From assembly GCF_003990445.1 (NCBI RefSeq), contig NZ_REEZ01000002.1:499121-563120 (forward strand): a DNA stretch of 64,000 bases, written 5' to 3'. The notes under the pieces were generated by a model. That model worked only from the letters and a program-made list of their open reading frames with translations. It was not told the origin of the DNA and did not search any database. This document shows, in pieces, positions 1 through 64,000 of the stretch (positions are counted from its first letter, which is position 1; each line of letters begins with the position of its first letter). A program made the position numbers and the translations under genes. The stretch comes from Pararhodobacter zhoushanensis (GTDB lineage: Bacteria; Pseudomonadota; Alphaproteobacteria; Rhodobacterales; Rhodobacteraceae).

Positions 1-1
1 G

Positions 2-1087
2 CAGGCCGGCGATCTGCCCGAAACCCAGCGCGAGATCCTCAACCTCAGCCGCAACGTCGAGTTGGCGCAGCGGATCTACACCGAGCTGCTGACCCGGCAG
101 CAGGAAGTCGAAGTTCTTCGCGCCAGCACGGTCGGCAACGTGCGGATTGTCGATTCGGCAGCTGCCGGGCGCTTCCCGACTGCCCCCAGAAAGGCGCGCG
201 TGCTGCTTGTGTCGCTGATTCTGGGTCTGGCACTCGGCATTTGCGTCGTTCTGGTACGCAACTGGATGCACAAGGGCGTTCAGGACGCCTCGGACATCGA
301 GCAGCTCGGCCTGCCGGTCTTTGCCACCATCAACTACTCGGCCAAGGGCGACACCCACGGCAACCGGCGCGATTCGCTTGGCGTTCTTGCCATCACCGAG
401 CCCACCGATCTGGCCGTCGAGGCCTTCCGCTCGCTGCGCACCAGCCTGCATTTCGGCATGCTGGACGCGAAAAGCCGGTCCCTGGCGATCACCAGTACGC
501 ACCCCGAGGCTGGTAAAAGTTTTACTGCCGTCAACCTCGCCGTCATTGCCGCGCAGGCTGGGCAGCGCATCTGTCTGATCGACGCCGACCTGCGGCGCGG
601 CAACCTGCGGCGCTATTTCGGGGTCGAGCGCAACCGGCCGGGACTGGCGGATATTCTGGCCGGCGATGCCGATCTCGAAAGCTGCCTCGTGCGCGGGCCT
701 GTGGAGAACCTGTATTTCCTGCCGACCGGGAAATACCCGCCCAACCCGTCTGAACTGCTGATGCGCGACAACCTTGCGACGCTGGTGACGACACTGGACA
801 GCTACTTTGACCTGTCGGTCTTTGACTGCCCGCCCATCCTTGCCGTGACCGATCCGGTTATCGTCAGCCATTCGGTCGGCACCACGATTCTGGTGGCGCG
901 TCACGTTGTCACGCTGCCCGGTGAAATCACGGCGGCGCTGAAGGCTTTCGAAGCCGCGGGCTCGAAAATGAGCGGTGCCATTCTGAACGGCTTTGACCCC
1001 AAAAAGGCCAAGGCAGGGTATGGCTACGGCTATGGGTATGGTTACGGGTACGGCTATCGTTACCAGTATAAACAGCGGCGCGACTGA
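2..1087 (+). CDS. Exopolysaccharide tyrosine autokinase, Wzc/ExoP type (3' part)
   Basis: The frame is open from the window edge, so the N-terminal Wzz part is missing. The fragment (361 aa) begins in the end of the periplasmic coiled-coil (LPETQREILNLSRNVE), then has a membrane helix (VLLVSLILGLALGICVVLV) and a cytoplasmic BY-kinase domain: Walker A THPEAGKS, Walker A' CLIDADLRRG, Walker B FDCPP. It ends in a tyrosine-rich tail of alternating Gly-Tyr, the usual site of cluster autophosphorylation. Family role: control of chain length and export of capsular or exopolysaccharide with a Wza-like pore. Confident; the specific polysaccharide is unknown. Confidence 0.93.
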   Translation, partial: QAGDLPETQREILNLSRNVELAQRIYTELLTRQQEVEVLRASTVGNVRIVDSAAAGRFPTAPRKARVLLVSLILGLALGICVVLVRNWMHKGVQDASDIEQLGLPVFATINYSAKGDTHGNRRDSLGVLAITEPTDLAVEAFRSLRTSLHFGMLDAKSRSLAITSTHPEAGKSFTAVNLAVIAAQAGQRICLIDADLRRGNLRRYFGVERNRPGLADILAGDADLESCLVRGPVENLYFLPTGKYPPNPSELLMRDNLATLVTTLDSYFDLSVFDCPPILAVTDPVIVSHSVGTTILVARHVVTLPGEITAALKAFEAAGSKMSGAILNGFDPKKAKAGYGYGYGYGYGYGYRYQYKQRRD

Positions 1088-1272
1088 GCAAGGTGCGCTG
1101 CTGAACGTCACTTTTGGGTGGATTCTGGCCAAATCTGGTTGCATTCCTAAGCGAACGTGACCGCATTTGCTGCGCGGTTGTCGTCGTTCTGCCAGGCGTT
1201 TCGCACGACCCAGCAACCAACACTGCCAATTACCGGGCAATTTTCGCGCTAAAAAAGCGCGCTGAATCATGG

Positions 1273-1866
1273 ATGGCAGGGCGTGAGGCGCAGAAGGGCT
1301 TGCGAGTGTTGAAGCTGAAAACCGTTTCCGAGATCGTGCTGTGCTATGTCGCAGCCGCCATTGTGGTGTTCGCGGTGCTGACGCCGGTACAGGCGTTGCT
1401 CCTGCCTGAGGTCACGCCGCAAGGCAGCCTGTGCTATCTGCCGCATGGCGTCCGGGTGATTGCGATCTGGTTCTACCGGGAAAAGGCTGTCCCTGCGGTG
1501 TTCCTGGCGCAGCTCCTGACAACGCAGTTTATTTACGGCAAGAACCTGTCCTTTGACGCGATTCCGCAACTGCTGGTGTCGGCATTCGCGGCCTATGTGG
1601 CGTTTGCCATTCTGGCCATGTGCGGACGCGGCGCGTTCTTCGCTCCACAGCGCAGGGACGGCAAGCTCTACCGCGACCTGCTCACAGCCGGGTTCCTGGC
1701 GTCACTTGTGAACGCGGCAGGGTTGATCCTGTTGCCGGGCGAGACGCTGTATTCGGATCAGCTGCTACCAACGATTGTCACCCAGGTCATAGGGGACAGT
1801 ATCGGGCTGCTTACCCTGCTCTTGATGTTGATGGCATTCTTTCGGCTGCAACGGCTGCTCCCCTAG
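1273..1866 (+). CDS. Integral membrane protein, possibly MASE1-like
   Basis: A 197-residue hydrophobic protein with about five predicted membrane helices, one near residues 20-42 and the last near the C-terminus, and no soluble output domain. The segment LPHGVRVIAIWFYREKAVP has the look of a MASE1-type sensory membrane domain, but this is a weak resemblance. The ATG at 1273 has no clear ribosome site; a GTG at 1306 has AAGGG seven bases upstream and would give a 186-residue protein, so either start is possible. It follows the tyrosine kinase gene in the same direction. The last 56 bases overlap the convergent regulator gene. Function unknown. Confidence 0.6.
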   Translation: MAGREAQKGLRVLKLKTVSEIVLCYVAAAIVVFAVLTPVQALLLPEVTPQGSLCYLPHGVRVIAIWFYREKAVPAVFLAQLLTTQFIYGKNLSFDAIPQLLVSAFAAYVAFAILAMCGRGAFFAPQRRDGKLYRDLLTAGFLASLVNAAGLILLPGETLYSDQLLPTIVTQVIGDSIGLLTLLLMLMAFFRLQRLLP

Positions 1867-2152
1867 GGACTGAACGCCGCACTACCCGGTAGACCCCGCT
1901 TCGCGGTCCGCCGACCTTCTCGATGATCTGGTCATCGACCAGCGTCTTGAGGCCGCGAAAGATGGTCGGACGCGAATAGTTCCGCATCGATTCGTCCGCG
2001 AGCAAATTTCGGACGTCGAAGCTTGCCTCTGACGGGAAATCCTGACCGAAGCACACAATGTCGCGCTCACACTCAGAATATCGCGCCAGGCCCATATCGT
2101 GTTCCAGTTGGCGCACCGCTCGTCTCAGCTGTGCAAGCAATCCGTGTGTCAT
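1811..2152 (-). CDS. Small winged-helix / MarR-like transcriptional regulator
   Basis: A 113-residue protein with a helix-turn-helix core (SMRNYSRPTIFRGLKTLVDDQIIEKVGG) followed by a basic wing-like strand (SGVYRVVRR), the pattern of MarR/PadR-type DNA-binding domains. I chose the ATG at 2152 because GTGAGG lies just upstream; a GTG at 2164 falls inside that ribosome site. The 3' end overlaps the end of the convergent membrane-protein gene by 56 bases. Its place beside an exopolysaccharide kinase and another small regulator suggests, but does not prove, a role in controlling surface polysaccharide. Confidence 0.68.
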   Translation of the reverse strand: MTHGLLAQLRRAVRQLEHDMGLARYSECERDIVCFGQDFPSEASFDVRNLLADESMRNYSRPTIFRGLKTLVDDQIIEKVGGPRSGVYRVVRRSVPRGAAVAAERMPSTSRAG

Positions 2153-2292
2153 GCTTTGCCTCACGCAGTCAAACTCATCACTACAATGTTCTTATGCTAC
2201 CCCCAGAAAACGGCTTTGCGCAACCGCTCCCTGCGAGTTGTTCGCCGATTAGCGTTTGACGTGGCACAAGTTCGCCGACCTGCGTGCCGACG

Positions 2293-2326
2293 AAAAAGGC
2301 CGGCGTCGCTTGCTGCGGCACCGGCC
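2293..2326 (-). terminator. Rho-independent terminator after the regulator gene
   Basis: Read on the minus strand: GGCCGG, a variable middle, CCGGCC, then TTTTT. It begins about 24 bases past the stop codon at 2350 and is a good intrinsic terminator for that gene. Confidence 0.75.
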
Positions 2327-2349
2327 CTGTTGAGCGAGCGTTCCATAGT

Positions 2350-2835
2350 CTAGTCACGGCGGCCCGCAGTGCGCAGCAGGCGGTTATCAGACTGGAAAGG
2401 GACCGGCGCGTTGGCGGTTTCCAGCATCGCAGTGCGCACCGCCTGATTGCGTTGCTCGAGCAGCGCCATGGCCGCTTCGGCAAGGTCGTCATTGAGGCTG
2501 ATCCGATGCTTGCTTTTCTTTTTCGGATCGGCACCGAAAATGAAAAGTCCATCGTCCCGGCGATCGCGCACGAAACGCAGCAAGGCTGAGCTGCCAAGAC
2601 CCGTCGACGTCACCGATTCAACCAGATCATACACACCGATCCGGTCATCATCGCCGGCAGCGAGCGCGGCCAGAAGCATCTCCCACGTTGCCGCATTTCG
2701 GCGGAACAAGGCCAGATCCCGGTTCTTTGCTACTGCCCGCTCGAACTCAAGTTCAAGCTCGATGATGCGACGCGCTTCTTGGAAACCTACATAATCAGCC
2801 TCCGCAGAGGGCTCATGATATGTGGCGGTCCGCAT
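2350..2835 (-). CDS. Winged-helix-like transcriptional regulator
   Basis: A 161-residue protein starting MRTATYHEPS. It looks like a MarR-type regulator: a helical N-terminal dimerisation-like segment (EARRIIELELEFERAVAKN), then a helix-turn-helix region (DLVESVTSTGLGSSALLRFVRD), then a wing-like stretch with RDDGLFIFGADPKKKSKHR and a final dimerisation helix. The open frame extends upstream to 2940, but the ATG at 2835 has GGAG about 11 bases before it and follows an inverted repeat that could be its own operator. Target genes unknown. Confidence 0.65.
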   Translation of the reverse strand: MRTATYHEPSAEADYVGFQEARRIIELELEFERAVAKNRDLALFRRNAATWEMLLAALAAGDDDRIGVYDLVESVTSTGLGSSALLRFVRDRRDDGLFIFGADPKKKSKHRISLNDDLAEAAMALLEQRNQAVRTAMLETANAPVPFQSDNRLLRTAGRRD

Positions 2836-2855
2836 TTGTAAGGTGCTCCAAGTTA

Positions 2856-2872
2856 AGTATCCTTTTGATACT
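2856..2872. promoter_or_regulatory. Inverted repeat, candidate operator
   Basis: AGTATC, five bases, GATACT: a perfect 6-bp inverted repeat 21-37 bases upstream of the ATG of the regulator that starts at 2835. The position fits autoregulation, but binding is inferred. Confidence 0.45.
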
Positions 2873-3435
2873 AGTTGTAAGTGCAACGCTCCACACCGGT
2901 CAAGCAAAACCGGGCCCAATTTGACAATAACAAGTCTCACTATGGCAATAAGATGGCCGCCTCAACCGTGTCGCATATTTTTGTAGCTTTTTTACTTCAG
3001 CGACGAAGATTCCGCGTTCATTCTGAAAATCTGCGGGGTGCAGGCAGACCATCACGGGCGAAAGCCGCGACTCAGAAAAGCGCGCCATTTCAGGATGTAA
3101 CGCCCTTTGGATCGGGCCTGATGATCTGATCGATTCGCAGAAATTTACGTTACGTAACATCTAAAACCCTCAACAAACGGGCATGCCTGCGCGACGGCGC
3201 CAGCACTGACTCCATCTGTTGGGTATTTTTTATCGGCTTTTTATACCGTCTTCCGAGGCGCGCTTTCGGGCGGAAATGTAAATAGCCGCAACGGCTCATC
3301 AGTATTCAAAGAACGGCAGGCATTAAAACAAGAGGAAGACACACCTCGAAATCCGCCTGACGGATTGCGCCCACGCCGCCCGCCAATTCGGCCAAAGCCA
3401 AAGCGCGCAATCACCCGCCAACGCCAGGACAACCG
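2873..3435. other. Non-coding, less GC-rich intergenic stretch
   Basis: About 560 bases with no convincing gene. Short open frames on both strands (for example 2900-3160 minus, 3241-3450 minus) have no domain pattern, no ribosome site and are rich in Cys, Arg and Ser, as random frames in this genome are. The base composition is visibly more A+T-rich than neighbours. It holds a 10-bp palindrome GTTACGTAAC at 3149-3158 and T-rich runs at 3226-3243. It may hold promoters or an undetected small RNA. Confidence 0.5.
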
Positions 3436-3457
3436 CCAAAGACGGCGCAACGCCGTC
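3436..3457 (-). terminator. Intrinsic terminator downstream of tRNA-Arg
   Basis: Minus-strand GACGGCG, TTG, CGCCGTC followed by TTT. It lies 26 bases past the tRNA 3' end and probably ends the tRNA transcript. Confidence 0.6.
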
Positions 3458-3482
3458 TGTCTGAATTTAATAAAAAGGAAAG

Positions 3483-3559
3483 TGGTGCACCCGGAGCGAT
3501 TCGAACGCCCGACCCTCAGATTCGTAGTCTGATGCTCTATCCAGCTGAGCTACGGGTGC
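3483..3559 (-). tRNA. tRNA-Arg (anticodon ACG)
   Basis: Minus-strand 77-nt gene with encoded CCA. The acceptor stem GCACCCG pairs with CGGGTGC, followed by A and CCA. The D arm has GCTCAGCTGGATAGAGC, the anticodon loop is CTACGAA (anticodon ACG, read as ICG and decoding CGU/CGC/CGA) and the T arm contains GTTCGAATC. All cloverleaf elements are visible. tRNA genes are frequent integration sites, but I see no integrase or attachment duplication here. Confidence 0.97.
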
Positions 3560-3633
3560 ACTGTGTGGCGTGATTTAGCGTCCACCGCCGGGCAGCGCAA
3601 GGGGGTATCTGCGCTTTTCTTCACACCTTTTTC

Positions 3634-5022
3634 TCAGCCGCCAAGAGGCAGCGAAAGCCGGAACTCGGTGCCGTCTTCATCACTGCGTATCAGCTCCAGT
3701 TTGCCGCCATGACCGCGCACCAGCTCGGCTGCGATGACCAGTCCCAGACCGGTGCCGCCCTTGCGAGCGCCGCCCTGAAAGGCCGCGAACAGGTTCTCCT
3801 TGGCACGCTGCGGCAGGCCTGGCCCCGTGTCGATCACCCGAATCGCCGTGCTCGTGTCGGTCTCCCGCGCGGTCACCTCGATCGAGCCGGGCTTACGCGT
3901 GGCCTCGATCGCCTGACGCGCGTTGCGCACAAGATTGGTCAGCACGCGGAACAACTGCTCGGGGTCGGCGCGCAGCATCATGGTGGCGGGCACATCGACC
4001 AGGAACTCGACCGCATCGCCGGCCTCACCCGCCGCCATGCGCTCGCTTTCGATCAGTTCCTCAACCATTGGCCGCAGCGCGAACTGGCTGAGCCGGGGCG
4101 ACGGCTCTTCGGCCTTGCCGAAAGCCAGCGTGCTCTCACACAGGCTGATCGCGCGCGACAACGAATTGAGCAGCTTGGGCGCAGCGCGCGCAACAGCCGG
4201 ATCGCTTGAGCTTTCGATCCGGTCGGCCAGCAGCGAGGCCGTGGACAGGATGTTGCGCAGATCATGACTGATGCGCGCCACCGCGCCGCCCAGCTGCGCC
4301 AGCCGTTCCTTCTGCCGCAGCGCCTGCGCCAGATCGGTCTGCAAATGCTGCAAGGCTTCTTCTGCCTCGCGCAACTCGGTCACGCGGCTGTTGGGGTCAA
4401 TGATCGACCGTGCATCCTCGGGCGCCTTGGCATAGGCCGCCATCGAGGCAATGACGCGCCGGATCGGCGTCACGATCAAGCGTTGCACCGAGAAGAACAG
4501 CAACGCCGCGGTGGCCAGCGTGATGATCAGCGACAAAAACAGAATGCGCAGCGCGTAGTCGCGCAGCGAACCGCGCAACGGCCCGGCGTTCATCGTGACT
4601 TCGATCAGCAACCCCGCTTCCTGCACCGGGTCGCCGATCAGCCGGATGACCGTGTTGTCAGGGATGAACATCGCCGCCAGCCCGTCACGCATCAGCGTCC
4701 AGATCGGCGGCGCGCGCAGATCATAGGTCGCCGACACCGGCCCCGGCACCTGCGAGGACAGCACCAGTTCGCGCACTGCATCGCGCCGCAGCACGACGTT
4801 ATAGACCCCGGCGGTGTTGAGCAGCTCTTCGGCCAGCTTGTCGCTGATACTGCCATCGGACGCCAGCAAAGCCAGCGATGCAATCTGCGCCCGTTCAAGA
4901 CGGGTCAGCAGATAGTCTTCTCGGAACCGGGCAACGGAGGGTACGAAAATAAGCACCTCGGCCAGAAGCACGAAGAGCAGTGTCAGCAGCAGGAAACGGC
5001 CTGAAAGCGTTCGAAAGAACAT
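3634..5022 (-). CDS. Membrane sensor histidine kinase
   Basis: 462 residues. A membrane helix near residues 9-29, a periplasmic sensor part to about 155, a second helix near 157-178, a HAMP-like linker, then HisKA with the phospho-acceptor at His253 (ISHDLRN) and an ATPase domain with N box NLVRNARQAI, G1 DTGPGLP and G2 GGTGLGL. No response-regulator gene lies next to it, so its partner is elsewhere. It starts 24 bases after the flavin oxidoreductase gene and is probably co-transcribed with it and the TVP38 gene. The signal sensed is unknown. Confidence 0.92.
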   Translation of the reverse strand: MFFRTLSGRFLLLTLLFVLLAEVLIFVPSVARFREDYLLTRLERAQIASLALLASDGSISDKLAEELLNTAGVYNVVLRRDAVRELVLSSQVPGPVSATYDLRAPPIWTLMRDGLAAMFIPDNTVIRLIGDPVQEAGLLIEVTMNAGPLRGSLRDYALRILFLSLIITLATAALLFFSVQRLIVTPIRRVIASMAAYAKAPEDARSIIDPNSRVTELREAEEALQHLQTDLAQALRQKERLAQLGGAVARISHDLRNILSTASLLADRIESSSDPAVARAAPKLLNSLSRAISLCESTLAFGKAEEPSPRLSQFALRPMVEELIESERMAAGEAGDAVEFLVDVPATMMLRADPEQLFRVLTNLVRNARQAIEATRKPGSIEVTARETDTSTAIRVIDTGPGLPQRAKENLFAAFQGGARKGGTGLGLVIAAELVRGHGGKLELIRSDEDGTEFRLSLPLGG

Positions 5023-5046
5023 ACCCGTCCCAGTTCGCAGAGAAAG

Positions 5047-6462
5047 TCAGGGCACCCAATACTGCACAGCCCGAACCACCCGCTTGATCAAAGGATTATC
5101 AAAGAGTTTGGGGGTAAAATAAGCCGATGATGCGCGTTTGGAAAGCTCTGCCATCGTCGGATAGGGCAGAACGGTTGCAGCCATGGCGCTCAGCTTGAGG
5201 CGATTGGCCAGCATCAGCGACCACAGCGCGATCTGCTCACCCGCGCCGGGACCGACAATCGTGGCCCCTATGGGCCTGCCTTTGAAGGCCATCACCTTGA
5301 TCAGACCGACCGTCTTGCCCTCAGCCTGCGCGCGGTCGCTGGCGTCGAAGTCCAGCCGCAAGACCTGCACCGCGTCGCCATGCTTTTCGCGCGCCTCGGC
5401 CTCGGTCAGGCCGACCTGCGCCAGCTCGGGATCGGTGAAGGTCACGCGCGGGATATGATCGCCGCGCGCCTTGGCGGGCAGGCCGAACAGCATGGGCCGG
5501 ATGATCAGCCCGGCGTGATAGCCCGCCAGATGCGTGAACTGCCCGCGCCCCGCCGCATCGCCGATCGCATAGACCCGGCGGTTCGAGCTGCGCAGCCGGT
5601 CGTCGACCTGCACGCCCGCGCGGTTGGTCAGCACGCCTGCCGCCTCAAGGTTCAGCCGCTCCAGCGACGGCGAGCGCCCCACGGCGACCAGCAGATGCGT
5701 GCCGACAAAGATCGTGCCCCCCGCGACCCGCACCTCCAGCGCGCCCGAGCGTCCGCCGACCCGCTCGACCTTGGCCTGTTCGACAATATCGACACCCTCG
5801 GCGCGTAGCTTGGCCAGCACCATCGCCGCCGCTTCGGGGTCATCGCGCCCCATCGCCCGCGCGCCTTCGATCACCGTCACCTTGCTGCCCAGCCGCCGGT
5901 GCGCCTGCGCCATTTCCAGCCCAATGGGCCCGCCGCCGATGATCAGCAGATGACCCGGTGGCTGGCGCAGATCGAAGATCGTCTCGTTGGTGAAATAGGG
6001 CACCGCGTCCAGACCCTTGATCGGCGGGATCAGCGGACGCGAGCCGGTGGCAATGACAAAACGCCGCGCGCGGATGCGCTTGCCGCCTGCCTCGATCTCG
6101 CGCGGGCCGGTGAAGCGGGCCCAATCCCGGATGACCGTCACGCCCAGCCCTTCGAAGCGTTCCTGCGAATCATGCGGCGCGATGGCGGCGATTACCCGTG
6201 ACACGTGGTCCTTGGCGGCGGCAAAGCTCACCTCGGGCTCATCCGCGGCCACGCCCGGCCCGTTTGTGCGGTGCGCGGCAGCGGCCTTGCCTGCCGCCAG
6301 CAACGCCTTTGAGGGCACACAGCCATAGTTCAGGCAGTCGCCGCCCATCTTGTGCCCCTCGACCAGCACCACCCGCGCGCCCATCTGAGCCGCGCCCGAG
6401 GCCACCGACAGCCCGCCCGAGCCCGCGCCGATCACACAGATATCGGTTTCCAGAATGCTCAT
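5047..6462 (-). CDS. MerA/Lpd-like FAD-dependent disulfide oxidoreductase
   Basis: 471 residues of the class I pyridine nucleotide-disulfide reductase family: FAD motif IGAGSGGLSVA near the N-terminus, redox pair Cys43/Cys48 (CLNYGCVPSK), NAD(P) motif IIGGGPIGLEMA, second FAD motif YAIGDAAG and a dimerisation domain. Near the C-terminus YPTMAE replaces the HPTLHE-type motif of true lipoamide dehydrogenases, so the catalytic His is a Tyr, as in mercuric reductases; but there is no C-terminal Cys pair, so mercury reduction is not supported. The start lies one base from the end of the TVP38 gene, a pairing common in bacteria. Substrate unknown. Confidence 0.88.
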   Translation of the reverse strand: MSILETDICVIGAGSGGLSVASGAAQMGARVVLVEGHKMGGDCLNYGCVPSKALLAAGKAAAAHRTNGPGVAADEPEVSFAAAKDHVSRVIAAIAPHDSQERFEGLGVTVIRDWARFTGPREIEAGGKRIRARRFVIATGSRPLIPPIKGLDAVPYFTNETIFDLRQPPGHLLIIGGGPIGLEMAQAHRRLGSKVTVIEGARAMGRDDPEAAAMVLAKLRAEGVDIVEQAKVERVGGRSGALEVRVAGGTIFVGTHLLVAVGRSPSLERLNLEAAGVLTNRAGVQVDDRLRSSNRRVYAIGDAAGRGQFTHLAGYHAGLIIRPMLFGLPAKARGDHIPRVTFTDPELAQVGLTEAEAREKHGDAVQVLRLDFDASDRAQAEGKTVGLIKVMAFKGRPIGATIVGPGAGEQIALWSLMLANRLKLSAMAATVLPYPTMAELSKRASSAYFTPKLFDNPLIKRVVRAVQYWVP

Positions 6463-6463
6463 C

Positions 6464-7165
6464 TCAGGCCCTCCGCAGTTTTTTCAACACAACAGGCAGC
6501 AGAGACAGCGCCGCCAGCCCCAGAAGTGGCCCCAGGATATAAGGCTCGAAGATGACACCCAGATCAGGCGTCTCGCCCCGCGCGAAAACTTCGCCCAGCC
6601 CGGCACCGACCCATGTATAGACCAGCGCGCCCGGCAGAATGCCAAGCAGCGTGGTCCAGACAAACCGCCAGACCGCGACACCCAGAAAGGCCGGGATCAG
6701 GTTGGCGACGAAAAACGGCACCGCCGGGATCAGGCGCATCGACAACAGCACCGGCACCTCATTGGCACGGATGCCGTCGCTGAGCCGCCGCACCGCGCCA
6801 TCCGTCGCATCAATCCGCGCCCGCAGCCGCTCGCCAAACCCGGCGCGGACAGCGAGGAACAGAAGCAGCGCGCCCAGCGTCGCCCCGCTGACATTATAGA
6901 GCACGCCCGGAAACACCCCGAACAGGAACCCGCCGGTCAGCGTGACCCAGATCGCGCCGGGGATCGAGAAAGCCACAACCACCACATAGGCCGCGATGAA
7001 CAGCGCCGGGGTCAGCAGCGGATTCGCAGCGCGGTAGGCCAGCAGCGCGTCGTGGTTCGCGGCCAGCGACTCAAAACTCAGCCGGTCGCGCAACAGCACG
7101 AGTCCCAGCACCGCGCCGGTTGCGATGATGATCAGCGGGAGCCAGCGGCGCAGGGTCGGGGGCAT
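6464..7165 (-). CDS. TVP38/TMEM64 (DedA-like) family membrane protein
   Basis: 233 residues with an N-terminal helix, the SNARE-associated/VTT core (FSIPGAIWVTLTGGFLFG, then a Gly-rich helix) and a long amphipathic segment leading to PAVPFFVANLIPAFLGV, typical of the family. These proteins act in the inner membrane, possibly in lipid or ion movement. GGAG lies ten bases before the ATG. It is the first gene of an operon with the disulfide oxidoreductase and the histidine kinase. In other bacteria the first two are sometimes fused, supporting a joint role that is still undefined. Confidence 0.9.
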   Translation of the reverse strand: MPPTLRRWLPLIIIATGAVLGLVLLRDRLSFESLAANHDALLAYRAANPLLTPALFIAAYVVVVAFSIPGAIWVTLTGGFLFGVFPGVLYNVSGATLGALLLFLAVRAGFGERLRARIDATDGAVRRLSDGIRANEVPVLLSMRLIPAVPFFVANLIPAFLGVAVWRFVWTTLLGILPGALVYTWVGAGLGEVFARGETPDLGVIFEPYILGPLLGLAALSLLPVVLKKLRRA

Positions 7166-7436
7166 CTTGGATCTCCGGTACGGGCCATGGGCAGGACGAC
7201 CCGGCGCGGCGCTTCGTTACACCTAGGTGGCAGTCCCCACGTCGAACCGCAACCACCGCCCGCCATAGACGGCCAAGCGGAACCGAGGGTTTCACCACTG
7301 CCCGACCGCGCATTCGCCACGACAAGCAGGCGAAACGGGTGGTTTGCGGCCAGCAGGGTCATGGCGCTATCCAGCGCAAGGCGTTAAGGAAGGTCAAGCG
7401 CCGCGCGTCTTTTTTCCGAATCCGCCCCGGCGTCGA
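7166..7436. other. Intergenic, no convincing gene
   Basis: About 270 bases between the divergent TVP38 operon and rpmH. A minus-strand frame from 7362 begins MTLLAANHPFRLLVVANARS, which faintly recalls the N-terminus of diacylglycerol kinase family proteins, then loses all resemblance. It could be the remnant of a lost gene or chance. The minus-strand promoter of the TVP38 operon should be in this stretch, but I cannot place it. Confidence 0.4.
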
Positions 7437-7465
7437 TTGACTTGCCCGCCCGCCTTGGCTATTGC
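7437..7465 (+). promoter_or_regulatory. Sigma70-type promoter for rpmH
   Basis: TTGACT at 7437-7442, a 17-base spacer and TATTGC at 7460-7465. This gives a 5' untranslated region of roughly 65 bases before the rpmH ATG. Confidence 0.6.
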
Positions 7466-7489
7466 CCGGCCTTCAGAATGATAAGCCCT

Positions 7490-7511
7490 CGAATCCCACG
7501 GGTTGGATTCG
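7490..7511 (+). promoter_or_regulatory. Leader hairpin in the rpmH 5' UTR
   Basis: CGAATCC, eight loop bases, GGATTCG: a perfect 7-bp stem 25 bases before the start of rpmH. It could stabilise the short messenger or take part in control of ribosomal protein L34; that is inference. Confidence 0.45.
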
Positions 7512-7535
7512 GGCAACCACATAAGGACTTGCGCA

Positions 7536-7670
7536 ATGAAACGCACCTTCCAGCCTTCGAACCTGGTTCGCAAAAAGCGCCACGGCTTCCGTTCGCGCAT
7601 GGCAACCAAAGCCGGCCAGAAGATCCTGAACGCACGCCGTTCGGCAGGCCGCAAGCGCCTGTCGGCCTAA
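7536..7670 (+). CDS. rpmH: 50S ribosomal protein L34
   Basis: 44 residues, the full family length, beginning [20 protein letters not shown] and ending in the conserved basic tail with GRKRLSA. A component of the large ribosomal subunit. It is the first gene of the conserved rpmH-rnpA-yidD-yidC cluster, usually found near the replication origin. AAGGA precedes the ATG by about nine bases. It is too short for most gene lists but is unmistakable. Confidence 0.98.
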
Positions 7671-7694
7671 GGCCTGCACGCGCCTGTCACAGGT

Positions 7695-8102
7695 ATGACA
7701 CCGCCGGACGCGCCCCTGACCAGCCCTGAGGCTGGAGACCGGGCAGCACCGGCGGTTTTGTCAGGCTTGACGGTGCTGACCAAGCGCAGCGATTTCCTCG
7801 CCGCCGCCCGAGCCCGTCGCGCTGCCGTGGCGGGTTTCCTGCTGCAAGCGCGCCAGCGCGCAGCGGGCGAGCCGGGCGAGGGCGTGCGCGTCGGGTTCAC
7901 CTGCTCGAAGAAAATCGGCAACGCCATCGCCCGCAACCGCGCCAAACGCCGCTTGCGGGCTTTGGCACGCGAAATCCTCACCGATCGCGGGCTGAGCGGC
8001 TGGGATTACGTCCTGGTCGGCAAACCTCAGGCCACGATTGCAAGCGATTACGCGGCATTGCAACGCGACCTGCACAGCGCCCTCAACCGCATTCACGGCT
8101 GA
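7695..8102 (+). CDS. rnpA: Ribonuclease P protein component
   Basis: 135 residues; protein subunit of RNase P, which matures tRNA 5' ends with the catalytic RNA. The N-terminal 20 residues are a low-complexity extension; then TVLTKRSDFLAAARA opens the family fold, and IGNAIARNRAKRRLRAL contains the RNR motif that contacts RNA. It lies 24 bases after rpmH in the same transcript. The RNase P RNA gene is not in this window. Confidence 0.96.
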   Translation: MTPPDAPLTSPEAGDRAAPAVLSGLTVLTKRSDFLAAARARRAAVAGFLLQARQRAAGEPGEGVRVGFTCSKKIGNAIARNRAKRRLRALAREILTDRGLSGWDYVLVGKPQATIASDYAALQRDLHSALNRIHG

Positions 8103-8110
8103 ACCGGCGC

Positions 8111-8180
8111 AGGGGGGCCTTCTGCCCCCCTCTGGCGCGTACCGCGCCATTCACCCCCCGAGGATATTTTCAGACAGAAA
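8111..8180 (+). repeat. Composite intergenic repeat, copy A, left arm
   Basis: Stem 1 GGGGGGC/GCCCCCC (8112-8130), TC, stem 2 TGGCGCG-TAC-CGCGCCA (8133-8149), then TTCACCCCCC and GGATATTT (8162-8169) followed by GACAGAAAAT. The same order is seen in copies B to E, with the second stem changed but still paired. Confidence 0.8.
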
Positions 8181-8188
8181 ATGCGGCG

Positions 8189-8205
8189 TTAACGCTTTGT
8201 TAACC
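8189..8205. promoter_or_regulatory. CtrA-box-like motif
   Basis: TTAA, seven bases, TTAACC matches the CtrA consensus TTAA-N7-TTAA(C) described in Caulobacter. It lies between the two arms of repeat copy A, 143 bases before the DUF523 gene. Function is inferred from the motif only. Confidence 0.35.
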
Positions 8206-8220
8206 TGCAACTTTATGCCC

Positions 8221-8306
8221 TAAATATCCCGGGGGCGGGCCGGAACGGCCCGGCGGGGGCAGCGCCCCCGAGCGGCGCGAGACCCCTCGATGGGGTCGAG
8301 CGCCGC
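8221..8306. repeat. Composite intergenic repeat, copy A, right arm with GA-loop hairpin
   Basis: Begins with inverted AAATATCC (8222-8229) and GGGGG, then hairpins GGGCCG-GAA-CGGCCC (8237-8251) and CGGGGGC-AGC-GCCCCCG (8254-8270), and ends with a 35-nt hairpin at 8272-8306: GCGGCGC, GA, GACCCC, loop TCGAT, GGGGTC, GA, GCGCCGC. The last hairpin recurs at 29378-29412 with a changed inner stem. Confidence 0.8.
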
Positions 8307-8347
8307 CCCGCCTTTACCCTGCCACCCTCACCCCCTAGACTGAGCCG

Positions 8348-8830
8348 ATGTCCCGCATCCTGATCAGCGCCTGCCTGATGGGCGCGCCCGTGCGCTACGA
8401 CGGCCGCGCCAAAACCCTGACTGACGCCCTGCTCACGCGCTGGCAGGCCGAGGGTCGGCTCGTCCCCCTCTGCCCCGAGGTCGCCGCCGGTCTGCCAACC
8501 CCGCGCCCACCCGCAGAACTTGCCCCCGGCGTGACAGCCGCGCAGGTTCTCGACGGCACGGGCAGCATCCGCACCGATCAAGACGCTGATGTCAGCCACG
8601 CCTTTGTCCGCGGCGCCGAGATCGCCCTGCGCATAGCCCTTGCCCAGGGCTGCAGCTTCGCGCTTTTGACCGACGCCAGCCCCTCGTGCGGTTCACTTCA
8701 GGTCTATGCCGGCCGTCATGATGGCACCCGCATCGCAGGCCGCGGGGTGGTGGCCGAGCACCTCATCCGCCACGGCATCACCGTCTTCGCCCCGTCGCAG
8801 ATCACCGACCTCGCGGCGCGGCTGGGCTGA
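8348..8830 (+). CDS. DUF523 family protein
   Basis: 160 residues, the usual length of the DUF523 family. Family hallmarks are the N-terminal [14 protein letters not shown], the Cys of [18 protein letters not shown], and the Cys-containing [13 protein letters not shown], which suggest a metal- or Fe-S-binding cytoplasmic protein. The biochemical role is not established. It sits between rnpA and yidD, a position not usual for this family, and its upstream region carries the composite repeat copy A, so it may have its own promoter. Confidence 0.85.
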
Positions 8831-8889
8831 TCGCCCTTGCGCTGCGCCGCCAGGCGCCCCACATCCAGCGCAGCCCCAAGGACCGCCCG

Positions 8890-9159
8890 ATGTGTGACAC
8901 GCCCCGTATGACCCCCGCCGCCTGGATCGTTTCACTGCCGGTGCGCGCCTACCGCTTGCTGCTCAGTCCCTGGGTCGGGCACGGGTGCCGGTTCCAGCCC
9001 ACCTGCTCAGCGTATGCGATGGAGGCCCTGCAGCGCCACGGCGCGCTGCGTGGCACATGGTTAACGACCAAACGCATTGCGCGCTGTCAGCCCTGGGGCG
9101 GGCATGGGTATGACCCGGTGCCGGGCGCTGATCCCGAGCATGACGCCCATCGACACTGA
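8890..9159 (+). CDS. yidD: Membrane protein insertion efficiency factor YidD
   Basis: 89 residues. The family core is clear: [19 protein letters not shown], then [16 protein letters not shown] and a C-terminal [13 protein letters not shown]. YidD is a small membrane-associated protein that helps YidC insert membrane proteins. AAGGA lies seven bases before the ATG at 8890; an ATG at 8908 is a possible alternative. It keeps the classical order rnpA-yidD, but yidC itself is displaced downstream by ttcA and a GGDEF-EAL gene. Confidence 0.96.
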
Positions 9160-9221
9160 CCCCACAGCGCCTTGACGGCGCGCCGCGCATCCCCCTATGC
9201 CTCGGGGCAGGAGATCCGCCC

Positions 9222-10094
9222 ATGCTCGACGATCAAGACGACATCCACCCGCTGTTCCACGGCGCGCCCAAATCGACCGAGTTCCGCAAGCTGCGCAAGC
9301 GGCTGGTGCAGCAGGTGCGCGAGGCGACCGAGACCTATGGCATGATCCGCCCGGGCGACCGCTGGCTGGTGTGTCTGTCGGGCGGCAAGGACAGCTACAC
9401 CCTGCTCGCCATCCTGCACGAGTTGAAATGGCGCGGCTTGCTGCCGGTTGACCTGCTGGCCTGCAATCTGGATCAGGGCCAGCCCGGCTTTCCGGCGACC
9501 GTCCTGCCCGAGTTCCTGACCAGAATGGGCGTGCCGCACCGGATCGAGTATCAGGACACCTATTCCGTAGTCGTCGACAAGATCCCGCAGGGCCGCACCT
9601 ATTGCAGCCTTTGCTCGCGCCTGCGCCGCGGGAACCTGTACCGCGTGGCGCGCGAAGAGGGCTGCACGGCGGTGGTGCTGGGCCATCACCGTGACGATAT
9701 TCTGGAAACCTTCTTCATGAACCTGTTCCACGGCGGACGGCTGGCGAGCATGCCGCCCAAGCTGGTGAACGAGGATGGCGATCTGACCTTGCTGCGCCCG
9801 CTTGCGCTGGTGGCCGAGGCAGATTGCGAGAAATTCGCCCGTGCGATGAATTATCCGGTGATCCCCTGCGATCTGTGCGGCTCGCAGGACGGGCTGCAAC
9901 GGGTGCAGGTCAAGGGTATTCTCGATGAGTGGGAGCGCCGCACGCCGGGCCGCCGCAACATCATGTTCCGCGCGCTGATGAACGTGCGCCCGTCCCATCT
10001 GGCGGACCCGGCCTTGTTTGACTTTGCCAACCTCTGGCCCGACGCCGGTACGCCTGACCCGGACAATTTGAGCGAAATTCCGAACCTGCGTTAA
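9222..10094 (+). CDS. ttcA: tRNA 2-thiocytidine(32) synthetase TtcA
   Basis: 290 residues. The PP-loop SGGKDS (residues 53-58) activates C32 of certain tRNAs with ATP. The Fe-S ligands are Cys128/Cys131 (CSLC) and the family's Cys216 (CDLC), and [14 protein letters not shown] is the family's second conserved block. Length and motifs match TtcA. The ribosome site AGGAG lies nine bases before the ATG. It is inserted between yidD and the GGDEF-EAL gene in the same direction. Confidence 0.95.
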
Positions 10095-10172
10095 GCTTTG
10101 GCTCATCCTTTGCGCGAAAGCTGATGCTGCCAATCGCCCGGGCTCGGGCAAAGGCCATCGGAAGGACGCAGG

Positions 10173-11777
10173 ATGAGCAGAGAGTCGGCCCAACGCACGC
10201 AGCACCTTGCCGCCCTGCGACGCATCTGGGCCGTGGCGCTGATCCCGACCGTCACCTTGATGCTGGTGGCCGGGGCCGCTGAGATGCCATGGTGGGGTGT
10301 CGGTCTGGTGGTTACGGTGCAGGCCCTGTTCCTGTGGACCGCCATGCAGGGCACTAGCGACGCGGCGGTGGTGGGCGACAGCCCCGGCATTGCCCGGATC
10401 ACCACACGCGAGGCCGTGCAGGCGCAACTGCTGCCAAGGGCCGGGATCAACGGCGCAGCGCTGGCGCTTCGGCTGGACGGTGCAGAGCGGCTGCGCCAGC
10501 ATCATGGCGACAGCGGGTTTCAGCAGTTGACCGAAACGCTTGCCGCGCGACTCGCCGACGCCTTGCGCGCACAGGATCTGGTCTGCGCGTTGCACCCGGA
10601 CGGGTTCGGCGTCGCGCTTTTTCCGCATCGCGGACTGGACCTTGGCGCCGTCATGGCGGTGGCGCAGCGCACACAATCGCAACTGGCGGCGCCGGTCACG
10701 CTTAACGGCGTGACGGTCTGGCCCAGCGTTTCGATCGGCTTCTCGCTGTCACCGCGCGCGGCGCAGCTTAACGGAATCGACATGCTGCAGGCGGCAGAAT
10801 CGGCGGCGGACAAGGCGCTGCGCAGCGGTCCGGGCGCGTTGAGCAGCTATTCCGTGGTGGATTTCCCCGCGTCGCTCAGCGGCGACAGCATCGCCACGCT
10901 GCGGCGCGCGCTCGACTCGGGTGAGATCCGGGCGCATTTCCAACCGCAGATCCGCACCGACAGCGGCATCATCAGCGGGCTTGAGGCGCTCACCCGCTGG
11001 CACCATCCGCAAAAAGGCGTGCTCTCACCGGCTGACTTTCTTCCCCAGATCGAAGCGGCGGGCCTGTCGCCCCGGCTGGCCGAGGTCATGCTGCGCGACG
11101 CGCTCAACACCCTGGCTGCGCTGGACAAGGCCGGGTTGTCGGTGCCCTGCGTCTCGGTCAACCTGTCGGCGCAAGAGCTGCGCAATCCCAGACTGGCCGA
11201 CGAAATTGCCTGGGAACTGGACCGCCATGACCTGAAACCTGAGCGGCTGGCGCTGGAAATTCTGGAAACCGTGGTCACACGGCACGACGATGACATCGCG
11301 GTGCGCACCATCGCCCGGCTTTCGGGCATGGGCTGCGGCATTGATCTGGACGACTTCGGCACCGGCAATGCCTCGATCACCGCGATCCGCCGGTTTGCCG
11401 TGGGCCGCATCAAGATCGACCGCAGTTTCGTGACCAACCTGCACCGCGATCCCGATCAGCAGCGCATGGTCGCGGCAATCCTGTCGATGGCAGCGCAACT
11501 GGGGCTGAGCACGCTGGCCGAAGGCGTCGAGCACCCCGAAGAGCAGGTGACACTGGCGCAACTGGGCTGCGATCATCTGCAGGGCTTCGGCATCGCGCGC
11601 CCGATGCCCGCCGAAGAGCTGGTCGACTGGATCGTCGCCTATGATCAGGCACTTGCCAGGGGCGAGCCCGGCGCAGCCGCTGCGGACAGTGCGGTTGAGG
11701 AAACGGTACCGCCCCACGCCCGACAAAGCAGCGCCATCACCACCGATGCGCCCGCGCTTGGCACCGCCGCCGAATAG
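10173..11777 (+). CDS. Membrane GGDEF-EAL protein, probable c-di-GMP phosphodiesterase
   Basis: 534 residues. Two N-terminal membrane helices (about 15-32 and 37-55), a GGDEF-like domain to about 230, and an EAL domain from about 240 to 500. The GGDEF signature is degenerate (HPDGF), so cyclase activity is unlikely. The EAL domain keeps the catalytic pattern: GLEALTRW, SVNLSAQEL, LEILETVV, DDFGTGNAS, IKIDRSFV and LAEGVE, so it should cleave cyclic di-GMP. It lies between ttcA and yidC in a core gene cluster. The sensory input is unclear since there is no recognisable periplasmic domain. Confidence 0.9.
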   Translation: MSRESAQRTQHLAALRRIWAVALIPTVTLMLVAGAAEMPWWGVGLVVTVQALFLWTAMQGTSDAAVVGDSPGIARITTREAVQAQLLPRAGINGAALALRLDGAERLRQHHGDSGFQQLTETLAARLADALRAQDLVCALHPDGFGVALFPHRGLDLGAVMAVAQRTQSQLAAPVTLNGVTVWPSVSIGFSLSPRAAQLNGIDMLQAAESAADKALRSGPGALSSYSVVDFPASLSGDSIATLRRALDSGEIRAHFQPQIRTDSGIISGLEALTRWHHPQKGVLSPADFLPQIEAAGLSPRLAEVMLRDALNTLAALDKAGLSVPCVSVNLSAQELRNPRLADEIAWELDRHDLKPERLALEILETVVTRHDDDIAVRTIARLSGMGCGIDLDDFGTGNASITAIRRFAVGRIKIDRSFVTNLHRDPDQQRMVAAILSMAAQLGLSTLAEGVEHPEEQVTLAQLGCDHLQGFGIARPMPAEELVDWIVAYDQALARGEPGAAAADSAVEETVPPHARQSSAITTDAPALGTAAE

Positions 11778-11976
11778 CGCAGGTCGTTCGCGCCGCGCCC
11801 GCCTTGGGTGAAAACAGCGCCACCCAAGGCCCGCGCCCCCCCGCAGTGAACGCACGACCGTGCCCTGCCCCGCCCAGTGGCGCAGCCAATGGCGCAAGCG
11901 GTCCATCGTCGGCGACTCTGACGCAAACGACAGCGACGAATGGCTGCATCGCGGCGCTTGGGCGGGGAATCCGCTT

Positions 11977-12034
11977 GACCTTTCCGGGCAAGGTCTGTTG
12001 AACCCTCGCAACATTGAAATCGTGCCCGGAAAGA
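11977..12034 (+). promoter_or_regulatory. Possible RNA switch in the yidC leader
   Basis: CTTTCCGGGCA (11980-11990) is perfectly complementary to TGCCCGGAAAG (12023-12033), which contains the GGAAAG ribosome site of yidC. The same upstream bases can instead form a local hairpin GACCTT / AAGGTC (11977-11982 with 11990-11995). The two structures exclude each other, as in a translational on/off switch. The pairing is seen in the sequence; the regulatory role is inferred. Confidence 0.5.
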
Positions 12035-12038
12035 CCTG

Positions 12039-13832
12039 ATGGACGATCAAACAAAGAACCTGATCCTTGCTTTCGCCCTCAGCCTCGCGGTGATCATGGG
12101 TTGGTTTGCCCTGTTCCCGCCGGCCGAACCGCAGCCCGGTGACACCGTTGCCCAGTCCGAATTGTTGCCGCCGCCGGCTGCAGCCGCGGCGCTGGGGGCT
12201 GATGGCGTGGCCGTGGCCGAGCCGCTGGTCGAAACCGCCCGGATCGAGATCGACACCCCCCGTCTGGCCGGCTCGATTGCCGTCACCGGCGGTCGCTTTG
12301 ACGATATCCGCCTGCGCGACTACACCGAAACCGTCGATCCCGAGAGCGATCTGGTTCACCTGCTGAACCCCAGCGGCGGCAACCGCCACCCGTTCTATGC
12401 CTTCTTCGGCTGGAGCCCGCGCGGCGCGCTGGATTACGATCTGGTCCCCGGTCCGGCAACGCCGTGGCAGCAGGTCGGCGACAACGCGCTGACGCTGGAA
12501 ACCCCCGTGACGCTGCAATGGGACAACGGCGCGGGCCTGATCTTCACCCGCGTGATCAGCGTCGACGCCGATTACATGTTCACCGTCGCGCAAGAGATCG
12601 AGAACACCACCGACACCGCCGTCTCGCTGGACCCGTATTCGCTGATCGCGCAGCACGGCATCCCGACGGACATCCAGAAATACTATATCTCGCACGAAGG
12701 TCTCGTGCAGATGACCGACGGTGCGCTGCTGGAAGCCGATTACGGCGACATGGTGGACTATCCGGTCAGCCAGAGCGAACGCATCCCGACGCATGAAACC
12801 ACCGCCACCACCAACGGCTGGATCGGCTTCACGTCGAAATACTTCATGGCGACGCTGGTCGGCGCACCCGGTCAGGCCGTGACCAGTGTGGCCCAGTATG
12901 TGCCCGGCGCTGACATCTATCAGGCCAGCCTGCGCCAGCCCACCGTGACCGTGCAACCGGGTGAGACCGCCAGTGCCTCGTCCATGCTGTTCACCGGCGC
13001 CAAGGAATTTGCCGTTCTGAACCACTACCAGAACGACGACAACATCGAGCGTTTCACCGATGCGATCGACTGGGGCTGGTTCTTTTTCCTGACCCGCCCG
13101 ATCTTCCGCGTGCTGAACTTCTATCACGGGCTGATCGGCAACATGGGCTGGGCCATTCTGGCACTGACCCTGACGCTGAAAGCGATCCTGTTGCCGCTGG
13201 CATGGAAATCCTACGTCTCGATGGCGCGCATGAAAGAGCTGCAGCCGGAAATGGCCGCCCTCAAAGAGCGTGCCGGCGACGACCGCCAGAAGCTTCAGCA
13301 AGAGATGATGAAGCTTTACCGTGAGAAAAAGGTTAACCCTGCAGCCGGCTGTCTGCCGATCCTGCTGCAGATCCCGATCTTCTTCTCGCTCTACAAGGTG
13401 ATCTTCGTCACCATCGAATTGCGACACGCGCCGTGGTTCTGGGTGTTCAACGACCTGTCCGCACCCGATCCAACCTCGCTGTTCAACCTGTTTGGCGCCC
13501 TGCCCTGGGCAGCCCCTGAGACGGGCAGCCTGATGGCGACCGCCTTCCTGGGTCTGCTGCCGCTTCTGTTTGGCGCCTCGATGTGGTTCCAGATGCGCCT
13601 GAACCCGGCCCCGGCCGATCCGATGCAGGCGACGATCTTCAACTGGATGCCGTGGATTTTCATGTTCGTCATGGGCGGCTTTGCCTCGGGCCTGTTGATG
13701 TACTGGATCGGCAACAACGTGATCACCTTCACGCAGCAGTATTTCATCATGCGCGCGCATGGGTCCAAGCCGGATATCTTCGGCAATATCCGCGCCTCGG
13801 TTCGGCTGCCAAAGGGCAGTAAACCCAAGTGA
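12039..13832 (+). CDS. yidC: Membrane protein insertase YidC
   Basis: 597 residues, the full Gram-negative length. An N-terminal membrane helix (residues 6-24), a large periplasmic domain to about 340, then the conserved five-helix 60 kDa core beginning FYHGLIGNMGWAILALTLTL, with KMNPAAGCLPILLQIPIFFS-type sequence (here KVNPAAGCLPILLQ) and a basic C-terminal tail. It inserts and folds inner-membrane proteins with or without SecYEG. The following MOSC gene begins inside its stop codon. Its leader has an unusual potential stem over the ribosome site. Confidence 0.97.
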   Translation: MDDQTKNLILAFALSLAVIMGWFALFPPAEPQPGDTVAQSELLPPPAAAAALGADGVAVAEPLVETARIEIDTPRLAGSIAVTGGRFDDIRLRDYTETVDPESDLVHLLNPSGGNRHPFYAFFGWSPRGALDYDLVPGPATPWQQVGDNALTLETPVTLQWDNGAGLIFTRVISVDADYMFTVAQEIENTTDTAVSLDPYSLIAQHGIPTDIQKYYISHEGLVQMTDGALLEADYGDMVDYPVSQSERIPTHETTATTNGWIGFTSKYFMATLVGAPGQAVTSVAQYVPGADIYQASLRQPTVTVQPGETASASSMLFTGAKEFAVLNHYQNDDNIERFTDAIDWGWFFFLTRPIFRVLNFYHGLIGNMGWAILALTLTLKAILLPLAWKSYVSMARMKELQPEMAALKERAGDDRQKLQQEMMKLYREKKVNPAAGCLPILLQIPIFFSLYKVIFVTIELRHAPWFWVFNDLSAPDPTSLFNLFGALPWAAPETGSLMATAFLGLLPLLFGASMWFQMRLNPAPADPMQATIFNWMPWIFMFVMGGFASGLLMYWIGNNVITFTQQYFIMRAHGSKPDIFGNIRASVRLPKGSKPK

Positions 13833-14590
13833 GCGGCGCGCGGCTTGCGCATATCGTCAGGCACCCGGTGAAATCCGCCGGGTTCCAGATGCTCAACCGG
13901 GCGGTCCTTTCGCAGGGCCGCCCGATGCCCTTTGACCGGGTCTGGGCGGTGGCGACGCAAAGCGCCAAGTTCGATGGCATGCCACAGGGCTGGATGGCCA
14001 AGATGAACTTCGTGCGCGGCGCGGCGGCGGGAACGCTGCAGGCGATCCGTGCCGAGTTCGACGAAGAGACCAACGTGATCCACCTGTCGCACCCCGCACA
14101 AGAGCTGTTCACCGGCACCCTGCCGGAGGACGGCGCGGCGCTGGTCGACTGGCTGCGCCCGCTCTGGCCCGCGGCCCGCCCTGCCCCCGACCGGCTGGTC
14201 GCGCGGCAGGACGGCGGCACGATGACCGATGTGCCCGATCCGTGGCTCGCGGTGCTGAACCTCGCCTCGCTCAAGGCACTGGGCGAGAGCATGGGGCAGG
14301 ATCTGTCGATCCACCGCTTCCGCGGCAACCTGTGGCTGGACGAGATGCCCGCCTGGCAGGAGTTCGACCTGATCGGCCGCGAATTCACCCTTGGCAGCGC
14401 GCGCCTGCGCGTCGAAGAGCGCATTACGCGTTGCGTTGCCACCACCTATGACCCTGAAACCGGCGAAGCCGACGGCGACACGCTCGCCGCGCTGCGCGCT
14501 GGCTGGGGCCATCAGGATCTTGGCGTTTATGCCAGCGTCGTTGCCTCGGGCACTGTGACGCTTGGCGATCAGATGGAGCTTCACGCATGA
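13829..14590 (+). CDS. MOSC domain protein
   Basis: 253 residues. The N-terminus (RLAHIVRHPVKSAGFQMLNR) is the MOSC_N beta-barrel pattern with PVKS; the C-terminal half (FTLGSARLRVEERITRCVATTYDPETG) is the MOSC domain with its conserved Cys. MOSC proteins carry sulfur or bind molybdenum cofactor; the precise substrate is unknown. It starts with GTG overlapping the yidC stop by four bases and its own stop overlaps the yihA start by four bases, so translation is coupled in this operon, a layout typical of Rhodobacteraceae. Confidence 0.88.
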   Translation: MSGARLAHIVRHPVKSAGFQMLNRAVLSQGRPMPFDRVWAVATQSAKFDGMPQGWMAKMNFVRGAAAGTLQAIRAEFDEETNVIHLSHPAQELFTGTLPEDGAALVDWLRPLWPAARPAPDRLVARQDGGTMTDVPDPWLAVLNLASLKALGESMGQDLSIHRFRGNLWLDEMPAWQEFDLIGREFTLGSARLRVEERITRCVATTYDPETGEADGDTLAALRAGWGHQDLGVYASVVASGTVTLGDQMELHA

Positions 14591-15240
14591 CCTCCCTCCC
14601 GTTTCCCCTGACCGAAACCCCGAGCGCGGAAACCGCCGAAATCGGCCGCAAGCTGTTTGCCGGGCCGGTGGATTTCGTCAAAGGCGTCGTGTCGATGGAG
14701 GGGCTGCCCCCTGCCGACCGTCTGGAGATTTGCTTTGCCGGGCGCTCGAACGTCGGCAAGTCCAGCCTGATCAACGCCCTGACCGGGCGCAAATCGCTGG
14801 CGCGGACATCCAACACGCCGGGCCGCACGCAGGAAATCAACTTCTTCGATGTGGGCGAAAAGCTCTATCTGGTCGACTTGCCGGGCTACGGCTTTGCCGA
14901 AGCCCCCGTCGCCGTGGTGCGCCAATGGCAGGCGCTGCTCAAAAGCTATCTGGCGGGCCGCTCGACCCTGCGCCGGGCCTTTGTGCTGATCGACATGCGC
15001 CACGGGGTGAAGAAGGTGGATGAGGAAATCCTCGACCTTTTGAACAAATCCGCCGTGCCGTTTCAGGTGGTGCTGACCAAGGCCGACAAGATCGGCGTGG
15101 CGCAGCAGGAACAGACGCTGGCACAGGTCCGCGCAGCGCTGGCCAAACACCCGGCGGCGTTTCCCGAGCTGCTTGTCACCTCGTCGGAAAAAGGTGAGGG
15201 TGTTGAAACGCTTCGCGCGCTCATCGCCACCATGCAGTAA
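14587..15240 (+). CDS. yihA: Ribosome biogenesis GTP-binding protein YihA/YsxC (EngB)
   Basis: 217 residues. GTPase motifs G1 [13 protein letters not shown]2/G3 region [16 protein letters not shown] with [10 protein letters not shown]4 TKAD and G5 TSSEKGEG. It is needed for late assembly of the large ribosomal subunit. It overlaps the MOSC gene by four bases, and its stop codon shares one base with the argB start. Family length and all motifs are intact. Confidence 0.96.
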
Positions 15241-16145
15241 TGTCCATGAGAAATCAGAACATGAATCGCGACTGGAAAGCCATCGCCCGGACCCTGTCCG
15301 AGGCCCTGCCCTATCTTCAGCGCTTTTCGGGTGCCGTCGTGGTCGTCAAATTTGGCGGCAACGCGATGGGCGACGAAGACGCCATGGCGGAATTCGCCCG
15401 TGACATCGTGCTCATGCGTCAGGTCGGTCTGAACCCGGTCGTCGTGCATGGCGGCGGGCCGATGATCAACGACCTGCTGGGCCGTCTGGGCATCAAGTCG
15501 GAATTCGTGCGCGGCAAGCGCGTGACCGACAAGGCCACGGTTGAGGTGGTCGAAATGGTGCTGACCGGTCTGGTCAACAAACGCATCGTGCAGGCGATCA
15601 TGGATGAGGGCGGCCGCGCGGTGGGTCTGTCGGGCAAGGATGACGACCTGATGGTCTGCGTTGCCGACGACCCCGAACTGGGCTTTGTCGGACGCCCCGT
15701 CGAGATGAACGTGCAGGTGCTGCGCGATCTGTTCAACGCCGGGATCATCCCTGTCGTCGCCCCCGTCGCCACGGGGATGAGCGCGAACGAAACCTTCAAC
15801 GTCAACGGCGACACCGCAGCCGGGGCGATTGCCGGGGCGCTCAAGGCCGATCGCCTGCTGCTCCTGACCGATGTGTCCGGCGTCAAGGACGCCGACGGCA
15901 ACGTGTTGACCGAGATCCACCCCGATCAGGTCCGCGCGATGATTGCCGATGGCAGCATCGCCGGGGGCATGATCCCCAAGACCGAAACCGCGCTGGACGC
16001 GCTGGAAGCGGGCGTTCGGGCGGTGGTCATTCTGGACGGCCGTGTGCCCAACGCCTGCCTGCTGGAGCTGTTCACCGAGCATGGTGCCGGGTCGATCATC
16101 CGCTCGACCACACCGCGCGTGACCCCCCGTGGACACGAAGAGTGA
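15240..16145 (+). CDS. argB: Acetylglutamate kinase
   Basis: 301 residues. It phosphorylates N-acetyl-L-glutamate, the second step of arginine synthesis. Amino acid kinase motifs are present: [34 protein letters not shown] and a final helix region ending [12 protein letters not shown]. The ATG at 15240 overlaps the preceding TAA; an internal ATG at 15261 (MNRDWKAIA) is also possible. The 3' end overlaps the next gene by 17 bases. Confidence 0.96.
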
Positions 16146-16779
16146 GCTTCTAAGCGCGCTCGACGCTCAGGGCCTGGTCGCGCTCGCCGTGACCCGGCCC
16201 GACCCCGGCTTTTGCCCGCCCGACGCCTGCGCGCTGGTCCTGATCGGCCCGCAAGGCGGCGCGGTCTGGTGGGACCGGCTGCAAGCCTCGCCCGAATGGC
16301 AAGACGGCACGCCCGATCCCGTCGACCGCTGGTCCCACCGCACGCTGACCGCGCTGGCCGGGCGATTCGGCGGCGCGGCCCTGTTCCCCTCGGACGGCCC
16401 GCCCTATCCGCCCTTCCTGCGTTGGGCGCGCGACTCGGGCGCGCTGTGGCAAAGCCCGGTCGGCATGTTGGTCCACGCCGACGCGGGCCTGTGGGTGTCG
16501 TTTCGCGGCGCGCTGGCCCTGCCCTTCCCGCTGTCCCTGCCCGCCACCCCGAACCCCTGCGACACCTGCACGGCCCAACCCTGCCGCACCGCCTGCCCCG
16601 TCAACGCGCTGGGCAGGGACGGCTACGACACCGCTGCATGTCACGCCTATCTCGACACGCCCGCCGGAGGCGAGTGTCTTAGCAACGGCTGCCGCGCAAG
16701 GCGCGCTTGCCCCGCGTCACAAAGCCATGCAAGAATGCAGTCCCAATCCCAGTATCACATGAGCCAGTTCCACGTATGA
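16129..16779 (+). CDS. QueG-like 4Fe-4S cluster protein, function unknown
   Basis: 216 residues with a GTG start inside argB. The N-terminal 130 residues show no domain I can name. The C-terminal part has two cysteine clusters: [14 protein letters not shown] and a later set CHAYLD...[14 protein letters not shown], which match the 4Fe-4S arrangement of epoxyqueuosine reductase (QueG)-like proteins but without the cobalamin-binding part. A ferredoxin-like redox role is likely. It overlaps argB by 17 bases and the next gene by four. Confidence 0.75.
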
Positions 16780-17282
16780 CCAAGCGCCTGATTCTGACGC
16801 GCCACGCCAAGTCCAGCTGGGACGATCCCACCATGTCTGACCACGACCGCCCGCTCAATGAGCGTGGCAAGGCCGCGGCTGCGGATCTGGGGACCTGGCT
16901 GGCTTCGCGCGGGTATGTCCCCGATGAGGTGCTGTGCTCGGACGCGCTGCGCACCCGCAAGACCTGGTCCGGCATTGCGCCCGCGCTGCCCGGCTCGCCG
17001 ACCCTCTCGCTCAAGCCCTCGCTCTACAACGCCGGGCCTGACGTGATGATGGCCGTGCTGCGCCACGCGCAAAGCGACACGGTGATGGTCATTGGCCACA
17101 ACCCCGGTATTGCCGAATTCGCCACCCGCATCGTCGCCCAGCCGCCGATGTCGCCCGAATTCCGCCATTTCCCCACCGGCGCCACCCTCGTCGCCAGCTT
17201 CGAGATCGACGACTGGGCGCAACTGGCCTACGGCCTTGGCGCAACCCGTGACTTCATCGTCCCGCGCGAGATCGTTGCCTGA
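16776..17282 (+). CDS. SixA-like histidine phosphatase
   Basis: 168 residues from the ATG at 16776, which overlaps the stop of the preceding gene. Phosphoglycerate-mutase-like motif LTRHAKSSWDDP at the N-terminus (RH catalytic His) and the second catalytic block VMVIGHNPGIAEFA. This short single-domain form resembles SixA, which removes phosphate from phospho-His proteins; the substrate here is unknown. An earlier in-frame start (16707) lies inside the previous gene and lacks support. Confidence 0.88.
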   Translation: MTKRLILTRHAKSSWDDPTMSDHDRPLNERGKAAAADLGTWLASRGYVPDEVLCSDALRTRKTWSGIAPALPGSPTLSLKPSLYNAGPDVMMAVLRHAQSDTVMVIGHNPGIAEFATRIVAQPPMSPEFRHFPTGATLVASFEIDDWAQLAYGLGATRDFIVPREIVA

Positions 17283-17295
17283 GGCACCCGGCCCC

Positions 17296-18120
17296 ATGAA
17301 CGACGTCACAGCCGCGCCGGTCGCGCTGACCCCTGCCCTGCGTGGGACGCTGATCAGCGTCCCACAGCCGCAAATGGCGGTGGTGATCAATGCGGCCACC
17401 GGCGTCCCTGCCAAGTTCTATTACCCTTTCGCGCAATGGCTGGCGGTCGAGCGTCAGGCCGCCGTGCTCTGCTGGGACTATCGCGACTTCGGTGCCTCGG
17501 GTCAGCCCGGCGGCTCGCGCGCCACGATGACCGACTGGGCCATCGACGACGCCACGGCCGCCCGCGACTGGCTGCGCGCGCGGTTCCCCGCGCTGCCGCT
17601 CTGGATGATCGGGCATTCGCTGGGCGGCATGTCAGCGGGGTTCCAGCCCGGCATGGACTGCGTGGACCGGGTGATCACCGTCGCGGCGGGTCACGGCCAC
17701 CTGAGCGCCCATCCCTGGCCCTTCCGCGCCTATGCCACCCTGCTGTGGTACGTCGCGGGGCCGCTGTCGTGCCTGCGGCGCGACCACTTCCCCGCTGCGC
17801 GCTTCGGACTGGGGCAGAGCCTGCCCAAGGGCGTCTTCCGGCAATGGCGGCGCTGGCTGCTGAGCCGGGGCAGCCTGCCCGCCGATCCGGCCTTGGGCGG
17901 GTTGGCGCAACCGGGCTACAGCGGGCCGATGACCCTAGTCGCCATGGCCGACGACATCATGATGCCGCCGCCCTGCGTCGCAAAAATGGCCGCGTGGTTC
18001 CCTCGCGCGCAGGTGGAGCACCGCTTGCTCAGGTCCACTGATGCCGGGCTTGAAAGCCTCGGCCACGTCCGGGTGTTCTCACCCCGCAACGCCGCCATCT
18101 GGCCCGCGCTGATCGCCTAG
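17296..18120 (+). CDS. Alpha/beta hydrolase
   Basis: 274 residues. The nucleophile elbow is GHSLGG; an acid is likely in MADDIMMPP and the catalytic His in SLGHVRVF near the end, giving a plausible triad. It begins with an ATG 13 bases after the phosphatase gene; the open frame extends further upstream but that part is inside the previous gene. The 3' end overlaps the convergent LysR gene by 42 bases. The substrate is unknown. Confidence 0.87.
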   Translation: MNDVTAAPVALTPALRGTLISVPQPQMAVVINAATGVPAKFYYPFAQWLAVERQAAVLCWDYRDFGASGQPGGSRATMTDWAIDDATAARDWLRARFPALPLWMIGHSLGGMSAGFQPGMDCVDRVITVAAGHGHLSAHPWPFRAYATLLWYVAGPLSCLRRDHFPAARFGLGQSLPKGVFRQWRRWLLSRGSLPADPALGGLAQPGYSGPMTLVAMADDIMMPPPCVAKMAAWFPRAQVEHRLLRSTDAGLESLGHVRVFSPRNAAIWPALIA

Positions 18121-18960
18121 CGCCGCCATCACCCGCTCGGTCGCCGACCCCGGCGCAACCGCGCGCAACGGCCAGAGCGCCAGTCCCAGACCGCTCTCCG
18201 CCTCGATCCCCCACAGCTGCACCACCCGCCCGGCGCGCAAGGCGGCCTCGGCCAGAGGTCGCGCAATGACCAGCACCCCCGCCCCATTCGCCGCCTCCTC
18301 CAGCGCCAGCGCGGCCGAGCCATGCACCGGCCCGCGCGGCACAAACCCCGCGCGCCCCGCCGCATCCGCCCAACGCCCCCAGTCACCCAGCGGCCCGGCA
18401 AGCACCAGCGCCGTCGCCGGCTCCAGCCCACCGGTAAACCCGGGCGCCGCCACTGCGATCAGCGGCGCAGGGATCGCACCGCCGACCTGCGGATAGAGCG
18501 CCAGCTCCGCCAACCCCCGCGCGGCCTCGGGCGAGTCCATCGGCAGCGGCACCACCTGCAACCCTTCGGCCCGCAACGCAGGCAGGCGCGGCGACAACCA
18601 CAGCTGCGCCAGATCCGCTGTGGTGGCGATGCGCACCAGCCCGGGCGCTGCCTCATCTTCAAGCCGGTGCACGGCGGCATCCAGCGCGGCAAAGGCGCGG
18701 GTGAAATCCGGCAAGACCCGCGCGCCCACACTGGTCAGCGAAACACCCCGATGCAGACGCTCGAACAGCGTCACCCCCAGCGTGGTTTCCAGATTTTTGA
18801 GATGAGCGGTCACGGCTCCCGGCGTCACGCCCAATTCCTGGGCGGCGGGAGCAAAACCGCCCAGCCGTCCCGCGGCCTCGAACGCACGCAACGCGGTTAG
18901 CGGCGGCAATTTCGGTCTTGGGGGCTGGGCGGCCATTTGCTTGATATTTTCTTGCCTCAA
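18079..18960 (-). CDS. LysR family transcriptional regulator, GcvA-like
   Basis: 293 residues. The N-terminal helix-turn-helix is LTALRAFEAAGRLGGFAPAAQELGVTPGAVTAHLKNLE, shown here in two pieces: LTALRAFEAAGRLGG and AAQELGVTPGAVTAHLKN. The remainder is a substrate-binding-like effector domain. PLTALRAFEAAGR is typical of the GcvA/AmpR branch. It is convergent with the hydrolase gene and transcribed in the same direction as the upstream SDR gene but separated from it by a terminator. Target and effector unknown. Confidence 0.9.
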   Translation of the reverse strand: MRQENIKQMAAQPPRPKLPPLTALRAFEAAGRLGGFAPAAQELGVTPGAVTAHLKNLETTLGVTLFERLHRGVSLTSVGARVLPDFTRAFAALDAAVHRLEDEAAPGLVRIATTADLAQLWLSPRLPALRAEGLQVVPLPMDSPEAARGLAELALYPQVGGAIPAPLIAVAAPGFTGGLEPATALVLAGPLGDWGRWADAAGRAGFVPRGPVHGSAALALEEAANGAGVLVIARPLAEAALRAGRVVQLWGIEAESGLGLALWPLRAVAPGSATERVMAALGDQRGPDGGVAG

Positions 18961-19014
18961 TTTTTCTTACCCTAATTTTACTAAATCTAGCAAGAAGAAA
19001 ATCTGCCCCCACAA

Positions 19015-19044
19015 AGAAAAATCCCGCGCTTGCGGGCGCGGGAT
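19015..19044 (-). terminator. Rho-independent terminator of the SDR gene
   Basis: Minus strand ATCCCGCG, eight loop bases, CGCGGGAT, then TTTTC. It lies 31 bases past the SDR stop codon and before the LysR gene. Confidence 0.85.
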
Positions 19045-19074
19045 CGGAAGACGTTCAGGAAAGAGACGGAGACG

Positions 19075-19746
19075 CTACCAGGCAGCTGGCTGCCGTTTGC
19101 GGTAAAACCCGCCGGTCGGGCCATACTCGGGCAAAAGCGCCAGCCAAAGCGGGGTATCGGCCCCCTCCTCGGCACTCAAGGGCGCATCAGCACCGCCCAT
19201 CCGCGTGGCAACCCACCCCGGATCGCACGCATTAACCTTAACGCCCGGCGGCAGATCGCGGACCAAGGCCCGCGTCAGCGCATTCAACGCCGCCTTCGCG
19301 ACACCGTAAGCGCCCGGCCCCTGAAGCCCTTCGGCATGCGACCCCCACCCCGACGATAGATTGACGATCCGCCCCCACCCGCTGGCCCGCCAATGCGGGG
19401 TGTTCAGCCGGATCAGATCCAGCGGCGCGTGCACCATCACCTCCATCGCCACATCGAAATCCGACCCGCGGTCGAGCAACGACACATCCTTGAGAACCCC
19501 GGCGTTGTTAACCAGAATATCGAAACCGCCAGCCTGGGTGACCGCCTCGAAATAACTCTCGGGCTCCTGCAAATCGATCCGCGCAAAACCGACCCCCATC
19601 GCCGCCGCCTCAGCCCGCCCCGCGGCAGCATCCCGCGCGCCTAGCGTGACAAGGCAACCCCGGGCCTTGAGCCCGGCAGCAATGGCTTTACCGATGCCGC
19701 GATTGGCGCCGGTGACGAGGGCGGTGGGGTGTAAAGGGCGTGTCAT
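19075..19746 (-). CDS. Short-chain dehydrogenase/reductase
   Basis: 223 residues from MTRPLHPTALVTG. Rossmann motif VTGANRGIGKAIA, NNAG motif, catalytic Ser in NLSSGWGS and Tyr-Lys in YGVAK; the end of the fold (DPGWVATRMGG) is also conserved. An NAD(P)-dependent oxidoreductase of unknown substrate. I chose the ATG at 19746; a start seven codons upstream adds only MPFTSCP, which is not typical. It is followed by its own terminator. Confidence 0.9.
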   Translation of the reverse strand: MTRPLHPTALVTGANRGIGKAIAAGLKARGCLVTLGARDAAAGRAEAAAMGVGFARIDLQEPESYFEAVTQAGGFDILVNNAGVLKDVSLLDRGSDFDVAMEVMVHAPLDLIRLNTPHWRASGWGRIVNLSSGWGSHAEGLQGPGAYGVAKAALNALTRALVRDLPPGVKVNACDPGWVATRMGGADAPLSAEEGADTPLWLALLPEYGPTGGFYRKRQPAAW

Positions 19747-19860
19747 AGGGCACGAGGTAAACGGCAACGCAGGTCAAGGAAACCCCCACCCACTGCACCC
19801 GGCAGACGCGCGCAAGCATCCGAAGTCGACAGAAGACACGGTTAACAAAACCTTGCCGCG

Positions 19861-19928
19861 CATTTTCTGTCTTCAAATATCCTCGGGGGGTGAATTTGCG
19901 CAGCAAAGAGGGGGGCAGAAAGCCCCCC
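19861..19928 (-). repeat. Composite intergenic repeat, copy B
   Basis: Minus strand: GGGGGGC-TTTCT-GCCCCCC, TC, second stem TTTGC-TGC-GCAAA, then TTCACCCCCC and GGATATTT (complement of 19875-19882) and GACAGAAAAT. It lies downstream of soxG, in the direction of that operon, and may end its transcript. Only one arm is present here. Confidence 0.8.
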
Positions 19929-19953
19929 TTGCCGACACCTCAACCCGTGCAAC

Positions 19954-20511
19954 TCAGCGGTAAAGCGCCACCTCGCCACCCGGCTGCGCCACCGTGACCA
20001 GCGCCTCCCAGACATAGCCCGCCACCGAGCGGAAGCAGATCAGCGACCAGTCGCTGTCCGATGTGCGCCAGACCGCAGCCGCGACCTGCGCCGCGCGGGT
20101 GCGGCGCAGCGCGCCGACCGGAAAGTCGGCGAAATCGACCGGGCACAGCTTGGCCAGCACATCGCGCGCCTGTGCGCCGCTGAGCCTGATCAACGCGCGG
20201 GCGTCCGAGACTACGGCGACCGTCGCGAAAGCATCGCCCAGCGCCGACTGCAAATCAGCCGCTAGCCCCGGTGCCACGTCATAGCCCGTGATCACCAGCA
20301 GCTCATCCGGCGACATCCAGAGCACCTGCGCCCCCTCGCCCGCCACCACGCGCCGCACCTCGGGCATCGCCAGCCCCAACACCGCCTGCACAGCCGCGCC
20401 CAGCAGCGCGTGGTCGCCGCGCAGCGTGATCATCCCGGTCGCCCCGGCATCCGCCAGCTCGACCATGCCGGAAGCCCGCGCCCCGGCCAATGCGCTCACC
20501 ACCTCAGACAT
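19954..20511 (-). CDS. soxG: Sarcosine oxidase gamma subunit
   Basis: 185 residues from MSEVVSALAG, overlapping the end of soxA by eight bases. The sequence is that of the small gamma subunit, a truncated GcvT-like fold: MITLRGDHALLGAAVQAVLG, then LWMSPDELLVIT and the conserved RIRLSG-type stretch (here ALIRLSGAQARDVLAKLCP). It is part of the heterotetrameric enzyme that demethylates sarcosine to glycine with tetrahydrofolate. Last gene of the minus-strand sox group. Confidence 0.92.
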   Translation of the reverse strand: MSEVVSALAGARASGMVELADAGATGMITLRGDHALLGAAVQAVLGLAMPEVRRVVAGEGAQVLWMSPDELLVITGYDVAPGLAADLQSALGDAFATVAVVSDARALIRLSGAQARDVLAKLCPVDFADFPVGALRRTRAAQVAAAVWRTSDSDWSLICFRSVAGYVWEALVTVAQPGGEVALYR

Positions 20512-23473
20512 CCTGCTTCTCCCCGGCCTTGTCATAGAAGCACGGATCGACGATCCGCGCCGAGACCTCACCACCGCTGGCCGACTGGAAGGCGATCACC
20601 TCGCCCATCCGCTCGGGCCCGCGATGCACCAGACCCATGGCAATCCCCTTGCCCAGCGTCGGCGAGTGATACGTCGAGGTCACGCGCCCCTGCGTCGCCT
20701 GCTGGCCATTCGGCGTCTTGCCCGGCAGCGGCGCCAGCGCCCCATCGGGCAGCACCGAGCCGTCGAGCGTTTCCAGCCCGACCAGCTTCCAGCGATCCGC
20801 CGAGACCATCGCCGTGCGCTCCATCCCGCGCTTGCCCAGGAAGTCGGCCTTTTTCTTCGAGATCGCCCAGCTCAGCCCCAGATCCTGCGGGATCACCGTG
20901 CCGTCGGTCTCGTCGCCGATCATGATGAAGCCCTTCTCGGCGCGCAGCACGTGCAGCGCCTCGGTTCCATAGGGCGCGACGCCGAACTCGGCCCCGGCGG
21001 CCAACAACTGCTCCCAGAACGCCTGCCCCTGCGAGGCCGGCACGGCGATCTCATAGCTCAGCTCGCCCGAGAACGAGATGCGGAACACCCGCGCCTGCAC
21101 CCCGCCCAACGCGCCCTCGCGCCATTCCATGAACGGCAGCGCCTCGCGGCTCACATCCATGCCGCCCAGCTTTTCTAGCACCTTGCGGGCGTTCGGGCCG
21201 ACCACGGCGATCTGCGCGAATTGTTCGGTCAGGTTGATCACATGGACTTTCCAGTCCCACCATTCGCATTGCAGCCAGTCCTCCATCCACGCAAGGATGC
21301 GGTCCGCCCCGCCCGAGGTCGTGTGGCACAGGAAGCTGTCCTCGCTCAGACGCGCGACCACACCGTCGTCCGACAGGAAACCGTTCTCGTTGCACATCAG
21401 CCCATAGCGGCATTTGCCGACCGGCAGGGTGCTCATCAGGTTGGTGTAGAGCATGTCGACGAAGCGGCCCGCATCCGGTCCCTTGACCAGCAGCTTGCCC
21501 AGCGTCGAGGCATCCAGCAACCCGACCGAGCCGCGCACCTGATTGATCTCTCGTGCCACCGCGTCCTTGTGGCTCTCATTGCCCTGCGGATAGCAATAGG
21601 GGCGGCGCCAGTGGCCGACCGGCTCCCAATGCGCGCCCTTGGCCTCGTGCCAGTCGTGCATCGCGGTCTTGCGCAAGGGCTGGAAGATGCCGCCGCGCGC
21701 CTCACCCGCGATCACCCCCAGCGAGATGGGCGTATAGGGCGGGCGGAAGGTCGTCGTCCCGGTCTGCGGGATCGGCTGGCCCAGCGCGTCCGACAGGATC
21801 GCCAGACCGTTGATGTTGCTCAGCTTTCCCTGATCGGTCGCCATGCCCAGCGTGGTATAGCGCTTGGTATGCTCGACCGAGGCATAGCCCTCCTTCGCCG
21901 CCAGCTGCACGTCCGAGACCTTCACGTCGTTCTGCGGGTCCAGCCACATCTTTGCGCGCAGCAGGTAATCGGCCTGCGCGGGCATCATCCAGACGGGTTT
22001 CATCGGGGCCTCAGCCTCGACCTCAACCACGGCGCTACTGCCTGCGTCGGCCAGCACGCCTGCCGTATCCAGCACGCCATTGGCGGTGCCGACGGCGGTG
22101 ACAAAGCCCTGCCCGTCCTGGCCCAGCGGCGGGCGCGCAGGATCGGGGCGGAAGAAGGCGCCGCTCTCATCCCAGGTCAGTTTGCCACCGCAATGCGACC
22201 ACAGGTGCACCACCGGCGACCAGCCGCCCGACATGGCCACGGCATCGCAGGCGAGCGTCTCGAACACCGCGCCGCCGTCGCTGTCGAAGCGGCAGAGCGC
22301 GACGCCGGTGACGGCTTTGCCGCCCTCGACATGCCGGATCGCCGTGTCTTCCAGCACCCGGATGCCCGCCGCGCGCGCCTTGGCGGGCAGTTCGCCCGTC
22401 GCCTCGGCCCGCGCGTCAATCACCGCCGCGACGGCTACACCCGCCGCGTGCAGCGCCAGCGCCGTGCGGTAGGCGTCATCATTGTTGGTGACCACGGCCA
22501 CGCGCTTGCCCGGGCTGACCGCCCAGTTGACCACGTAGTCGCGCACCGCCGCCGCCAGCATCACGCCCGGCAGATCGTTGCCCGCAAAGCTGAGCGGGCG
22601 CTCGATCGCCCCCGTCGCGGTGACCACATGCCCCGCGCGGACGCGCCACAGCCGGTGGCGCGGCTTGTCCGCGCCCGGTTCGTGATCGGCGACGCGCTGG
22701 TAGGCCAGCACATAGCCATGATCGTACACGCCCGAAGCCATCGTGCGGCTCAGCACCGTCACATTGTCCATGCCATGCAGCGCCGCGAGTTGCGCCGCGA
22801 CCCAGGCCTCGGCGCTTTGCCCGTCGATCACCGCGCCGTCGACCACAGCCCGGCCACCGAACGCCACCGTCTGTTCGACCAGCACAACCCGCTGGCCCTT
22901 GTCAGCCGCGGCTTTCGCCGCCGCCAGACCGGCAATACCGCCGCCGATCACCAGCACATCGCAGAACGCGTAGATCTGCTCGTACCGATCCGCATCGCGG
23001 CTCTCGGCGGCCGGGGCTTTGCCCAGACCGGCGGAACGGCGGATGATCGGCTCGTAAACGTGCTTCCAGAACGGGCGCGGCGCGATGAAGGTCTTGTAAT
23101 AGAACCCCGCCGGGAAGAAGCGCCACAGTTTCGAATTGACCGCGCCCACGTCGAACTCAAGGCTGGGCCAGTGGTTCTGGCTGGTGGCCTTGAGCCCCGA
23201 GAACAGCTCGGTCGTGGTGGTGCGCTGGTTCGGCTCGAACCGCTGCCCCTCGCCCAAGCCCACCAGCGCGTTGGGTTCCTCAGCGCCCGAGGCCACAACC
23301 CCGCGCGGGCGGTGGTATTTGAACGAGCGCCCGGCCAGCACCTGTCCGGCCCCCAGCATCGCCGAGGCCAGCGTGTCGCCGCCATAGCCGCGCATCGCCT
23401 TGCCGTTGAAGGTGAATTCCATCGGACGGGTGCGGTCGATCAACCGGCCCCCGGTTCCCAGACGATGGCTCAT
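20504..23473 (-). CDS. soxA: Sarcosine oxidase alpha subunit
   Basis: 989 residues. Order of domains: an N-terminal 2Fe-2S-ferredoxin-like fold (FTFNGKAMRGYGGDTLASAM), an NAD/FAD-binding domain with VIGGGIAGLAAAKAA, a middle linker, and a C-terminal GcvT-like folate domain from about 600 (GSVGLLDASTLGKLLVKG onward) with PYGTEALHVLRAEKG. The enzyme oxidises sarcosine to glycine, passing the methyl group to tetrahydrofolate and making hydrogen peroxide. The start overlaps the soxD stop (ATGA). Confidence 0.96.
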   Translation of the reverse strand: MSHRLGTGGRLIDRTRPMEFTFNGKAMRGYGGDTLASAMLGAGQVLAGRSFKYHRPRGVVASGAEEPNALVGLGEGQRFEPNQRTTTTELFSGLKATSQNHWPSLEFDVGAVNSKLWRFFPAGFYYKTFIAPRPFWKHVYEPIIRRSAGLGKAPAAESRDADRYEQIYAFCDVLVIGGGIAGLAAAKAAADKGQRVVLVEQTVAFGGRAVVDGAVIDGQSAEAWVAAQLAALHGMDNVTVLSRTMASGVYDHGYVLAYQRVADHEPGADKPRHRLWRVRAGHVVTATGAIERPLSFAGNDLPGVMLAAAVRDYVVNWAVSPGKRVAVVTNNDDAYRTALALHAAGVAVAAVIDARAEATGELPAKARAAGIRVLEDTAIRHVEGGKAVTGVALCRFDSDGGAVFETLACDAVAMSGGWSPVVHLWSHCGGKLTWDESGAFFRPDPARPPLGQDGQGFVTAVGTANGVLDTAGVLADAGSSAVVEVEAEAPMKPVWMMPAQADYLLRAKMWLDPQNDVKVSDVQLAAKEGYASVEHTKRYTTLGMATDQGKLSNINGLAILSDALGQPIPQTGTTTFRPPYTPISLGVIAGEARGGIFQPLRKTAMHDWHEAKGAHWEPVGHWRRPYCYPQGNESHKDAVAREINQVRGSVGLLDASTLGKLLVKGPDAGRFVDMLYTNLMSTLPVGKCRYGLMCNENGFLSDDGVVARLSEDSFLCHTTSGGADRILAWMEDWLQCEWWDWKVHVINLTEQFAQIAVVGPNARKVLEKLGGMDVSREALPFMEWREGALGGVQARVFRISFSGELSYEIAVPASQGQAFWEQLLAAGAEFGVAPYGTEALHVLRAEKGFIMIGDETDGTVIPQDLGLSWAISKKKADFLGKRGMERTAMVSADRWKLVGLETLDGSVLPDGALAPLPGKTPNGQQATQGRVTSTYHSPTLGKGIAMGLVHRGPERMGEVIAFQSASGGEVSARIVDPCFYDKAGEKQDV

Positions 23474-23793
23474 CAGAAGCCCTCCCATTCAGGCCGGCGG
23501 GCCTTGATCTTGGCAACAATTTCGGCGGGTGGTTCGCTGGTTTGCGCGCGGTATGTCCCGAACACCTCCAGCGTCATCGTGCAACGCGCCATCAAGAACC
23601 ACTTGCCGCAGCCGTAGATGTGGCGCCAGCGCTCGAAATGGACGCCGCGCGGGTTCTTGCGGGCGAACATATAGGCCTCATAGTCGGCATCATCCGAACC
23701 CGGACCAAACCGCTTGAGATGCGCTTCGCCGCCATTGGCGAATTCGGTTTCCTCGGCGGTAACACCGCAGCAGGGACAGGTCAGCAAAAGCAT
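23473..23793 (-). CDS. soxD: Sarcosine oxidase delta subunit
   Basis: 106 residues from MLLLTCPCCG. The N-terminal CPCCG and the spacing of a downstream His and Cys (HIYGCGKWF) fit the zinc-binding delta subunit; the phrase FARKNPRGVHFERWRHIYGCGKWF-type sequence, seen here as residues 45-70, is diagnostic. It overlaps the soxA start by one base. A 384-base gap separates it from the preceding small membrane-protein gene, with a hairpin 35 bases upstream of the start. Confidence 0.94.
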   Translation of the reverse strand: MLLLTCPCCGVTAEETEFANGGEAHLKRFGPGSDDADYEAYMFARKNPRGVHFERWRHIYGCGKWFLMARCTMTLEVFGTYRAQTSEPPAEIVAKIKARRPEWEGF

Positions 23794-24177
23794 GAAGCCT
23801 CCGTAGCACATGCGCGGCATGCAAAGGGGCTGGCCACGGCAAAGCCGCGACCAGCCGGGTCGGTCAGGGGGACGGTGGATAAGGACGAAAGGGCAGCGGC
23901 GGCTGAGGGCAGAGCGACCCCGGATGCGTGACCGCACCCGAGGTCCGAGAGCACGCCGCCCGTCAGGTCATTCGGCCGGGACCAGCGGTGCCGGAGCCGC
24001 ATCACCTTGTTGCGGGACGACAGCGGGGGCCACGTCAGCCGGGGCTGCCGTGTTGGGTGCCGACAAGCTGCCGTCATCGCTGCCCCCGCGCGCGGCACCG
24101 ACGGACCGCAAGCAGGCAAAACACCAGCCGCAGCAGCGCTGCGACCGGCTTGGTCGTAGGGGGGATGGGAAAGGGCG
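23794..24177. other. Non-coding gap upstream of soxD, with a hairpin
   Basis: No convincing gene on either strand. A strong imperfect hairpin lies at 23828-23856 (GGCTGG...CCAGCC with a GC-rich inner stem), 35 bases before the soxD start on the minus strand, and a smaller CGCAGC-GCT-GCTGCG hairpin lies nearer the upstream gene (about 24128-24142). They could be a weak terminator, an attenuator or a processing site separating the inserted genes from soxDAG. Confidence 0.45.
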
Positions 24178-24381
24178 TTAGTTGCCGTTGACGGCGTTTT
24201 CGACCGCACCGGCAGCGTCTTCGAGGGCCGAGCCGCCACCGTCGATGGTGATCGTGACGTCGTCGCTGGGACGCGCAAGAACATACCAGCCCAGCACCGC
24301 GACCAGCGCGACGAGCGCGCCGACGATGAGAGCAATAGCGGTGCTGTTGCCATTGGACGGGGTGTTGGAATTCTGAGCCAT
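24178..24381 (-). CDS. Small single-pass membrane protein
   Basis: 67 residues from MAQNSNTPSNGNST: a polar N-terminus, one membrane helix (IALIVGALVALVAVLGWYV) and an outer tail DDVTITIDGGG...ENAVNGN. Function unknown. Its layout and the tail TVTI-like motif resemble the neighbouring 141-residue protein, so the two may be diverged copies. It is the third of three membrane-protein genes between soxB and soxD. Confidence 0.72.
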   Translation of the reverse strand: MAQNSNTPSNGNSTAIALIVGALVALVAVLGWYVLARPSDDVTITIDGGGSALEDAAGAVENAVNGN

Positions 24382-24552
24382 GATGAGTGCATTCCTGTGC
24401 AAAGACGTGTTGCCAGAAGAACGCGCGTCATGGCCTTTGGGTTCCCCGCGACGCGAAGCGTCGGGAGCGGCATAGCCGACCCGACGATCCGGCCCGCCCG
24501 GGGGAGGCGGGAGCAACCGGGCGCGCGCAGGCGCCCGGTCAGGGGACAGGTG

Positions 24553-24978
24553 TCAGTTGGCCGGAGCGGGCGCCGGCGCGGGGTCAATCGGGCCAAGGTT
24601 GGTGCCAGCCGGAGCGGGCTCAGCCGGTGCTGGCTGGGCTTCGGGGACAGCGGGCGCGGGCTCGACAGGAGCGGTGCGCTCGACCGTGTCAGCGGGCGGC
24701 GCAGGGGCCGGGGCAGGTTCAGGGACGATGTTGACCGTCGTGTTGCCACCAGCCGTACCCGGGGCCGCGTCGTTCTCAGCCGCACCCCAGACAACAGCGC
24801 CGACGATGAGCGCCAGCGCGGCAACAACCATGCCGATGCCGAACATGCCGACCCCGTCACGCTTTTCGCGGTACTGCGGCGGCTGATAGGCAGGCTGGGC
24901 CAGACGGGGATCGACCGGCTGTGCGGCCTGACCGGTGTTCTGGGGGTAAGGCGCGGGTCCGTTGGTCGTGTAAGCCAT
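24553..24978 (-). CDS. Single-pass membrane protein with Pro/Ala-rich tail
   Basis: 141 residues from MAYTTNGPAPYP; the start has GGAG in GGAGAAAATC upstream. Residues 1-50 are polar and proline-rich, residues 53-75 form a membrane helix (FGIGMVVAALALIVGAVVWG), and the rest is an acidic Pro-Ala repeat tail (EPAPAPAPPAD...). NTTVNIV after the helix recalls DVTITID of the next protein. Tail type suggests a periplasmic spacer. Function unknown. Confidence 0.72.
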   Translation of the reverse strand: MAYTTNGPAPYPQNTGQAAQPVDPRLAQPAYQPPQYREKRDGVGMFGIGMVVAALALIVGAVVWGAAENDAAPGTAGGNTTVNIVPEPAPAPAPPADTVERTAPVEPAPAVPEAQPAPAEPAPAGTNLGPIDPAPAPAPAN

Positions 24979-25051
24979 TTGATTTTCTCCAAGTGCTGTG
25001 AGCTTGGGGAAAAAACGACCGCGAGGGGTGCGCGGTTCCAAATGCTCGCCC

Positions 25052-25561
25052 TCAGGTGGCGGGAACCCGCCGGGCAATGCGCGCCTGACCAATCGGCGAC
25101 AGCAGCGCGCCCAGCACCGGTGCGCCGCCGATCAGCGCGGTTTCCAGCGCCCAGAGCAGCCGCATCGTGTCGGGCCCGTGCGTCGTGGTCGAACCGCTCA
25201 TCGTCACGCTGACCGAGGTGGTCGCCGCCAGATGCCGCAGCGTGGTGGTGATCGCCTTGGGGCCTTGCTGCACCGTCTGCCACAGTGGGGTCCAGCCATG
25301 CTCGAACCCGAACCACACCGCCCACATCGCCACCACGGCCAGCACGCCGCTCAGCATCCCGACCAGCAGATTGGGCATCAGCCCGCGCATCAATCCCATG
25401 TGCAGCGCAACCGGCGCCAGCACGGCGAGGGCCAGCATGATCACATCCAGCTTGATCAGCGGCACCAGCGCCGAACACGCGCCATAGCCCGCTGCCAGCA
25501 ACAATGTGACGGCCACCGCGCGCAGCGCCGTGGTCGGTTTGAGGGTTTCTTTCGCGGCCAT
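25052..25561 (-). CDS. Multi-spanning membrane protein
   Basis: 169 residues with three or four membrane helices: ALRAVAVTLLLAAGYGACSAL, LDVIMLALAVLAPVALHMGL, LVGMLSGVLAVVAMWAVWFG and a C-terminal one near LLWALETALIGGAPVLGALL. Between the third and last helices is a Thr/Ser-rich loop. No family recognised. It starts 84 bases after soxB and precedes the two single-pass proteins in the same direction, so it may share the soxB transcript. Confidence 0.7.
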   Translation of the reverse strand: MAAKETLKPTTALRAVAVTLLLAAGYGACSALVPLIKLDVIMLALAVLAPVALHMGLMRGLMPNLLVGMLSGVLAVVAMWAVWFGFEHGWTPLWQTVQQGPKAITTTLRHLAATTSVSVTMSGSTTTHGPDTMRLLWALETALIGGAPVLGALLSPIGQARIARRVPAT

Positions 25562-25645
25562 GAGGGATCTCCGGGACTGACTGGCACTGACCCGTCAGTC
25601 GCGCCAAACGCGCGTCCGGTTCACTCTGGACCCGGGCGATGTGCA

Positions 25646-26893
25646 TCAGTGCGCGACCCCCGCCGCGACGCTCTCGTCGATGAACTTGCCTTCGCGGAAC
25701 CGGTACATCGAGAATTCGGCGGCCAGCGGCCCCGGCTCGCCCTTGGCAATCATCTCGGCCATGGCCCAGCCCGAGCCGGGGATCGCCTTGAACCCGCCGG
25801 TGCCCCAGCCGCAGTTGATGAACGTGTTGCCCAAGGGGGTTTTCGAGATGATCGGCGAGCGGTCGCCGGTCATGTCGACGATCCCGCCCCATTGCCGCAG
25901 CATCTTGAGGCGAGACAGCATCGGGAAGGTCTCGATCAGCGCGCGTACGGTTTCCTCGATATGCTGCCACGAGCCGCGCTGGGTGTAGTTGTTAAAATGA
26001 TCCGCGCCGCCGCCGATCACCATCTCGCCCTTGTCCGACTGGCTCATGTAGCCGTGCACCGTGTTGGCCATCACGACCACATCCATGCAGGGCTTGATCG
26101 GCTCGCTGACCATCGCCTGCAAGGCCACCGATTCGATCGGCAACCGGAACCCGGCCATGTTGGCCAGATGACCCGAATGCCCGGCCACAACCAGCCCCAG
26201 CTTGCCGCAGCCGATGGTGCCTTTGGTGGTCTGCACGGCGGACACCTTGCCGCCGACGCTTTCAATACCTGTCACTTCGCAGTTCTGGATGACATGCATG
26301 CCCATGTCCGAGCACGCCCGCGCATAACCCCAGGCCACGGCGTCGTGCCGCGCGGTGCCGCCGCGCGACTGCCACAGCGCGCCCAGCACCGGATAGCGCG
26401 GGCCGTCGATGTTCATGATCGGCACCAGCCGCTTGACCTCGGCCGGACCGATCCAGCGGGTTTCCACGCCTTGCAGCTTGTTGGCCATCTCGGTGCGCTT
26501 GTAGCCGCGGATCTCATGCTCGGTCTGCGCCAGCATCATCACGCCGCGCGGGCTGAACATGACGTTGTAGTTCAGATCCTGGCTCAGCCCCTCATAAAGG
26601 CTGCGCGCCTTTTCATAGATCGCCGCCGAGGGGTCCTGCAGATAGTTCGACCGGATGATCGTGGTGTTGCGGCCCGTGTTGCCGCCCCCCAGCCAGCCCT
26701 TTTCGATAATCGCGACATTGGTGATGCCGAAATTCTTGCCCAGGTAATAGGCGGTGGCCAGGCCATGCCCGCCCGCACCGACGATGATCACATCGTAATG
26801 CGGTTTGGGCTCGGGCGAGGCCCAGGCGCGGGTCCAGCCGCTGTGCTGGCGCATCGCCTCACGCGCGATGGCAAAGACCGAATACCGAGTCAT
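25646..26893 (-). CDS. soxB: Sarcosine oxidase beta subunit
   Basis: 415 residues from MTRYSVFAIARE. FAD-binding motif VIIVGAGGHGLATAYYLG, then RSNYLQDPSA and the block ARHDAVAWGYAR, whose His183 lies where the flavin-linked His of heterotetrameric sarcosine oxidase beta subunits is found. The C-terminal GGWGTGGFKAIP-type motif (here CGWGTGGFKAIPGSG) is also conserved. A much longer open frame runs through upstream DNA but belongs to other genes. Sarcosine oxidation takes place on this subunit. Confidence 0.96.
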   Translation of the reverse strand: MTRYSVFAIAREAMRQHSGWTRAWASPEPKPHYDVIIVGAGGHGLATAYYLGKNFGITNVAIIEKGWLGGGNTGRNTTIIRSNYLQDPSAAIYEKARSLYEGLSQDLNYNVMFSPRGVMMLAQTEHEIRGYKRTEMANKLQGVETRWIGPAEVKRLVPIMNIDGPRYPVLGALWQSRGGTARHDAVAWGYARACSDMGMHVIQNCEVTGIESVGGKVSAVQTTKGTIGCGKLGLVVAGHSGHLANMAGFRLPIESVALQAMVSEPIKPCMDVVVMANTVHGYMSQSDKGEMVIGGGADHFNNYTQRGSWQHIEETVRALIETFPMLSRLKMLRQWGGIVDMTGDRSPIISKTPLGNTFINCGWGTGGFKAIPGSGWAMAEMIAKGEPGPLAAEFSMYRFREGKFIDESVAAGVAH

Positions 26894-27127
26894 GGGCGCA
26901 CTCCCTGCGTTGGGCCGCGGTTTTGTGCGGTGATGGGGCCGCAGGCGATCAAACCCTTGGCTGCAAGCGGCACAATGCGGACAAAACCGACATGCCCCCA
27001 ATCCTGCGCCGACTGGTCGCACCCCGCCAGCCCCCGACGCGCCCTTTGTCGCGGCAAGGTGAGGGCGGTTTGGCTTTTTTATTGAGCGCCAACCGGCTAT
27101 GTGAGGGGGCGCGAAACAGGAGTTTGC

Positions 27128-28372
27128 ATGGCGATCTGGTGGTTCTTTGGCCCGGCCCTGGCCCTTTGTGTGCTTGTGGCGGCTCTGGTGGTGCTCGGCC
27201 TGCGCCACGGCGCACGGGTGCAGGGGGCAGACTCGGGCCAGAAGCGCGAGATGCGCATCTATGCCGACCAGCTCAAGGAAATCGAACGCGACAGCGCGCG
27301 CGGCGTGATCCCCGATGACGAGGCCGCGCGCCTGCGGGCCGAAACCGCGCGCCGGTTGCTGGATGCCGACCGTCGCGGCAGCAGCGAGCTGCGCGAATCG
27401 CCCGGCGGCGCCAAATGGGTGGCGCTGGTTCTGGTGCTCGCCGTGCCGCTGGGGGCCTTCGCGCTCTATTTCAGCGAAGGCACGCCGCTCTATGGCGACA
27501 TGCCGATGAGCGCCCGTTATGCCGCCGCCAACGACCTGCGCGAAGCGCGCCTCAGTCAGGAAGCCATGGAGGCCGCGTGGCAGGCCGACCCGACGCGCCC
27601 GCCTGCGCCCGAGGTCGAACAGCAATACCTCGACCTGATGGCGCAACTGCGCACGGCAATTGAACAACGCCCCGATGATCCCCGCGGGCTGCGCCTGCTG
27701 GCGGTGAACGAGGGCAACATCGGCAACAACGCCGCCTCGGCCACCGCCTGGGCACGCCTGATCGAGCTTGAAGGCGAGGAGGCGCCGGTCGAAGATCTGG
27801 TAGCTCTGGGCGAAAGCATGGTGCTGGCCACCGGCGGGCTGGTCTCGGCGCAGGCCGAAGTTGTGCTCGACCGCATCCTGCAACGCGACGCGCGCAATGG
27901 CACGGCGCGCTATTACCTCGGGCTGATGTTCGCCCAGACCGGGCGGCCCGACCTGACCTTCCGCCTGTGGCGCGGGTTGCTCGAAGACAGCCAGCCGACC
28001 GACCCCTGGGTGCCCGCGATCCGCGGCACCATCGAGGAACTCTCGCAGATCGCCGGTGTCCGCTACACCCTGCCGCCGCTGACCACGGGCGGGCGCGGGC
28101 CCTCGGCCGAGGATATGCAGGCAGCAGCGGACATGTCGGACGAGGACCGCCAGCAGATGATCGGCGGCATGGTTGACGGTCTGGCCTCTCGACTGGCCAA
28201 TCAGGGCGGCACAGCCGAGGAATGGGCGCGGCTGATCGGCGCGCTGGGGGTGCTGGGCCAACAAGAGCGCGCCCGCGCGATCTGGGCCGAAGCACGGCTG
28301 GTGTTTGCCGACCAACCCGACGGGCTGGCACAGATCGACGCCGCCGCCCGCAGCGCGGGGTTCGGCGAATGA
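27128..28372 (+). CDS. ccmI: Cytochrome c biogenesis protein CcmI
   Basis: 414 residues from [14 protein letters not shown]. Two membrane helices (residues 5-24 and 100-120) flank a cytoplasmic coiled-coil-like loop ([15 protein letters not shown]), and a periplasmic TPR-like part follows. CcmI holds apocytochrome c for haem attachment in the Ccm system. The rest of the ccm genes are not in this window. AGGAG-like sequence precedes the ATG. It is divergent from soxB. Confidence 0.92.
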
Positions 28373-28842
28373 GTGTCTTTGCCGATCCCGACGCCTTCTT
28401 CGCCGCGATTCCCGCGCAGGGCGCTCTGGCCGGGCTGGACCTTGGGGAAAAGACCATCGGCGTAGCCGTGTCAGACCTGCGCCGCTCGGTCGCCACGCCA
28501 CTGGAAACGGTGAAACGGTCGAAATTCACGCTGGACGCCGCCCGCCTGCTGGACATCGCCAAGTCCAAGGCTCTGGCCGGGTTCATTCTGGGCCTGCCGC
28601 TGAACATGGACGGCTCGGAAGGCCCGCGCTGCCAATCCACCCGCGCCTTTGCGCGCAATCTGGAACGGCTGACCGATCTGCCCATCGGCTTCTGGGACGA
28701 GCGCCTGTCGACCGTCGCCGCCGAACGCGCGCTGCTGGCCTTTGACACCTCGCGCGCGAAACGCGCACAGGTGATCGACCACGTCGCAGCCGGGTTCATC
28801 CTGCAGGGCGTGCTGGACAGAATCGCCGTGATGCGTCGCTGA
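28369..28842 (+). CDS. ruvX: Holliday junction resolvase-like protein RuvX (YqgF)
   Basis: 157 residues. RNase H-like fold motifs: [14 protein letters not shown] (Asp24), [27 protein letters not shown] and [14 protein letters not shown]. Family members process 16S rRNA precursor ends and may cut Holliday junctions. The ATG overlaps the ccmI stop by four bases, so the two are translationally coupled. Confidence 0.95.
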
Positions 28843-28900
28843 CAGGCTGGAAACGACAGGAACCGGGGGTATCTTGGCCGCACGGCACTGGAAAATCACG

Positions 28901-29146
28901 ATGAACAAACTCTCCACCGATACGATCTGGATGCGCACCGAACTCGACAGCCCCTGCGTGAAGCTTTGCGTGATCCACCCCCGGGTCGGGATCTGCGCTG
29001 GCTGCTACCGCACGCTGGACGAGATCGCCGAATGGTCCACCATGAGCGCCGAGGCGCGCCAAAGCGTCACCGCCGCCCTGCCCGACCGCGCCACCTTGCT
29101 GAAAAAACGCCGCGGCGGCCGCGAAGCACGGCTTAACGAGGCCTGA
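28901..29146 (+). CDS. DUF1289 family protein
   Basis: 81 residues from MNKLSTDTIW; a TTG nine codons upstream is an alternative start. DUF1289 core with four cysteines: SPCVKLCVIHPRVGICAGCYRTLDEIAEW, given here as SPCVKLCVIHP and GICAGCYRTLDEIAEW. The Cys pattern suggests Fe-S or zinc binding, but the function is unknown. It follows ruvX by 58 bases and is followed by repeat copy C. Confidence 0.88.
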   Translation: MNKLSTDTIWMRTELDSPCVKLCVIHPRVGICAGCYRTLDEIAEWSTMSAEARQSVTAALPDRATLLKKRRGGREARLNEA

Positions 29147-29148
29147 GC

Positions 29149-29275
29149 GGGTTTCGCCCTCGGCCCCTGTCGGCTGTCGCCGCCGCGCCCTCGGGCGACC
29201 GGGCAGGGGGGCCTTGCCCCCCTCTTGGCCTGACGGCCAATTCACCCCCCAGGATATTTAAGGACAGATGATAAG
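29149..29275 (+). repeat. Composite intergenic repeat, copy C, left arm
   Basis: GGGTTTCGCCCTCGGCCCC, a variable segment, TCGGGCGACCGGGCA, stem 1 GGGGGGC-CTT-GCCCCCC (29206-29222), stem 2 TTGGCC-TGAC-GGCCAA (29225-29240), TTCACCCCCC, GGATATTT (29252-29259) and GGACAGATGAT. It shares the leading blocks with copies D and E and faces an inverted right arm about 50 bases away. Confidence 0.85.
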
Positions 29276-29292
29276 GGTTCGTTAGCCCTGTT

Positions 29293-29412
29293 TCATTTTC
29301 TGTCTTCAAATATCCACGGGGGGATTTTCACGGGGGCGCGTGCGTCCCCCTTGAAGCGGGTGCGGGTGGCAACCCGCGCGGCGCGAGGGCCCTCGATGGG
29401 CCCGAGCGCCGC
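29293..29412. repeat. Composite intergenic repeat, copy C, right arm with GA-loop hairpin
   Basis: Inverted ATTTTCTGTC and AAATATCC (29308-29315) with GGGGGG, then GC-rich hairpins, ending in a 35-nt hairpin at 29378-29412: GCGGCGC, GA, GGGCCC, TCGAT, GGGCCC, GA, GCGCCGC. Compared with copy A (8272-8306), outer stem, GA/GA internal loop and terminal loop are identical while the inner stem is replaced by another perfect stem. Confidence 0.85.
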
Positions 29413-29457
29413 TCGCCCCCGCTTCCCTCTCCCCGCCCCTTGGCCTAGGGTGGCACC

Positions 29458-30993
29458 ATGACAGCCGCGCCCCTTCCCGTGACGTTTTCCGATGACCAGG
29501 CCGCCGCCTGGGACCGCATGGCCGAGGTGCTCGCCAAGGCCGGGATCGATATTCTCGACGAGGATATCTCGGCCCCCGATCTGGACAGTGACAACACCGT
29601 CATGGCCGTGCTGGGCAAGGCCGGGTCCGGCAAGACGATGCTGCTGTCCGAACTGACCAAGGCCCTGATCGCCGCCGGGGTGGAAACCGTCAGCGGCGAC
29701 TATGAAGGCCGGCGGCGCAAGGAGCGGCGGACGCTGGCGATCCTGGCACCGACCAACAAGGCCGCCTCGGTGCTGCGCAACCGTGGCGTGCCCGCGACAA
29801 CCATTCACCGCATTCTCTATACCCCGGTCTATGACCCCGAATACGAAAAGATCGCCGAGTGGCTGGCCGGCAACGGCCCGCGCCCCGAGATGCCCGATCT
29901 GGGCGATACCGCGCTCGACCGGGCGCAGGCGTTCTATGAGACGGTTAAATCCATTCCAGGCGCGCTCGCGGCTGCGGGCCTGAGGGGCAGCGATTTCATC
30001 AAGGGTTGGAAGCGGCGCGATGATCCTCTGGACATCGGGTTCATTGACGAAAGCTCGATGCTCGACGCCCGGCAATTCACCGACCTGCACGAGCTGTTCC
30101 AGACCCTGATCCTGTTCGGCGACCCGGCCCAGCTGGCCCCTGTCGGCCAGTCCGGCGAGATGGTGTTCGACACCCTCCCCGCGCCGCAAAAGCTGGAACT
30201 GCACCGCATTCACCGCCAGAGTCAGGACAACCCGATCCTGGACCTGGCGCACTCGCTGGCCGATCCCGACCTGACGTTTGAAACCTTCGAGGCGCAGATC
30301 GAGGCCGCCGCGCGCAAGGATGACCGCGTGGTCTGGGCGCAGCGGGTGCAGAGCGACCTGATGGCGCGCTCGCCCGTGCTGGTCTGGCGCAACGCCACGC
30401 GCATCCGCCTGATCCACGCCTTTCGCGCCGCCCATGGTGCGCCGGAAACCGAATTGCTGCCCGGCGAGCCGCTCATCTGCGACGGGCTGGAACTGCCGCT
30501 CAAGCACCGCAAGAAGCGCGTCGATCTGGAGGCGCGCGGCCTGATCAAAGGCGCGCAGTGCATTTATCTGGGACCGGGCAAACGCCCCGGCTTCTCGCGC
30601 CTGCATGTCATGGGCGCGGAAGAGCCGCAGGTCTCGGCGGCCTCGATCGTCAAGATCGAGCGCGAGGGCGAGGAAGAGCCCTTCATCCCCTTCGCCGCCC
30701 ATATGGGCGCGGCCTTCCTGCACGGTGCTGCTGTCACCATCCACAAAGCGCAGGGCAGCCAGTGGCCCGAGGTGCAGGTCTTCGCACCCGACCTCTATGC
30801 CGCCGCGCGCGCCGGACGCACCGAGGCCGGGCTGCCCTTATGGAAACGCCTTGCCTATGTTGCCATCACCCGGGCCGAGCACCGCCTGCACTGGGTGGTG
30901 CGCAACCGGCTGGCACGGCCGACCGGACCGCTGAGAATCGACGATCTGGGCGGGGCCCCGGCACCGCTCACACTGGCGATTCAAGAGGAATAA
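29458..30993 (+). CDS. RecD-like SF1 helicase / ATPase
   Basis: 511 residues. Walker A GKAGSGKTMLL, motif Ia TNKAASVLR with TIHRILY, motif II FIDESSMLD, motif III LFGDPAQLAPVG, and a UvrD_C_2 end with VTIHKAQGSQWPEV and YVAITRAEHRLHWV. This is the pattern of a stand-alone RecD2/Dda-like 5'-3' DNA helicase, with no nuclease domain. Its cellular role is not evident from neighbours. The upstream DNA is the composite repeat copy C. Confidence 0.9.
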   Translation: MTAAPLPVTFSDDQAAAWDRMAEVLAKAGIDILDEDISAPDLDSDNTVMAVLGKAGSGKTMLLSELTKALIAAGVETVSGDYEGRRRKERRTLAILAPTNKAASVLRNRGVPATTIHRILYTPVYDPEYEKIAEWLAGNGPRPEMPDLGDTALDRAQAFYETVKSIPGALAAAGLRGSDFIKGWKRRDDPLDIGFIDESSMLDARQFTDLHELFQTLILFGDPAQLAPVGQSGEMVFDTLPAPQKLELHRIHRQSQDNPILDLAHSLADPDLTFETFEAQIEAAARKDDRVVWAQRVQSDLMARSPVLVWRNATRIRLIHAFRAAHGAPETELLPGEPLICDGLELPLKHRKKRVDLEARGLIKGAQCIYLGPGKRPGFSRLHVMGAEEPQVSAASIVKIEREGEEEPFIPFAAHMGAAFLHGAAVTIHKAQGSQWPEVQVFAPDLYAAARAGRTEAGLPLWKRLAYVAITRAEHRLHWVVRNRLARPTGPLRIDDLGGAPAPLTLAIQEE

Positions 30994-31073
30994 ACTCACA
31001 GCCGCGTGGGCGAACCGACAGGCGCTTTGCATCTTTTTGGGGCAAACATGTCGCTTTTGGCCTTCGATGTCGT

Positions 31074-31090
31074 TTAACGACCTGTTAACC
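31074..31090. promoter_or_regulatory. CtrA-box-like motif upstream of uspA-like gene
   Basis: TTAA, CGACCTG, TTAACC: an exact TTAA-N7-TTAA match, 62 bases before the ATG of the universal stress protein. It is consistent with control by CtrA, a regulator known in Rhodobacterales; not demonstrated. Confidence 0.4.
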
Positions 31091-31151
31091 CTTACTTTCA
31101 TCCGGGCAATCGACCCGGTTTCAAGCCCAAACGGCAGAAAGGAGGGAACGT

Positions 31152-31565
31152 ATGTTTTCAAAACTCATGGTCCCCGTGGATCTGACGCATCTCGAGCACC
31201 TCTCCACGGCGCTTCAGATCAGTGAGGATCTCGCCAAACTGCATGGGGCCGAGATCGTCTATGTCTCGGTTACCGCCGAAACCCCTACCGCCATCGCCCA
31301 CAACCCGACCGAGTTCGCGCAAAAGCTCGACGCCTTCGCCAAGGCACGGCAGGACGCGGGCGGCGCGAAAGCCACGGCGCGCAGTTACACTGCGCATGAT
31401 CCCAGCCTCGACATCGACAAGCTGCTCTTGAAGGCGATCGACGACACCGGGGCCGATCTGGTGGTCATGGCATCGCACAAACCCGGATTTGCCGATTATT
31501 TCTGGGGTTCGCACGGGGGCGGACTTGCGGCTCATGCTAAAGTTTCGGTCTTTGTGGTGCGTTAA
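31152..31565 (+). CDS. Universal stress protein, UspA family
   Basis: 137 residues. Usp fold: KLMVPVDLTHLEHLSTALQIS at the N-terminus, LVVMASHKPGF and the nucleotide-binding end GSHGGGLAAHAKVSVFVVR, close to the G-x9-G(S/T) ATP-binding pattern. GGAGG lies eight bases before the ATG. It is 33 bases upstream of a BCCT transporter gene in the same direction, recalling TeaD, a Usp that modulates an ectoine transporter in Halomonas. Confidence 0.93.
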   Translation: MFSKLMVPVDLTHLEHLSTALQISEDLAKLHGAEIVYVSVTAETPTAIAHNPTEFAQKLDAFAKARQDAGGAKATARSYTAHDPSLDIDKLLLKAIDDTGADLVVMASHKPGFADYFWGSHGGGLAAHAKVSVFVVR

Positions 31566-31598
31566 GCGCCGATCCCCTCACACACAGGAGGAAACCGT

Positions 31599-33224
31599 AT
31601 GACGGAATCCACAGACGGCGAGGCCATCCGCGCACCGGAAGGCCCGTCAGATATCATCGACACCGATTTCGAGATCGGCCAGAACAATGTCCAGCTGTTC
31701 GGGCTGGACATCCACAACCCAGTCTTCGCCATTTCCGGGCTGAGCGTGGTGGCCTTTGTCATCGTCACCATGGCCTTTCAGAACACCATCGGTCCGGTTT
31801 TCACCGGGCTGCGTGACTTCCTGACCAGCAACTTTGACTGGTTCTTCCTGCTGGCCGGCAACGTCTTTGTGCTGGTCTGTCTGGGCCTGATCATCAGCCC
31901 GCTGGGCCGTGTTCGGATCGGCGGGCGCGATGCGACGCCGGACTACGGCTATGCTGGCTGGTTCTCGATGCTGTTTGCCGCCGGCATGGGCATCGGCCTG
32001 ATGTTCTATGGCGTCAGCGAACCGATCACCCACTACTCCACCTCGTTCGGGGGCGTCACGCTTGAAAACGGGATGCGCACCGACTGGGCACCGCTGGGCG
32101 GGGCCGAGGGCGACGCCGCAGCTGCGCAAGCACTGGGCATGGCCGCGACGATCTTCCACTGGGGTCTGCACCCTTGGGCGATCTATGCCATCGTCGGTCT
32201 GTCGCTGGCTCTTTTTGCCTATAACAAGGGCCTGCCGCTGACCGTCCGCTCGATGTTCTACCCGATCTTCGGCGAGCGCATCTGGGGCTGGCCGGGCCAT
32301 GTCATCGACATTCTGGCTGTGTTTGCCACGCTGTTCGGCCTTGCCACCTCGCTGGGCATCGGCGCGCAGCAGGCGAATGCCGGACTGAACTATCTGTTCG
32401 GTATCGAGATCGGCGTGACCGCGCAGATCATCCTGATCGCTTTGATCACCGGCGCTGCGCTGATTTCGGTGCTCCGGGGACTCGACGGCGGGGTCAAGAT
32501 CCTGTCCGAGATCAACCTCGGGCTGGCCGCATTGCTGGTGCTGTTCATCATCATCGCCGGACCGACCACGACGCTGTTTGCCGACCTGTTCCACAACGTC
32601 AGCGCCTATGCGACCGAGCTGATCCCGCTGTCCAACCCGTTTGGCCGCGAAGATGCCAACTTCTCGCAAGGCTGGACCGCGTTCTACTGGGCGTGGTGGA
32701 TCAGCTGGTCACCGTTCGTCGGCATGTTCATCGCCCGCGTCAGCCGGGGCCGTACCGTGCGGGAATTCATCACCTGCGTGCTGCTGATCCCGACGGCTGT
32801 GTCGATCCTGTGGATGACCATTCTGGGCGGCACCGCGCTGGATCAGCTGGTGGTCAACGGGTTCACCGGCGCACAGGACGCGTCGCTTGAGCTGAAACTG
32901 TTCGAGATGCTGACCCAACTGCCCTTCACCTGGATCGCTTCGCTTCTGTCGATCATCCTGGTGATCGTGTTCTTCGTCACCTCGTCGGACTCGGGCTCGC
33001 TGGTGATCGACACGATCACCGCAGGCGGCAAGGTCGATGCGCCGGTGGCGCAGCGGGTCTTCTGGGCCTCGTTCGAAGGGTTGGTGGCCATCGCGCTGCT
33101 GATCGGCGGCGGGCTGGGGGCGTTGCAGGCCATGGCGGTCTCGACGGGCTTCCCGTTTGCCATCGTGCTGCTGCTGGCCTGTTACGCGCTGGTGCGCGGG
33201 CTGATGGACGAGCCGCGCGACTGA
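31599..33224 (+). CDS. BCCT family betaine/choline-type transporter
   Basis: 541 residues, twelve membrane helices. Family motifs include GMGIGLMFYGVSEPITHY (the Gly-rich segment) and the Trp-rich WAWWISWSPFVGMFIARVSRGR, and WTAFYWAW. BCCT carriers import compatible solutes such as glycine betaine, choline, carnitine or DMSP, coupled to sodium or protons. The exact substrate cannot be read here. AGGAGG lies before the ATG, and it is followed by a strong terminator. The upstream Usp gene is in the same transcript. Confidence 0.94.
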   Translation: MTESTDGEAIRAPEGPSDIIDTDFEIGQNNVQLFGLDIHNPVFAISGLSVVAFVIVTMAFQNTIGPVFTGLRDFLTSNFDWFFLLAGNVFVLVCLGLIISPLGRVRIGGRDATPDYGYAGWFSMLFAAGMGIGLMFYGVSEPITHYSTSFGGVTLENGMRTDWAPLGGAEGDAAAAQALGMAATIFHWGLHPWAIYAIVGLSLALFAYNKGLPLTVRSMFYPIFGERIWGWPGHVIDILAVFATLFGLATSLGIGAQQANAGLNYLFGIEIGVTAQIILIALITGAALISVLRGLDGGVKILSEINLGLAALLVLFIIIAGPTTTLFADLFHNVSAYATELIPLSNPFGREDANFSQGWTAFYWAWWISWSPFVGMFIARVSRGRTVREFITCVLLIPTAVSILWMTILGGTALDQLVVNGFTGAQDASLELKLFEMLTQLPFTWIASLLSIILVIVFFVTSSDSGSLVIDTITAGGKVDAPVAQRVFWASFEGLVAIALLIGGGLGALQAMAVSTGFPFAIVLLLACYALVRGLMDEPRD

Positions 33225-33244
33225 CGCGACACGCAAGGAAATGG

Positions 33245-33275
33245 AAAAGGGCGGCGCACTGCGTCGCCCTTTTTG
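33245..33275. terminator. Rho-independent terminator, bidirectional
   Basis: AAAAGGGCGGCG, CACTG, CGTCGCCC and TTTTT on the plus strand; A-rich on the other side as well. It lies between the convergent BCCT and DUF6455 genes and can serve both. Confidence 0.85.
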
Positions 33276-33281
33276 CTGCGC

Positions 33282-33635
33282 TCAGCGCGCTGCCAGCGCG
33301 TTGAACATCGCCATGTTGGGGCAAAAGGCCACGGCCTCGGCATCCATCCCCTCATCGCGCGCCAGATACCGCTCGCAGGCGGGCACGTCATGACACTCGG
33401 CGCAGCGGTGCACCAACTCGTGCCAGCTGTCGCGGTCGCGCGCCAGCACGGCATCCGGTACGTGCTGCGAACGCGCCATCTCGGCCAGACGCACAGGCAC
33501 CGAATCCTCGACCGTGGCCAAAGCCAGCGCCTGCGCGCGGCTGACGCCCATGTCGGCCAGATCGGCGTCGCTCATCTCGGCAATGGTGTTCAGATCGCGG
33601 CTGCGGCGAAACATCTTCAGGAAGCGGTCCTTCAT
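33282..33635 (-). CDS. DUF6455-like small protein
   Basis: 117 residues from MKDRFLKMFRRSRDL. The N-terminal half, LNTIAEMSDADLADMGVSRAQAL, resembles DUF1127/DUF6455 small proteins common in Rhodobacteraceae. The second half has three cysteines and histidines (HRCAECHDVPACERY) that could bind a metal. I chose the ATG at 33635 because upstream codons run into the promoter region of the divergent thpR. No known function. Confidence 0.7.
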   Translation of the reverse strand: MKDRFLKMFRRSRDLNTIAEMSDADLADMGVSRAQALALATVEDSVPVRLAEMARSQHVPDAVLARDRDSWHELVHRCAECHDVPACERYLARDEGMDAEAVAFCPNMAMFNALAAR

Positions 33636-33745
33636 GGTCAATCCTCCGGTCACGCGTTGATTCCCTTCCCTGCTTCTGCACCAATCTGCTGCCCTTCCCG
33701 CCCGTTTTCCTTGATCTGGCGCAAGCGGGCGGCTACGCCGACGCC

Positions 33746-34288
33746 ATGATCCGCGCCTTTCTTGCCCTGCCTGTCCCCGAAACACTGGTCCACACGCTGA
33801 GTGTGGCCCAGCACCGCCTGCCCCTGTCGCGCCCGGTGCCCGAGGAAAACTTCCACCTGACGCTGGTGTTTCTGGACAGCCAGCCCGAGCCGCTGCTGGA
33901 AGAGCTTCATTACGCCATCGAGGGCCTGACCCTGACCGCCCCTTCGCTGCGCATCGACGGGCTGGGAACCTTCGGCGGCAATGACCCCGACGCGCTCTAT
34001 GCCCGCGTTGCCCCTGACCCCGCGCTCTCCGCCCTGCAGGCCAAGCTGGCGCAGACGGCGCGGCGCATCGGAATCACGGTCAAGGCGCGCAAATTCGTGC
34101 CCCACATCACCCTTGCCCGCTTCCGCAAGGGTGAGATGCAGCCCGACACGCTGGCCAGCGCCATCGGCAAGCTGGGGCCCCTCACCAGCCCGCCCTGGAC
34201 CCCGCCCGAGCTGGTCCTCATGCGCTCGACCCTGCGCGCGGACGGGCCGGTCTATGACCCGCTCGCCCGCTATCCGTTCCGCTTCTGA
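33746..34288 (+). CDS. thpR: RNA 2',3'-cyclic phosphodiesterase (LigT family)
   Basis: 180 residues with both HxTx motifs of the 2H phosphoesterase fold: His37-Thr39 (HLTL) and His120-Thr122 (HITL). Proteins of this family hydrolyse 2',3'-cyclic phosphates in RNA. The length and motif spacing fit ThpR. It is divergent from the DUF6455 gene and followed by a short RAM-domain gene. Confidence 0.94.
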   Translation: MIRAFLALPVPETLVHTLSVAQHRLPLSRPVPEENFHLTLVFLDSQPEPLLEELHYAIEGLTLTAPSLRIDGLGTFGGNDPDALYARVAPDPALSALQAKLAQTARRIGITVKARKFVPHITLARFRKGEMQPDTLASAIGKLGPLTSPPWTPPELVLMRSTLRADGPVYDPLARYPFRF

Positions 34289-34345
34289 CCTTGCACCCGC
34301 CGCGCGCGCTGCCGTAACCTGAGCCAAATTCAGGAGGCTTCCCGC

Positions 34346-34582
34346 ATGCAATGCGTCTTTGTCCAGTTCCGCTGCATCCCCGGCAAAACCTACGAGGTCG
34401 CCAGCGCCATCTATGACCGCGAAATCGTGTCCGAGCTGTTCTCGACTTCGGGCGACTGGGATCTGATGGCCAAGGTCTATATCCCTGAAGGCGAGGACGT
34501 CGGCCACTACCTCAGCGAACAGCTGTTCGACGTGCCGGGCATCTCGCGCACACTGACCACCATGACCTACAAGGCGTTCTGA
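34346..34582 (+). CDS. Stand-alone Lrp/AsnC ligand-binding (RAM) domain protein
   Basis: 78 residues, only the RAM domain of Lrp/AsnC regulators with no helix-turn-helix: QFRCIPGKTYEVASAIYDR, then SGDWDLMAKVYIPEG and GISRTLTTMTYKAF. Such domains bind small molecules and form octamers. AGGAGG is seven bases before the ATG. The stop codon overlaps the start of the SDR gene by one base, indicating coupled translation. It may act as a ligand sensor or regulator of the SDR enzyme. Confidence 0.88.
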   Translation: MQCVFVQFRCIPGKTYEVASAIYDREIVSELFSTSGDWDLMAKVYIPEGEDVGHYLSEQLFDVPGISRTLTTMTYKAF

Positions 34583-35316
34583 TGCCGGTCATCGTCATCA
34601 CCGGGGCCAGCGCCGGGATCGGCCGCGCCACCGCCGAGCGCTTCCTTAACCAAGGCTGGCAGGTCGCCCTGCTCGCCCGCAACGCCGACAAACTGGCCGA
34701 GGTGGCGGGCGAAGACCCCTACGCGCTGGCCCTGCCCTGCGACGTGACCGATGAGGCGCAGGTAGACGCAGCCTTTGCGGCCATCGCGGCCCGCTTTGGC
34801 CGCATCGACGCGCTGTTCAACAACGCAGGCAAGATGCTGCCCGGCCAGCTGATCGACGAGATGTCGGTCGCCGACTGGCGCGGCATGGTCGATGTGAACC
34901 TGACCGGCATGTTCCTGTGCGCCCGCGCCGCATTCCGACAGATGCGCGCGCAAGATCCGCAGGGCGGGCGCATCATCAACAACGGCTCGATCTCGGCCCA
35001 TGCACCGCGCCCCGGCTCGGTGGCCTATACCGCCACCAAACACGCCGTCACCGGGCTGACCAAGACGCTGGCACTGGATGGCCGCCCCTTCGACATCGCC
35101 GCCGGGCAGATCGACATCGGCAATGCCCGCACCGATCTGGCCGCCAGCATCTCAAAGGGCGTGCCGCAGGCCGATGGCGCGATCAAGGCCGAGCCGATGA
35201 TGGACGTGGGCGAGGTCGCGCAGGCGGTGCTCTATATGGCCACGCAGCCGGCGGGCACGAATGTGCCGTTCCTGACGGTGATGGCAACAAATATGCCCTT
35301 TATCGGGCGCGGGTGA
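34582..35316 (+). CDS. Short-chain dehydrogenase/reductase
   Basis: 244 residues. Rossmann motif ITGASAGIGRATAERF, NNAG, catalytic Ser in NGSISAHAPRPGSVAY and the YTATK Tyr-Lys pair. It begins at an ATG that shares one base with the preceding stop codon. NAD(P)-dependent oxidoreductase; the substrate is unknown. Shared translation with a RAM-domain protein is unusual and may point to ligand-linked regulation. Confidence 0.92.
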   Translation: MPVIVITGASAGIGRATAERFLNQGWQVALLARNADKLAEVAGEDPYALALPCDVTDEAQVDAAFAAIAARFGRIDALFNNAGKMLPGQLIDEMSVADWRGMVDVNLTGMFLCARAAFRQMRAQDPQGGRIINNGSISAHAPRPGSVAYTATKHAVTGLTKTLALDGRPFDIAAGQIDIGNARTDLAASISKGVPQADGAIKAEPMMDVGEVAQAVLYMATQPAGTNVPFLTVMATNMPFIGRG

Positions 35317-35378
35317 CGGAACCAGTCCCCGGGGGTGTGCGTTGTCTCCGAAACGTCCACTACCCGGAGAAGACCGCG

Positions 35379-35522
35379 ATGAAACCCTTTGCCATTCTGA
35401 GCCTGATTGCTGCCGTTCTGACCCTGAGCGCCTGTGAAACCGTCGAAGGTGCAGGCCGCGACCTGCAAAGCGCCGGTCAAACGGTGAGCCAGGAAGCCCG
35501 CCAGACCCAGGCCCAGCTGTAA
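35379..35522 (+). CDS. Entericidin-like small lipoprotein
   Basis: 47 residues, too short for most ORF lists: MKPFAILSLIAAVLTLSACE is a lipoprotein signal with the LSAC lipobox, followed by TVEGAGRDLQSAGQTVSQEA, the family pattern of entericidin A/B. It is an outer-membrane or periplasmic small lipoprotein. Genes of this family often respond to stationary phase or stress. GGAGA lies in the ribosome-site position before the ATG. Confidence 0.87.
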   Translation: MKPFAILSLIAAVLTLSACETVEGAGRDLQSAGQTVSQEARQTQAQL

Positions 35523-35544
35523 GCCCAGGCTCAGCTCTAAAGCG

Positions 35545-36333
35545 TCACTGCTGTCGGATAATCCGGAACAGCGCTGACGCCCCCCATCCTGCAATCAGCG
35601 CAATGACGAGAGCGAGCAGGCCGTACACAAAAGGCTGGTCATACGCCAGTTCGTGCAGCCACCGCTCGATCCCGTCCTTGCGCACAAAGATCGCCGTGCG
35701 GAACTGGCTGACCACCTGCCCGTCCTGCACCAGATACATCCGCGTCGTGTAAGCACCCTCGGTCAGATTCGACGGAAGCCGGACATTGGTCCGAAACAGG
35801 ATGTCGCGGTCGATGTGAACGAACCGTTCCAACGACAAATATTGTGCCGACCGCTCGCGGATGCGCATCAGCGCCTCGGCGAACAGCAGCGTCTCGGGTG
35901 AGCCGTCACCGACCTGTTCCGCCCGTATGGCCTGACGCGCCGAGATGCGGAATGCCTCGTCCGCCTCGGGCGACAGGATCTGGTTGAGCGGCTGCGTGCT
36001 CGCCACGGCGTAGAATGACGGCACCGACGCCATGCCGACCGAATCCACGTTCATCCATATCCCCGCCCGGCGCTCTTTGCGCCAGACTTCGACCGCTTGA
36101 CGCGGGCCCTCGATCACCACGATGACGTCGAAATCCTCGGACCCGGCAGCCTCGTCGGCCTCCTGAATCGTGACCTCGTCGGCCGTCCGGCGAATCGCAC
36201 CAAAGATCAGGATCTCGGACCCCGAGAAATTCGCCGTCAACGACACGCGGTTCTGGCTCAGCGCGCCGACGATCTCACTGGCGCGCGCAGGCAGCGACAG
36301 CAGGATCAGTGCGATCAACAGCAGCCCCCGCAT
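35545..36333 (-). CDS. TIGR02186-type membrane-anchored protein
   Basis: 262 residues from MRGLLLIALILLSL. A signal peptide (cleavage likely after PARA), a large extracytoplasmic domain and a single C-terminal membrane helix (FVYGLLALVIALIAGWGASAL). The pattern fits TIGR02186, an alphaproteobacterial family found next to TSUP transporters. Its start overlaps the stop of the TSUP gene (ATGA). It may assist or regulate sulfite or sulfur-compound export. Confidence 0.88.
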   Translation of the reverse strand: MRGLLLIALILLSLPARASEIVGALSQNRVSLTANFSGSEILIFGAIRRTADEVTIQEADEAAGSEDFDVIVVIEGPRQAVEVWRKERRAGIWMNVDSVGMASVPSFYAVASTQPLNQILSPEADEAFRISARQAIRAEQVGDGSPETLLFAEALMRIRERSAQYLSLERFVHIDRDILFRTNVRLPSNLTEGAYTTRMYLVQDGQVVSQFRTAIFVRKDGIERWLHELAYDQPFVYGLLALVIALIAGWGASALFRIIRQQ

Positions 36334-37253
36334 CACGGCCCCCCCGCGATGCGGATGGAATACAGCTCGTCGGGTTGGATCAACAGATCCAGACCGACCT
36401 TGATACAGACCGCCATGACCAGCAGCGCCAGCAGAATGCGCAACTGCTCGGCCTTCAGCCGCAGGCCGATCTGCGTGCCGAACTGCGCACCGATCACGCC
36501 GCCCAGAATCAGGAAGAAGGCCAGCATGATGTCGACCGAATGCCCGGTCACCGCATGCATCACGGTGGTATAGGCCGTGGTGAAAATGATCTGGAACAGC
36601 GAGGTGCCGACAACCACCTTGGTGGGCATGCCCAGCAGGTAGATCATCGCGGGCACCATGATGAACCCGCCACCAACGCCCATCACAGCCGACAAAACGC
36701 CCACCGACGCGCCGACCAGCAAGGGCGGGATCACGCTGATATACAGGCCCGACACGCGGAATTTCATCTTGAACGGCAGCGAATGCACCCAGGTGTGCTT
36801 GTGCGCCTTGCGCCGCCCGCTGCCGGTCTTCTTGGTGCGATACCACGCGCGCAGGCTTTCCTGCAGCATCAGCGTGCCGACCACGCCCAGAAACAGCACA
36901 TACGACAACTGTACGGCCAGATCGATCTGCCCCAGCGCGCTCAGCCAGCGGAACACCACGATCCCGATGGACGAGCCAATGAGGCCGCCGATGAGCAGCA
37001 CCGTGCCCATCTTCAGATCGACCGTCTTGCGCCGCAGATGCGCCAGCACGCCCGAGATGGACGAGGCCACCACCTGATTCGCCCCGGTCGCCACGGCCAC
37101 AGCGGGTGGAATGCCGATGAAGAACAGCAAGGGCGTGATCAGAAACCCGCCACCGACCCCGAACATGCCCGACAACATGCCGACCCCTGCTCCAACCCCC
37201 AGCAGGGTGAACAGATTCGTCGAGATCTCGGCAATGGGAAGATAGACCAACAT
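36333..37253 (-). CDS. TauE/SafE (TSUP) family permease
   Basis: 306 residues from MLVYLPIAEIS. Two repeated TauE domains: GVGGGFLITPLLFFIGIPPA and GVGGGFIMVPAMIYLLGMPT, each followed by similar helix runs. TSUP proteins move sulfite, sulfonates or other organosulfur anions. The gene pair with TIGR02186 is typical of alphaproteobacteria. The ATG at 37253 was chosen; the longer frame runs into the intergenic region with hairpins. Confidence 0.9.
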   Translation of the reverse strand: MLVYLPIAEISTNLFTLLGVGAGVGMLSGMFGVGGGFLITPLLFFIGIPPAVAVATGANQVVASSISGVLAHLRRKTVDLKMGTVLLIGGLIGSSIGIVVFRWLSALGQIDLAVQLSYVLFLGVVGTLMLQESLRAWYRTKKTGSGRRKAHKHTWVHSLPFKMKFRVSGLYISVIPPLLVGASVGVLSAVMGVGGGFIMVPAMIYLLGMPTKVVVGTSLFQIIFTTAYTTVMHAVTGHSVDIMLAFFLILGGVIGAQFGTQIGLRLKAEQLRILLALLVMAVCIKVGLDLLIQPDELYSIRIAGGP

Positions 37254-37268
37254 GAGTCTGAATAGGAC

Positions 37269-37295
37269 AAAGCCCCTGCGTTTTACAGGGGCTTT
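37269..37295. terminator. Hairpin between the ABC importer and TSUP genes
   Basis: AAAGCCCCTG, CGTTTTA, CAGGGGCTTT: a perfect 10-bp stem, followed on the minus strand by G. Terminator-like, possibly ending the ABC importer transcript together with the hairpin upstream. Confidence 0.5.
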
Positions 37296-37320
37296 GAGAC
37301 AATATTTCGCCCGGTGAAAC

Positions 37321-37348
37321 GCCCCGGCCAAAAACGGCAGGCCGGGGC
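37321..37348. terminator. Hairpin directly after the ABC permease gene
   Basis: GCCCCGGCC, ten loop bases, GGCCGGGGC, six bases after the stop codon of the permease (minus strand); the T-rich side is on the plus strand. A candidate terminator of the importer operon. Confidence 0.5.
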
Positions 37349-37353
37349 TGTTT

Positions 37354-38319
37354 TCAGCGCTCTTTCACGTAAGGCTCGCCGCCCGCGCGCGGCGGAATGG
37401 CCTTGCCGACGAACCCGGCCAGAATGACCACGGTCAGGATATAGGGCAGCGCCGCCATGAACTGGTTGGGCAGGGTGATCAGGCCCAGATCCAGATTCGG
37501 CCAGCGGTTGGCGATGGCTTCGAGCATGCCAAACAGCAGCACCGCAACCAGACTCTGCCACGGGCGCCACTTGGCGAAGATCAGCGCGGCCAGCGCGATA
37601 TAGCCACGCCCCGCCGACATATCCTTGACGAAACCCGCCGCCAGCGAGGTCGACAGATACGCCCCGCCAATGCCACACAGCACGCCCGCGATGATCACCG
37701 CGTAATAGCGCATCCGCACCACCGACACGCCCGCCGTGTCCACCGCCGCCGGGTTCTCACCCACGGCACGCAACCGCAGGCCAAAGCGCGTGCGATACAG
37801 CACCCACCACGTCAGCGGCACGGCCAGCAGGCCCAGATAGACCAGCACCGAATTGCCTGACAGCACGTTGCTGTACAGCGGCCCGATCACCGGCACATCG
37901 CGCAGCGCATCAGCGAAGGGCAGGTCGATCCGCTCGAACCGGGCATTGCCCGACAGGGGCGGCGTGCGCCCGCCCTGATGGAACAGGCTCTGCGCCACGA
38001 CCACCGTCATGCCTGCCGCCAGAAAGTTGATCGCCACACCCGAGATCAGCTGATTGCCCCGGAAGGTGATCGAGGCAAAGCCATGGATCAGCGCAAACAC
38101 GACTGAGGCCGCGATGCCCGCCAGCAAACCCAGCCATGCCGAACCGGTGTAGAACGCAAAGGCCGCCGAAAAGAACGCAGCGACCAGCAGCTTGCCCTCA
38201 AGCCCGATGTCGAAAATGCCCGCGCGCTCGGAAAACAGCCCGGCAAGGCAGGTGAACAGCAAGGGCGTGGCCAGCCGCAGGGTGGATTCCAGAATCTGGA
38301 CGATGGTTGCAAGATCCAT
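37354..38319 (-). CDS. BMP-type ABC importer permease (second)
   Basis: 321 residues from MDLATIVQILES. Ten or so membrane helices, with the conserved FSERAGIFDIGLEGKLLVAAF and GENPAAVDTAGVSVVRMRYYAV loops of YufQ/NupQ-type permeases (RbsC-like fold). It is the last gene of a four-gene importer operon. It starts one base after the preceding permease gene ends. Substrate is probably a nucleoside, but other BMP-importer substrates are possible. Confidence 0.93.
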   Translation of the reverse strand: MDLATIVQILESTLRLATPLLFTCLAGLFSERAGIFDIGLEGKLLVAAFFSAAFAFYTGSAWLGLLAGIAASVVFALIHGFASITFRGNQLISGVAINFLAAGMTVVVAQSLFHQGGRTPPLSGNARFERIDLPFADALRDVPVIGPLYSNVLSGNSVLVYLGLLAVPLTWWVLYRTRFGLRLRAVGENPAAVDTAGVSVVRMRYYAVIIAGVLCGIGGAYLSTSLAAGFVKDMSAGRGYIALAALIFAKWRPWQSLVAVLLFGMLEAIANRWPNLDLGLITLPNQFMAALPYILTVVILAGFVGKAIPPRAGGEPYVKER

Positions 38320-38320
38320 G

Positions 38321-39418
38321 TCAGCTCTTCCTCCGGCCCAGGGCAAACATCGCTTCAAGCGGCTGCCTGACCAGATTGTCCAAGGCGCCCGTGAACATGA
38401 TCACCAGTGCCTGAATGATCACGATCATCTCGCGCGGGATCGTGGTTTCGATCGCCAGTTCCGAGCCGCCCTGAAACAGGAAGCCGAACAGCAGCGCCGG
38501 GGCGATGATGCCGATGGGATGCGAGCGCCCCATCAGCGCCACGGCGATGCCGATAAAGCCCGCCCCTTCGACCGCGTTCATCACCAGCCGTTGCGGCCCG
38601 CCCATCACCGAGTTGACCGCCATCACCCCCGACAGCGCGCCCGAGATGAGCATCGCGATCATGATGATCCTGAAGGCGCTGATCCCGGCATAATGCGCGG
38701 CAGGTTCGGACTGACCAAAGGCACGGATCTCGAACCCCAGCTTGGTGCGCGACATCATCACATAGGCCAGCACACAAAACGCCAGCGCCACGAACAGCAT
38801 CACGTTGGCCGGACCTGACCGCGAAAATGCGATGCCGAAGGGTTCAAGCACATCGGCCAGACGCGGCAGGCGCAGCTCGGAGGCAAAGCGCGCGGTCGCC
38901 GGGTCCATCGACGCGGGCGGGCGCAGCACATGGCTGAGCATGTAGTTCAGCACCGAGGCGGCGATGAAGTTGAACATGATCGTGGTGATGACGATATGGC
39001 TGCCGCGTCTGGCCTGCAAATAAGCCGGGATCGCCGCCCACAGCGCGCCAAACACCGCCGAGGCAAGGATCGCCCCGATCATCGCCGTCCACCAGTTCGG
39101 CCAGGGCACGAACAGACAGACCAGCGCAACACCCAGACCGCCGATCAGCGCCTGACCTTCGCCGCCGATATTGAACAGCTTGGCCTGAAACGCGATCGAC
39201 ACGGCAAGACCGGTCAGCAGGAAGTTGGTGGTGTAGTAGAGCGTATAGCCCCAGCCATAGGTCGACCCCAGCGAGCCGGTGACCATCAGCTCCATCGCCC
39301 TGATCGGGTCTTCGCCAATCGCCAGAATGACCAGCGCCGAGATCGCGAAGGCGATCACCAGCGAGAACAGCGGGACCAGCAGGACATCGGCCCATTTCGG
39401 CATGTTTCGGCTGCTCAT
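38321..39418 (-). CDS. BMP-type ABC importer permease (first)
   Basis: 365 residues, eight or more helices. The conserved segment AFQAKLFNIGGEGQALIGGLG and the EIRAFGQSEPAAHYAGISAFR loop fit the YufP/NupP permease. It overlaps the ATPase gene by four bases (ATGA) and lies one base before the second permease. The two permeases are predicted to form a heterodimer in the inner membrane. Confidence 0.93.
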   Translation of the reverse strand: MSSRNMPKWADVLLVPLFSLVIAFAISALVILAIGEDPIRAMELMVTGSLGSTYGWGYTLYYTTNFLLTGLAVSIAFQAKLFNIGGEGQALIGGLGVALVCLFVPWPNWWTAMIGAILASAVFGALWAAIPAYLQARRGSHIVITTIMFNFIAASVLNYMLSHVLRPPASMDPATARFASELRLPRLADVLEPFGIAFSRSGPANVMLFVALAFCVLAYVMMSRTKLGFEIRAFGQSEPAAHYAGISAFRIIMIAMLISGALSGVMAVNSVMGGPQRLVMNAVEGAGFIGIAVALMGRSHPIGIIAPALLFGFLFQGGSELAIETTIPREMIVIIQALVIMFTGALDNLVRQPLEAMFALGRRKS

Positions 39419-40995
39419 GCGGCATCCCCCGTGACCGAGTCTCCGACCACACCGGCCATCAGCAGACCCAGTTCTTGCGCGTTGGTCTGTTCGGGATCGC
39501 GCTCGCCCATGATCTTGCCGTCAAACATCACGACGATGCGGTCCGACAGCGACAGGATCTCGTCCAGCTCGACCGAGACCAGCAGGATCGCCTTGCCTTG
39601 ATCGCGCAGTTCGATCAACCGCTTGTGGATGAACTCGATCGCGCCGATGTCCACGCCGCGTGTTGGCTGGCCGACCAGCAGCAGATCGGGGTTGCGCTCG
39701 ATCTCGCGGGCCAGAACGATCTTCTGCTGGTTCCCGCCCGAGAAGCTCTCGGCGGTCAGCATCGGGTTGGGCGGGCGTACGTCGAACCGCTCGATCTTGC
39801 CCTTGGCATCCTCAAGGATCGCGGCGTTATCCATCAGCAGCGCGTTCTTCTGGTACTCGGGCCGGTCGTGATAGCCGAAAGCCACGTTTTCCCACGCCAT
39901 GAAGTCCAGGATAAGCCCGCAGCGGTGGCGATCCTCATGCACATGCGCAATGCTGTCCTCGCGCCGCGTGCGCGCGTTGTCGCGCCGCAGGCTCAGATCC
40001 ATGTCCTTGCCGTTCATGGTCATCGTGCCGGTGCCCGGCATCATGCCCGCCAGCACCTCAAGCAGCTGCGACTGGCCGTTGCCCGCCACGCCCGCGATGC
40101 CCAGAATTTCCCCGGCGCGAACGTCCAGATCAATGCCGCGCAGACGCTCGACACCGTGACGGTCGATGACCTGCAGATTGCGCACCGACACCACGACCTC
40201 ACCGGGCTGCGCCGGGGTCTTTTGCACGTCCAGCAGCACCTTGCGGCCGACCATCAGCTCGGCCAGTTCGGACGGGTTGGTGTCCGCCGTGTTCACCGTC
40301 GCCACCATCTCGCCGCGCCGCATGACGCTGACCTCATCGGTCACCTCCATGATCTCGCGCAGCTTGTGGGTGATCAGGATGATCGTCTTGCCCTGCTCTT
40401 TGAGCCCGCGCAGGATGCGGAACAGATGGTCGGCCTCGGCCGGGGTCAGAACCCCGGTCGGCTCGTCCAGAATGAGGATATTGGCCTGACGGTACAACGC
40501 CTTGAGGATCTCGACCCTCTGCTGGTGACCGACGTTCAGGTCTTCGACCACGGCATCGGGATCGACGCTCAGTTCATAGTCATCGGCCAGCTGCGTGAGC
40601 AACTTGCGCGCCCGCGCCTTCGAGGGCTGCAGCAACGCGCCGCCCTCGGCCCCCAGAATGACGTTCTCCAGAACCGTAAAATTCTCGACCAGCTTGAAAT
40701 GCTGAAAGACCATGCCGATCCCGGCGCGGATCGCGGCCAGTGAATCGGTGATCTGCGTGGGCTTGCCGTCGATCAGAACCTCGCCTGAATCCGACCGGTA
40801 AAACCCGTACAGGATCGACATCAGCGTGGATTTCCCCGCGCCGTTTTCGCCGATGATCCCGTGAATGGTGCCCTTGCGCACCCGGATGTTGATGTCCTTG
40901 TTCGCCTGGACCGGGCCGAATGCCTTCGATATCCCGCGAAGCTCGATGGCGGGGGCGGCGTCTGCCGCCGCCCCCCCGGTCACGTCAGCGATCAT
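39415..40995 (-). CDS. BMP-type ABC importer ATPase, two nucleotide-binding domains
   Basis: 526 residues. First domain: Walker A GENGAGKSTL, signature LNVGHQQRVEI, Walker B ILILDEPTGVLTP. Second domain: degenerate Walker A GVAGNGQSQLLEVL, signature FSGGNQQKIVLA, and Walker B LLLVGQPTRG in place of DEPT. This pattern of one active and one degenerate domain is usual in the RbsA/YufO group. It drives import together with the permeases. Starts 12 bases after the substrate-binding gene. Confidence 0.95.
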   Translation of the reverse strand: MIADVTGGAAADAAPAIELRGISKAFGPVQANKDINIRVRKGTIHGIIGENGAGKSTLMSILYGFYRSDSGEVLIDGKPTQITDSLAAIRAGIGMVFQHFKLVENFTVLENVILGAEGGALLQPSKARARKLLTQLADDYELSVDPDAVVEDLNVGHQQRVEILKALYRQANILILDEPTGVLTPAEADHLFRILRGLKEQGKTIILITHKLREIMEVTDEVSVMRRGEMVATVNTADTNPSELAELMVGRKVLLDVQKTPAQPGEVVVSVRNLQVIDRHGVERLRGIDLDVRAGEILGIAGVAGNGQSQLLEVLAGMMPGTGTMTMNGKDMDLSLRRDNARTRREDSIAHVHEDRHRCGLILDFMAWENVAFGYHDRPEYQKNALLMDNAAILEDAKGKIERFDVRPPNPMLTAESFSGGNQQKIVLAREIERNPDLLLVGQPTRGVDIGAIEFIHKRLIELRDQGKAILLVSVELDEILSLSDRIVVMFDGKIMGERDPEQTNAQELGLLMAGVVGDSVTGDAA

Positions 40996-41007
40996 CTCGC
41001 GCGTGCC

Positions 41008-42003
41008 TTACTCGACCGAGATCGGGCAGGTGCTGTCGGTGCGATAATCGTGCACCTCCAGATCGCCTGCCGCAATTGCGGTCTCGGCAGCACCGATGGC
41101 AGTGCGCATCTCGTCGGTGATCAGCGCTTCGTTGTTCTCGTCGACCGCCCAACCCACACCGCCGGACGCGAGGTTCATGATCTGCACGCCGGTTTCCATG
41201 TCGGGCCCTGCCGAAAACGCGTCAAAAACGGCGTTGTCCACACGCTTCATCATCGAAGTCAACACGTGGCCAGGGTGCAGATAGTTCTGGTTAGAATCGA
41301 CGCCGATCGACAAAATACCGTCATCCAATGCGCGCTGGAGAACGCCGACACCCGTACCGCCAGCGGCGGCGAAGACCACATCCGACCCCTGGCTGATCTG
41401 CGCAGCGGTGATTTCGCTTCCGCGAACAGGGTCATTCCAGGCAGCAGGCGTGCTGCCGGTGTAGTTAACGATAACGTTCACGTCTGGATTTGCAGCTTGC
41501 GCGCCCTGCGCATAACCACAAGCGAATGCCCGGATCAGCGGAACGTCCATACCACCGACAAAACTGACGGTGTTCGTTTCGCTCGCCATAGCGGCGGCCA
41601 TACCCACCAAATACGACCCTTCGTGTTCGGCGAAGAGTACCGAGCGGACGTTGGGCAGATCGACGACGCCGTCAATGATGACGAACGTGGTATCGGGATA
41701 GTCGGCTGCAACGACTTCCAGTGGCGTCGCCATCGAGAACCCCGTCATCACGACCGGGTTGTAGCCGGCCTCGGCGAAGCGGCGAATGGCCTGCTCACGT
41801 TGGGTTTCTGACTGCAATTCGATGTCGCGGTATTCGCCACCGGTTTCCTCAGCCCAACGCATCGCGCCTGTATAGGCCATCTCGTTAAAGGATTTGTCGA
41901 ACTTACCGCCAAGATCGTAGATCAGGGCCGGATCGGCAAGCGCAGCGCCGGACATCAGAGCCAGAACAGCGGTCGCGCCGAAGAGGGTGCGGGTCAGTTT
42001 CAT
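41008..42003 (-). CDS. BMP family ABC importer substrate-binding protein
   Basis: 331 residues from MKLTRTLFGATAVLALMSGA; a Sec signal with cleavage after ALA. The mature part begins PALIYDLGGKFDKSFNEMAY, the motif of the BMP/PnrA nucleoside-binding family, and ends with a typical basic-acid mix including CPISVE. It is a periplasmic (not lipid-anchored) binding protein of the following ATPase and two permeases. Probable substrate: purine nucleosides or related compounds. Confidence 0.93.
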   Translation of the reverse strand: MKLTRTLFGATAVLALMSGAALADPALIYDLGGKFDKSFNEMAYTGAMRWAEETGGEYRDIELQSETQREQAIRRFAEAGYNPVVMTGFSMATPLEVVAADYPDTTFVIIDGVVDLPNVRSVLFAEHEGSYLVGMAAAMASETNTVSFVGGMDVPLIRAFACGYAQGAQAANPDVNVIVNYTGSTPAAWNDPVRGSEITAAQISQGSDVVFAAAGGTGVGVLQRALDDGILSIGVDSNQNYLHPGHVLTSMMKRVDNAVFDAFSAGPDMETGVQIMNLASGGVGWAVDENNEALITDEMRTAIGAAETAIAAGDLEVHDYRTDSTCPISVE

Positions 42004-42098
42004 GTTGGTTTTTTCTCCCAGTTGGGTCGTCATGGGCCGCCAGAGCGCGTCTTCTTTTGCGGCTGATCCGAACTTTCGGTTCATAGGTAATCTAGGTC

Positions 42099-42110
42099 CA
42101 TGCGCGCATG
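42099..42110. promoter_or_regulatory. 12-bp palindrome in the importer promoter region
   Basis: CATGCGCGCATG, 96 bases before the substrate-binding gene, next to a TTGACG on the minus strand (candidate -35) and TAGATT (candidate -10). Because it lies between the two, a repressor site is plausible. Inference only. Confidence 0.4.
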
Positions 42111-42177
42111 AGCCGTCAAGCAAATTTTACCAAACGGACAAGTCAGGGGAATCGTCTGGCAGCAGCAAGGTTAATTG

Positions 42178-42597
42178 TCAGGCGAGCGACTTGCAAAGGA
42201 TCAATGCGGCGACACTGCGCCCGTCGACAGCGACGTAATACGCCGGTCTGCGCCCGGTCTGCACCCATCCTGCCCCCTCATACAGCGCGCGGGCGGCGAT
42301 GTTGTCCTCGGCGACCTCAAGAAACGCGGTCCCGGCCCCGCGCGCCTTTGCGCCGGCGTCAAACGCGGCCAGCTGCGCGCGCGCAAGGCCCTGTCGGCGC
42401 GCATCCGGATCGGTGGCGAGGGTGAGCAGCTCGGCCTCGCCGGCGATGACCCGGCCCAGCGCAAAGGCGCGCCCCTGCGCCGCGTGGGTCAGGAAGGTGA
42501 AGGGACTGTCGAGCAGATTGGCAAAACTGCGCACGCTCCACGGCGGGGGCGCGGTGAAACAGAGGCCGTGCAGAGTGGCAAGCGCGTCAGGAGTCAT
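42178..42597 (-). CDS. rimI: Ribosomal protein alanine acetyltransferase RimI-like
   Basis: 139 residues from MTPDALATLHGLCF. GNAT fold: acetyl-CoA pocket LATDPDARRQGLARAQLAAF, then EVAEDNIAARALYEGAGW, the characteristic block of RimI, and a C-terminal YYVAVDGRSVAALIL strand. Acetylates the N-terminus of ribosomal protein S18. TsaB lies just upstream in the same direction, as in many genomes, with the repeat copy D between the two. Confidence 0.88.
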   Translation of the reverse strand: MTPDALATLHGLCFTAPPPWSVRSFANLLDSPFTFLTHAAQGRAFALGRVIAGEAELLTLATDPDARRQGLARAQLAAFDAGAKARGAGTAFLEVAEDNIAARALYEGAGWVQTGRRPAYYVAVDGRSVAALILCKSLA

Positions 42598-42632
42598 GCG
42601 GCGGGGATAGCGCGTCGGGGGCTGCGGGGGAA

Positions 42633-42757
42633 GGGTTTCGCCCTCGGCCCCTGACGCTTTCAGCGTCATGGCTTCGGGCGACCGGGCAAGGGGGGCGTCG
42701 CCCCCCTCTTTGGCTTCGCCAAATTCACCCCCCAGGATATTTAGGGACAGATGATAG
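42633..42757 (+). repeat. Composite intergenic repeat, copy D
   Basis: GGGTTTCGCCCTCGGCCCC, hairpin TGACGCT-TTC-AGCGTCA (42652-42668), TCGGGCGACCGGGCA, stem GGGGGGC/GCCCCCC (42690-42706), stem TTTGGC-TTC-GCCAAA (42709-42723), TTCACCCCCC, GGATATTT (42735-42742) and GGACAGATGAT. It is oriented against the flanking tsaB and rimI genes. Confidence 0.85.
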
Positions 42758-42759
42758 GC

Positions 42760-43338
42760 TTAGCCGATGAGGGCGGGCGGTTGCTCGGACGGCGGGGCCG
42801 CGTCGGCGTCGCGCAGGTAGAGCGGTGCGGGGCGCGGCTGCGGGCTGTGGCGGCGCGCATCGGCGAGGCGGGCGATGGCGACGGCGAGGGGATGGACGGG
42901 CGGCGTCAGGCCGTCGCCGATGCCTGTGGCCGGAGGCGTGTCGGTCAGGACCGGGGGCTGGCCTTGGGTCTGGACCCAGACCTGGCCGCGCAGGGCGGGG
43001 ACTACGGTGGGGAGGTCGGGGCCATCGAGCGCGAGCGCCTCGAACCGGTTCACGCCAATGGCCGGGACGCCCAGCCCCAGCGCCAGCCCGCGCGCAGCGG
43101 CGGTGGTGATGCGGATGCCGGTGAAATTGCCCGGCCCGATGCCCGCACCAATCGCGGCGAGGTCGGACCAGTCGAGGCCCGCCTCGGCCAGAAGGGCGGT
43201 AAGCGCGGGCATCAGCGCCTCGCCCTGCCCTTTGGGCAGCGGCGTGAAACACTCGGCCAGCACGGTATCGCCGCGGATCAGGGCCGCGGCGATCCAGCCG
43301 CCCGAGCTGTCGAAACCAAGGACGGTATCAGACGGCAA
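42760..43338 (-). CDS. tsaB: tRNA threonylcarbamoyladenosine biosynthesis protein TsaB
   Basis: 192 residues. ASKHA-fold motif LGFDSSGGWIAAALIRGD at the N-terminus and AIGAGIGPGNFTGIRITTAAARGLA, the diagnostic block of TsaB; a Pro-rich C-terminal tail. TsaB works with TsaD and TsaE to make t6A37 in tRNA. It overlaps the Nfu gene by 11 bases and is followed by repeat copy D, then rimI. Confidence 0.93.
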   Translation of the reverse strand: MPSDTVLGFDSSGGWIAAALIRGDTVLAECFTPLPKGQGEALMPALTALLAEAGLDWSDLAAIGAGIGPGNFTGIRITTAAARGLALGLGVPAIGVNRFEALALDGPDLPTVVPALRGQVWVQTQGQPPVLTDTPPATGIGDGLTPPVHPLAVAIARLADARRHSPQPRPAPLYLRDADAAPPSEQPPALIG

Positions 43339-43885
43339 CCTGCCGGACCTCGGTCACTTCGGGGATATAGTGGCGCAGCAGGTTCTCGATGCCCATTTTC
43401 AGCGTCATCGTCGACGACGGGCAGCCCGCGCAGGCGCCCTTCATGTGCAGATAGACCACGCCCCGGTCGAAACCGTGGAAGGTGATGTCGCCGCCGTCCT
43501 GCGCCACGGCAGGACGCACGCGGGTGTCGAGCAGTTCCTTGATCTGGTCGACGATCTCGCCGTCGGGGCCTTCCTGCACGGCATGAGCCGCTTCGGCCTC
43601 ACCCTCGATCGCGGGGCGGCCGGACTGGAAATGCTCAAGGATCGCGCCAAGGATGGCGGGCTTGACGTGCGACCAGTCGTTGGCCTCGGCCTTGGTGACG
43701 GTGATGAAGTCAGCCCCGAGGAACACGCCGGTCACGCCGGGTGCGGCGAAGATCGCGCGGGCCAGCGGCGAGGCGCTGGCGGCGGCAGCCTCGGGGAAAT
43801 CGGCCGTTCCCTGGCCGAGGACGTCCTGCCCCGGCAGGAATTTCAGCGTGGCGGGGTTCGGGGTGGATTCGGTTTGGATGAACAT
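43328..43885 (-). CDS. Nfu-type Fe-S scaffold/carrier protein
   Basis: 185 residues. The N-terminal Nfu_N domain (FIQTESTPNPATLKFLPG) and the C-terminal NifU-like domain with the cluster-binding pair in KGACAGCPSSTMTLK and GIENLLRHYIPEV. Carries or delivers Fe-S clusters. It precedes tsaB with an overlap of 11 bases in the same direction. A common alphaproteobacterial layout. Confidence 0.94.
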   Translation of the reverse strand: MFIQTESTPNPATLKFLPGQDVLGQGTADFPEAAAASASPLARAIFAAPGVTGVFLGADFITVTKAEANDWSHVKPAILGAILEHFQSGRPAIEGEAEAAHAVQEGPDGEIVDQIKELLDTRVRPAVAQDGGDITFHGFDRGVVYLHMKGACAGCPSSTMTLKMGIENLLRHYIPEVTEVRQVAV

Positions 43886-43961
43886 GGCACAGGCCTCCGG
43901 TTTGACCCCGGATATGAGACTGCCGGGGGGTCAAGTCAAGGAAGCCGGGGGCGGCACGCCG

Positions 43962-44249
43962 TCACAGCGCCATGCGAGAGCCCAGAATGGTCATGATCTG
44001 ATACTCGCTGAGCGGCTCTTCGAACATCAGCCCGCAGGTATCATCGAAATGCCAGCGCACTTCAGCCGAATAATTTTGCCCGACACAGTGAATGCCGATC
44101 CAGTCGCCGACAATGATCGTTCGCTCGGGTATCCCGACCAGACGCGCGCCTGCCTCGGTCAGGTTCCCGAGTGTCGCGTCGAACGCCCCGCGGGGCGAGC
44201 GGACCTGAACAAACGCCCGCGTTGGCAATCGCAGAGCGCGGTTTAGCAT
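43962..44249 (-). CDS. PilZ-like domain protein
   Basis: 95 residues. The sequence begins RALRLPTRAFVQVRS and has GNLTEAGARLVG in the position of the D-x-S-x-x-G motif of PilZ, then a beta strand RWHFDDTCGLMFEEPLS. The motif is present but weak (N-L-T instead of D-x-S), so binding of cyclic di-GMP is uncertain. It is divergent from clpB; a separate short messenger is likely. Confidence 0.65.
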   Translation of the reverse strand: MLNRALRLPTRAFVQVRSPRGAFDATLGNLTEAGARLVGIPERTIIVGDWIGIHCVGQNYSAEVRWHFDDTCGLMFEEPLSEYQIMTILGSRMAL

Positions 44250-44316
44250 GGTGGTTCTCCCGCATGGCTTTTTCCAGATCCTGCGCGCCAGAGGTTTCTG
44301 TCAGGTTAACAGCTCT

Positions 44317-44345
44317 CTTGATCAGGGGGATTTCGCCCCCCACAT
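44317..44345 (+). promoter_or_regulatory. Heat-shock (sigma32-type) promoter upstream of clpB
   Basis: CTTGAT at 44317-44322 and CCCACAT at 44339-44345, separated by 16 bases, close to the RpoH consensus CTTGAA and CCCATnT. It lies about 80 bases before the clpB ATG. Heat-shock control of clpB is expected from the family, and this sequence agrees. Confidence 0.6.
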
Positions 44346-44423
44346 AAGGATCAAGGCCCGCGAGGGGCACGCGCCGATGGTCGGGCGTGCCGCGCCAGTC
44401 GGGCGCTTGAAAGGAAGAATGCG

Positions 44424-47039
<2,616 letters not shown>

Positions 47040-47043
47040 CCCC

Positions 47044-47074
47044 AAAGGCGCCGGGAAACCGGCGCCTTTCTTCT
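47044..47074 (+). terminator. Rho-independent terminator of clpB
   Basis: AAAGGCGCCGG, GAAA, CCGGCGCCTTT then CTTCT: a perfect 11-bp stem with a GAAA loop, four bases past the stop codon. Confidence 0.95.
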
Positions 47075-47125
47075 ATCCGCCATAGGGAAAGGCCGGGTGG
47101 AAAGCGGAAACTGCAGCTCGCGAGT

Positions 47126-47881
47126 TCAGCCGCTGAACCGCAGCCGCGCTTGGGTCGTCGAGCGGCAGGCCTCGCCGGTGAGGATCGCCAGCACGTCCAT
47201 CGAGAAGACCTGCGTCAGCGCGATCTCGACCGGACTGACAATGCGCGCCGTCATCGACACTTGAGCATTGCGGCCCAGTGCGCCGTTCACGCTGAACACC
47301 TCATTGTGCCACACGCCACCGCCCTGATCGATCCACGGGCCAGCCGCCGGGTTGTCGGCGGTCAGCGGTGCCATCGAGAACGGGCGCGGCCAGACGATGC
47401 TGCGCCGCTCGCTGCCGCCCAGATCGACCGCGCCCGAAATGGCCGAGGCTACCTGCGCCGGACAGCCGGACAGGCTGTTGCCGGTGATCGTCATCGTCCA
47501 CGGGCCGTTGCGGGGCAGCCCGGTTTCCTCGGCCGGAAACACCTGCGGATCGCAAAGCCCGTCGCCGCCATAGACAAGGTCGATGGCGTGGCCACTCTCG
47601 CCGCTCCAAAAGACCCCGTCTCCGGCTCGCACAAGGATCGGGTTCACCAGACCCTCGGGCGGCGCGATCGTGGTCTGCGTCTGCAGCGTCGCGAGGGAAT
47701 GGTTGGACTGGTAGCAGTGGCAGCCCTCGCCCGTCCGGCAGGTCGCGACGATCAGGCCCGCCGCATCGACCCGTGTCACACCGTTCGAGAGCCGGGGCAG
47801 ATCCTGCGCGACCCCGGGCAGCGCCATCAGCGAGAGACCGGCAAGCGCTGTCAGGACAGGGGAAAGAAAAGCGGTCGTCAT
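47126..47881 (-). CDS. Secreted protein of the VWA operon
   Basis: 251 residues. A Sec signal peptide (LTALAGLSLMALPGVAQD, cleavage after VAQ) and a soluble periplasmic domain with six or more cysteines, for example CRTGEGCHCYQ and GDGLCD. No family recognised. It begins four bases after the VWA gene ends and is the last of the three-gene operon. Disulfide-rich secretion next to a VWA protein suggests a periplasmic complex. Confidence 0.75.
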   Translation of the reverse strand: MTTAFLSPVLTALAGLSLMALPGVAQDLPRLSNGVTRVDAAGLIVATCRTGEGCHCYQSNHSLATLQTQTTIAPPEGLVNPILVRAGDGVFWSGESGHAIDLVYGGDGLCDPQVFPAEETGLPRNGPWTMTITGNSLSGCPAQVASAISGAVDLGGSERRSIVWPRPFSMAPLTADNPAAGPWIDQGGGVWHNEVFSVNGALGRNAQVSMTARIVSPVEIALTQVFSMDVLAILTGEACRSTTQARLRFSG

Positions 47882-47885
47882 GGCA

Positions 47886-50291
47886 TCACTCCGTGGTCAG
47901 GCCGGGAAGGAGAAGGTCAAAGAGCGCATCGGCATCAAGCCCCTCAGGCAGCGGAACCGGGACAAGTCCCGGCTGCGCTGCCGCAGGCGCACGGCCCGCC
48001 TTGCGCGACACAAGGGCAAGCGATTGCGCCAGCGGTTCGGCGGCAGCGGTGGGGCTGTCGTGGAAGCGGCAGAGAAGCCCCGCCGCCGTCTCGATGCAAG
48101 GGCCGTTGCTGACCAGCCATTGATGCGGGTTGAGATGCAGACTTGCCCCGCCCGGTCCGTAGAAATCGACCCGGGGCGCTGAAAGCGGATGCGCCCCGGC
48201 TGTCGCGCTGACCCAGGCGGGCGGTGTCATCGACCAGCCCTGCTCCAGCGTCGCCGACAGCCCGTCGAGCGTCACGGCGCAGCGGACCTCGGTGCAGCGA
48301 AAGGCACTCTCGGCCCCGTCGGACGGGTCTTGTGCCGCAGGCCGATCAGGCCCGAAGGCCGCACCGCGCCAGAGCGGCAGGTCTTGCGCCACTGCCTCGG
48401 GCCAGAAAGCCACCGGCAGGCGCTCAGCTCCGGCAAAAAGGGTACCCACGAACCCCGCACCCTGAGGCGAGAGCGCAAGGCGCAGAGGCTCACGCGCGAT
48501 GCGGGGCTGCGCGAACGCGATGGACAGGGTGTCGCCCTCGATCACGACCGAAAGCAGGTCGCCCGGCACCGCGTCCGGCCCCATTCCGGTGCCGGGTTTT
48601 ATCTGGCCGGTGTAGTCCTGCCGCTCGTCGGTAAGCCGCAACATGATCCGCGCCATGGTCATCGGCTGATCATCGACGGCGCGCGGTGGAATCGCCCAGA
48701 CCGTCCAGCCACCGGCAAGAGCACCCTCCAGCACGTCCTCCACCACGGACAGCGTGATGTCATTGGGCTGGCCGGGAAAGATCGCCACGTCGGCCGAATA
48801 GACCACCTCTCCCGGCGCGCGGGCGGTGATGCGCCAGCGGCCCGGCTCGAACAGGCCCGAAACGGCGCGCCCGGTCTCCTCCGGTGCCCAGGCCTCGGGC
48901 GCCATGTCCGGGTCAAGCGGGATCCCGTCCCACGACACGGCGCTGTCGGGCACTCCGTCTGGCAGGCGGAAGGTCGCAGACACCGCGCCGATGTCATCCT
49001 GAGACGCATCGCCCTGCGTGGCCGCCGCCGCCGAGGCAGCGAGCCCTGCGGCGGTCGTCAGGTCGTCATCCGCGTAAGGCACGCCCACGCCGAACCCGCG
49101 CGCAAACAGGATCTCGGACCGCCCCCGCGCCAGATAGCGGATCTCATAGGCGCCGGGCTCTTGCGGCACGGTCAGGGTGATCACGCCGTTCTTGTGCAAC
49201 GCATAGTCCCAATCGCCGATCTGCGCGTCCAGCGGGTCGCCGGGCCGGGCGATGACGATGCGTTCCTCGATACGCTCAGGCCCCCGGAACGCAAAGCGCA
49301 CGCGGCTTCCCGGCTCGACCGAGCCCACGGCCTCGAACCCCATATGAGGTGCCACAACCTCAATGGCCTGCCGCGCGATGACCCCGTCGCGCGCCGTGCG
49401 CAGGATCAGGTCGTAAAACCCGGGCTCCAAAGGCGCTGTGCAACGGACCGGGTTGTGCGGCTGGCGCGAGGTGCCGCCGATCGTGCCATAGGCCGGGCCC
49501 GCCGAGGCGCGGCTCTCGCCTTGCGGCACGAAGCCCATGTAATCGACGTTGGTCGCCTCGCCATTCCAGCGGATCACATAGGCGAACCCCGCCTCGGCCC
49601 GGTCGCCGATGTCGAAAGCCGCTTCGGGTGTGGGTGTGGGTTCCGGTTCCGGCGCGGGGATGGGCTCAGCCGTGCTTACCTGCCGCAAGGCCTCGGCCAG
49701 TTCCGCGCCGGAATTGGTGTCGAACATCAGTCCGCCGGTTTGCTCGGTGATGCACGACAGTCCCTCAAGCTCCACCCGGCTCAGGCCGAAACCCACCACA
49801 TGCGCGCGGATGTCGATCCCCTCGGCGGCCAGCGTCGCGGCCAGAGCGCAAGGATCACCCTCGCAGGTTTCCAACCCGTCGGTGACAAGGATGATATCCG
49901 CCGCCTCGGCCGTCGGTGGGATCTGGTCGCGCGCCAGCGCCAGACTGTCGGTCAGCGGTGTCATGCCCCGTGGCATCAACCCGCGCAGGCGGCGTTCCAG
50001 ATCGGCCGGTGTCCCCTGCCCCATCGGGGCCACGATCTCGATATCGCGACAATCGCCGCGCCGGTTATGGCCATACGCGGTGACCGACAACGGCACCGCC
50101 GCGTCCCGGCTGGCGAAATAGTCGCTGATGACGTCGCGGGCGACTTCGACCCGGCTCTGGTCGCCCTCGACCCGGTTCCACATCGAACCCGAAGCGTCGA
50201 AGACCAGAACCGAAACCCGTTCGGCGATGGCCGGGGTGGACAGGACCGTGGCAAAGCAAAGCCCGGCCAGAAGTCGAGAGGCTCGGATCAT
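47886..50291 (-). CDS. Secreted von Willebrand factor A domain protein
   Basis: 801 residues. A signal peptide (MIRASRLLAGLCFATVLSTP, cleavage after AIA), then a VWA domain with an intact MIDAS site: DASGS (residues 32-36), Thr in GMTPLTDSL and Asp in LVTDGLETC. After a proline-rich linker (EPEPTPTPEA) comes a large C-terminal part with several beta-sandwich-like segments. It starts at the end of the DUF3137-like gene (ATGA overlap). A periplasmic or surface metal-dependent binding protein; no partner is known. Confidence 0.85.
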   Translation of the reverse strand: MIRASRLLAGLCFATVLSTPAIAERVSVLVFDASGSMWNRVEGDQSRVEVARDVISDYFASRDAAVPLSVTAYGHNRRGDCRDIEIVAPMGQGTPADLERRLRGLMPRGMTPLTDSLALARDQIPPTAEAADIILVTDGLETCEGDPCALAATLAAEGIDIRAHVVGFGLSRVELEGLSCITEQTGGLMFDTNSGAELAEALRQVSTAEPIPAPEPEPTPTPEAAFDIGDRAEAGFAYVIRWNGEATNVDYMGFVPQGESRASAGPAYGTIGGTSRQPHNPVRCTAPLEPGFYDLILRTARDGVIARQAIEVVAPHMGFEAVGSVEPGSRVRFAFRGPERIEERIVIARPGDPLDAQIGDWDYALHKNGVITLTVPQEPGAYEIRYLARGRSEILFARGFGVGVPYADDDLTTAAGLAASAAAATQGDASQDDIGAVSATFRLPDGVPDSAVSWDGIPLDPDMAPEAWAPEETGRAVSGLFEPGRWRITARAPGEVVYSADVAIFPGQPNDITLSVVEDVLEGALAGGWTVWAIPPRAVDDQPMTMARIMLRLTDERQDYTGQIKPGTGMGPDAVPGDLLSVVIEGDTLSIAFAQPRIAREPLRLALSPQGAGFVGTLFAGAERLPVAFWPEAVAQDLPLWRGAAFGPDRPAAQDPSDGAESAFRCTEVRCAVTLDGLSATLEQGWSMTPPAWVSATAGAHPLSAPRVDFYGPGGASLHLNPHQWLVSNGPCIETAAGLLCRFHDSPTAAAEPLAQSLALVSRKAGRAPAAAQPGLVPVPLPEGLDADALFDLLLPGLTTE

Positions 50292-51394
50292 CGGAAAAGT
50301 CCTTTCGTCAAGGTCATCGCGGCGGCCAGATGATCGTTCAGGATCAACAGGTCCGAGGCGAAGCGTGGGGTAAGGGAAGCGGCGTCGAGCGCGACCAAGA
50401 AGGGCGGCGGCTCGAACGCGCCGTCGAAAAGCGCAAGCGGTGTCAGCACGGTGACCGGACCGGGCCGCAGGATCACAAAGGGGCGCAGGCCTGTGCCGGG
50501 GGTGACGTCACGGGTGCAGGTCGGATCGGCGCGGGTCACGGCCTCAAGCGCCGCAAAGGCTTTGCGGGCTTCGGGGCCAAGCAGCGAAGGATCGCCATGG
50601 ACCCGGTAGCGCGCGTCAAAATCCGCATCGCCCGTCGTCGCAGCGGGCGGGCGACCGGCGGAAGGGGCAGTGCGAAACGCCAGCGCCGCGTCCTGCGGGA
50701 CGACAACGGTCGCGTCACCCTCGGCCGCGCCGGGTGTTGTCACCTCGGCCACGACGAAGCAGGCACCGCCGCCCACCTCGGCCGTGCGGTTGTTTTCGTT
50801 GCCGAAAAACATCCCGACCCGCGCGATTGAGACCTTGAACCCGCCCCGCTCGCCGGTCAGGCACTCGTCCACCGTGACGGTATGGACAGGGCGGGACAGC
50901 CCCCACCCCGCCAGCCGTTCGGGTGTGAACCGTTGCGCCCGCGCGCCCGGTGGCACTGGGGATAGACCGATCAGCTCGGGTGCCAGTGCCTCGGCGATGG
51001 CCTGTTTGGCCGCCTCGCGCGTCGTACCCTGCGCCCGGCCCATCAGAAGCAAAAGCGCAAAGCCCGCCCCGCCCAGCATCAGCGCCACGCCCGTAACCAG
51101 CCCGCCCATGCTCCAGCCAAGCCCCAGACCGCCAAGCGCCGCACCCCCGGCAGCAAGCCGCAACTCGCGCTCGGTCTGTCGGACCCACGACTGCCGTTCC
51201 GCGTCGAGACGGGCCAGCACAGGGCCAAGGCGCGCCTGCAACCCCGCCAGCTGTCCCTCTGGCAGCACCGGCCCGGGCTGCCGTGGACGGCCGAGCGAGC
51301 CGAACTGACGGCCCCGCTGATGCGGCCCGCCAAGCAGGGAGAGCAGACCGAGCAGCGTGCCCCGTGGTGGCTGCGCAGCCGCAGGGCCAGTCAT
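50288..51394 (-). CDS. DUF3137-like membrane protein
   Basis: 368 residues from MTGPAAAQPP. Polar N-terminal part with two membrane helices around residues 75-120 (LAAGGAALGGLGLGWSMGGLVTGVALMLGG, in pieces) and a cytoplasmic domain with VDECLTGERGGFKVSIARVGM and FVVAEVTTPGA, which resembles DUF3137. It is the first gene of the operon, followed by VWA and secreted proteins. It may anchor or regulate the exported proteins. The assignment to DUF3137 is tentative. Confidence 0.65.
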   Translation of the reverse strand: MTGPAAAQPPRGTLLGLLSLLGGPHQRGRQFGSLGRPRQPGPVLPEGQLAGLQARLGPVLARLDAERQSWVRQTERELRLAAGGAALGGLGLGWSMGGLVTGVALMLGGAGFALLLLMGRAQGTTREAAKQAIAEALAPELIGLSPVPPGARAQRFTPERLAGWGLSRPVHTVTVDECLTGERGGFKVSIARVGMFFGNENNRTAEVGGGACFVVAEVTTPGAAEGDATVVVPQDAALAFRTAPSAGRPPAATTGDADFDARYRVHGDPSLLGPEARKAFAALEAVTRADPTCTRDVTPGTGLRPFVILRPGPVTVLTPLALFDGAFEPPPFLVALDAASLTPRFASDLLILNDHLAAAMTLTKGLFR

Positions 51395-51639
51395 GCCACG
51401 TCCCACCCATTAGACAGCGCCACGCTTCCATCTGCGCCAGTGATGGCGCGCCCCGGCGACCATGCAATCGCCGGAAACATCGAGAAAAACCACATACCCC
51501 AGACCCTTGTCGTGCAACCGGAACGCTAGCGGGCGAAGGGACGCACGTCTTGGGCTGGACGGCAGGAAACAGGGTCGGGCGGAAACACCCGCCGACAACG
51601 CGCCGGTTCTGTCGCAGTTGTGAACAGCCCGCGGCCAGG

Positions 51640-52605
51640 TCAGGCCGTGTGGCGGTACCGCGCGGCCAGACCCGCTTCGGCGCGGGTCTCGCGCGGGGTT
51701 TGGTTGAAACGGCGCCGATAGCAATGGTTGAACCACGACAGGTCGGAAAACCCGGCAGCGCCAGCGATATCGGAAATCGCCTGCCCGGCGGATTCGCAGG
51801 CCGAGAGCGCACCGTGAGCCCGACGCAACCGTTCTTCCAGAACATGAGCGCGGAAGCTCGACTTTTCCTCGGCGAACATCATCCGCAGATAGCGCGTCGA
51901 GATCCCGTGCCGCGCAGCGACAAGCCCCGGAGACAGGTCAGGGTGGTGCAAGAGGCCCGCGATATCGTCCTTGATCATCCGCAACCGCGCGGCCATCGTT
52001 CCGGGCAAGGGCCCCGGATCGCGCGCGCTGAACGCTGAAAGCGCCAGATCGTGCAGATGCGCTGACGACTGCGCCAGCTGATCGGGGGTCAGCTCTGGCA
52101 ACTCTTCAAACAGTGCCTCGCCATAGCGTTGAAGCAGCCGCCATTGCGGGGTGAGATCAAGGCGGGTTCTCAGATGATCGTTGATCCCCCGCAGCCCTGT
52201 CACCAAAGGGCGCGGCAGCGAGATGTAGAAGACATCCGTCCTGTCCACCAGAAAGCGCGAAACTCCGGCGGTTTCGTTCGGGTCGATATAGATCTGCCCC
52301 GGCCCGCAGATCACCTCTGCGCCGCCGGTCTGTTGCATGCGGAACGCACCGCTGCGGGGGAAGTGGACCATGACATTGTCCGACCCCGACGCCGCCAGTT
52401 CGACCGTGCGAACAGCCCGGCAAGTCGAATGCCGACCCCAGCCCAGCATCACCTCAGGCAAGACGCCGATCGCCGTTGCGGATCGAAACCCTTCAAGACT
52501 GTCAGGCGTGAATTCGAGACGGCACAGCTCGGCCACCGTGTCCTGAAAACCCGCGACACGGGACCGTGTATCCAGCTCTGAAGTTGCGATGGAAAATAGA
52601 GGCAT
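51640..52605 (-). CDS. AraC family transcriptional regulator
   Basis: 321 residues from MPLFSIATSELD. An N-terminal AraC_binding_2-like sensory domain and a C-terminal double helix-turn-helix: LSPGLVAARHGISTRYLRMMF and ISDIAGAAGFSDLSWFNHCYRRRFNQTPRE. Regulates unknown genes; the neighbouring acetyltransferase is divergent and may be a target. The ATG at 52605 was chosen because the upstream frame reads through a region with no family resemblance. Confidence 0.9.
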   Translation of the reverse strand: MPLFSIATSELDTRSRVAGFQDTVAELCRLEFTPDSLEGFRSATAIGVLPEVMLGWGRHSTCRAVRTVELAASGSDNVMVHFPRSGAFRMQQTGGAEVICGPGQIYIDPNETAGVSRFLVDRTDVFYISLPRPLVTGLRGINDHLRTRLDLTPQWRLLQRYGEALFEELPELTPDQLAQSSAHLHDLALSAFSARDPGPLPGTMAARLRMIKDDIAGLLHHPDLSPGLVAARHGISTRYLRMMFAEEKSSFRAHVLEERLRRAHGALSACESAGQAISDIAGAAGFSDLSWFNHCYRRRFNQTPRETRAEAGLAARYRHTA

Positions 52606-52787
52606 CGCGATTAAAATTAGGCTGCGCGAACAGCCGCTGTCCAGCAAAACCTGAAGGCGAGTGCGTGGCCGCCACCGGCATTGAATTTTTCCGGCATCTC
52701 CGTCATCTTCAAAAACTCCAACCGCATCCACGATCCGTGAGGTCATGGGCCCCGCGGCAAGGCTAACGTGAAGGACGCTCTCTTCGT

Positions 52788-53618
52788 ATGACCATCCGTG
52801 CGATGACCCCTGAGGATCTGGACCTTGTGTTGACCTGGGCCGCTGATGAGGGCTGGAACCCCGGACTGGACGACGCGAAGGCGTTCCATGCAGCCGATCC
52901 GACGGGTTTTCTGATCAAGGAAATCGCCGGTGAACCCGTCGCTGCGATCTCGGTCGTCAATCACGATCCCGGTTTTGCCTTCCTTGGCCTCTATCTTTGT
53001 AAACCTGCGTTCCGGGGCCGGGGACATGGGATCGAGGTTTGGCGCGCCGGTATCGCCCATGCGGGAACCCGCAGTATCGGATTGGACGGGGTGCCGGACC
53101 AGCAGGATAACTACGCCCGGTCGGGCTTTGTCAAAACGGGCGCCACCATCCGTTACGAGGGCCACATAACCCCGATCGCAGACCCCCGCATCCACCCGGC
53201 GTCACCGGACGATCTCGACGCCTTGGTAGCCTTTGACACGCTGGCATGCGGCATAACCCGCACCGCGTTTGCCACAGGCTGGTTTGGCCCGTCACCGACG
53301 CGGCAAACGCAGGTGTTGCGGGATGGCGCCGAGATCGCCGGGTTCGCCACCTTCCGCCGCTGCCGGCTGGGCAGCAAGATCGGTCCGGTTTACGCACGCT
53401 CCGCCACCGACGCGCGCGCGCTCCTGGCCGCCAATCCCTTCGCCACCGCCGATGAGCCGTGCTTTGTCGATGTCCTGAACCCCGACGCACCCCTTGCAAC
53501 GATGCTCACGTCGCTCGGCTTCGAAGCGACGTTTGAAACCGCCAGAATGTTCAGCGGCGCTCTGCCAGCGACCGATCCGGCCCGGTTTCAGGCGATAGCG
53601 ACCATGGAGCTAGGCTGA
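52788..53618 (+). CDS. GNAT acetyltransferase with two domains
   Basis: 276 residues. The first domain (MTIRAMTPEDLDLVLTWAADEGWNPGLDDAKAF) carries the GNAT motif CKPAFRGRGHGIEVWRAG; the second, from about 130, resembles the YitH/HolE-type acetyltransferase domain (DDLDALVAFD, ARTFATGWFGP-like). Small-molecule or protein acetylation; the substrate is unknown. It is divergent from the AraC gene across about 180 bases. Confidence 0.85.
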   Translation: MTIRAMTPEDLDLVLTWAADEGWNPGLDDAKAFHAADPTGFLIKEIAGEPVAAISVVNHDPGFAFLGLYLCKPAFRGRGHGIEVWRAGIAHAGTRSIGLDGVPDQQDNYARSGFVKTGATIRYEGHITPIADPRIHPASPDDLDALVAFDTLACGITRTAFATGWFGPSPTRQTQVLRDGAEIAGFATFRRCRLGSKIGPVYARSATDARALLAANPFATADEPCFVDVLNPDAPLATMLTSLGFEATFETARMFSGALPATDPARFQAIATMELG

Positions 53619-53712
53619 TCCGACGCGCTGTGATGTGGAAGGCAAAAACCCGCCACGGGCGGCGGGATGCGCTGTCCCGCACAGCAGTCGCCAGCGCCCC
53701 GGTCATGGTGCC

Positions 53713-54285
53713 TTACGCCCCCTGCCGATCCGCCAGATCCGCGATGATCTGCCGGATGGCACGCGCCCTGTTCTCTGGGCGTTTGATCCGCTGAAGCCTG
53801 AGGTAAATTGCGAACATCCGCGCCCTGCTCAAGGGGCCAAAGCTTTCAGCTGCCGCCGGATTTGCCGCCAGTGCTGCGGTAAAATCTGCAGGCATCTCCA
53901 TGGACGCCGATCCGGCATAGGCACGCGCCCACCGGCCGTCGGCCCGCGCAGCATCCACCTGCGCCTGCCCGGGCGGACGCATGTGGCCCTCACTGATCAG
54001 GCGCTCGGCAAAGAGGCAATTTCGCTGCGACCAGTCCGATCTGGGCCGCCTCGGGGTCAGCCGGACGACGTAGGACTGGTCATCAAAGGATTTGCCGATC
54101 CCGTCGATCCATCCCCACGCAAGGGCATTGACGATGCACGCCTCGCGCGTAATCCCGTGGATGCCGCTGGTTTTCTTCCAAAGGCGAACCCAGAGTTCCG
54201 CCGCCGTGCCGTGGTGCTGTGCCAACCAGATGTCCAGCTCTGCCGCCGACGCAAAGGCACGGGGTTCTGACGTAATTTCCACCAC
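53713..54285 (-). CDS. YdeI/OmpD-associated family protein
   Basis: 190 residues with a GTG start. The YdeI core is visible: FASAAELDIWLAQHHGTAAELWVRLWKK, in pieces, then ACIVNALAWGWIDGIGKSFDDQSYVVRLTPRRPRS-type sequence, and the C-terminal helical part (FGPLSRARMFAIYLRLQRIKRPENR). A small cytoplasmic family linked with bacteriocin protection in some reports. It lies six bases after the DUF1761 gene in the same direction. Confidence 0.85.
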   Translation of the reverse strand: MVEITSEPRAFASAAELDIWLAQHHGTAAELWVRLWKKTSGIHGITREACIVNALAWGWIDGIGKSFDDQSYVVRLTPRRPRSDWSQRNCLFAERLISEGHMRPPGQAQVDAARADGRWARAYAGSASMEMPADFTAALAANPAAAESFGPLSRARMFAIYLRLQRIKRPENRARAIRQIIADLADRQGA

Positions 54286-54291
54286 CCTGCG

Positions 54292-54711
54292 TCACGCCAT
54301 CAGCGTCAGGATGACCGCGTACATCACCCCGCTCACCAGCAAATAGGGCGCGTTCAACGCCGTGTAATAGAACGGCTTGGGAAAGTTCGGGTTGATCGCG
54401 ATCATCATGCACATCGGCAGCAGAAAGCCGATTGCGATCAAGAGCCCCAGAGCGACCGCCTGGGCAATCGCCTCGATGCCCGTCGCCTGCAACAGAATGG
54501 CCGTCGCGATGATCATCACGACATTGCACACAAACGGCCCGACGATGAACAAGGGCGAGAGGCTTGCAGCGGGCTCGCCCGCGCGCCCCATCGCGACCGC
54601 GTAGTGTTTCGGCGTCAGCACCCCGAAGTAGACGCCACCAAAAACAAAGGCAAAGGCTGCAGCGGCCAGAACCCCCCAGAGGTTGATGGCTGCGATGGCG
54701 GTCGAGATCAT
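54292..54711 (-). CDS. DUF1761 membrane protein
   Basis: 139 residues from MISTAIAAINLWGVL. Four membrane helices; the family pattern INLWGVLAAAAFAFVFGGVYF is clear. Function unknown. It is divergent from the WYL regulator gene, with 97 bases between the starts, so it and the YdeI gene may be controlled by that regulator. Confidence 0.85.
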   Translation of the reverse strand: MISTAIAAINLWGVLAAAAFAFVFGGVYFGVLTPKHYAVAMGRAGEPAASLSPLFIVGPFVCNVVMIIATAILLQATGIEAIAQAVALGLLIAIGFLLPMCMMIAINPNFPKPFYYTALNAPYLLVSGVMYAVILTLMA

Positions 54712-54808
54712 GGTGTCTTCCTTTGTAGTTGGTCCGCAGCGATTGCTGCGGTCAGCCGCTTGTGACACAGGCCTGTTGCCAGCATCATGGCAACAGGAGT
54801 CATCAGCC

Positions 54809-55495
54809 ATGCGCCCCGCCGACCGCCTCTTTCAGATCATCCAGATCCTGCGCCGCTCGACCCAGCCGGTCACCGCCGCGCGTATGGCCGAGGAACTCGA
54901 AGTGTCGCGCCGCACCGTCTACCGGGACATTGCGGTTCTTGTCGGCCAGCGTGTGCCCATCGTTGGCGAAGCGGGATACGGGTTCTTGCTCGATGCCGAT
55001 TACGACATGCCCCCCCTGATGCTGACACCGGACGAAATCGAAGCGGTCGTGCTTGGCGCGCAATGGGTGGCCGGCAGAGGCGATCCAACACTGGCGAGGG
55101 CCGCACGGGATCTCATCTCCAAGATCACGATGGTGGTTCCCGAAACCCTGCGCCCCTTTATCGTCGAGCCGACGGTGGGCACCCCACCGCCACGCGCACA
55201 ACCGGTTGAGCCGATCGACCCTGCGGTGTTGCGTCAGGCGATCCGTGACGGGCGAAAACTGCATCTGCGCTACCGGTCGGCTGAGGGTCGCGAGACCGAG
55301 CGCACGGTCTGGCCGGTCGTCCTTGGCTACGGCGAGGCAAGCAGGGTGATCGTGGCGTGGTGCGAATTGCGCAACGATTTCCGTTATTTCCTGACGGACA
55401 GGCTGGTTTCGGGCACAGTGCTGGACGAATCCAACGGCCTGCGCAAAGGCGAGCTGCACAAGCGGTGGATGGCATGGCGGGCGGCGGGCAGCTAA
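54809..55495 (+). CDS. YafY-type regulator with WYL domain
   Basis: 228 residues from MRPADRLFQIIQIL. An HTH_11 DNA-binding domain (TAARMAEELEVSRRTVYRDIAVLVGQ) and a C-terminal WYL domain that binds ligands in related proteins. It is divergent from DUF1761-YdeI. The ATG at 54809 follows GGAG with the usual spacing (CAGGAGTCATCAGCC); the longer frame begins inside DUF1761 and is not supported. Confidence 0.9.
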   Translation: MRPADRLFQIIQILRRSTQPVTAARMAEELEVSRRTVYRDIAVLVGQRVPIVGEAGYGFLLDADYDMPPLMLTPDEIEAVVLGAQWVAGRGDPTLARAARDLISKITMVVPETLRPFIVEPTVGTPPPRAQPVEPIDPAVLRQAIRDGRKLHLRYRSAEGRETERTVWPVVLGYGEASRVIVAWCELRNDFRYFLTDRLVSGTVLDESNGLRKGELHKRWMAWRAAGS

Positions 55496-55649
55496 GACCC
55501 GCGTCAGCGGCTGCCCGCGAAGCGTTCCGTGCGGCCCCTGTCTGTCCGGGTGTCTTGCCAGCGCTCCTTGCGGCCCATCGCGGGCGCACAGTATCAGTGC
55601 CGGCTCCCCATCCTGACACGCTCGCCTCGCTTTGCCCTCGCCCCGCCAA
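55496..55649. other. Intergenic, no gene
   Basis: About 150 bases after the WYL regulator gene and before the 77-bp module. No gene, tRNA or clear terminator is visible. The rest of this intergenic stretch (to 55818) holds the module and the presumed promoter of the next gene. Confidence 0.4.
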
Positions 55650-55726
55650 CCCCTTACCAAATCCTTAACCCCTCCCCCTAAGCCGCTGGAATCGCTTACC
55701 CCGGCCCTGTGTCCCATCAGGGGACA
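55650..55726 (+). repeat. 77-bp promoter-associated module, copy 1
   Basis: CCCCTTACCAAATCCTTAAC begins a C/T-rich tract; exactly 60 bases from its first base begins the palindrome TGTCCCATCAGGGGACA. It ends 93 bases before the ATG of the MetE-C-like gene. Copy 2 (58273-58349) has the same spacing and about 80% identity. Confidence 0.8.
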
Positions 55727-55818
55727 CGCCCCGCGCTGACCAATCCCCAGTTGTTTTTCCGCCCCCCCGGTGATCAAATGCGCCCAACGCATCCCCTTGA
55801 CCCAACCGGAACCCCCTC

Positions 55819-56940
55819 ATGACCATCGAAACCACCCATGTCGGCAGCCTGCCCCGCGGCGATGCCCTCTCGGCCCTGCTGATCGCCAAGGACAAGGGCG
55901 ACGCCTACGATCCCGCCGCCTTTGAAGCCGCTGTTGAAGCCGCCATCGCCGACGCGATCAAACACCAGCGCGACGCCGGGGTCTCGATCATATCGGATGG
56001 TGAGCTGGGCAAGGTCGGCTATTCCACCTACATGCAGGAACGCCTGAGCGGTTTTGGCGGCCATATCGACCGCAAACCGGCCAAGGACATGGCCGCCCAC
56101 CCCGCGCTCGCCAAGAAGCTCAGCGCCATCATGGGCAGTCAGGAATTCACCCGTGCTTCGTGCATCGGTGAGGTCAAGCTGGTCAACCTGCAACCCGCCC
56201 TCGACGACATCCGCCGCTTCAAGACCGCGCTGGCCGCTGACGGCTCGGGCACCCGCGCCTTCATGAACGCGGCCTCGCCGGGCCTGATCACCGCCTTTCA
56301 GGTGAACCGCTACTACCCCAGCCATGAGGCCTATCTCGACGCCCTCGTCACCGCGATGCGGCCCGAATATGAGGCCATCCTCGACGCCGGGCTGGACATC
56401 CAGTTCGACTGCCCCGACCTCGCCATGTCCGCCCATACCGGCTATCAGGACCTGTCGCAGGACGAGTTCGTCAAGATCGCCGCCGCCAATGTCGAAGCCC
56501 TGAACGCCGCGACCGAGGGCCTGCCCGCCGACCGCATGCGCATGCACCTGTGCTGGGGCAACTACGAGGGGCCGCATGACCACGACATCCCGCTTGAGGC
56601 AGTGATCGACGTGGTCCTCTCGGCCCGCCCGAACACCGTGCTGTTCGAGAGCGCCAACCCCTGCCACGAGCACGAATGGACCGTCTGGCGCGACGCCGAC
56701 ATTCCCGCCGACAAGATCCTCGCGCCGGGCGTGATCGACACCTGCTCCAACTACGTCGAACACCCCCGCCTGATCGCCCAACGCCTGCAACGCTTTATCG
56801 ACATCGTCGGTCAGGACCGCGTCATCGCCAGCACCGACTGCGGCTTCGGCACCTTTGCAGGCTATGGCAAGATCGACCCCGAGGTGACGTGGAAAAAGCT
56901 CAGGAACCTGCGGATCGGGGCGGATCTGGCGTCGGTTTAA
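55819..56940 (+). CDS. Cobalamin-independent methionine synthase C-domain family protein
   Basis: 373 residues, the size of the stand-alone MetE C-terminal domain proteins (also the epoxyalkane-CoM transferase fold). Zinc ligands are visible: His and Cys in MHLCWGNYEGPH, and Cys in ASTDCGFGTFAG near the C-terminus. The N-terminal THVGSLPRGDAL matches the family. It probably transfers a methyl group to a thiol, from methyltetrahydrofolate, betaine-type or another donor. It is too short to be a full MetE. Confidence 0.88.
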   Translation: MTIETTHVGSLPRGDALSALLIAKDKGDAYDPAAFEAAVEAAIADAIKHQRDAGVSIISDGELGKVGYSTYMQERLSGFGGHIDRKPAKDMAAHPALAKKLSAIMGSQEFTRASCIGEVKLVNLQPALDDIRRFKTALAADGSGTRAFMNAASPGLITAFQVNRYYPSHEAYLDALVTAMRPEYEAILDAGLDIQFDCPDLAMSAHTGYQDLSQDEFVKIAAANVEALNAATEGLPADRMRMHLCWGNYEGPHDHDIPLEAVIDVVLSARPNTVLFESANPCHEHEWTVWRDADIPADKILAPGVIDTCSNYVEHPRLIAQRLQRFIDIVGQDRVIASTDCGFGTFAGYGKIDPEVTWKKLRNLRIGADLASV

Positions 56941-57076
56941 CTCTTTGGGGCGGCGGGGACAATTCACGCCGCCCGTAGCTTCATTCCGACAGCGGGTGCT
57001 TCGCATACAATAGATCGCTGCGAAGTTCTTTGATGAAGAGTTTCAGCTATGTTGATCGTGCGCAGGCGGTCAACCT

Positions 57077-58054
57077 TCAAGGAATGAAGTACGTCAGTTC
57101 GCGTGCAATTTTGAAACGCAAGGTCTGCTTCAGCTTCGTTAGATTAGATGGATCGCCAAGCTTGTGAATCATGCGATGGCAAGTGGGGCACAGAACCATG
57201 AAATCATCAGGGATTTTGTAACGGCGTGTTTCGCCCTCTGCCAATCCGTACAATGGGGCGGCGTGATGTACGTCTAGCGGCGCCTCATGGGAAGGACCAT
57301 TGAAACCATAGTCGCGCTTAGGATCGAGGCCGCAACTCTCACAAATCGGCAGCTTCGCTTTGAGGACATCTTTCCGAACCTTTGGCGAGCGTTCAATACG
57401 ACGCGAGAGAATGTAACGGCGAGTCTCCTCGATGTCTTTCCCACTCGCCTCTTCTTGCATCACTTCACTAGGTGTTGTGCCGCCACGATTTACAAGCGCT
57501 TCATATGCAAGCAGCATCTGATACAAGTCCGCAGCTAGCGTTTCATCGGTAAGTTCACCATATTTGTAAACTTTGCCAAAGGAGTGCCCGGCCTCGTACC
57601 CGGCTGGGAGCCCGGCCTCCGAACCAAGATCAATCGATTCTTCAGAAAAATTCTTTGCGAAATCTGGAACGCGATCTGCCATATCGCGAGCCCTTCTTTT
57701 GAGAACATCTCGACCCCTAGATTGCCCGAAGTCATTGTAAATTGCAGTAGTCCCCTGGTTCATCGACAATGTAATGGTTTGCGCGTCTGGATTGATCAAG
57801 TAGACGACGTAGAAACCCTTCGTTGCAGTTTCAGTGACCAGGGGGTCGAAAAATGCAAGCCACGGCACGGATGCCCATAGCCCTTGTCCCACGCTGGCTT
57901 TTACCTTTAGGTCGAAAGGCCAAAGCGTCAGAGTTTTCTTTGCCTCTACCGCGATATCACGCCTAACAAATTCACCAAAATTCGAGCCGTTGAAAGGCTT
58001 TGCGCGTTCATAGGCATATTCTTTTGCGAGGCGAGAAAGGTGTGCGGCAAGCAT
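57077..58054 (-). CDS. MrcB_N (DUF3578)-HNH nuclease, likely modified-DNA restriction enzyme
   Basis: 325 residues. Residues 1-170 match the MrcB N-terminal type domain, which reads modified DNA in McrBC-like enzymes: KASVGQGLWASVPWLAFFDP and YVVYLINPDAQTITLSMNQG. Residues 230-310 form an HNH domain with zinc-type pairs Cys238/Cys241 and Cys289/Cys292 and catalytic His263/His264 (DVHHAAPL). No GTPase gene is nearby, so cleavage may not need McrC. Its base composition is more A+T-rich than its neighbours, a sign of recent transfer. Probable type IV-like defence enzyme. Confidence 0.85.
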   Translation of the reverse strand: MLAAHLSRLAKEYAYERAKPFNGSNFGEFVRRDIAVEAKKTLTLWPFDLKVKASVGQGLWASVPWLAFFDPLVTETATKGFYVVYLINPDAQTITLSMNQGTTAIYNDFGQSRGRDVLKRRARDMADRVPDFAKNFSEESIDLGSEAGLPAGYEAGHSFGKVYKYGELTDETLAADLYQMLLAYEALVNRGGTTPSEVMQEEASGKDIEETRRYILSRRIERSPKVRKDVLKAKLPICESCGLDPKRDYGFNGPSHEAPLDVHHAAPLYGLAEGETRRYKIPDDFMVLCPTCHRMIHKLGDPSNLTKLKQTLRFKIARELTYFIP

Positions 58055-58272
58055 AAATCACCTCTGTTAACTATACTTTCGACTGTACGAGGCTTCTTCC
58101 GTAGCGCAAGCTTCTAATGGGCTTCACGTGAAAAATGTGCAGCTCAAAGGCCCTTGATCGCGGAAGCGATTGGTTTCAGAAGTATAACTGCCGATAGCAA
58201 GTGACGAAATCTACTGGTTTGCGGGGTCGTCCTTTTTGCGAAACACTTCGTCTCTAATCAAGTCCGGGAAAT
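58055..58272. other. Intergenic, no gene
   Basis: About 220 bases upstream of the nuclease gene, with a composition intermediate between the two sides. No gene or RNA is visible. The nuclease promoter must lie here on the minus strand, but I cannot mark it. Confidence 0.4.
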
Positions 58273-58349
58273 CCCCTTACCAAAACCCTAACCCCTCCCC
58301 CTAACCCCCTGTAATCCCTCACCCCACCCAAATGTCCCATCGTGGGACA
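58273..58349 (+). repeat. 77-bp promoter-associated module, copy 2
   Basis: CCCCTTACCAAAACCCTAAC and a C/T-rich tract, then TGTCCCATCGTGGGACA starting exactly 60 bases from the first base, as in copy 1. It ends 95 bases before the ATG of the dioxygenase gene. The two downstream regions show no further similarity. Confidence 0.8.
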
Positions 58350-58444
58350 GTCCCCAACCGCACACTCCCTGTGCGCCGATGTGGCTTCTCAGCGGGGCCC
58401 CGGTCCGCCATATCAAGGGTCAGTTCCCTCAAGGAGGCCCCGAC

Positions 58445-59239
58445 ATGACCCGTCTTCCCACCTATTTCATCTCGCACGGCGGCGGACCTTGGCCGTGGAT
58501 CCCGCAGATGCGCGCGCAGTTCGTCAATCTGGAGGCCTCGCTCAAGAAGATGGTCGCCGATCTGCCGGAACTCCCCAAGGCGGTCCTGTCGATCTCGGGC
58601 CACTGGGAGGGCGACGATTTCGCCGTGATGGCCAACCCGAACCCGCCGATGGTCTATGATTACTACGGCTTCCCCAAGGAAACCTACGAGATCACCTACC
58701 CCGCCCCCGGCGCGCCCGATCTGGCCGCGCGGACCCGCGATCTGCTGGCAGCCGCCGGTCTGCCGACCCATCTGGACACCACGCAGGGCTATGATCACGG
58801 CACCTTCGCGCCGCTCTACATCATGTTCCCCGAGGCGAATGTGCCGGTCTACCAGATCTCGCTGAACAAGAACTACTCGCCCGCCGAACACCTCGCGATG
58901 GGCCGCGCCTTGGCGCCCTTGCGCGATGAGGGGGTGATGATCGTCGGCTCGGGGCTGAGCTATCACAACCTGCGGCTTTTCGGGCCGGGGGCGAAGGTGC
59001 CGTCCGAAGCGTTCGATGCCTGGCTGGGCGAGACCCTGCAAGAAGCGCCCGAGGCCCGCACGCAAAGCCTGCTCGACTGGGAAAGCGCGCCCTATGCCCG
59101 CGTCTGCCACAAGGATGAGGATCACTTCATCCCGATCTTCGCGGCACTCGGCGCGGCTGAGGGGGAGGCCGCGACGCGGATCTACCATGACGTCGGCCTG
59201 ATGGGCGGCGTCACCGCGTCGAGCTATCAGTTCGGCTGA
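58445..59239 (+). CDS. LigB-type (class III) extradiol dioxygenase, YgiD-like
   Basis: 264 residues from MTRLPTYFISHGGG. Metal ligands are expected at His of ISHGGGP, His of ISGHWEGD and His in SYHNLR; GYDHGTFAPLY also holds a conserved His. This is the 4,5-DOPA dioxygenase-like family, which opens catechol rings. An AAGGAGG ribosome site precedes the ATG. The 77-bp module lies 95 bases upstream, and a perfect bidirectional terminator follows. Substrate unknown. Confidence 0.9.
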   Translation: MTRLPTYFISHGGGPWPWIPQMRAQFVNLEASLKKMVADLPELPKAVLSISGHWEGDDFAVMANPNPPMVYDYYGFPKETYEITYPAPGAPDLAARTRDLLAAAGLPTHLDTTQGYDHGTFAPLYIMFPEANVPVYQISLNKNYSPAEHLAMGRALAPLRDEGVMIVGSGLSYHNLRLFGPGAKVPSEAFDAWLGETLQEAPEARTQSLLDWESAPYARVCHKDEDHFIPIFAALGAAEGEAATRIYHDVGLMGGVTASSYQFG

Positions 59240-59257
59240 CGCCTGATCGATACAGAG

Positions 59258-59290
59258 AGCGGCCACCCGAACCCCGGGTGGCCGCTTTGG
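59258..59290. terminator. Rho-independent terminator, bidirectional
   Basis: AGCGGCCACCCG, five bases, CGGGTGGCCGCT then TTGG. It lies between the convergent dioxygenase and DUF4139-like genes. Confidence 0.85.
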
Positions 59291-59294
59291 TGTC

Positions 59295-61214
59295 TCAGCC
59301 GCCGATCAGCGTGGCGATTTCGGCCCGCAAGTCGGTGATCCGTTGCGCTGCCGCCTCGGACGCTGCCTGCGCATCGGCGATCTGGCCGTCGATGGCATCG
59401 ACGCGGGCACGGCGCTCGCGGTTGGCCTGACTGTCATCGCCCAGTTGCACGATCAGGTTGACCAGCCGCGACTGCTCGCGCTCCAGCGTCTGGGTGTCGT
59501 TGGCCAGCCGGCGCTGCTCGACCTCGGTGTCGCTGATCTGGCGGCGAAGGTCGGCCAGCTGTTCCAGCGTTTCGCGCACGGCCGGGTCCAGCGTGCGGCC
59601 CTGCCAATAGGCCAGCGTGCCCAGATCAATGTCCATCAACCCGACACGGCGGATGCGCGGCTGGCGCTCGGTGACCACAAGGCTGGCGCTTTCCCCGGCG
59701 GCGACCGGCACAACCCAGCGCCACGCGTCGGGGCGTTCCTCGGCCCCGGTGGTGCTGGAAACGGTCCAGTCAGGGCTGCGCGGGTGGTCGATGGTGATCT
59801 CGCGGTCAGCCTGCGGCGCGCCCTCGATCCGGTAGGTGACGCGGCGCTCCAGATCCTCGGTCACGTAGAGCAGCCCGTTGGCCAGACGCATCTCGCGCAC
59901 GGTTTCGGTGTTCGAGCGGTCCTCGCGGATTTCGACCGCCGTGTCGCGGGCGAAATCGACAACTTCGGTCGCGCCGGGGGCCATTTCGGGGATCATCGCA
60001 TCGCCGGCATGGCCGCGACCGTCCTCATAGAGGGTCAGCACACCGGCAGGCAGGCGCAGGGGCAGCGGGTTTTCCAGCGACAGCGCGATCACCGGGTGCA
60101 GCGTGCCCGAGCCGCCGCGATAGAGCGTCAGGCGGGCATCGGTGAGCAATTCGGACAGGAACGGCACGCTCATCATCTGGCCAGCGGCCAGCGTTACCGG
60201 CGTATCCAGCGTGAAACGGCTGAAGCTGTCACCATCATCGGCGGTAATCCCGATCGAGGCCACACTGTCGGCCATCACCATCGGCGCGGGGGCCGGGACG
60301 CTTTCAGCCATCGCGCCCATCGCGCCACGAAACAGCCCCGCCTGCGGCACCGGCGCGCTGCGGCCACCCATCGCCGCCTCTTCGCGCTCGGCATAGCGGC
60401 GCTCGTACAGGCGGGCCGAGATCGCGCGGACCGAGCCGGTGGCCAGCGTCAGCTCAATGTCATCCCAGTCGATGCCCGTGGTGTTCTCGACCACGGCCCA
60501 GCCGATCAGGCGGATGCCGTCGGGCGTGTCGACCGCGCGCCAGGCGGTGCGCCAGAGCGGCGCGTTCTGCAGATAAACCAGATCGACATCGCGCGGCGTC
60601 GCGTTGTCGCTGTCCAGCACCATCTCGACGCGGCGCGGGTTGGCGGCACCGCGCCAGGCGCGCAGGGCGTCGGTCAGCGTGGCCTGATCGGCGGCATCGG
60701 CAAAGCGGACACCCAGCGCGTCATCCATGACGAAGCTGTGCATCACGCCGTCGTCTGCCTGCAGGTTCAGCACGTTGCACGGCCCATTCTCACACGGGCG
60801 CTGCGTGACGCCCATGTTCAGCCCGTTCCACGTCTCGCCACGGCGCTCGACCACCAGCGCCGCGCCGACCATGGTGGACATCAGGCGGGCCGGGTCGGTC
60901 ACGTCCTGCGGGCCAAAGGGGAAATGTGCAAAGGCATCCTCGAACGAGCCGGGGCCGGTCATGGTGACAAAGGGCACCGCGCCTTCGGGGTCCAGCACCC
61001 ACAGGCTTTTGAGGAAATCGTCGATGTCGTCGCGGGCGACCGACAGGCGGATCGGCTCGGTGCCCAGCTGGCCTTCCGCTTCGATCATGGCGAGGCCAGC
61101 GGTGGACAGGGTGACGGCATGGATGGCGGTCTCGGCGGCCAGCGGCAGTGCCAGCGCCAGCCCGCTGAGCGACAAAATCATCGCGCGGCGCAGACGGATC
61201 AGGGGAAATGTCAT
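59295..61214 (-). CDS. DUF4139-like secreted protein with C-terminal coiled coil
   Basis: 639 residues from MTFPLIRLRRAMILSLSG; a Sec signal with cleavage around LAAE. A long extracytoplasmic part with beta-rich segments ends in a coiled coil (residues 560-639: ADLRRQISDTEVEQRRLAND onward). The middle (YEDGRGHAGDAMIPEMAPG and NTETVREMRLANG) recalls DUF4139/mucoidy-inhibitor-like proteins. Function unknown. It is divergent from the ABC exporter gene. Confidence 0.65.
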   Translation of the reverse strand: MTFPLIRLRRAMILSLSGLALALPLAAETAIHAVTLSTAGLAMIEAEGQLGTEPIRLSVARDDIDDFLKSLWVLDPEGAVPFVTMTGPGSFEDAFAHFPFGPQDVTDPARLMSTMVGAALVVERRGETWNGLNMGVTQRPCENGPCNVLNLQADDGVMHSFVMDDALGVRFADAADQATLTDALRAWRGAANPRRVEMVLDSDNATPRDVDLVYLQNAPLWRTAWRAVDTPDGIRLIGWAVVENTTGIDWDDIELTLATGSVRAISARLYERRYAEREEAAMGGRSAPVPQAGLFRGAMGAMAESVPAPAPMVMADSVASIGITADDGDSFSRFTLDTPVTLAAGQMMSVPFLSELLTDARLTLYRGGSGTLHPVIALSLENPLPLRLPAGVLTLYEDGRGHAGDAMIPEMAPGATEVVDFARDTAVEIREDRSNTETVREMRLANGLLYVTEDLERRVTYRIEGAPQADREITIDHPRSPDWTVSSTTGAEERPDAWRWVVPVAAGESASLVVTERQPRIRRVGLMDIDLGTLAYWQGRTLDPAVRETLEQLADLRRQISDTEVEQRRLANDTQTLEREQSRLVNLIVQLGDDSQANRERRARVDAIDGQIADAQAASEAAAQRITDLRAEIATLIGG

Positions 61215-61489
61215 GACTAGAACTCCGGGTGGGGAAAGCCGCAGAATGCCTTTGCGCCGATCAACCGACAAGTGTGCGGCGATCACCAATGTGGCAGCAC
61301 CGCGTGATCGCGCGGAAAGGCGCGCAGACCGTCCGGGCCTCCGGCTCTTGCCGGCACTCTCGGGCGCGTGACCGGCTGCCTGGCCCCAACCGTTGGGACA
61401 CACATTGGCACCCCGCGTCAGGCTGTCGCTTGCTCAATGGGCCTGCGTTGCCTACATGCGAAGGCGCACAGCTTCAGGAAAGGCACCCC

Positions 61490-63292
61490 ATGACCGACGT
61501 TTCGCAGACCGAGACCCGTGCGGTGTCGCGCCGGATCGGGGCGCTGTCCGGGCTGTGGCCCTATCTCAGACCCTACCGTGTCTTGTTGATCAGCGCGTTT
61601 CTGGCGCTGGTGATCACCGCCGGGATTTCGCTGGCGTTGCCGCTGGCGGTGCGCCGGGTGGTCGACGGGTTCAGCGGCGGCGATCTGGTGCTGCTGAATG
61701 AGTATTTCGTCGCGGCCTTGGGGCTGGCGGCGCTGCTCGCGACCGGCAGTGCGGCGCGTTACTATATGGTCACGCGGCTGGGCGAGCGCGTGGTGGCCGA
61801 TCTGCGCAAGGCGCTTTTTGCCCGTGTGATCGGCATGTCACCGGCGTTTTTTGAAAAGATCATGTCGGGCGAGGTGCTGTCGCGCATCACCACCGACACG
61901 ACGCTGATCCAGTCGATTGTCGGCTCGTCCATGTCCATCGCCCTGCGCAACCTGCTGATGCTGGTCGGCGGTCTGGCCCTGCTGGGGCTGACATCGGCCA
62001 AGCTGACCGGGCTGGTGCTGCTGCTGGTGCCTGCGGTGGTGGTGCCGATCATCGTGCTGGGCCGCCGCATGCGCACACTGTCGCGGCAAAACCAGGACTG
62101 GATCGCCGCGTCGTCGGGCACCGCGTCCGAGGCGCTGGGGGCAGCGCAGACGGTGCAGGCCTTCACGCATGAGCCGCGCTCGATCCAAGGGTTCGACACG
62201 GTCACCGAGAAGAGCTTTGACGTCGCGATGACGCGGACGATGACCCGCGCGATCATGACCTTCCTGATCATCATGCTGGTGTTTTCGGGCATCGTCGGCG
62301 TGCTGTGGATCGGCGCGCTGGACGTGCGGGCGGGCACGATGTCGATCGGCGAGCTGGTGCAGTTCGTGATCTATTCGGTGCTGGTCGCTGGCGCGGTGGG
62401 CGCACTTTCGGAGATCTGGGGCGAGATGCAACGCGCGGCGGGGGCGACCGAGCGGCTGGTCGAATTGCTGGGCGTCGTCGATACGGTGCTGGACCCCGAG
62501 GCGCCGGTCGCGCTGCCGTCGCCGGTGCGCGGGGCTGTGGCGTTCGAGAACGTGCGCTTCAACTACCCCTCGCGCCCCAAGCAATCGGCGCTGGACGGGA
62601 TCTCGCTGTCGGTCAAGCCGGGTGAAACGGTGGCGCTGGTCGGACCCTCGGGTGCCGGGAAATCGACGATCATCCAGATGATGATGCGCTTTTATGATCC
62701 GCAAGAGGGCGCGATCACGCTGGACGGCATCGACCTGCGCGACCTGACCCGCGCCGATCTGCGCGGCGCGATGGCGCTGGTGCCCCAGGATCCGGTGATC
62801 TTTGCCACCTCGGCGCGCGAGAACATCCGCTTTGGCCGCCTGAGCGCCACGGATGCCGAGATTGACGAGGCCGCGAAAGCCGCCGCCGCGCATGACTTCA
62901 TCGCCGCCCTGCCCGAGGGGTATGACACCCAGCTGGGCGAACGCGGGGTGATGCTGTCGGGCGGGCAGAAGCAACGCATCGCCATCGCCCGCGCCATCCT
63001 GCGCGACGCGCCGGTGCTGTTGCTGGACGAGGCAACCTCGGCGCTGGACGCCGAAAGCGAGCGGCTGGTGCAGAGCGCGGTCGAGCGGCTGTCGCAGGGG
63101 CGCACGACCATCGTGGTCGCGCACCGGCTGGCCACGGTGCGCAAGGCAGACCGGATCGTGGTGTTCCAGAACGGCAAGATCGAGGCCGAGGGCACCCATG
63201 CCGAGCTGGTCGCGCAGGGTGGGCTTTATGCCCGGCTGGCACGCTTGCAGTTCACCGATGGCGCGGCAGATTTCGCCACGATCGACGGGTAA
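61490..63292 (+). CDS. ABC transporter, fused membrane-ATPase half-exporter
   Basis: 600 residues from MTDVSQTETRAVS. Six membrane helices (residues 30-330) followed by an ATPase: Walker A GPSGAGKST, signature LSGGQKQRIAIARA, Walker B VLLLDEATSALD and H-loop AHRLATV. It forms a homodimer or heterodimer and exports a lipid, peptide or drug; the type is MsbA/LmrA-like and the substrate is not evident. It is divergent from the DUF4139-like gene, with 275 bases between them. Confidence 0.94.
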   Translation: MTDVSQTETRAVSRRIGALSGLWPYLRPYRVLLISAFLALVITAGISLALPLAVRRVVDGFSGGDLVLLNEYFVAALGLAALLATGSAARYYMVTRLGERVVADLRKALFARVIGMSPAFFEKIMSGEVLSRITTDTTLIQSIVGSSMSIALRNLLMLVGGLALLGLTSAKLTGLVLLLVPAVVVPIIVLGRRMRTLSRQNQDWIAASSGTASEALGAAQTVQAFTHEPRSIQGFDTVTEKSFDVAMTRTMTRAIMTFLIIMLVFSGIVGVLWIGALDVRAGTMSIGELVQFVIYSVLVAGAVGALSEIWGEMQRAAGATERLVELLGVVDTVLDPEAPVALPSPVRGAVAFENVRFNYPSRPKQSALDGISLSVKPGETVALVGPSGAGKSTIIQMMMRFYDPQEGAITLDGIDLRDLTRADLRGAMALVPQDPVIFATSARENIRFGRLSATDAEIDEAAKAAAAHDFIAALPEGYDTQLGERGVMLSGGQKQRIAIARAILRDAPVLLLDEATSALDAESERLVQSAVERLSQGRTTIVVAHRLATVRKADRIVVFQNGKIEAEGTHAELVAQGGLYARLARLQFTDGAADFATIDG

Positions 63293-63307
63293 GGGCCGCG
63301 ACGGGTG

Positions 63308-63475
63308 AGGGGTTTCGCCCTCGGCCGAAAGCCCTGCGGGCTTTAGCCCTCACGCGACCCACGGCGGCGCGCGGCCTTGCGGCCCCGCGCCGCCAGGCAG
63401 GGGGCTTCCTGCCCCCTCGCCGGCCCCTCCTGCGTCGGGGCCGTCTTCACCCCCGGGGATATTTTCAGAGCAAAG
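63308..63475 (+). repeat. Composite intergenic repeat, copy E
   Basis: GGGTTTCGCCCTCGGCC, hairpin AAAGCCC-TGC-GGGCTTT (63328-63344), a long GC-rich hairpin (63363-63394), stem AGGGGGC/GCCCCCT (63399-63417), a longer second stem with GGCCCC/GGGGCC, TTCACCCCC and GGATATTT (63457-63464). Downstream of the exporter gene. Confidence 0.8.
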
Positions 63476-63575
63476 AGGCGGGACGCGACGGCAGGGCTGC
63501 GTCGCGATTGCATCGGCGTGCAAAAATGCCCATCTTCTCAGGGAGTACCCAAGAACTCGCGCCAGGGAGGAAACC

Positions 63576-64000
63576 ATGACGCGCCCCTTTGCCAGTGTTG
63601 CCGACACCAAGGCTATTGAAGCCGAAATGCCGTGGGTCGAGCGGGATTTGCCGGTCACCGTCTACGATCTGCTCAGCCAGACCCGCCAGTCTTTCGGCAG
63701 CCGCGATGCGCTGTCGTTTCAGATGTTTTCCGACGACGGGGCGAAGGCCGAGACGCTCAGCTGGAACGAGTTCCACACCCGCGTAACGCAGGCCGCGAAC
63801 TTCTTTCGCAGCCTTGGTGTGGGCGAAGGGGACACGGTTGCCTATATCCTGCCGTCGATCAACGAATCCGTCATCACGCTGTTTGGCGCGATGACAGCGG
63901 GGATCGTCAACCCGATCAACCCGCTGCTGGAACCCGAAAAGATCGCCGGTATCCTGCGCGAGACCAAGGCCAAGGTCGTCGTCACCCTGCGCGCCTTTCC
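63576..64000 (+). CDS. Acyl-CoA synthetase (AMP-binding), 5' part
   Basis: 141 residues from MTRPFASVADTKA; the frame is open at the window end. The N-terminal fold is that of ANL enzymes: LSWNEFHTRVTQAANFFRSLGVGEGDTVAY (in pieces) and GIVNPINPLLEPEKIAGIL. The AMP-binding signature lies beyond the window. AGGGAGG precedes the ATG. The long N-terminal extension with EAEMPWVERDLP is typical of FadD-like medium/long-chain or aromatic acyl-CoA ligases in Rhodobacteraceae. Confidence 0.88.
   Translation, partial: MTRPFASVADTKAIEAEMPWVERDLPVTVYDLLSQTRQSFGSRDALSFQMFSDDGAKAETLSWNEFHTRVTQAANFFRSLGVGEGDTVAYILPSINESVITLFGAMTAGIVNPINPLLEPEKIAGILRETKAKVVVTLRAF

Follow-up and report, generated by a model that had tools for sequence, protein, structure and literature searches.

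A dispersed gene-end hairpin repeat of Pararhodobacter zhoushanensis, whose genome-specific words agree with a structured, apparently non-coding locus

A composite repeated sequence, made of a hairpin arm, a conserved head and a short word which differs from genome to genome, was found dispersed in the intergenic regions of Pararhodobacter zhoushanensis and related bacteria. In each genome the word tends to agree with that carried by a structured, apparently non-coding locus, here called M. Judging from sequence comparison, the reading which we tentatively prefer, and to which we give slightly less than an even chance, is that the elements act as two-sided 3'-end hairpins and that a small RNA carries the same word, which would serve as an address.

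Five copies (A to E) had been proposed by an initial annotation of the window, i.e. of the whole 64,000-nucleotide stretch of DNA analysed, and all five were located where it placed them. The blocks GGGTTTCGCCCTCGG, assigned to copies C, D and E, and TCGGGCGACCGGGCA, assigned to C and D, were confirmed. The order stem 1-TC-stem 2-TTCACCCCCC-GGATATTT, described as shared by all copies, holds for A to D, with B on the minus strand; in E the arm is longer. E does not end with GACAGA, as had been stated, but with a different word, GAGCAAAGAGG. Copies A and C, described as single units, turned out to be tail-to-tail pairs, each core being provided with its own arm: the second core of C lies on the minus strand at 29299-29315, and its arm is unlike the left one. 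Copy D is a single half, with its tail near the stop of the convergent gene to the right. At the site corresponding to copy B, the relative G596 has a full pair, with the word GAGCAAAG. The features are the following, in window coordinates, with the arm types defined below.

8112-8183, plus strand: copy A, left half; alpha arm 8112-8161, head GGATATTT 8162-8169, triplet 8170-8172, word GACAGAAAATG 8173-8183
8189-8203, plus strand: copy A, dyad centre; TTAA-N7-TTAA, a CtrA-type box (C12:507309-507324, window 8189-8204)
8208-8303, minus strand: copy A, right half; word GCATAAAGTTG 8208-8218, triplet 8219-8221, head 8222-8229, gamma-type arm 8230-8303 (far end approximate)
19861-19928, minus strand: copy B; word GACAGAAAATG 19861-19871, triplet, head 19875-19882, alpha arm to 19928
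29149-29205, plus strand: copy C, upstream blocks GGGTTTCGCCCTCGG ... TCGGGCGACCGGGCA
29206-29251, plus strand: copy C, alpha arm; stem 1 29206-29222, TC, stem 2 29225-29240, TTCA, C run 29245-29250
29252-29272, plus strand: copy C, left head GGATATTT 29252-29259, triplet AAG, word GACAGATGAT 29263-29272
29294-29412, minus strand: copy C, right half; word GACAGAAAATG 29294-29304, triplet, head 29308-29315, beta-type arm 29316-29412 (far end approximate)
42633-42755, plus strand: copy D; upstream blocks, alpha arm 42690-42734, head 42735-42742, word GACAGATGAT 42746-42755
63308-63478, plus strand: copy E; GGGTTTCGCCCTCGG block, longer arm, head 63457-63464, word GAGCAAAGAGG 63468-63478

The string GGATATTTNNNGACAGA occurs at five exact places in the window; allowing up to three mismatches, seven matches are found against 1.26 expected, a count reached by none of 100 shuffles. 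The pairs, the other arm types, the lexicon of words, the spread through the bacterial family and the M locus were beyond the reach of the initial annotation. A genome-wide search was performed on the 4.83 Mb genome (G000) with the core CACCCCCNGGATATTTNNNGACAGA (C run, GGATATTT-NNN-GACAGA) and up to three mismatches: 83 + 74 = 157 places were detected, against none in the reversed control, and the description of a dispersed, composite intergenic repeat is thereby borne out.

The anatomy of the element was derived from 863 kb of this genome, window included, together with loci retrieved by the searches. A half-element consists, in order, of a hairpin arm, a run of 5-6 C, one to three bases, the head, three free bases and a word of 9-11 bases; the head is either GGATATTT or G[AC]GTATTT. 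According to simple patterns, the arms of 73 distinct halves fall into alpha (32, the type of the initial annotation), beta (24), gamma (9) and other (8) types. Among the 45 intergenic halves of this 863 kb, 31 carry the word GACAGATGAT or GACAGAAAAT, seven GAGCAAAGA, one of them with a four-base spacer, and seven GCATAAAGTTG. A second form, G[AC]GTATTT-NNN-[GA]CAAG[AG]TGA, is present at 54 places, with none in the control; it is often armless (8 of 13 in the 863 kb), and head and word are linked in 12 of 13, GCG going with GCAAG and GAG with ACAAG. The two core classes thus number 157 and 54, and the long words 120. Few words are decayed: a search of the window and of 400 kb with up to one mismatch detected 20 GACAGA cores, every one of them exact. 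Many elements are mirror pairs, joined tail to tail, and single halves are also common; words differ by genome, and several coexist within one genome. A target-site duplication as origin of the NNN triplet, and a quasi-palindrome correction as origin of the matching words, were both ruled out, as the two halves of a pair have unlike triplets.

Selection on structure had been proposed on the ground that the second stem changes in sequence and yet always pairs. It is supported by the analysis of 30 alpha arms, picked by a pattern which does not demand pairing of stem 2: 95.7% of the stem 2 cells are paired, versus 70.8% (sd 2.5) after shuffling, and the covariation score is 0.559, versus 0.131 for shuffled alignments and at most 0.089 for slid versions. 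A separate count gave 153 base pairs out of 155, against 107.6 in shuffles (maximum 126 in 2000), and RNAalifold returns the same stem 2. Covariation stands, but not the independence of the copies: the variants are partly discrete alleles (20 distinct in 31 arms), so that not all copies represent independent events. Folding of single sequences is only moderately better than for shuffles (z from -0.8 to -3.7 for six window stretches), and the argument therefore rests on covariation.

The same features were followed in relatives. G596 is about 94% identical to the window genome over 359 kb; 20 of 25 element groups could be mapped between the two, in alignments read by eye, and at all 20 the element is present in both. 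Stem 2 has changed on both sides at site 452697 (TTGGCC/GGCCAA to TTCGGC/GCCGAA, G000 versus G596) and at 412063 (TTCGGC/GCCGAA to TGGCGC/GCGCCA). A G6/C6 stem 1 has G5/C5 as its counterpart at six sites (361157, 398858, 589399, 394833, 672974 and 677093), and stem 1 is altered on a single side at five (357963, 404909, 417010, 452697 and 507282). The word is switched as a whole, in place, in 6 of 27 halves (357963 on both sides, 398858, 417010, 507342 and 518995), shows smaller changes in another six and is kept in 15; among these 15, the free triplet has changed in seven, at two or three letters in five. The head is not fully fixed, being GGATAGTT or GGATACTT in G596 at 394833, 404909 and 412007. 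Gene conversion among copies, combined with selection on word and pairing, would explain this pattern. In the comparison with G222, of the same genus, eight conserved gene pairs have a head-like string in at least one genome, three of them being uninformative. The core is kept, with a differing arm or word, at 138888, 162357 and 259032, the last with an imperfect head; at 251913 the element lies on the opposite strand; finally, the 104-nt core-plus-arm of G0C1:143898 is cleanly absent in G222, where the two convergent genes overlap.

The distribution among genomes was evaluated by pattern searches. Pattern CCCNNGGATATTTNNNG has 229 matches in the window genome and is matched in 113 of 198 genomes of the bacterial family; in 285 genomes of the class outside the family it is at background level, 0-3 per genome. 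The genome's own word, within one mismatch (CCCNNGGATATTTNNNGACAGA), was found in 81 of 295 family genomes, and GTATTTNNNNCAAGATGA, with up to one mismatch, in 75 of 100, in up to 103 copies, versus 0-2 per genome in the control. Many of the matching family genomes have one or two matches only, which corresponds to background. As far as sampled, the repeat appears confined to one bacterial family, the named matches being Roseobacteraceae. A blastn search of plasmids revealed 11 records with partial matches, covering 20-27% of the query, all from Leisingera, Tritonibacter or Ruegeria; the same search of phages with copy C gave no match. In Leisingera caerulea a copy lies directly 3' of a RidA-family gene, with word GCCAGATGAA and yet another paired stem 2, TTGAGCC/GGCTCAA. 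An IMG/VR contig of 10,452 bases contains two armed cores with different words (L280:1927-1943 and 6515-6540); it is filed as viral but is more likely host sequence. A complete alpha/beta pair is also found in contig_14 of Novosphingobium sp. MW5 (L273:2960-3190), the sole record in an exact-string contig scan; it is possibly a contamination, and misnaming and transfer are further candidate sources. The end of the ORF just before this pair resembles YchF.

The position relative to genes was evaluated on genes predicted by a purpose-made, simple codon-usage caller, counting spacers of 80-500 nt. In the window genome, convergent spacers hold the element in 19 cases out of 37, tandem spacers in 22 out of 161 and divergent spacers in 1 out of 101; the corresponding values are 10/26, 13/148 and 0/84 for G222, and 7/14, 10/94 and 1/44 for G596, whose tallies are not independent of those of G000, its close relative. 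Only 1 of 46 halves in G000 and 1 of 24 in G222 fall within predicted genes. Direction is not strict: towards the upstream gene end, cores in tandem spacers present the head in 31 cases and the tail in 25. A Ruegeria sp. TM1040 pair is an exception, being located in a divergent spacer according to public annotation.

Intrinsic terminators are GC-rich hairpins located directly after genes and followed by a T run. The element shares with them the GC-rich hairpin at gene 3' ends, but a C run and GGATATTT take the place of the T run straight after the arm, the hairpin of stem 2 stopping about 13 nt ahead of TATTT, unlike in a textbook terminator; its tail is made of head, triplet and word, it is used from both sides and its word is genome-specific. 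Hairpin-plus-T terminators, as scored by a detector which also counts some arms, are not scarcer at gene ends with an arm (38 of 78) than at those without element (214 of 578), and are fewer (9 of 42, again with some arms counted) at gene ends reached from the tail side only. At some half-elements no other terminator was seen (e.g. window copy C, right half G0C1:121873). The most economical role for the arms would be that of a two-sided terminator or 3' stabiliser, since they behave like RNA hairpins at gene ends in both directions.

The M locus takes its name from a second conserved motif, CGGTACAGGC-n6-GCCGATGACCG, which in several genomes lies in paired elements whose cores are about 150 nt apart. 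With up to two mismatches, the motif is present in 138 of 198 family genomes, in 1-5 copies each (five in the window genome), with none in the control; the window itself has no exact match. Among 40 matches read, 31 are flanked by cores on both sides, according to a simple pattern. In the 57 distinct M loci compared, a second copy of the left-core word, the echo, usually stands directly 3' of M and mostly carries G for A in its middle; a further copy, reversed, is found at the right core. The echo agrees with its own left word at 7.73 of 9 letters, versus 5.76 for words of other loci (at least 8 letters in 45 of 56), and with the right word at 7.76, versus 5.80 (37 of 46); in 34 of 46 loci the left and right words differ at no more than one of 11 letters.

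M is paired in 99.5% of cells, with a covariation of 0.263 versus 0.119 in shuffles, values to which, the search pattern having fixed most letters, mainly the free positions 3/31 and 14/19 contribute. The echo is in turn complementary to the 3' end: all nine positions can pair in 37 of 43 loci, and the mean is 8.81, against 7.43 after shuffling. This 3' end is rich in T (48% versus 17%). Six M loci fold as two adjacent hairpins (z from -4.4 to -11.0), with L363 preferring another second hairpin. From M to the end of the word, over 78-123 nt, the locus can be read as a hairpin, a candidate seed, a terminator-like hairpin and a U-rich end. The M locus at L014:1566-1661 of the window genome (C1, about 305.3 kb), like the other M loci, resembles a small RNA gene with a U-rich end. 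Coding of a small peptide was considered and dropped, by eye, in favour of stem covariation.

The words of dispersed cores were compared with those of the M loci of the same genome. Cores were collected with pattern CCCNNGGATATTTNNNG, in which the first letter of the word is fixed as G and which is otherwise blind to the word; genomes without a read M locus, duplicate cores, two cores which are M loci and, owing to a position filter, one G114 core were omitted, and the M words of G063 and G128, missed by the script, were added by eye. An M word of the genome to which the core belongs is matched at 8 or more of 9 letters by 24 of 31 distinct cores, from 17 genomes. The mean agreement is 7.71, versus 4.88 (sd 0.42, maximum 6.39) when genome labels are permuted, none of 2000 permutations being as good; taking one core per genome, 12 of 17 match, again with 0 of 2000 permutations as good. 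The misses in G093, G120 and G151 (2-3 of 9) are armless and look like chance matches; the others are an armed core of G086 (1 of 9) and, at 7 of 9, the G051 core, one from G193 and one from G073. The omitted G114 core does not match the one M word read there.

Within the genus of the window, the M words seen are GACAGATGAT (G000, where one of five M loci was read, and G593), GCATAAAGTGG (G593), GCACAAAGACG (G222), GACAGATGAAA (G591) and GACAGAAAATG (G581). In G000, G593 and G222 these words, or their first 6-8 letters, recur at many other places; G591 and G581 were checked by the first six letters. The common word of G010, GCAAGATGA, has no counterpart among the four M loci read in that genome.

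The reading of the word as an address rests on four features: it is near-exact within a genome, it is swapped as a unit, free bases set it off from the head, and a structured locus of the same genome agrees with it. In this two-sided 3'-end reading, the arms, as RNA, would end or protect transcripts arriving from either side. The M RNA would form two adjacent hairpins, the second by pairing of the G-bearing copy of the word with the complementary word, which would also provide the U-rich 3' end, and would find its targets by base pairing with the word, or with the complement of the word, close to mRNA 3' ends; a genome with several M loci would then have several word classes of genes. Extended to the whole bacterial family, the proposal becomes one of RNA addressing, in which a few M small RNAs per genome, each with its own word of 9-11 bases, would read by base pairing that word, or its complement, in the dedicated 3'-end hairpin elements of tens to hundreds of genes; in this general form we consider it doubtful, at about one chance in four. 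If it were true, swapping one short word would move a gene between RNA regulons, and the vocabulary would diverge from genus to genus.

M and its echo sit between two cores, and M is therefore equally possible as the inside of a mobile repeat. A REPIN- or MITE-like repeat without a protein of its own, of which the M locus would be the complete element and short pairs and halves the remains, is a less likely explanation. The word would be a terminal inverted repeat, M plus echo a recognition structure or guide, and copies would be moved by an enzyme of unspecified kind into gene ends, which tolerate insertion. Agreement of words is predicted by this explanation and by the address alike. The inverted word bounding the M loci, with its 10 or 11 identical letters, fits mobility, as do the clean absence of the G0C1:143898 element from G222, the variation of arms, words and pairing state between sister species, and the genome-wise word dialects, of the kind known for REP sequences and their transposases. 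Against it, all 20 mapped groups are shared by two genomes 94% identical, indicating little recent movement; few words are decayed (20 of 20 GACAGA cores exact), though the head variants GGATACTT and GGATAGTT exist; and stems are maintained by compensatory change. In addition, the RAYT/Y1 model PF01797 has no match in the window genome, G222 or G596, where a diverged relative may score below the model, and has matches in 2 of 18 other genomes of the genus.

REP, BIME and REPIN sequences come with RAYT transposases (PMC2817692). These sequences and the RIB/RIP elements resemble the element in being dispersed, extragenic and hairpin-forming, in inverted pairs at gene 3' ends and with genome-specific variants; high copy number (157 cores), extragenic location (one half of 46 in a gene) and tail-to-tail inverted pairs are all found here. 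RIB/RIP elements have a central IHF site, and many pairs of our element hold a central protein-type box, as in that class of repeats. The element differs from REP/BIME in several respects: no RAYT/Y1 gene was found in its genome, the word has no palindromic symmetry of its own, the core includes three free bases, several unrelated arms share one core and the partner which matches the dialect is a structured, apparently non-coding locus. REP/BIME sequences further have a GT(A/G)G head at the foot of an imperfect palindrome, and their RAYT gene is flanked by the repeats; inspection of the listed alpha arms showed no such head below stem 1.

The central box itself opens a further explanation, which we regard as improbable: a protein, CtrA or another binder of TTAA-N7-TTAA, would act at pair centres and, e.g., block polymerases which converge there. 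In Dinoroseobacter shibae, CtrA sites have been predicted with the consensus TTAA-N7-TTAAC (PMC4046655). In the 863 kb there are 13 TTAA-N7-TTAA sites, all between predicted genes and 10 of them near a core, i.e. within about 120 nt, in zones which make up about 1.5-2% of the sequence; other spacings between 2 and 15 give at most seven sites (spacing 2), otherwise 0-2. All six sites in 400 kb of G596 are near a core, and the whole-genome list comprises 107 strand-hits (10 in the control), with 16 of 19 distinct sampled sites, from overlapping samples, located in elements. Among 22 pair centres not fetched by the box, six have it exactly and 17 within one mismatch, against a mean of 0.44 and a maximum of 4 in shuffled centres; other spacings, also within one mismatch, give 8 at spacing 6 and 0-4 elsewhere. 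An earlier tally of 14 exact in 30 included eight pairs fetched by the TTAA pattern itself, omitted here. On the other hand, close copies cannot be counted as independent, many elements are single halves which have no centre, and the three TTAA-N7-TTAA sites read in G222 all lie away from elements. The sequences flanking the box are complementary too, so that a hairpin may account for part of the signal, and CtrA binding here is putative, being taken from other species. Half of the CtrA-type boxes at pair centres (e.g. window 8189-8203) lie between converging genes, where no promoter is expected. The G222 pairs L314, L315, L317, L318 and G2C1:63665 have centres without a CtrA box; several G222 centres are TTTGANTCAAA-like palindromes holding a GANTC site (L315 TTTGACTCAAA, G2C1:63665 TTTGATTCAAA). 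Should CtrA-type boxes indeed be concentrated in elements, the prediction of CtrA targets in this lineage would change.

Genome-specific exact words in inverted pairs near gene ends also recall DNA uptake sequences, and a word favoured by transformation, with dialects as in Neisseriaceae, would be an explanation of very low probability. The sequences of Neisseriaceae are exact words, with dialects by genus and inverted pairs associated with terminators (PMC3630211), all likenesses to the element. Uptake sequences, however, occur in thousands of copies, also within genes, whereas here there are tens to hundreds (157, 54 and 120 for the classes above, about 130-230 per genome), almost all intergenic (1 of 46 halves within genes in G000, 1 of 24 in G222), and both hairpin arms and M locus are foreign to that scheme. 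A chance likeness of GC-rich terminators, to which general GC-richness and the moderate folding scores of the window might point, can practically be dismissed, given 157 places against none in the reversed control, the window count reached by 0 of 100 shuffles, the stem statistics of the 30 alpha arms and the words of 24 of 31 cores.

Returning to the address reading, M compares with trans-acting bacterial small RNAs in its hairpin, candidate seed, terminator-like hairpin and U-rich end, the last a feature which it, by contrast with the arms, shares with intrinsic terminators; it differs from such small RNAs in a candidate seed complementary to its own 3' end and in candidate target words which lie at gene 3' ends and vary between genomes. 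A search of the window against Rfam 15 revealed only a tRNA at gathering score; copy C had matches below threshold only, the best being RsmV with 27.5 bits (E 3.8e-6, gathering 100), and 14 loci with M or pairs, searched with E up to 1, gave two weak matches, neither on M. We could not find a description of the element or of M in the open-access literature, nor a paper with two of the three core strings.

Dispersed gene-end repeats are usually explained by a transposase, as for REP and RAYT, or by terminator function. Here the word agrees with an RNA-like locus, which provides a concrete case for asking whether a non-coding RNA can fix the dialect of a repeat. If the word is an address, it would represent a novel kind of link between a single small RNA and the 3' ends of many genes.

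The window also contains an 83-nt direct repeat, unrelated to the element, at 55650-55732 and 58273-58355, whose two copies are 81% alike (CCCCTTACCAAA...TGTCCCATC.GGGGACA); a similar stretch is found in C12 of the same genome, near 583 kb.
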